The position numbers were made by a program, and so were the translations under genes. A DNA stretch of 16,191 nucleotides from Promethearchaeota archaeon (GTDB lineage: Archaea > Asgardarchaeota > Lokiarchaeia > Sigynarchaeales > SOKP01), in assembly GCA_019894735.1 (NCBI GenBank), contig JAGXOB010000027.1:1-16191 (forward strand), given 5' to 3'. Shown here one piece after another: positions 1-16,191 of the stretch. The notes below the pieces were generated by a model that made no database searches, was not told the origin of the DNA, and saw only the letters and a program-made list of their open reading frames with translations. The number at the start of each line of letters is the position of its first letter. Position 1 is the first letter of the stretch.

Positions 1-1
1 A

Positions 2-2245
2 TTTAGCATAGTCGCCCACATCGATCATGGAATGTCTAACTAATTGGTTCAATAGTTACCCATATAGACGACAGCAAGCGACTACTTGTTAAGACGTGCA
101 GGTTTAATGCGCGAAGAAGATGCCGGACAGCTCCAAATGACCGATTCAGATTTAGAATAAGATTTACTTTTTCTACTGAAAGAAGAGGAGCAGGCAAGAG
201 GCATAACAATTTTCACCAGTGTTGTTCTATTAGCGTTCAATGATACAAGAAAACCTGATGACGATGAACCTTACATCCTTCAAATTAACGACACACCGGG
301 ACATATATCCTTTACAGGGGAAGTTTCGCGCGCACTTAGAGGAAGTGATGGTGCAATTATTCTCGTTGATGCCTTAGAGGGTGTAATGACTCAAACTGAA
401 ACAAATATTCGATTATCTGTTGGGGAAGAATTTTGCAAACCGGTTCTGTTTATCAACAAAGTAGACCGATTAATTAGCGAACTTAAGTTAAGCCCAGAAG
501 ACACTTTTGCGAAGATTGATAAAATATCAAGACAGGTAAACGAATTAATCAAAAAGATTAGGCCCGAAGGATCGGGTTGGGGAGTAGATTTTGCCAAAAA
601 TAGCGTTACCGTTGGTTCAGCCAAACACGGATGGGGTTTCACTTATGAAATTCTGTTAGAAAAAGGTTTGAAGCCACAAGATGTATTCGCAAAATATAAA
701 GAAGGCGACATTCAATGGCTAAGAGAAAATCTTCCACTTGACGAGCCTATGTTAAGGATGGTTGTGGATCATTTACCTAATCCAGCAGAAGCTTCAAAGT
801 ATAGAATTCCTCATATTTGGGGTGGCGATTTGGACTCAGAACTAGGACAATCACTTCAAAAATGCGATCCTAAAGGTCCTCTCTATGGCATGATTACAAA
901 AATATTCTTAGATCCCCGGAGAGGGTACCAAGCTACTCTAATTGGTCGTGTTTTTTCTGGTACATTCGATCATTCTGACTCAGTTTATTTGATAGGCGGT
1001 AGAAGTACAAATCGAATAAAACGATTAGGTGTTATGGAAATCACAGATCTTTTAGATGTACCCCGAGTTCCAGCAGGTAATTTATTTGCCTTATACGGGT
1101 TTATTTGTCCATCTGGAGAAACTTTTATGTCTGCAAGTGACGTACCAAAAAATAAGGAGGAAGCATACCAATTAGCCACCTTTGAAAAAATCCAGTACGC
1201 TTGTGAACCAGTTGTTTCAAGAAGTATAAAAGCCCTAGATCCACAGGAAATAGATAAACTGGATCTCGTAGTAAGTAAGTGGCTTCAAGCAGATCCGACC
1301 GCGATGTATCGTTTAGATAAAGAATCTGGAGAATTTATTTTAAGTGGGATTGATCCGCTTCAAATTGAGATACTTACCAAGCGTATTAATAATCAAGTAG
1401 CAATTCATATTGGAGAGCCGATTATAGTATATCGAGAAAAAATCACTAAGAGAAGTAAAGACTTTTATACGAAATCAGCTAACACGCATAATCGCATTTT
1501 GTTATACATTGAACCATTAGACGAGATAACAGAAAAGCTAATTGAGTCTGGAAAAATAACAGATTTGATGAGTGAAAAGGATAAAGCTAAAATCTTGAGA
1601 GAGGAAGCTGGTTGGGACGCGAAAGAAGCTAGAAGGATCGTTGATGTGTACCAAGGTAGCTTACTCGTAAATGGCACCTCAGGATTGCAACGATTCGATA
1701 GGGTAAAATCGTATTTAACAGCCGCCTTTAGAGATTGGCTCGGAGAATGTATTCTTGCAAAAGAACCAGCTGCAGGATTTAAAATAGTTTTCACAGACAT
1801 GACGATTCACGAAGACACTCGCCATACATCCTACGGACAAATTGCAGGAATGGCTTTTTCAGCAATGTCGTTAGCTATGTTGGACGCTGATCCTCACCTT
1901 TTTGAACCTATTCAGAAAATTGACGTAAAAACTCCGGAAGGAACGGAAGGACCAGTAAATGCCATTATTAACAAACGACGTGGTAAAATTACAAATGTAG
2001 TTCCCGAAGGAGAATACGTACGAGTCCAAGGTGAAATTCCCGCAGCTGAGACTATTGGTATAGCTGACGACATTCGAGGTTCAACTCAAGGAAGGGCATT
2101 TTTCGGATACGAATTTTCGGGATTTGAAAAAGTACCTCATAGTGTAGAGGAAGATTTAATTCTCGAAATTCGCAAACGTAAGGGTATGCCAGACCATTTA
2201 CCAGATACTTCAAGTTGGGATCGGTTTATTTACAAAAAGACATAG
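2..2245 (+). CDS. fusA: Elongation factor 2 paralogue, interrupted by two BHB mini-introns; 5' end outside the window
   Basis: This is the EF-2 GTPase, which translocates tRNA and mRNA on the ribosome. Proposed coding segments are 2-32, 66-151 and 182-2245 (39 + 687 codons plus stop); about 20-25 N-terminal residues lie upstream. Unspliced, the same frame has stops at 41, 53, 65 and 158. Spliced, it gives G1 HIDHGKTT, DEEEQARGIT with the switch I Thr (codon 206-208), G3 DTPGH (290-304), G4 NKVD (455-466), then domains II-V without interruption. The length of roughly 745 aa is normal for archaeal EF-2. In domain IV the histidine equivalent to the diphthamide site is kept (codon 1823-1825), but the usual HRGGGQ-like loop reads HTSYGQ. 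This suggests a second EF-2 copy of the kind known from Asgard archaea rather than the canonical diphthamidated one. The ATG at 386 is not a credible start because it would omit G1 to G3. Family call is near certain; functionality depends on the introns being removed. Confidence 0.93.
33..65 (+). other. Predicted bulge-helix-bulge intron 1 (33 nt) inside the EF-2 P-loop lysine codon
   Basis: Seen in the sequence: exon bases 27-30 (ATGG) pair with intron bases 60-63 (CCAT), giving the 4-bp central helix. Bulge 1 is 31-33 (AA|T) and bulge 2 is 64-66 (AT|A), each 3 nt. The inner helix is 34-35/58-59 and 38-42/53-57, then 44-46/50-52 with loop 47-49. The outer exon-exon helix is 25-26/67-68 and 21-23/69-71, with A24 bulged. 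Known rule: the archaeal splicing endonuclease cuts after the second base of each bulge. Applying it removes 33-65 and joins GGA-A to AG-ACG, so HG|K|TT is restored with the lysine codon AAG split after its first base. Three in-frame stops vanish. Splicing itself is inferred. Confidence 0.85.
152..181 (+). other. Predicted bulge-helix-bulge intron 2 (30 nt) just before EF-2 switch I
   Basis: Seen in the sequence: exon bases 146-149 (TCAG) pair with intron bases 176-179 (CTGA) as a 4-bp central helix. Bulge 1 is 150-152 (AT|T) and bulge 2 is 180-182 (AA|G). The inner helix is 153-157/171-175, a T-T mismatch, then 159-161/167-169 with loop 162-166. The outer helix is weak (145/183 only, then an internal loop), so this is a relaxed BHB. 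Cutting after the second bulge base removes 152-181 between codons (phase 0) and deletes the in-frame TAA at 158. It rejoins TDSD to EEEQARGIT, which matches the DxDEEEQARGIT pattern of ordinary archaeal EF-2. Splicing is inferred. Confidence 0.8.
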
Positions 2246-2284
2246 ATTTTTTTATTCTTATATTTTTTATATATATTTTTTATT
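2246..2284 (+). terminator. T-tract terminator after EF-2
   Basis: Directly after the EF-2 stop codon come several runs of 5-7 T separated by a few bases, continuing into the 3' end of the convergent small GTPase gene. Multiple T-runs without a strong hairpin are typical of archaeal intrinsic termination. On the opposite strand the stretch is A-rich, so it would serve only EF-2. Confidence 0.6.
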
Positions 2285-2840
2285 CTTCAGAAACTTTATA
2301 GTAGAGCTTTCTAACTAGCTTCTGAAACGCTTCAATAACTCCTTGTCCTGTTAAAGCGCTTGTTTTGAAGTATTCGATGATATGATGTTCATTTACAAAT
2401 TTCCCAACATTAACATCTGAGTTAATTTTATCCTTATCAGAGATCAATTCGTTTTCATTAATTAAATCGACCTTATTTCCAAATAACGCTATTGGAATAT
2501 CTCCGCAATATTTTTTAAGTTCGTTAAACCACTTTTCAATGTGATCTAAGCTTTTTAATTCTTTGGGAGCATGGGAAAACGCGATTATCGCCCCGCTACT
2601 ACCCTTATAAAACTTGCGACGCATAACTTCAAAGGTTTCTTGTCCCGCGATATCCCATATAAACAGTTTAACTTGTTTACCTTCTATTTTTTCCTCGTAA
2701 TTTGAAAACTGAGCCCCCAAAGTGGAGATATAGTCTTTTTGAAACGATCCCGTTGTATATTTCTTAACCAGTGTTGTTTTACCAACAGCTGGGTCTCCAA
2801 CAACTGTAATTTTAAATTTATACTCTTTATCTACTGACAT
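2280..2840 (-). CDS. Ras/Rab-superfamily small GTPase
   Basis: A 186-aa protein with every G motif of a Ras-like GTPase: G1 GDPAVGKT (residues 15-22), the G2 threonine near residue 40 (ISTLGAQ), G3 DIAGQE (63-68), G4 NKVD (122-125) and G5 TSAL (160-163). The DxAGQE sequence with an intact glutamine predicts active GTP hydrolysis. The length is that of a single-domain eukaryotic-type small GTPase. Such proteins are hugely expanded in Asgard archaea and are the best lineage marker in this window. The C-terminus (KVSEE) has no cysteine, so prenyl anchoring as in eukaryotic Rab or Ras is not expected; the protein is probably soluble or partner-recruited. The gene is convergent with EF-2 and divergent from the acidic protein at 2980. 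Which trafficking or signalling process it serves cannot be told. Confidence 0.93.
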   Translation of the reverse strand: MSVDKEYKFKITVVGDPAVGKTTLVKKYTTGSFQKDYISTLGAQFSNYEEKIEGKQVKLFIWDIAGQETFEVMRRKFYKGSSGAIIAFSHAPKELKSLDHIEKWFNELKKYCGDIPIALFGNKVDLINENELISDKDKINSDVNVGKFVNEHHIIEYFKTSALTGQGVIEAFQKLVRKLYYKVSEE

Positions 2841-2979
2841 ATTCTTGATAGTTAAAATTTCTTTAAATATTTTTAACTATGGGTATTAGTTCAAATCTTA
2901 ACATTTATAGAATTAAAGAATTATTATTAATATTAAGGGAATTTTGAACTGAATTAAAGAAAACTATTTTGATGTAAAT
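2841..2979. promoter_or_regulatory. Divergent promoter region between the small GTPase and the acidic protein
   Basis: A 139-bp AT-rich spacer separates two divergent starts. On the minus strand an AATATTTAAAG-like TATA element (around 2860-2872) lies about 25 bases upstream of the GTPase ATG. On the plus strand, TTATTATTAATATTAA (around 2921-2936) is a weaker candidate for the gene starting at 2980. Both would give short leaders. No Shine-Dalgarno motif is evident. Assignments rest on sequence resemblance only. Confidence 0.4.
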
Positions 2980-3900
2980 ATGCCCGAAGATCAAGAAAAT
3001 CAAAACGATGAAGAACCTAATATAGAAAAAGAAGAATTAAGAGAAGATCAAGACGATTTAGATGTTTATCTCTCAGAAATGAAAAATCTCGAGACAGATT
3101 TCTCTGATTTAGAAGATCTTGACCTTGAAGAATTACAAGAAATGCAAGATGCAATTGCTAAGGTTAAAGAACTGGAAAGTCAACAAAGTAAAGAGATTAT
3201 AAAAGAAGAAATTCCAAAAGAATATGAAAGCTTTAAGCCTAATATTCAAACTACTGAGCGTGAAGATTATAGAATGCAAAAAGAAGCTATGAGTAGCGAC
3301 TTTTCTGATATTGAAAATATTGATTTTGAGGAACTTCAAGAAATGCAGAAAGCCATAGAGACTGTACAACAGGAAGAAAGTCAAGCAACTGAAAATGCAA
3401 TAACTCATTACCCCACTAGCAACGCAGAATCCACAGAATTAGAGGAACGCATAAAACAAGAACTCCTCGAACGAAAACAAGAAACTAAAATAGTAATAAT
3501 AACACCCGAAAAATTTATAGAACGTGCAAGAAATAAGCGCGATAAAATTTGGTATCATGTCCTTCATTATTTAGTGTATCAAGCAGAGGATTACTTCGCC
3601 AGCAAAGAATTACTTTATGAGATGTTAAAGGAAGTTACGAGTAAAAGCCCGATTGATCCCCTACCCGAAAACCAATTCTACTTTGGTTTAGGCTATATCC
3701 TTAGATTAACCTTAAATGAAAAACAAGTCGTGAAATACATCAAGGGAGGTAAATTTAAGATTAATGTAGGAATAAAAGGGATAAGCGATATTTTAGAAGA
3801 AGTGGGAGAACCTATTAGCACGAGGCCAATTCTAAAAGAGGAAGAAAAGAGAAAAATGTATAAAGAATTTCTTGATGACGATTTTTTTGATCAAATTTAG
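2980..3900 (+). CDS. Acidic protein with a duplicated helical motif and a conserved-looking C-terminal domain
   Basis: I do not recognise this 306-aa protein. Residues 1-170 are very rich in Glu, Asp, Gln and Lys and look disordered to coiled coil. Within them a motif of about 29 residues occurs twice, at 40-68 and 107-135, each with DFSD(L/I)E followed by EELQEMQ and a short amphipathic helix. Repeated short motifs in a disordered tail often act as docking sites for one partner. The C-terminal half (about 175-290) is more globular, with the Trp/Tyr-rich segment WYHVLHYLVYQ, a glycine-containing turn (GLGYILRL) and basic stretches; it could be a small helical or winged-helix domain, which is a guess. 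The last residues (DDDFFDQI) are acidic. No signal peptide or membrane segment is seen. It stands alone, followed by a 118-bp gap before the membrane protein gene. Confidence 0.75.
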   Translation: MPEDQENQNDEEPNIEKEELREDQDDLDVYLSEMKNLETDFSDLEDLDLEELQEMQDAIAKVKELESQQSKEIIKEEIPKEYESFKPNIQTTEREDYRMQKEAMSSDFSDIENIDFEELQEMQKAIETVQQEESQATENAITHYPTSNAESTELEERIKQELLERKQETKIVIITPEKFIERARNKRDKIWYHVLHYLVYQAEDYFASKELLYEMLKEVTSKSPIDPLPENQFYFGLGYILRLTLNEKQVVKYIKGGKFKINVGIKGISDILEEVGEPISTRPILKEEEKRKMYKEFLDDDFFDQI

Positions 3901-4018
3901 GGATGTGAACTGGTGAAGTTACCGGCTTAACCATATATATAATTAAACTTATATGTATCTAAATAGATAATTAATTACCATTTAATTTAAAAATTTATAG
4001 AAAAATTAGTGGTTAGTT
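3901..4018 (+). promoter_or_regulatory. Intergenic region with promoter of the 7-TM-like gene
   Basis: AT-rich spacer between two co-directional genes. A TTTAATTTAAAAATTTATAG stretch (around 3981-4000) lies some 20-35 bases before the ATG at 4019 and is a plausible TATA element. A second one, ATATATAATTAAACTTATAT (around 3934-3953), lies further up. The absence of a T-tract argues against strong termination after 3900, so some read-through is possible. Confidence 0.35.
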
Positions 4019-4780
4019 ATGGATATAGTAGATATTTTACAAGGAACGCTTAGTCTAATTTTTGTTCTAATTTCCTTTGTTATCGGAGTCACAATAATCT
4101 CCAAATATGGAAAATACAAGAATAGATTATATATTCTCGTAGGGCTCTGCTGGCTTATGTTGTCCACTCTTTGGTTACCCGAAGCAGTATCATTCCTAAT
4201 GAGTATATTCATCATGCAAACTCTCAGTTTAGAATGGTATTTCATTATTGGCAATGCTTTCTTTCCGATTGCTTTAATTTGTTGGGTTACCGCTTATACA
4301 GACATGGTTAATGCAGAGAAAAAAAAGCTAGCTGTTATCTTTATTGTAATTTATAGTATTGTCTTTGAAGGATTGTTTTTCTTTCATTTCTTTTTAGACA
4401 TTAATTTAATAGGGATAATCAACCCGTTAAGACCATTCAGTGCTGATTTGGGGATTTTTTTAACGATTTTATTATTAATAGGATTTGTAATCTTATTTAT
4501 ATCGGGTTTTAAGTTTGCTAGAAAATCAGTAAGATCTGAAAATAGAGATGTTAGGTTGAAAGGGAAACTCCTTGAATTTGCTTTTGTCGCTTTTACAATT
4601 GCTGCTTTACTTGAGAAAACAGCAAGATCTATTCTGATAGGAACGATTTTTCCTGATCCGACTACCCCTATATTATCAGTGATGCTAGTAGTTGTGAGAA
4701 TCCTATTAATTTCAGGCTCAATTGCCTTTTATGGGGGATTTCTCTTACCACGATGGATGAAGGAGGTTTTTACTCAATAA
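4019..4780 (+). CDS. Seven-transmembrane-like integral membrane protein of unknown function
   Basis: A 253-aa, strongly hydrophobic protein with about seven predicted membrane helices at roughly residues 8-28, 37-58, 74-94, 103-124, 143-165, 187-207 and 218-243. The loops are short and the basic patches (KYGKYKNR, EKKK, RKSVRSENRDVR) follow the first, third and fifth helices, consistent with an alternating topology. No transporter signature, channel motif or catalytic residue set is recognisable. The 7-TM sensor regions of some archaeal histidine kinases look similar in outline, but no kinase or receiver domain follows here and the protein ends right after the last helix. The TAA is followed at once by a strong T-tract, so this is probably a monocistronic unit. 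Function not assigned. Confidence 0.8.
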   Translation: MDIVDILQGTLSLIFVLISFVIGVTIISKYGKYKNRLYILVGLCWLMLSTLWLPEAVSFLMSIFIMQTLSLEWYFIIGNAFFPIALICWVTAYTDMVNAEKKKLAVIFIVIYSIVFEGLFFFHFFLDINLIGIINPLRPFSADLGIFLTILLLIGFVILFISGFKFARKSVRSENRDVRLKGKLLEFAFVAFTIAALLEKTARSILIGTIFPDPTTPILSVMLVVVRILLISGSIAFYGGFLLPRWMKEVFTQ

Positions 4781-4801
4781 TTTTTTTTATTCTTTTTTTT
4801 T
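4781..4801 (+). terminator. T-tract terminator after the 7-TM-like gene
   Basis: Two runs of 8 T and 9 T separated by ATTC follow directly on the stop codon, a strong archaeal-type termination signal. The 111 bases after it lead into the promoter of the EngB-like gene. Confidence 0.65.
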
Positions 4802-4844
4802 ACTTAGAAAATGAATTTCTTAACTTAGAAAACCATGAAAGTTA

Positions 4845-4870
4845 ATATTATTAAAAATATTTAATTAATA
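4845..4870 (+). promoter_or_regulatory. Putative TATA/BRE element of the EngB-like gene
   Basis: The stretch ATTAAAAATATTTAATTAAT resembles an archaeal TATA element. It lies about 45-60 bases before the ATG at 4913, which would leave a leader of roughly 20-35 nt. No Shine-Dalgarno motif is evident before the start. Confidence 0.35.
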
Positions 4871-4912
4871 ATCAGATATCATCCATATAGCAACATAAGA
4901 TTATTCAAAATC

Positions 4913-5548
4913 ATGAAATATAAACCCTCTTTGCTTATTATCGGAAATTCAAATGTAGGAAAAAGCTCAATAACAAGATTATTACTACCAAATCCGAAGA
5001 AATTTAAAGGTAAAGCAGGTAAACAACCAGGAAGCACACTCATGATAAAATCTATTGAATTTCCTCAAATGCCCTATAACATTGTGGACTTACCTGGGTT
5101 TGGGTATATGAATAGCCCTAGCCGCCGAAGAGAAGAACATATAAAAAAACAATTAGTTATCCATATTGAAAAACACCATGGTGAATACTTTTTTGGTTTA
5201 GTAATACTGAATTTCTTAAGGATAGAAGATGAGTTAAAAAAATATTACTTAGAGAATGATACATCGATTCCTCTAACTTTTGAATTAATAAAATTTCTAA
5301 AGGAATATAATATACCTCTTCTAGTTATTTTAAATAAAGTAGATAAGGTTTCAGTTTTCGATAAGAAAAGAATACTATCATTATTGATAGATTCTGCTAA
5401 GGATTATGGATTAAACTTAATCCAAATAAACGACGAAGAAGATAGAGTTCATATGAAAATACCTTATTTAGAATTCTCGGCAATAAAAAGAACAAATTTG
5501 GATAAATTAAAAAGAATTATAAATATGTCCCTTCAAAATGTAGGATAA
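4913..5548 (+). CDS. engB: EngB/YihA-family GTP-binding protein
   Basis: A 211-aa TRAFAC-class GTPase. G1 is GNSNVGKSS (residues 11-19), G2 is within KQPGST (37-42), G3 is DLPGFGY (59-65), G4 is NKVDK (141-145) and G5 is SAIK (189-192). The NSNVGKSS and DLPGFGY wording is that of the EngB/YihA family, whose bacterial members act in large ribosomal subunit assembly; archaeal homologues are widespread but less studied. The length is normal for the family. A ribosome-assembly or nucleic-acid-linked role is inferred from family. The gene is preceded by a terminator and a promoter-like sequence and runs convergently into the Taw1 gene with only 17 bases between stops. Confidence 0.88.
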   Translation: MKYKPSLLIIGNSNVGKSSITRLLLPNPKKFKGKAGKQPGSTLMIKSIEFPQMPYNIVDLPGFGYMNSPSRRREEHIKKQLVIHIEKHHGEYFFGLVILNFLRIEDELKKYYLENDTSIPLTFELIKFLKEYNIPLLVILNKVDKVSVFDKKRILSLLIDSAKDYGLNLIQINDEEDRVHMKIPYLEFSAIKRTNLDKLKRIINMSLQNVG

Positions 5549-5565
5549 AAACTCTTTTTAGAACA

Positions 5566-6855
5566 TCAGGGATTTGTGATAACAGGGTTTTTATTCTCAT
5601 CCCAATTGATAGCAAACAAGAAATCTCTACTCGTCTTATTTTTATAAATTAAGGGAAAATTTCCTATTTCTTGGAATTTGAAAGCTAAAGCCTCTAAATC
5701 TTCGTAAGTAGGGAAATAGTGCTGAATAGGTTTATCACTTTTCAATCTTTCTTTAATGTTTAGTGCGCTAGCCTGAAGAGTAAATCCTTTAATTTCAAAA
5801 AAATTAGGGTTTGCCTTCTCAATTATCTTAACATAATCTTCTACATATTTTTCAGCGAAGTTCAAATTTTTTACGGCTGTTAATCTTACTACAGTTCTAC
5901 AAGTTAAACTTTGAACCAAACCTAAAGATGATAGGATTTTTTCCCACCCATTTTTTATCATCGGACGGCAGATTTTTTTATACAGATCGTTATTTGGTGC
6001 TGGTAACGTGATATAGAGTTGTGATGGTAATGAATTTAAACTCTCAATTCTTTCTGGTAATGTTCCGTTAGTCACAATAAAAGAAGTCATATTTCGATCA
6101 CGAAACTCCTTAACCAATCCATCTAATTTTGGATATAAGAATGGCTCACCATCAAGAGATATTGCTGCATGATTGGGGGTCATAGCTTCACTATGCGCTT
6201 GCATAATCTCGTCTGGGGTTGTTAATGAAATGTTGATTAACTTAACTATTTCTTCTCTTGAGTCGATGCAGCACGATATTTCGTTGTCAAGTTTAAAACT
6301 CTTTAAAGAATCATCCGTTGATACAAGAAACTCCTGATTTTTTAATAAGTTTAGTGCACGTTCGATCTTATTTTTACTCACGTGGAGCCCTTTTGAAAGT
6401 GAGTTTAAATCATGATTTTCTTCATTTTTTAACATATAAGTGAGAAGATCCACCATAATCTCATAATTTTCAAGATATCTTCTTAATGGTAAATGGTTTT
6501 TTATAATATCTTGATGTTGACGAATCATCTCGTCGATTAAATAGCTAGGTTCATCGGGTTCAACGCTAAATTCACTACTTATATTTCCGAGTTCAGTATC
6601 TCTCCAACAGAAAACGCACTGTTGATTACAGAATGGCATAGACGGAGTGTTTTGTAAGCATCTGTGACTCTGAATTCCAAAAACTCCCTTATAACAATTT
6701 CTGTTCTCTCTCCCTGTCATCAATTTTTGTTCTAACCAATGACATGGTTTAATTGCAGTATGTTTATTTTGACCTATTATGCGATATGTTGTTTTAGTAT
6801 AAGCTTCAACAAATTTGTTTGTAATTTTGTTGTCAATTATGTATGGATTTGTCAT
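5566..6855 (-). CDS. taw1: Taw1/TYW1-type tRNA 4-demethylwyosine synthase with an internal insert of about 95 residues
   Basis: Radical SAM enzyme that builds the tricyclic 4-demethylwyosine from N1-methylguanosine at position 37 of tRNA-Phe, using pyruvate. The radical SAM motif is CNQQCVFCWR, with CxxxCxxC cysteines at about residues 76, 80 and 83. Three further cysteines upstream (about 38, 54 and 66, in PCHW, NCYKGVFGI and SHRC) match the second Fe-S cluster of TYW1. Later family motifs are NHAAISLDGEP, VTNGTLPE and APNNDLY. At 429 aa it is over 100 residues longer than usual archaeal members. The excess lies between IRQHQDIIKN and TPDEIMQAHSEAM (about 120-215) and looks like a winged helix (LNSLSKGLHVSKNKIERALNLLKNQEFL). 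Start chosen at the ATG 6855; a GTG directly before it at 6858 is also possible. The gene is divergent from the phosphorylase. Confidence 0.92.
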   Translation of the reverse strand: MTNPYIIDNKITNKFVEAYTKTTYRIIGQNKHTAIKPCHWLEQKLMTGRENRNCYKGVFGIQSHRCLQNTPSMPFCNQQCVFCWRDTELGNISSEFSVEPDEPSYLIDEMIRQHQDIIKNHLPLRRYLENYEIMVDLLTYMLKNEENHDLNSLSKGLHVSKNKIERALNLLKNQEFLVSTDDSLKSFKLDNEISCCIDSREEIVKLINISLTTPDEIMQAHSEAMTPNHAAISLDGEPFLYPKLDGLVKEFRDRNMTSFIVTNGTLPERIESLNSLPSQLYITLPAPNNDLYKKICRPMIKNGWEKILSSLGLVQSLTCRTVVRLTAVKNLNFAEKYVEDYVKIIEKANPNFFEIKGFTLQASALNIKERLKSDKPIQHYFPTYEDLEALAFKFQEIGNFPLIYKNKTSRDFLFAINWDENKNPVITNP

Positions 6856-6858
6856 CAC

Positions 6859-7025
6859 AGAGTACCGCGTTTTTTATTCGTATCCTTATAGTTTATAATT
6901 ATAGATTAATGTACCTAATAATAATATTAAAAATTATTATTTAGAATTATAAGTACATCCGTAATTAGGAACTAACTTATAAAATATAATTAGATAGATC
7001 ATTGAAATTCTTACCGGGAGAAAAA
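6859..7025. promoter_or_regulatory. Divergent promoters of taw1 and the nucleoside phosphorylase, with a ribosome binding site
   Basis: On the plus strand ACTTATAAAATATAAT (6975-6990) is a good TATA element about 40 bases ahead of the ATG at 7026. GGGAG at 7016-7020 sits 5 bases before that ATG and acts as a Shine-Dalgarno site, which decides this start over an upstream TTG at 7002. On the minus strand AATTATAAACTATAAGG (around 6884-6900) is the likely TATA element of taw1. Confidence 0.5.
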
Positions 7026-7901
7026 ATGTTAAATAAAATTAAAAGTCAAATGCTCAATTTGGGTTTGAAATTTATTAGCGTAGACGAAAAAATAGTTAGG
7101 ATGATTTTAGAAACAGGTTCTTCGAATATTAACGAGATAGTTATATTACCAGCAGTAGAAATGGTAATGAAAAAAATTCTAAACAAATTACAAAACAAAA
7201 TTGTACATGGAAGAGTTTACAATGGAGTGTTAAACGGAATTAAAGTGAGTGTTATCCGATCCCAAGAGGGATGTCCCAACGCGGCACTTACCTTAGAATG
7301 CTTGAAGCGTTCCAAAGCAAAAATAATAGTAAGGGTAGATTTTTGCGGCGGGATTTATGGAGAGAGTAACACGATAAATATTGGTGATATAGTAATACCT
7401 AAATTAGCTTATTGTGGTGACGGTACAAGTACGGAGTATTTAAGAGCCAACTCAACTTTGTTAAACAGTTTAGATTCAATTCAAAATCCATTATCTGCAA
7501 CTCAAAATTTAGTTGCTTCCCCTCAAACCATTTTTATCTCTAAACCAAATGAAATCTTAAGAGAGTTATTAGTCAAAGAAACTCGTGCGTATAATCCTAA
7601 TAAGATAAGAGAGCTAAACCTTTGGACAACAGATGCATTATTCTGCGAAACTTTTGACTTTATTAGGGCACTTAAAACGGTTAATATCGAAGCAATTGAT
7701 ATGGAAAGTTCAATTCTGTTTTTATTAGCGAATTTATACAATATGAAAGTTGCCTCAATACTATCCGTGTCAGATTTACCTGGACATCCTCAGTATGACC
7801 TATTAAATTCAAACGAAATCCACCCCGATATGGAAACAGGCATAGATAACGCTATTAAAATAGTAATCAGCGCGCTTCCAAAAATACAGCACACGGTTTA
7901 A
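7026..7901 (+). CDS. Nucleoside phosphorylase of the PNP/uridine phosphorylase family
   Basis: A 291-aa protein of the PNP_UDP_1 fold, which splits a nucleoside with phosphate into base and ribose-1-phosphate. Supporting motifs, in order, are GCPNAALTLECL (substrate-site region), RVDFCGGIYG (the R-x-G-T-C-G-G-like phosphate-binding strand), INIGDIVIPKLAYCGDG, then AIDMESS (the Glu-Met-Glu-like ribose-binding segment, here Asp-Met-Glu) and SVSDLPG (the catalytic Ser-Asp strand). The order and spacing match uridine phosphorylases best, but substrate choice between uridine and purine nucleosides cannot be settled by eye. The N-terminal 50 residues before the core are somewhat long. The ATG start at 7026 is favoured by a GGGAG Shine-Dalgarno site; an in-frame TTG at 7002 would add 8 residues. 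The gene is convergent with the winged-helix regulator, 11 bases apart. Confidence 0.85.
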   Translation: MLNKIKSQMLNLGLKFISVDEKIVRMILETGSSNINEIVILPAVEMVMKKILNKLQNKIVHGRVYNGVLNGIKVSVIRSQEGCPNAALTLECLKRSKAKIIVRVDFCGGIYGESNTINIGDIVIPKLAYCGDGTSTEYLRANSTLLNSLDSIQNPLSATQNLVASPQTIFISKPNEILRELLVKETRAYNPNKIRELNLWTTDALFCETFDFIRALKTVNIEAIDMESSILFLLANLYNMKVASILSVSDLPGHPQYDLLNSNEIHPDMETGIDNAIKIVISALPKIQHTV

Positions 7902-7912
7902 AACAAATATAG

Positions 7913-8815
7913 TTATAAACCACTTAATAACTTAGAAAAATCTGGTTCACCAAAAAAATCGTTAAATCTAGCGAGTAATTCAACATTAACAACGTGAATC
8001 TTTTCTTCTTTTTGAGTCTTGGCGGATTTGATAAGATCTAAATCCTTTAGTTTTTTCATATGGTATTGAATCGTCCCAGAATATACATCAAGGATTTCTC
8101 CTATTTTTGAAATTGCTATCCCTTCATTTTTAAAAATTTCTTCTATTATTTTTGGAATTAATGGATTTGAGAAAATAACTTTATACTTGTCGCAATCTTC
8201 TGGAACATCTGCTAAGAAGTAATGTAGAGATTTTCCAATTCTTTTTGATCTTATTAATTTGAAACGCTCTAAGGTCATGATATGTTTTAAAAAGGGGGTT
8301 CTTGTTATTCCTAATTCTTCTTCGATCTTTTCGTTCCTGGCATGGATTCCCGGATTTTCTTCGATGAATGTTAGGATTTTAACTAGTTTTTCATTATTTA
8401 AAATTTCTAGTTTTGTTCTTCGTTCATTAGTGACAATCCAATTCTTTTCTTCTAAACCTCGTATGGTTAAAAATATTTCTTCCTTACTGTAACCCTTCCT
8501 ATATGCAAGTTTCGCTATGCTCTTAGCATATAGCTTTTCAATAATTGGAAATTTCTGTAATTCCGCTTCAGAAGAAACATCAATATCAAAATCGGCGTCA
8601 TATCGCTTTAATTTCAAAATTTCTTGAGCAATATTCAAAACATCCTTTTCGATGTCAGTTAATTCTGTAACTGGCGTGATCTGTTCTTTTATCTGTTTTT
8701 TTTTCTTGATTTTAGTATCTTGTAAAGGAGTAAAATCTAAGCGCCTAAATGAACTTCCCTCTAGCTCTTTTTCCACTTTATTTTCCTTTGTTTCTCTTCT
8801 TTTTTCTAACGACAT
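7913..8815 (-). CDS. Multi-winged-helix DNA-binding protein, probable transcription regulator
   Basis: A 300-aa protein. The first 50 residues are Lys/Arg/Glu-rich and probably disordered. Three helix-turn-helix-like units follow: about residues 88-135 (AYRKGYSKEEIFLTIRGLEEKNWIV), 143-200 (ARNEKIEEELGITRTPFLKHIMTLERFKLI) and 215-280 (AISKIGEILDVYSGTIQYHMKKLKDLDLI). The second and third have the helix-turn-helix-wing outline of ArsR/MarR-like archaeal regulators, with the third reading as a typical 'GTIQYHMKKL' recognition helix. No ligand or sensor domain is visible, so the signal is unknown. It lies 27 bases downstream of the zinc-ribbon membrane protein on the same strand, so the two are probably co-transcribed, and the regulator could act with it or control it. 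The fold class is confident; targets are not known. Confidence 0.82.
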   Translation of the reverse strand: MSLEKRRETKENKVEKELEGSSFRRLDFTPLQDTKIKKKKQIKEQITPVTELTDIEKDVLNIAQEILKLKRYDADFDIDVSSEAELQKFPIIEKLYAKSIAKLAYRKGYSKEEIFLTIRGLEEKNWIVTNERRTKLEILNNEKLVKILTFIEENPGIHARNEKIEEELGITRTPFLKHIMTLERFKLIRSKRIGKSLHYFLADVPEDCDKYKVIFSNPLIPKIIEEIFKNEGIAISKIGEILDVYSGTIQYHMKKLKDLDLIKSAKTQKEEKIHVVNVELLARFNDFFGEPDFSKLLSGL

Positions 8816-8842
8816 GTTTTCAATGAAATTTCTTCATAATTT

Positions 8843-10492
8843 TTAAGCGTGCTTTTCTAAAAATTTCACAAATTCTATTTGCTGTTCTTTATCCAAATAT
8901 TTTAGATCTTCAATTATTTTATCGTAATATTTTGATTTAACGTTAGGTAGCTTACGAATTCTCTCAATTAATTTCTTTGGAATTTCTTTGTATAAATTCC
9001 TTAATTCTTCAACGTATTTCTGTTGTTCTTCTTCAGCTAAGAACCCTAATTCCCTTAATAGATTTTTTCGCTCAATTTTAGGAATATCAAGTTCTGAAAT
9101 CTGCTTTCTAATATCTTTAGAAATGATATTAAAAATCTTTGTGAAATATTCTTTGACAACTTTCCTGTCTTTTTCGTTTTTTACGGGTAAAAGGGACTCG
9201 TGAAGCCTCAATTTAATATCTTCTTCTTCTTTATCGACTTTTTTTTCTTGAGGAACAATGTCTTCAGTTATATCTTCTTCTTTATCGACTTCCTTTTCTT
9301 GAGGAGATATTTCTTCAGTTATTTCTTCTTCTTCATGATCTTCTTCAATTGTTATTTCTTTTTCCGTTTCTTCTTCTGAAAGGGTTTTTTCAGTGTCAAT
9401 TACTTGAATTGTCGGTTCTGGTAGTATAGAATCAGGTTGTGTAGTTGAAATCTCTTCCTTTTTATCATGTTCTATCTTTGGTTCTACTGGTAAATCTACT
9501 TGCCTTGGAACAACTTTCTCTTCAGGCTCTTTTATCATTAATTTCCCATGTAAATCAATTGGTTTTCCTATAAAGAGTAGAAGTAATAAAATTGATTTTA
9601 ATAAAATAAAGACCCCTATAGATAAGAAAACTGTACCTATTACGCCTAAAATGAATGTTCGAACTACATCAATTCCAGCAAACTCTCTTTTATTGTATAT
9701 CTTCTTCTGTAATTTTAAATCTATTATTAAAATAATAAGTGCCAGAAAAATAAAAGACATTATGATTAACATCAGAGTAAAATCATTAAAAAATGATGTA
9801 ATAATTGTAAAAGCGCTTATTTCAATGCCACTAAAGTATATGCCATTTAATACAAGTAATAAGATTACAAAACCAGCTTTAGCAGAAAAATTATTAATAG
9901 AATTCTTTAATTTAAGACCAAATCGATATATCTTATGGTCCCCCTTTTCAGAGTTTTTGGCAGAATAAATAAATATTAGAATTCCCTTAATTAATAGAAA
10001 TACACCCGTACCATAAATAATACATCCTAAAATCCCATAACAAATAGCATCAAGAGGTATTTCATCATAATTATTAGATTTAATCCTTGGGGATATAAAA
10101 CGAGAGTCGTAGATAATGATTAATAAACTACTAAACACAATAAGATACGAACTTATTATGGGAATTATTCCTCCTGAAATAGGGAAATTGAAGAAGCTTA
10201 AGAGTAAAGTCAGGATAGAAAAAATAATTATTGGAAGAAAATCAAACTTATTCAAATTCTTTATTGCTTTGTCAAGATTAGATTTTTCTTTATCAACGAT
10301 CCCGTATATGGTGGGTTTATGTATCAGAGCTCTCGACTCTCTTACAGAAGCTTGTTTAAAATTTACACCTGATAACGAAAAAGGTGTTCCACACATTTCA
10401 CAGTATACCTGAACTTTAGACTCTATAAGCTCTGATAGTTCCTTTGGAAAAACATATTGGCAGCTGCGACAAACGTATAGTTTATTATCCAT
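8843..10492 (-). CDS. Zinc-ribbon multi-pass membrane protein with acidic linker and cytoplasmic helical repeats
   Basis: I do not recognise this 549-aa protein as a named family, but its architecture is clear. Residues 5-40 form a zinc ribbon with CxxC pairs at C8/C11 and C31/C34. Roughly six to seven membrane helices follow between residues 85 and 310 (about 85-105, 108-128, 148-176, 205-225, 238-260 and 275-308, the last perhaps split). Residues 320-430 are a Glu/Lys-rich linker with a tandem duplication around 387-423 (core ITE(E/D)I.PQEK.VDKE). Residues 440-549 are helical, with a repeated element: ELGFLAEEEQQKYVEEL and DLKYLDKEQQIEFVKFL. The zinc ribbon and helical tail should lie on the same side as the cytoplasm if the helix number is even. 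It is first in a probable two-gene operon with the winged-helix regulator, which hints at membrane-linked regulation (inference). Confidence 0.78.
   Translation of the reverse strand: MDNKLYVCRSCQYVFPKELSELIESKVQVYCEMCGTPFSLSGVNFKQASVRESRALIHKPTIYGIVDKEKSNLDKAIKNLNKFDFLPIIIFSILTLLLSFFNFPISGGIIPIISSYLIVFSSLLIIIYDSRFISPRIKSNNYDEIPLDAICYGILGCIIYGTGVFLLIKGILIFIYSAKNSEKGDHKIYRFGLKLKNSINNFSAKAGFVILLLVLNGIYFSGIEISAFTIITSFFNDFTLMLIIMSFIFLALIILIIDLKLQKKIYNKREFAGIDVVRTFILGVIGTVFLSIGVFILLKSILLLLLFIGKPIDLHGKLMIKEPEEKVVPRQVDLPVEPKIEHDKKEEISTTQPDSILPEPTIQVIDTEKTLSEEETEKEITIEEDHEEEEITEEISPQEKEVDKEEDITEDIVPQEKKVDKEEEDIKLRLHESLLPVKNEKDRKVVKEYFTKIFNIISKDIRKQISELDIPKIERKNLLRELGFLAEEEQQKYVEELRNLYKEIPKKLIERIRKLPNVKSKYYDKIIEDLKYLDKEQQIEFVKFLEKHA
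9216..9320. repeat. In-frame tandem duplication (54 nt + 51 nt) in the acidic linker
   Basis: Copy 1 spans 9216-9269 and copy 2 spans 9270-9320. Both share the core TTCTTCTTTATCGACTT, then TTTTCTTGAGGA and TCTTCAGTT. Copy 1 has one additional TTC triplet. The difference of 3 bases keeps the frame of the gene on the minus strand, as expected for slippage or unequal crossing over in a low-complexity linker. Confidence 0.75.
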
Positions 10493-10724
10493 TTAAGTCT
10501 CACACTTATATATTTATAATTTTATTTAATTTTTTTAATTTTTGAATTATATTGAATTGTAATTTGTATTTTTTTTATAGATAATTAAAAATATAACTCC
10601 AATTGAAAAATAAAATCTTAATTAACTGTAGTAGGAATGTGAATATAAAAAAAATGGAGTCCAATTTTTAAAAAAATCAATTAAAATTCAGGTACCTTTA
10701 ATTGAGTTTATCATGTCTTAACAT
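10493..10724. promoter_or_regulatory. AT-rich spacer: promoter of the zinc-ribbon membrane gene and terminator of the hydrolase gene
   Basis: A 232-bp region without a gene. On the minus strand, ATAAATATATAAG (around 10505-10520) is a good TATA element about 20-25 bases before the ATG at 10492, suggesting a leaderless or nearly leaderless transcript. Further right, minus-strand T-runs near 10645-10655 and 10668-10678 lie 45-80 bases past the hydrolase stop and may end its transcript. No RNA gene or strong repeat seen. Confidence 0.45.
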
Positions 10725-11225
10725 TTATGAAGTTAAATCTATCCAATTTAACTTTTCTACTGTTTGATTAAGATTATGATCGTCTTCCGTTGCATTAAAT
10801 TTAAGTTTAGCAAACAATCTGTAAGCCTGTTCTCGAGATGGTTTAAATTTTGCTATATCATCATTTTTACCGTGATATACTATTACTGGTATATTGATTG
10901 GAGAACGATCATCCCATTTCAATAGTTTAGTAGCTAAATAAGGTGCTAATAAAATTAATCGTTTAACTTTTTTCGGATTCTGGAGTGCAAAAAGTACGCC
11001 CATTAAACCTCCAAAACTTGAGCCAATAATTACCCATACATCTCTTTGGCTTAATATCGTGTTTAAATGAGCCATTCGCGCGTTAAGAAGGTCTCCAAGC
11101 GTTTTGTATGAATAAAAACTTACGAAATCAGGAGTAAGAATTTCTGGAATTAGCTTTTTTAAATACTGTCCTTTAAAACCCTTACCCGAACTTTCAAGAC
11201 CGTGTATGAAAATAATATTTTTCAT
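10725..11225 (-). CDS. Small alpha/beta hydrolase, YqiA/UPF0227-like esterase
   Basis: A 166-aa single-domain alpha/beta hydrolase. The oxyanion-hole region is FIHGLESSGKG (residues 6-16), the nucleophile elbow is GSSFGG with Ser70 (68-73), the acid is in YHGKNDD (Asp122 or Asp123) and the catalytic histidine is His150 in EDDHNL. The HGLESSGKG opening and small size match the YqiA-like group of short-chain esterases, which lack a lid domain. No signal peptide is seen, so it should be cytoplasmic. All three catalytic residues are present, so it is probably active on a small ester or thioester; the natural substrate is unknown. Its neighbour upstream on the same strand is a DUF2085-like membrane protein 31 bases away, so the two may be co-transcribed. 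Confidence 0.85.
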   Translation of the reverse strand: MKNIIFIHGLESSGKGFKGQYLKKLIPEILTPDFVSFYSYKTLGDLLNARMAHLNTILSQRDVWVIIGSSFGGLMGVLFALQNPKKVKRLILLAPYLATKLLKWDDRSPINIPVIVYHGKNDDIAKFKPSREQAYRLFAKLKFNATEDDHNLNQTVEKLNWIDLTS

Positions 11226-11256
11226 ATTAGCTACTTAAGTAATTAATTTATGAGTA

Positions 11257-12312
11257 CTAACCAAAATCAAGCTCTTCAGAAGGTTCTTGGGTTAACTCCT
11301 TGTTCAATTCCCTTATCAATTTTTTCTGACCAAAAAAGATTAAGATGACAAGTACGCTAAAATAGAATAAAACAATGAGTAATGAGAAAAAATAATACTC
11401 TCCCGTAAATGAAATGAAATGGGCAGCTACTCCAATAATAAATCCCGTAAACAATCGAGATTCTGTGGTACTTGTTCTATAAAGAAGTTTTTGAGTACCC
11501 CAATCGATTAATCCCGGTATTGGAAAAATAATTATTATGAATAATGCTACTTCAGAACTAAATTGAGTATCAATTATCTGTTGAACTATATGAGTAAAAA
11601 AAATAGACATGATTATTCCAATCACCATCCCCGAACATCTAGAGCATAGATAAAGTTTTGTCCTTCCAAATTGAAAATAGAAGGTGTGGTCACTTGCAGA
11701 AGTAGGGTGGTGAGTTAAAAGTAGATAGTAGAGATCGCTTTCTGTTGTGGCAAAAACTTCGTCATACAAAATTAAAAGGATCGGCACAATAATAATAGCC
11801 GAAAAGAGCGCTTGTAGGAAAAATTTGTAACCAAAGTTAATAATTACCATTTCTAATTGTAGAGATGGGGAATAGAGAAATATCTGAGATGATATTACAA
11901 GAAGCATTACAACAATAGAATCAATAATTAAAACGATATATGTATAAAGAATACTTTTAATCTTTTGATATTTTAAAGGTTTATATTTGTAAATCCCAGC
12001 TACCATACCGAATACAGCAACGATTAGGCACCAATCTAAGAAAACGCTATTGTAAAAAGCGAGTTGAAATAAAAGTTCTCCTAAAAATCCAGCAATAAAC
12101 GCTTGAATCGGACCCGCTAATATTGAGAAAAAAGTAAAGACTAATAAAGAAATTCCAAATACTAATGAAAACTCGTTATTACCAATAAATGGCGTAGAAA
12201 TTGAACCAAATGATTCAGAAATGTATATATAACTCATTATAATAAAAACTACCACCAAAACATTAACAAAAATTAATCGTAAGGTAATTTTTGGTTTTTT
12301 ATCAACGCTCAT
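11257..12312 (-). CDS. Membrane protein with a C-terminal DUF2085-like domain and an N-terminal transporter-like half
   Basis: A 351-aa integral membrane protein. The C-terminal part (about residues 200-330) carries the DUF2085 pattern: HHPTSASDHTFYFQFG, then LCSRCSGMVIG with the paired cysteines C223 and C226, then PGLIDWGTQ and ESRLFTGFIIG. DUF2085 proteins are membrane proteins of unknown function, and the CxxC suggests metal or redox chemistry. The N-terminal half (about 12-185) has roughly five helices; GPIQAFIAGFLGELLFQL followed by FGMVAGIYKYK resembles ECF-type transporter S components, which bind small substrates in the membrane. This resemblance is by eye only. Other features: a basic start (MSVDKKPK) and an acidic tail. 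The gene lies 44 bases downstream of the helical paralogue at 12357 and 31 bases upstream of the hydrolase gene, so a minus-strand operon is possible. Confidence 0.78.
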   Translation of the reverse strand: MSVDKKPKITLRLIFVNVLVVVFIIMSYIYISESFGSISTPFIGNNEFSLVFGISLLVFTFFSILAGPIQAFIAGFLGELLFQLAFYNSVFLDWCLIVAVFGMVAGIYKYKPLKYQKIKSILYTYIVLIIDSIVVMLLVISSQIFLYSPSLQLEMVIINFGYKFFLQALFSAIIIVPILLILYDEVFATTESDLYYLLLTHHPTSASDHTFYFQFGRTKLYLCSRCSGMVIGIIMSIFFTHIVQQIIDTQFSSEVALFIIIIFPIPGLIDWGTQKLLYRTSTTESRLFTGFIIGVAAHFISFTGEYYFFSLLIVLFYFSVLVILIFFGQKKLIRELNKELTQEPSEELDFG

Positions 12313-12356
12313 ACTAATCGCTTTAAATAAAGGTAGGTGAAAAAACTTAGATATAA

Positions 12357-13016
12357 TTAGTAAAAAATAACATCAAGTTCTTCAATTAATTTTTCTTTAG
12401 TAAGTTCAAATCCTTTCCGAAGAACGGAAACTATAATATCTTTCCCGGTGGGAACATTTAGAATGCTATTGTCTTCCTCCACTATTGCTATACCAACTTC
12501 GTTATAATCTAATTGTCTTTTTAGAGCTTCATAGGCTTTTTCTTTGGTTTTAAAGGCCGCTCTTGATAATTCATTGTAATTTTTTACATCTTCTTTTATA
12601 TTCAAAAATAGGATACATTCTTCTACTTGGGAAATAAAAGACTTTTTAGTAATTTCTTTCAATTTTTCATAGTCTTTATGATTTTTTTTACACTGCTTAT
12701 CAGTTTGGTCATTTTCTAAATAACTTGGGAAGTTTTTATTTATCACTTCATCAAATTTTTCTTTGTTAATCTCCCCATTTTCAATTAGCGTTTTTGCAGA
12801 CTCTAACGCGATTTCAATTTGTTTTAATGTCCCAACACGAGCATTGTGATCGCTCCAAAGCTTATAAAAAGCTTTTACTATTGGTTTTACAACAAAATTA
12901 AACGCTCCGGCATCTAACTCAGAATCTATTAACTCTTTACCATAACCGAGTGACAAGTCAGTCGTTGAAATCATCTTCTCTTCAACGATTCTATAGTTTC
13001 TTAGTATATGACTCAT
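12357..13016 (-). CDS. Helical protein of unknown function, tandem paralogue A
   Basis: A 219-aa protein, predicted almost wholly alpha-helical, about half identical to its neighbour at 13118-13774 over the full length. Shared blocks include NFVVKPIVKAFY (about residues 40-51), the HxARxGTLKQI segment, a C-x3-H motif within QCKKNHKDYEKLKE (about 108-121), SRAAFKTKE and VLRKGFE near the end. Conservation of the cysteine and histidine between copies suggests a structural or metal role, but no catalytic family is recognised. No signal peptide or membrane helix. GGAG on the minus strand (13025-13028) lies 8 bases before the ATG and works as a Shine-Dalgarno site, supporting this start. It may share transcripts with the downstream DUF2085-like gene. 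Confidence 0.75.
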   Translation of the reverse strand: MSHILRNYRIVEEKMISTTDLSLGYGKELIDSELDAGAFNFVVKPIVKAFYKLWSDHNARVGTLKQIEIALESAKTLIENGEINKEKFDEVINKNFPSYLENDQTDKQCKKNHKDYEKLKEITKKSFISQVEECILFLNIKEDVKNYNELSRAAFKTKEKAYEALKRQLDYNEVGIAIVEEDNSILNVPTGKDIIVSVLRKGFELTKEKLIEELDVIFY

Positions 13017-13117
13017 GATTAATTCTCCATTGATTGGTAAATATCATTTTTTTAAACTTTTTTTATTTTATAATTTTTTTACTATTGGTATCTCTTAATA
13101 AAATGCTTTAATTATAT
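13017..13117 (-). promoter_or_regulatory. Spacer between the two paralogues with a likely second promoter
   Basis: On the minus strand, AAAAATTATAAAATAAAAAAAG (around 13055-13076) contains a TATA-like TTATAAAA about 50 bases before the ATG at 13016. The stretch is A-rich on the transcribed sense, so it gives no termination signal for the upstream paralogue; paralogue A may be read both from this promoter and by read-through. Confidence 0.35.
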
Positions 13118-13774
13118 TTAATCATAAGTTTCGTCTATAGATTCTAAAAATTCCTTCTTAGTCTCTTCGAATCCTTTTCTTAACGCTTTGATAATTATCT
13201 TCTTACCTGCTGGTAAAGATAGAATACTTGGATCCTTTTCAATAATTTTAATTCCTTTTTCCGTGAACTCTAATTGTTTCATTAAATTCATAGTAGCTAG
13301 TTCTTTAGTTTTAAATGCAACTCTAGCAAGTTCGCTATATTCATTTACATCCTCTTCAACGCTAAGAAATGTTCTCACTTCTTCAAGATAATTAATAAAT
13401 GTTTCCCTTGCATTTTCTTTTAATATTTCGTAGTTTTTATGGTGCTTGCTACATTGATATGTTACTTGATCACCTTTTAGATATTTGGGGAAGTATTCTT
13501 CGACAATATTACTAAATTCTTCTTCAGATTTACCATTTAACAATAATTGCTTACCAGCATCAAGTGTTACGTCTATTTGCTTCAACGTTCCCTTCCTTGC
13601 GTCATGCATGGCCCAAAAATCGTAAAACGCTTTAACAATTGGTCTTACTACGAAGTTTAAAATCCCCGTATCTAATTCCGTATCTATAAGTTTTCGCCCT
13701 TTTTTAAGAGATAGTTCCATTTGCTGGATCATTCTCTCTTTTATTATGTTATAATTTCTCTCGATATACTCCAC
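13118..13774 (-). CDS. Helical protein of unknown function, tandem paralogue B
   Basis: A 218-aa all-helical protein, the sister copy of the gene at 12357. It begins with GTG; a GGGGAT stretch about 8 bases upstream may serve as ribosome binding site, and the ATG inside that stretch is out of frame. Shared with copy A are NFVVRPIVKAFY, ARKGTLKQID, QCSKHHKNYEILKE (C-x3-H), ARVAFKTKE and ALRKGFEETK. The two copies differ by only a one-residue gap, so this is a clean gene duplication followed by divergence at the DNA level. No family, domain or membrane segment is recognised. It is divergent from the pseudo-GTPase/TPR-like gene at 13981, and may share a regulatory region with it. Confidence 0.75.
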   Translation of the reverse strand: MEYIERNYNIIKERMIQQMELSLKKGRKLIDTELDTGILNFVVRPIVKAFYDFWAMHDARKGTLKQIDVTLDAGKQLLLNGKSEEEFSNIVEEYFPKYLKGDQVTYQCSKHHKNYEILKENARETFINYLEEVRTFLSVEEDVNEYSELARVAFKTKELATMNLMKQLEFTEKGIKIIEKDPSILSLPAGKKIIIKALRKGFEETKKEFLESIDETYD

Positions 13775-13980
13775 TGAAGATCCCCATCAAATTACGTTTA
13801 TTGAGTATTTTATTTATTAAAATATTCCTTGAATTAAGAAAAGAAAATTTTTAAAATTTTTTAACTTTTTTATATTTCTTTTAGTCTTCCATTTGAAACG
13901 AAAAAAGTATATAATATAGAATAATGTTTTATTATAATATTAGGATTGAAATATAATTTAAACTAAATTAAGTCAACTTT
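13775..13980. promoter_or_regulatory. Divergent promoter region of paralogue B and the pseudo-GTPase/TPR-like gene
   Basis: A 206-bp AT-rich spacer. On the plus strand, GAAACGAAAAAAGTATATAAT (13895-13915) has a BRE-like purine run next to a TATA element, leaving a leader near 40 nt. A second candidate, ATATAATTTAAAC (13951-13963), lies about 20-25 bases before the ATG at 13981 and would give a leaderless transcript. The minus-strand promoter for paralogue B is likely in the TA-rich stretch near 13800-13825. No gene or strong repeat. Confidence 0.45.
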
Positions 13981-16191
13981 ATGCGCTATATCTTTAAAAT
14001 TCTTCTACTGGGTCTAGATGGAGAAGCCATTTCTTTTTACGCTCTTAGAGCGTTAGGAGAAGAGGGTGAAACTAAAGGAGCTTATTTTGAGTGGTATAAA
14101 GAAGTAAACGCTTTTGAGGATATTTGCGATTTGGAAGTAGATGCAATTACTGATCTCACAAATTCTGATTCTGATTTTGATGATATGCTTGGAACCGTAG
14201 ATGGTGTTATCTACTTCATAAATCCTTTAAATACGGAAGAAATAGAAATTTTCGATTCTATATTACACGATATCAGAAAAATAAAAAGAAGCATCCCTAT
14301 TATTCTGATGTACTATGATCAACAAGGAATATTGCCAATATCAGTAAATGAATTGTTAGAAAACACGTGGTTAGAGTACGTTGATGTGGAAGCATTTGTT
14401 AATCTTCAACCAAGAGAATTTCACCAAGCTTTGCAATGTTTATGTTTAGCGATGATCTCTGGAGATACACCTTTGAATATAGAAAATGCGTGGATGAGAT
14501 TTCCGATCTATTTTCAGCTAGCAAACATCTTCTTTAAAAAAGCGAATAAAGAAGAAAAACCTGAACTTTATTTCTATGCAGCTAAAACCATTGAAAAAAT
14601 TGCGAGGATTGCTGAAATATTGAATAAAGAGGAATACTACATTTTTTGCGAACAGGCTGCGTTTCTTTATTCAAAAGTAAATATGTATTTGGAAGCTTCA
14701 AAGATTCTACAAGATGTAGATAGAAAAAAAGCGGAGAATTATAAAAGATTACACGCCGAATCTATGCTTATAGAAGGTAATAAGTTATTTAACAATCGTA
14801 AATTTGTTCAAGCAGCAAAGCAATATCTAGCAGCAGCCCAATGGTCCGCTATTGAAATTAGAGATAACAATTTAATGGATGAGGCTTTTAAATTAGCAAT
14901 TAATTCTTATATATCTGCTTGCAGAGTTGAAAACGCTTTCAACATTCTCAATAATCTCCCCCACGATCAGACTCTTCTTATCCTACGAGGAGTAACTGCA
15001 AAAATTATTGCTGCTGCAGATTTTTTAATTAAAGAAGAAAATTTCGTCCTAGCTCGAGATCAATTATACCGCGCAATATCTGTATATCAGAAGGAAGGTT
15101 TGTTTGAGGAATTGGAGCAATATGCTAATAAATTAATCACTGTATTAGCCAGTATTCTGAAAATACAACTTAAGGGAGAGCAACGATTTCATGCTAAACA
15201 AACTTATGATGAAATTGAAAATCTCTCAAAAACATACAAAGTCAAAAAACCAGATGTAGATTCACATCTAGAAACCTTAATTAAGCAGTTTTTGAATAAT
15301 CTTGATTTTGGAAATGCTACAATATTAACCAATAGTCTAAATTCTTTAAAGTTAAAGAAAGAATTAACTGACCTGAGTTCTAAAGTAGAAGACAAAAACA
15401 AAGAATTAGTTAAAACACAAATAGAAGAAAACATCAAAAGCGGTGTGAACGTTCTAAATAGCTTTATAGAGCATGAGTTAGACATCTTTAAAGAAATTAA
15501 TTCACAGATTATTAAAGAAGCAAACAACTTTATTGAGGAAGGTGAGTATTCTGAAGCTGCTAAGCACATGAAAGTACAAGTAGAATTTTTGAAAAGAATT
15601 GGTAGAGAAGAAATTCATACTGAAATGATAAAGAAAGTTCTAGATATCCTTTTAGTCGGAAAGCTTTTAGACCAATTTTTTAAAATATATTATGATCTTT
15701 CAAAAAGGGCAAAAAAGATATATTTAAGAAATAGATTTCCCATTATCATAGAAAAATTGAAAGAAATTATAACAGAACGCGATTTCGAACAAATTGAGGA
15801 TATTTTTGTAAATCTCCTCTCCGTTTATAGAGAGCAGTTACTCTATGAACAATCAAAGGAAGTTAGTGAGGCGTTTGTTGATGCTATTAAATCTGAAGCA
15901 ATGAGAATTGTGAAAAATGCCGATAAGATTGATGTCATTGATGCTGCCCTTATGTTGACTAAAAAAGCGAAGGATATTTCACTCGCTTATTTAGATAATC
16001 GAATAATAAATTTCGATAAAATTTACGAGAGAATTGTTGAAATTTGTATCAAATCTGACAAATTACCTTTAGCTAGGATCAATTTAAATGAGATTCTGAA
16101 TACGTTTCTTAAAACAGAACTAGACAAAAAAATACAAAAAATTGAAGATGAAAAAAGTGCTAGCGTAGCTAAAAAGGCGATAGATTCTTTT
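13981..16191 (+). CDS. Pseudo-GTPase-like head fused to long TPR-like helical repeats; 3' end outside the window
   Basis: Open from the ATG at 13981 to the window edge: 737 codons without a stop. Residues 1-165 look like a worn Ras/Arf-type domain. KILLLGLDGEAIS stands where a P-loop GLDGxGKT/S would be, but the lysine is missing. DGVIYFINP matches the strand after G3, and PIILMYYDQQG sits where NKxD is expected. Nucleotide binding is thus doubtful. From about residue 175 onward the sequence is helical, with TPR/SNAP-like pairs such as AAKTIEKIARIAEILNKEEYY, EQAAFLYSKVNMYLEAS, AKQYLAAAQWSAIEI and ARDQLYRAISVYQKEGLFEEL. After about residue 420 it becomes charged coiled coil. Such a layout suits a scaffold or adaptor that binds other proteins. 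Homology to small GTPases is my reading by eye. The next gene and the C-terminus are not visible. Confidence 0.8.
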   Translation, partial: MRYIFKILLLGLDGEAISFYALRALGEEGETKGAYFEWYKEVNAFEDICDLEVDAITDLTNSDSDFDDMLGTVDGVIYFINPLNTEEIEIFDSILHDIRKIKRSIPIILMYYDQQGILPISVNELLENTWLEYVDVEAFVNLQPREFHQALQCLCLAMISGDTPLNIENAWMRFPIYFQLANIFFKKANKEEKPELYFYAAKTIEKIARIAEILNKEEYYIFCEQAAFLYSKVNMYLEASKILQDVDRKKAENYKRLHAESMLIEGNKLFNNRKFVQAAKQYLAAAQWSAIEIRDNNLMDEAFKLAINSYISACRVENAFNILNNLPHDQTLLILRGVTAKIIAAADFLIKEENFVLARDQLYRAISVYQKEGLFEELEQYANKLITVLASILKIQLKGEQRFHAKQTYDEIENLSKTYKVKKPDVDSHLETLIKQFLNNLDFGNATILTNSLNSLKLKKELTDLSSKVEDKNKELVKTQIEENIKSGVNVLNSFIEHELDIFKEINSQIIKEANNFIEEGEYSEAAKHMKVQVEFLKRIGREEIHTEMIKKVLDILLVGKLLDQFFKIYYDLSKRAKKIYLRNRFPIIIEKLKEIITERDFEQIEDIFVNLLSVYREQLLYEQSKEVSEAFVDAIKSEAMRIVKNADKIDVIDAALMLTKKAKDISLAYLDNRIINFDKIYERIVEICIKSDKLPLARINLNEILNTFLKTELDKKIQKIEDEKSASVAKKAIDSF

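Follow-up and report, generated by a model that had tools for sequence, protein, structure and literature searches.

Predicted bulge-helix-bulge mini-introns within the elongation factor 2 coding sequence of Lokiarchaeia

Described archaeal introns and the EF-2 inserts

The closest described counterpart of the inserts reported here is the intron of the cbf5 pre-mRNA, a bulge-helix-bulge (BHB) intron within a coding sequence of Desulfurococcales and Sulfolobales (Watanabe 2002; Yokobori 2009, PMC2738675). According to excerpts of the latter source, hetero-oligomeric endonucleases have been reported to cut its unconventional motif, and a single ancestral intron, lost at least twice, was inferred (PMC2738675). 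The inserts in the gene for elongation factor 2 (EF-2) of Lokiarchaeal genomes resemble it as candidate BHB introns of a coding sequence that would be cut between bulge bases 2 and 3, in their patchy presence and in an endonuclease of hetero-oligomeric type, which is here predicted (PMC2738675, excerpts). Unlike cbf5, another gene and phylum are concerned, four sites are used in one gene and one of these also in a paralogue, the EF-2 carriers have flanking exon bases in common, and 16 of the 17 inserts in EF-2 genes with the diphthamide-position histidine (His-bearing EF-2) are exactly 30 nt long. A second described case is the 46-nt intron in the 5'-UTR of HVO_1309 of Haloferax volcanii, found as a circular RNA (PMC7714728, excerpts). 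This mRNA, too, is a substrate of the splicing endonuclease, as is predicted for EF-2, but the intron lies in an untranslated leader and its removal rebuilds no protein (PMC7714728). The earlier note on this locus had stated that BHB introns are rare in mRNA, with cbf5 as the known case, and PMC7714728 states that, besides its own HVO_1309 5'-UTR case, the cbf5 intron was the only BHB intron reported in mRNA. Archaeal tRNA introns are abundant in Atabeyarchaeia and Freyarchaeia, and they share with the EF-2 inserts their short length, the enzymes expected to act on them and their occurrence in Asgard genomes (PMC11291895, excerpts). Theirs, however, reside in tRNA genes, whereas the EF-2 inserts reside in messenger RNA.

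Inteins and group I or group II introns insert at conserved sites, and the EF-2 inserts likewise lie where an essential gene is most conserved. In contrast to these elements, the EF-2 inserts are only 30-33 nt long, contain in-frame stops and yield no Rfam match at the gathering threshold. An intein was ruled out by the stops inside the inserts, which leave no continuous reading frame, and a group I or group II intron by the absence of an Rfam match at the gathering threshold in the window together with the insert size. Among the literature matches listed, with subscription papers and preprints mostly outside, there was no EF-2 intron and no Asgard mRNA BHB intron, and the words intron, splicing and bulge are all absent from PMC12993045. 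Among the sources considered, the only BHB intron reported in an archaeal coding sequence is that of cbf5 in Crenarchaeota (PMC7714728, PMC2738675). The likely introns described here would place such elements in EF-2, the translocase, of Asgard archaea.

Interrupted EF-2 genes in the window and in related genomes

The window, the whole stretch of 16,191 nt that was analysed, carries an EF-2 gene at 2-2245 (+), with its stop codon at 2243-2245. The gene crosses the left edge and its 5' end lies outside the window, so that exon 1 is partial. The 3' part of exon 1 (2-32, +) is recognized by its translation FSIVAHIDHG and by full-length relatives, and it ends one base into the P-loop lysine codon. 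Exon 2 (66-151, +) extends from the end of the K35 codon to MTDSD, as judged from translation and relatives, and exon 3 (182-2245, +) reaches the stop codon and matches the Pfam families EFG_C, EFG_III, EFG_IV and GTP_EFTU. In frame 2 the order around the first insert is FSIVAHIDHG, MSN*LVQ*LPI* and TTASDYLLRRAGLM, with the break exactly between G34 and T36. A single-frame reading of the window gives FSIVAHIDHG / MSN*LVQ*LPI* / TTASDYLLRRAGLMREEDAGQLQMTDSD / LE*DLLFLLK / EEEQARGIT and continues to the stop. Downstream of the two inserts the frame has no further stops, and the rest of the gene is, by its codon differences from the related locus L001 (31 amino-acid-changing, 180 silent), under constraint. 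The 23 related loci, with up to 95% protein identity, all come from Lokiarchaeota or Lokiarchaeia MAGs.

The first insert, intron A (33-65, +), comprises 33 nt with three in-frame stops and lies within the P-loop lysine codon. That these stops break EF-2 at its P-loop had been noticed before and is confirmed, since deletion of exactly 33-65 gives HIDHGKTT again. The proposed 4-bp helix is also found, with the exon strand ATGG (27-30, +) pairing with the intron strand CCAT (60-63, +); the same ATGG/CCAT pairing occurs in L019 and L046, and ACGG/CTGT in L042. It is flanked by the 5' bulge AA|T (31-33, +), with a predicted cut after 32 according to the BHB rule (PMC2738675, excerpts), and by the 3' bulge AT|A (64-66, +), where BHB geometry predicts a cut after 65. 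These cuts would bring A|AG together as the P-loop lysine, in line with the split codon that had been proposed. The bases preceding ACG ACA at this site are ATA TAG, with no in-frame AAA or AAG, and thus the lysine can only arise from joining both sides. Relatives had been expected to lack the 33 nt, and 52 of 54 distinct EF-2 genes are indeed empty at site A; the other carrier, L019 of genome G012, has an insert of unlike sequence at the same nucleotide and with the same BHB geometry. Readthrough of the insert was set aside, as it would add about ten residues to the P-loop.

Other parts of the initial description hold only in part. The inner hairpin of intron A is present, but consists of 2 bp, a CU bulge and then 5 bp, and owing to this bulge an ungapped count finds 3 of 9 pairs. 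The outer exon-exon helix reaches five pairs only with a bulged A24. The claim that structure, frame and conservation agree on the same base stands insofar as the geometry falls at the protein-restoring cut, but the structure by itself says little: the folding energy of the region is no better than that of shuffled sequences (z +0.35), and among 16046 other placements in the window, 321 score as well on the combined helix and hairpin measure. Site A of the window is the weakest case on structure alone.

A second insert in the same reading frame, at 152-181, was absent from the earlier note. This intron B (152-181, +) has 30 nt with one in-frame TAA and lies between D63 and E64 (LE*DLLFLLK), as indicated by frame, relatives and BHB geometry. 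Its exon strand TCAG (146-149, +) pairs with CTGA at 176-179, supported by geometry and fold. The 5' bulge is AT|T (150-152, +) with a predicted cut after 151, and the 3' bulge AA|G (180-182, +) with a predicted cut after 181, both from BHB geometry. The inner hairpin (153-175, +) has nine positions on each side, eight of them paired, and a 5-nt loop, according to the fold and the pair count.

The comparison of EF-2 5' parts covered the window and loci drawn from two genome collections, 61 rows in all, of which 54 are distinct; the tree program merged seven pairs of identical rows, all insert-free. Left out of the 54 were L008 and L021 (5' part missing), L052 (a partial diverged copy), L094 (beginning at residue 74), the repeats L024-L037 and fragments, for example in G016, G027, G045, G047 and G056. 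Seventeen inserts were found in 15 of the 54 distinct genes, and the remaining 39 are continuous. The inserts occupy four sites, all within about 100 coding bases. Site A0, between H30 and I31, is filled three times (L069, L074, L092), site A, inside the K35 codon, twice (window, L019), site B, after D63, ten times (window, L001, L012, L016, L023, L062, L070, L071, L074, L077) and site B', two codons before B, twice (L080, L082). Two genes are double carriers, the window with A and B and L074 with A0 and B. All 17 inserts are 30 or 33 nt long. Removing them in silico leaves all 61 coding sequences free of stops, with joined proteins that match those of empty-site relatives. In-frame stops in the His-bearing EF-2 gene occur in 14 of the 65 genomes of the family; a search across 227 genomes of the phylum gave matches in 187, and among the EF-2 matches listed from outside the family no such stop appeared.

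In 45 of the 65 genomes a second EF-2, with 33-36% identity to the first, was matched along most of its length. In G011 and G012 this second gene has a 31-nt insert at the exact P-loop lysine-codon nucleotide of site A, with a sequence unlike that of window intron A and the same BHB geometry, and thus the same point has been struck in two paralogues. The TAG in the second EF-2 of G059 (L093) is a lone stop codon with no insert around it and does not figure among the introns. In an alignment with the solved archaeal EF-2 8hl1, where we take the location of the diphthamide histidine as known, the window EF-2 keeps His at this position and the second EF-2 lacks it. In comparisons with solved structures of EF-2 the two copies reach similar scores (520 and 549 bits). 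The diphthamide synthase family PF01866 was not found in any of the six genomes tested, while four archaeal controls were positive. Asgard EF-2 paralogues and a loss of diphthamide have reportedly been described by Narrowe et al. in 2018.

Of the best 120 public protein matches, 63 cover the whole protein, and the start lies at M49 (after A0/A) in 23, at M132 in 10 and near residue 77 in 13 (after B), and elsewhere in 11, so that 46 of the 120 begin just downstream of an intron site, a count made on proteins only. The contigs of these matches measure between about 2 kb and more than 180 kb, and some late starts may be contig ends. In many of the late-start proteins, gene callers were probably misled by such introns, which suggests that EF-2 is often misannotated in the Lokiarchaeal group. 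Such late starts, together with the stops in frame, could also be read as signs of a decaying pseudogene or of an assembly error, with the inserts as debris. This reading is highly improbable, as the same four sites are occupied in 14 other genomes, one of them (G037) a single contig of 2,265,824 bp; moreover, no stops follow downstream, silent changes far exceed replacements, the structure of the inserts covaries (see below), and this copy has the diphthamide-position His that the other copy lacks. Relatives carry or lack such inserts at exact positions, and hence the inserts are not assembly errors.

Bulge-helix-bulge geometry and splicing enzymes

For an intron i..j, the rule applied here pairs exon bases i-6..i-3 with j-5..j-2, places the bulges at i-2..i and j-1..j+1 and cuts after base 2 of each. 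At the protein-restoring cut the central helix has 4/4 pairs in all 19 inserts, the 17 described above and the two in the second EF-2, and sliding the register by 1-4 nt destroys the 4/4 pairing in every case. At other places in these loci a 4/4 helix occurs at a background of 0.016-0.030, and a 4/4 helix together with an equally good hairpin is found 0-5 times per locus for 18 of the 19 inserts (top rate 5/5091), window A being excepted. The same insert is the exception in the inner hairpin, which adjoins the 5' bulge and has 7-9 of 9 pairs in the other 18. Of the outer exon-exon helix of the full hBHBh' motif, 0-3 contiguous pairs are present in the restoring candidates listed. Since this helix is short or missing, most copies represent a relaxed form rather than the full motif. 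Relaxed BHB forms are substrates of some archaeal endonucleases, according to excerpts of PMC12397907.

Covariation was analysed in 14 of the 19 introns, all of 30 nt, with window A, the two second-EF-2 introns and two duplicates excluded. In this set 94.5% of cells are paired, and 11 of 13 pairs show changes on both sides; none of 500 shuffles reached the observed covariation, and slid registers drop to 32-49% paired. At site A, exon and intron covary as well: three genes have ATGG/CCAT and L042 has ACGG/CTGT, its exon change in the central helix being a silent change of a His codon. Out of ten minimum-free-energy folds, six show helix, bulge and hairpin (window B, L069, L071, L012, L042, L046), three of them with the 4-bp helix one pair longer; L019 folds into a shifted variant, and window A, L080 and L082 fold otherwise. 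Energies are not unusual compared to shuffles for window A, window B, L042 and L082 (z +0.35, -0.99, -0.21 and -1.40).

A search of the 15 genomes of intron-bearing relatives, the window's own not among them, found the splicing endonuclease family PF01974 in all 15, with two genes in 11, and the RtcB ligase in all but G006 and G011 (13 of 15). In G037, one endonuclease subunit aligns best with chain 3p1z B and keeps the aligned His, and the other aligns best with 1a79 and has Asp-Ser in place of Glu-His, which predicts a pair of catalytic and structural subunits.

Taken together, these comparisons make it very probable that 33-65 and 152-181 are archaeal-type BHB introns of the EF-2 mRNA. The tRNA-splicing endonuclease, with its predicted catalytic and structural subunits, would cleave each 3-nt bulge between bases 2 and 3, and RtcB would seal the exons, so that ligation would yield GKTT and SDEEEQ. 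Full-length EF-2 would then be made solely from spliced mRNA. Ribosomal bypass has precedents in T4 gene 60 and the byp elements of yeast mitochondria, and a ribosome skipping the inserts in this style would suit short sequences with hairpins and stops, the more so as all 17 in His-bearing EF-2 are multiples of three. We nevertheless consider bypass very unlikely. The lysine codon is split at window A, L042 and L046, with a landing frame that has no AAA or AAG, take-off and landing codons are unlike at A0, B and B', the second-EF-2 inserts have 31 nt, and the exon pairs with the intron end, as BHB requires. Programmed excision of the inserts from DNA in some cells would show the same clean frame restoration in an empty-site relative, but BHB geometry and splicing enzymes suit RNA, and such excision is extremely unlikely.

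Returning to splicing at BHB motifs, we asked how far the motif reaches beyond EF-2. A motif-only scan compared the single contig of G037 (2,265,824 bases, including 13,700 N) with decoy geometries; its tRNA introns, tried as a control, did not discriminate, as up to 80 placements per tRNA were allowed. There was no excess in BHB-rule joins of broken frames (1072 versus 1020-1135 for five decoys), in a strict scan (29 versus 19-29 for six decoys) or in a looser scan (500 and 444 versus 481, 501 and 431, 445). The strict scan omits even the EF-2 intron of G037 itself, whose hairpin has two mismatches, and its sensitivity is poor. Thus, the BHB motif is powerless unless combined with comparative evidence; a large excess of mRNA BHB introns was not seen in G037, and a few may exist. 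A covariance model of the 30-nt introns gave 15 hits with E <= 2.9e-4 in 65 genomes, all of them EF-2 introns used in building the model or identical copies. Five weak hits (E 0.03-0.33) lie in uninterrupted frames (two) or in no clear gene (three). The model thus found no member outside EF-2 in the 65 genomes, with 102 candidates per genome scored and both second-EF-2 introns missed, so that its silence beyond EF-2 carries little weight.

Distribution and possible mobility of the inserts

Asgard archaea are taken as the closest archaeal relatives of eukaryotes, and close relatives with and without these introns provide a natural system for studying gain, movement and loss of protein-spliced introns. 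The introns would form a small family that mostly follows one plan, a 4-bp helix, a 3-nt bulge and a nine-position hairpin with a 5-nt loop, and this family would have moved from lineage to lineage and among the sites A0, A, B and B', together with some flanking exon bases. Their presence at four neighbouring sites, or at none, in related genes suggests that these tiny introns are mobile. When the first 90 alignment columns are excluded from the gene tree, site B requires at least 7 state changes and a single carrier clade is rejected (p-AU 2.31e-77); the minimum is 3 changes for A0, 2 for A and 2 for B'. It is conceivable, however, that the BHB introns are genuine but immobile, one ancestral set with many losses and with exon bases conserved for splicing. 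Change counts cannot separate gain from loss, and the B carriers show some clustering on the tree, with 7 changes where shuffled labels average 9.4 and 8 of 500 shuffles are as low. Against it, two EF-2 paralogues were struck at the same nucleotide by unlike introns, and we regard immobility as possible but rather unlikely.

The exon tract CAG CTC CAA ATG ACC GAT TCA GAT (128-151, +) contains silent bases that are common to most intron-B carriers from distant lineages. In a comparison that excluded pairs more than 92% identical, and in which pairs are not independent, third positions of the ten codons before B agree in 296 of 387 cases between carriers (0.76), versus 1707 of 4160 between carriers and non-carriers (0.41) and 3445 of 8937 between non-carriers (0.39). 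In the ten codons after B the values are 0.49 for carrier pairs, 0.41 for mixed and 0.44 for non-carrier pairs, and further from B they lie at 0.42-0.51 in all three classes. The common tract extends to codon -8, past the paired bases, which argues against conservation for splicing. The window and L001 match the far carriers L012, L016, L023, L062 and L074 at 9 of 9 local silent positions and two further carriers at 8 of 9, whereas the nearest empty relatives listed agree at 3-5 of 10 positions locally and 0.56-0.72 gene-wide. Since most B carriers have these silent exon bases in common, it seems plausible that the intron moved between lineages along with flanking exon, with some losses. A fuller picture, which we judge to be evenly poised, would be that EF-2 of Lokiarchaeia hosts mobile 30-nt mini-introns that repeatedly insert in the P-loop and switch I and in the P-loop of the paralogue, have no endonuclease or ribozyme of their own, spread with an exon tract and tie EF-2 production to the tRNA-splicing machinery. 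The EF-2 introns raise the question of splicing as a regulator of translation capacity.

Individual loci bear on movement in both directions. The intron-free L020 retains the entire upstream tract, as would be expected after loss from an ancestral set. The carrier L077 has its best local agreement with two non-carriers, L065 and L067 (8/10), with 7/10 for the four other carriers listed, which again fits immobile introns. Its agreement with the near relative L076, in contrast, is 1/10 locally against 0.86 gene-wide, which speaks for movement, and with L073 it is 5/10 locally and 0.89 gene-wide. Although the shortness of the introns forbids certainty, their hairpin tips would fit one family, being in part shared by B, B' and A0 introns, where in most rows the loop is preceded by AG and followed by CTT.

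Internal starts in public EF-2 records

Among the 120 public proteins that best match the window EF-2 (P0001-P0120), 46 are annotated from an internal start just 3' of the intron sites. Because these relatives are annotated in this way, phylogenetic EF-2 alignments may be missing the P-loop.

EF-2 copies in related genomes and diphthamide

The EF-2 5' region is present in G011, a Lokiarchaeal relative, as a partial, diverged second copy (locus L052, about 1501-1986; 82% across residues 1-164) with an altered P-loop context, MDHGKTTPS, and this copy is probably a piece of a duplicated gene. The second EF-2 of another relative (L093, G059:C89), a diverged paralogue, has no insert and carries a single in-frame TAG (RLIREL*LTDEQI), which may reflect substitution, error or recoding.

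Diphthamide synthase (PF01866) was not found in any of the six genomes searched (G001, G012, G026, G028, G032 and G037), although EF-2 retains the His at the diphthamide position. Such a loss has been reported for Asgard archaea, and the result here fits it.

Other genes in the window

Near EF-2, Pfam places a Ras-family small GTPase (2280-2840, minus strand) and a 50S-binding-type GTPase (4913-5548, plus strand), both with an uninterrupted P-loop in frame. Two neighbouring proteins of about 218 aa each (12357-13016 and 13118-13774, both minus strand) resemble one another by eye; neither has a Pfam match. A radical SAM protein (PF04055; 5566-6858, minus strand) looks TYW1/Taw1-like by eye, possibly with an inserted winged-helix stretch.
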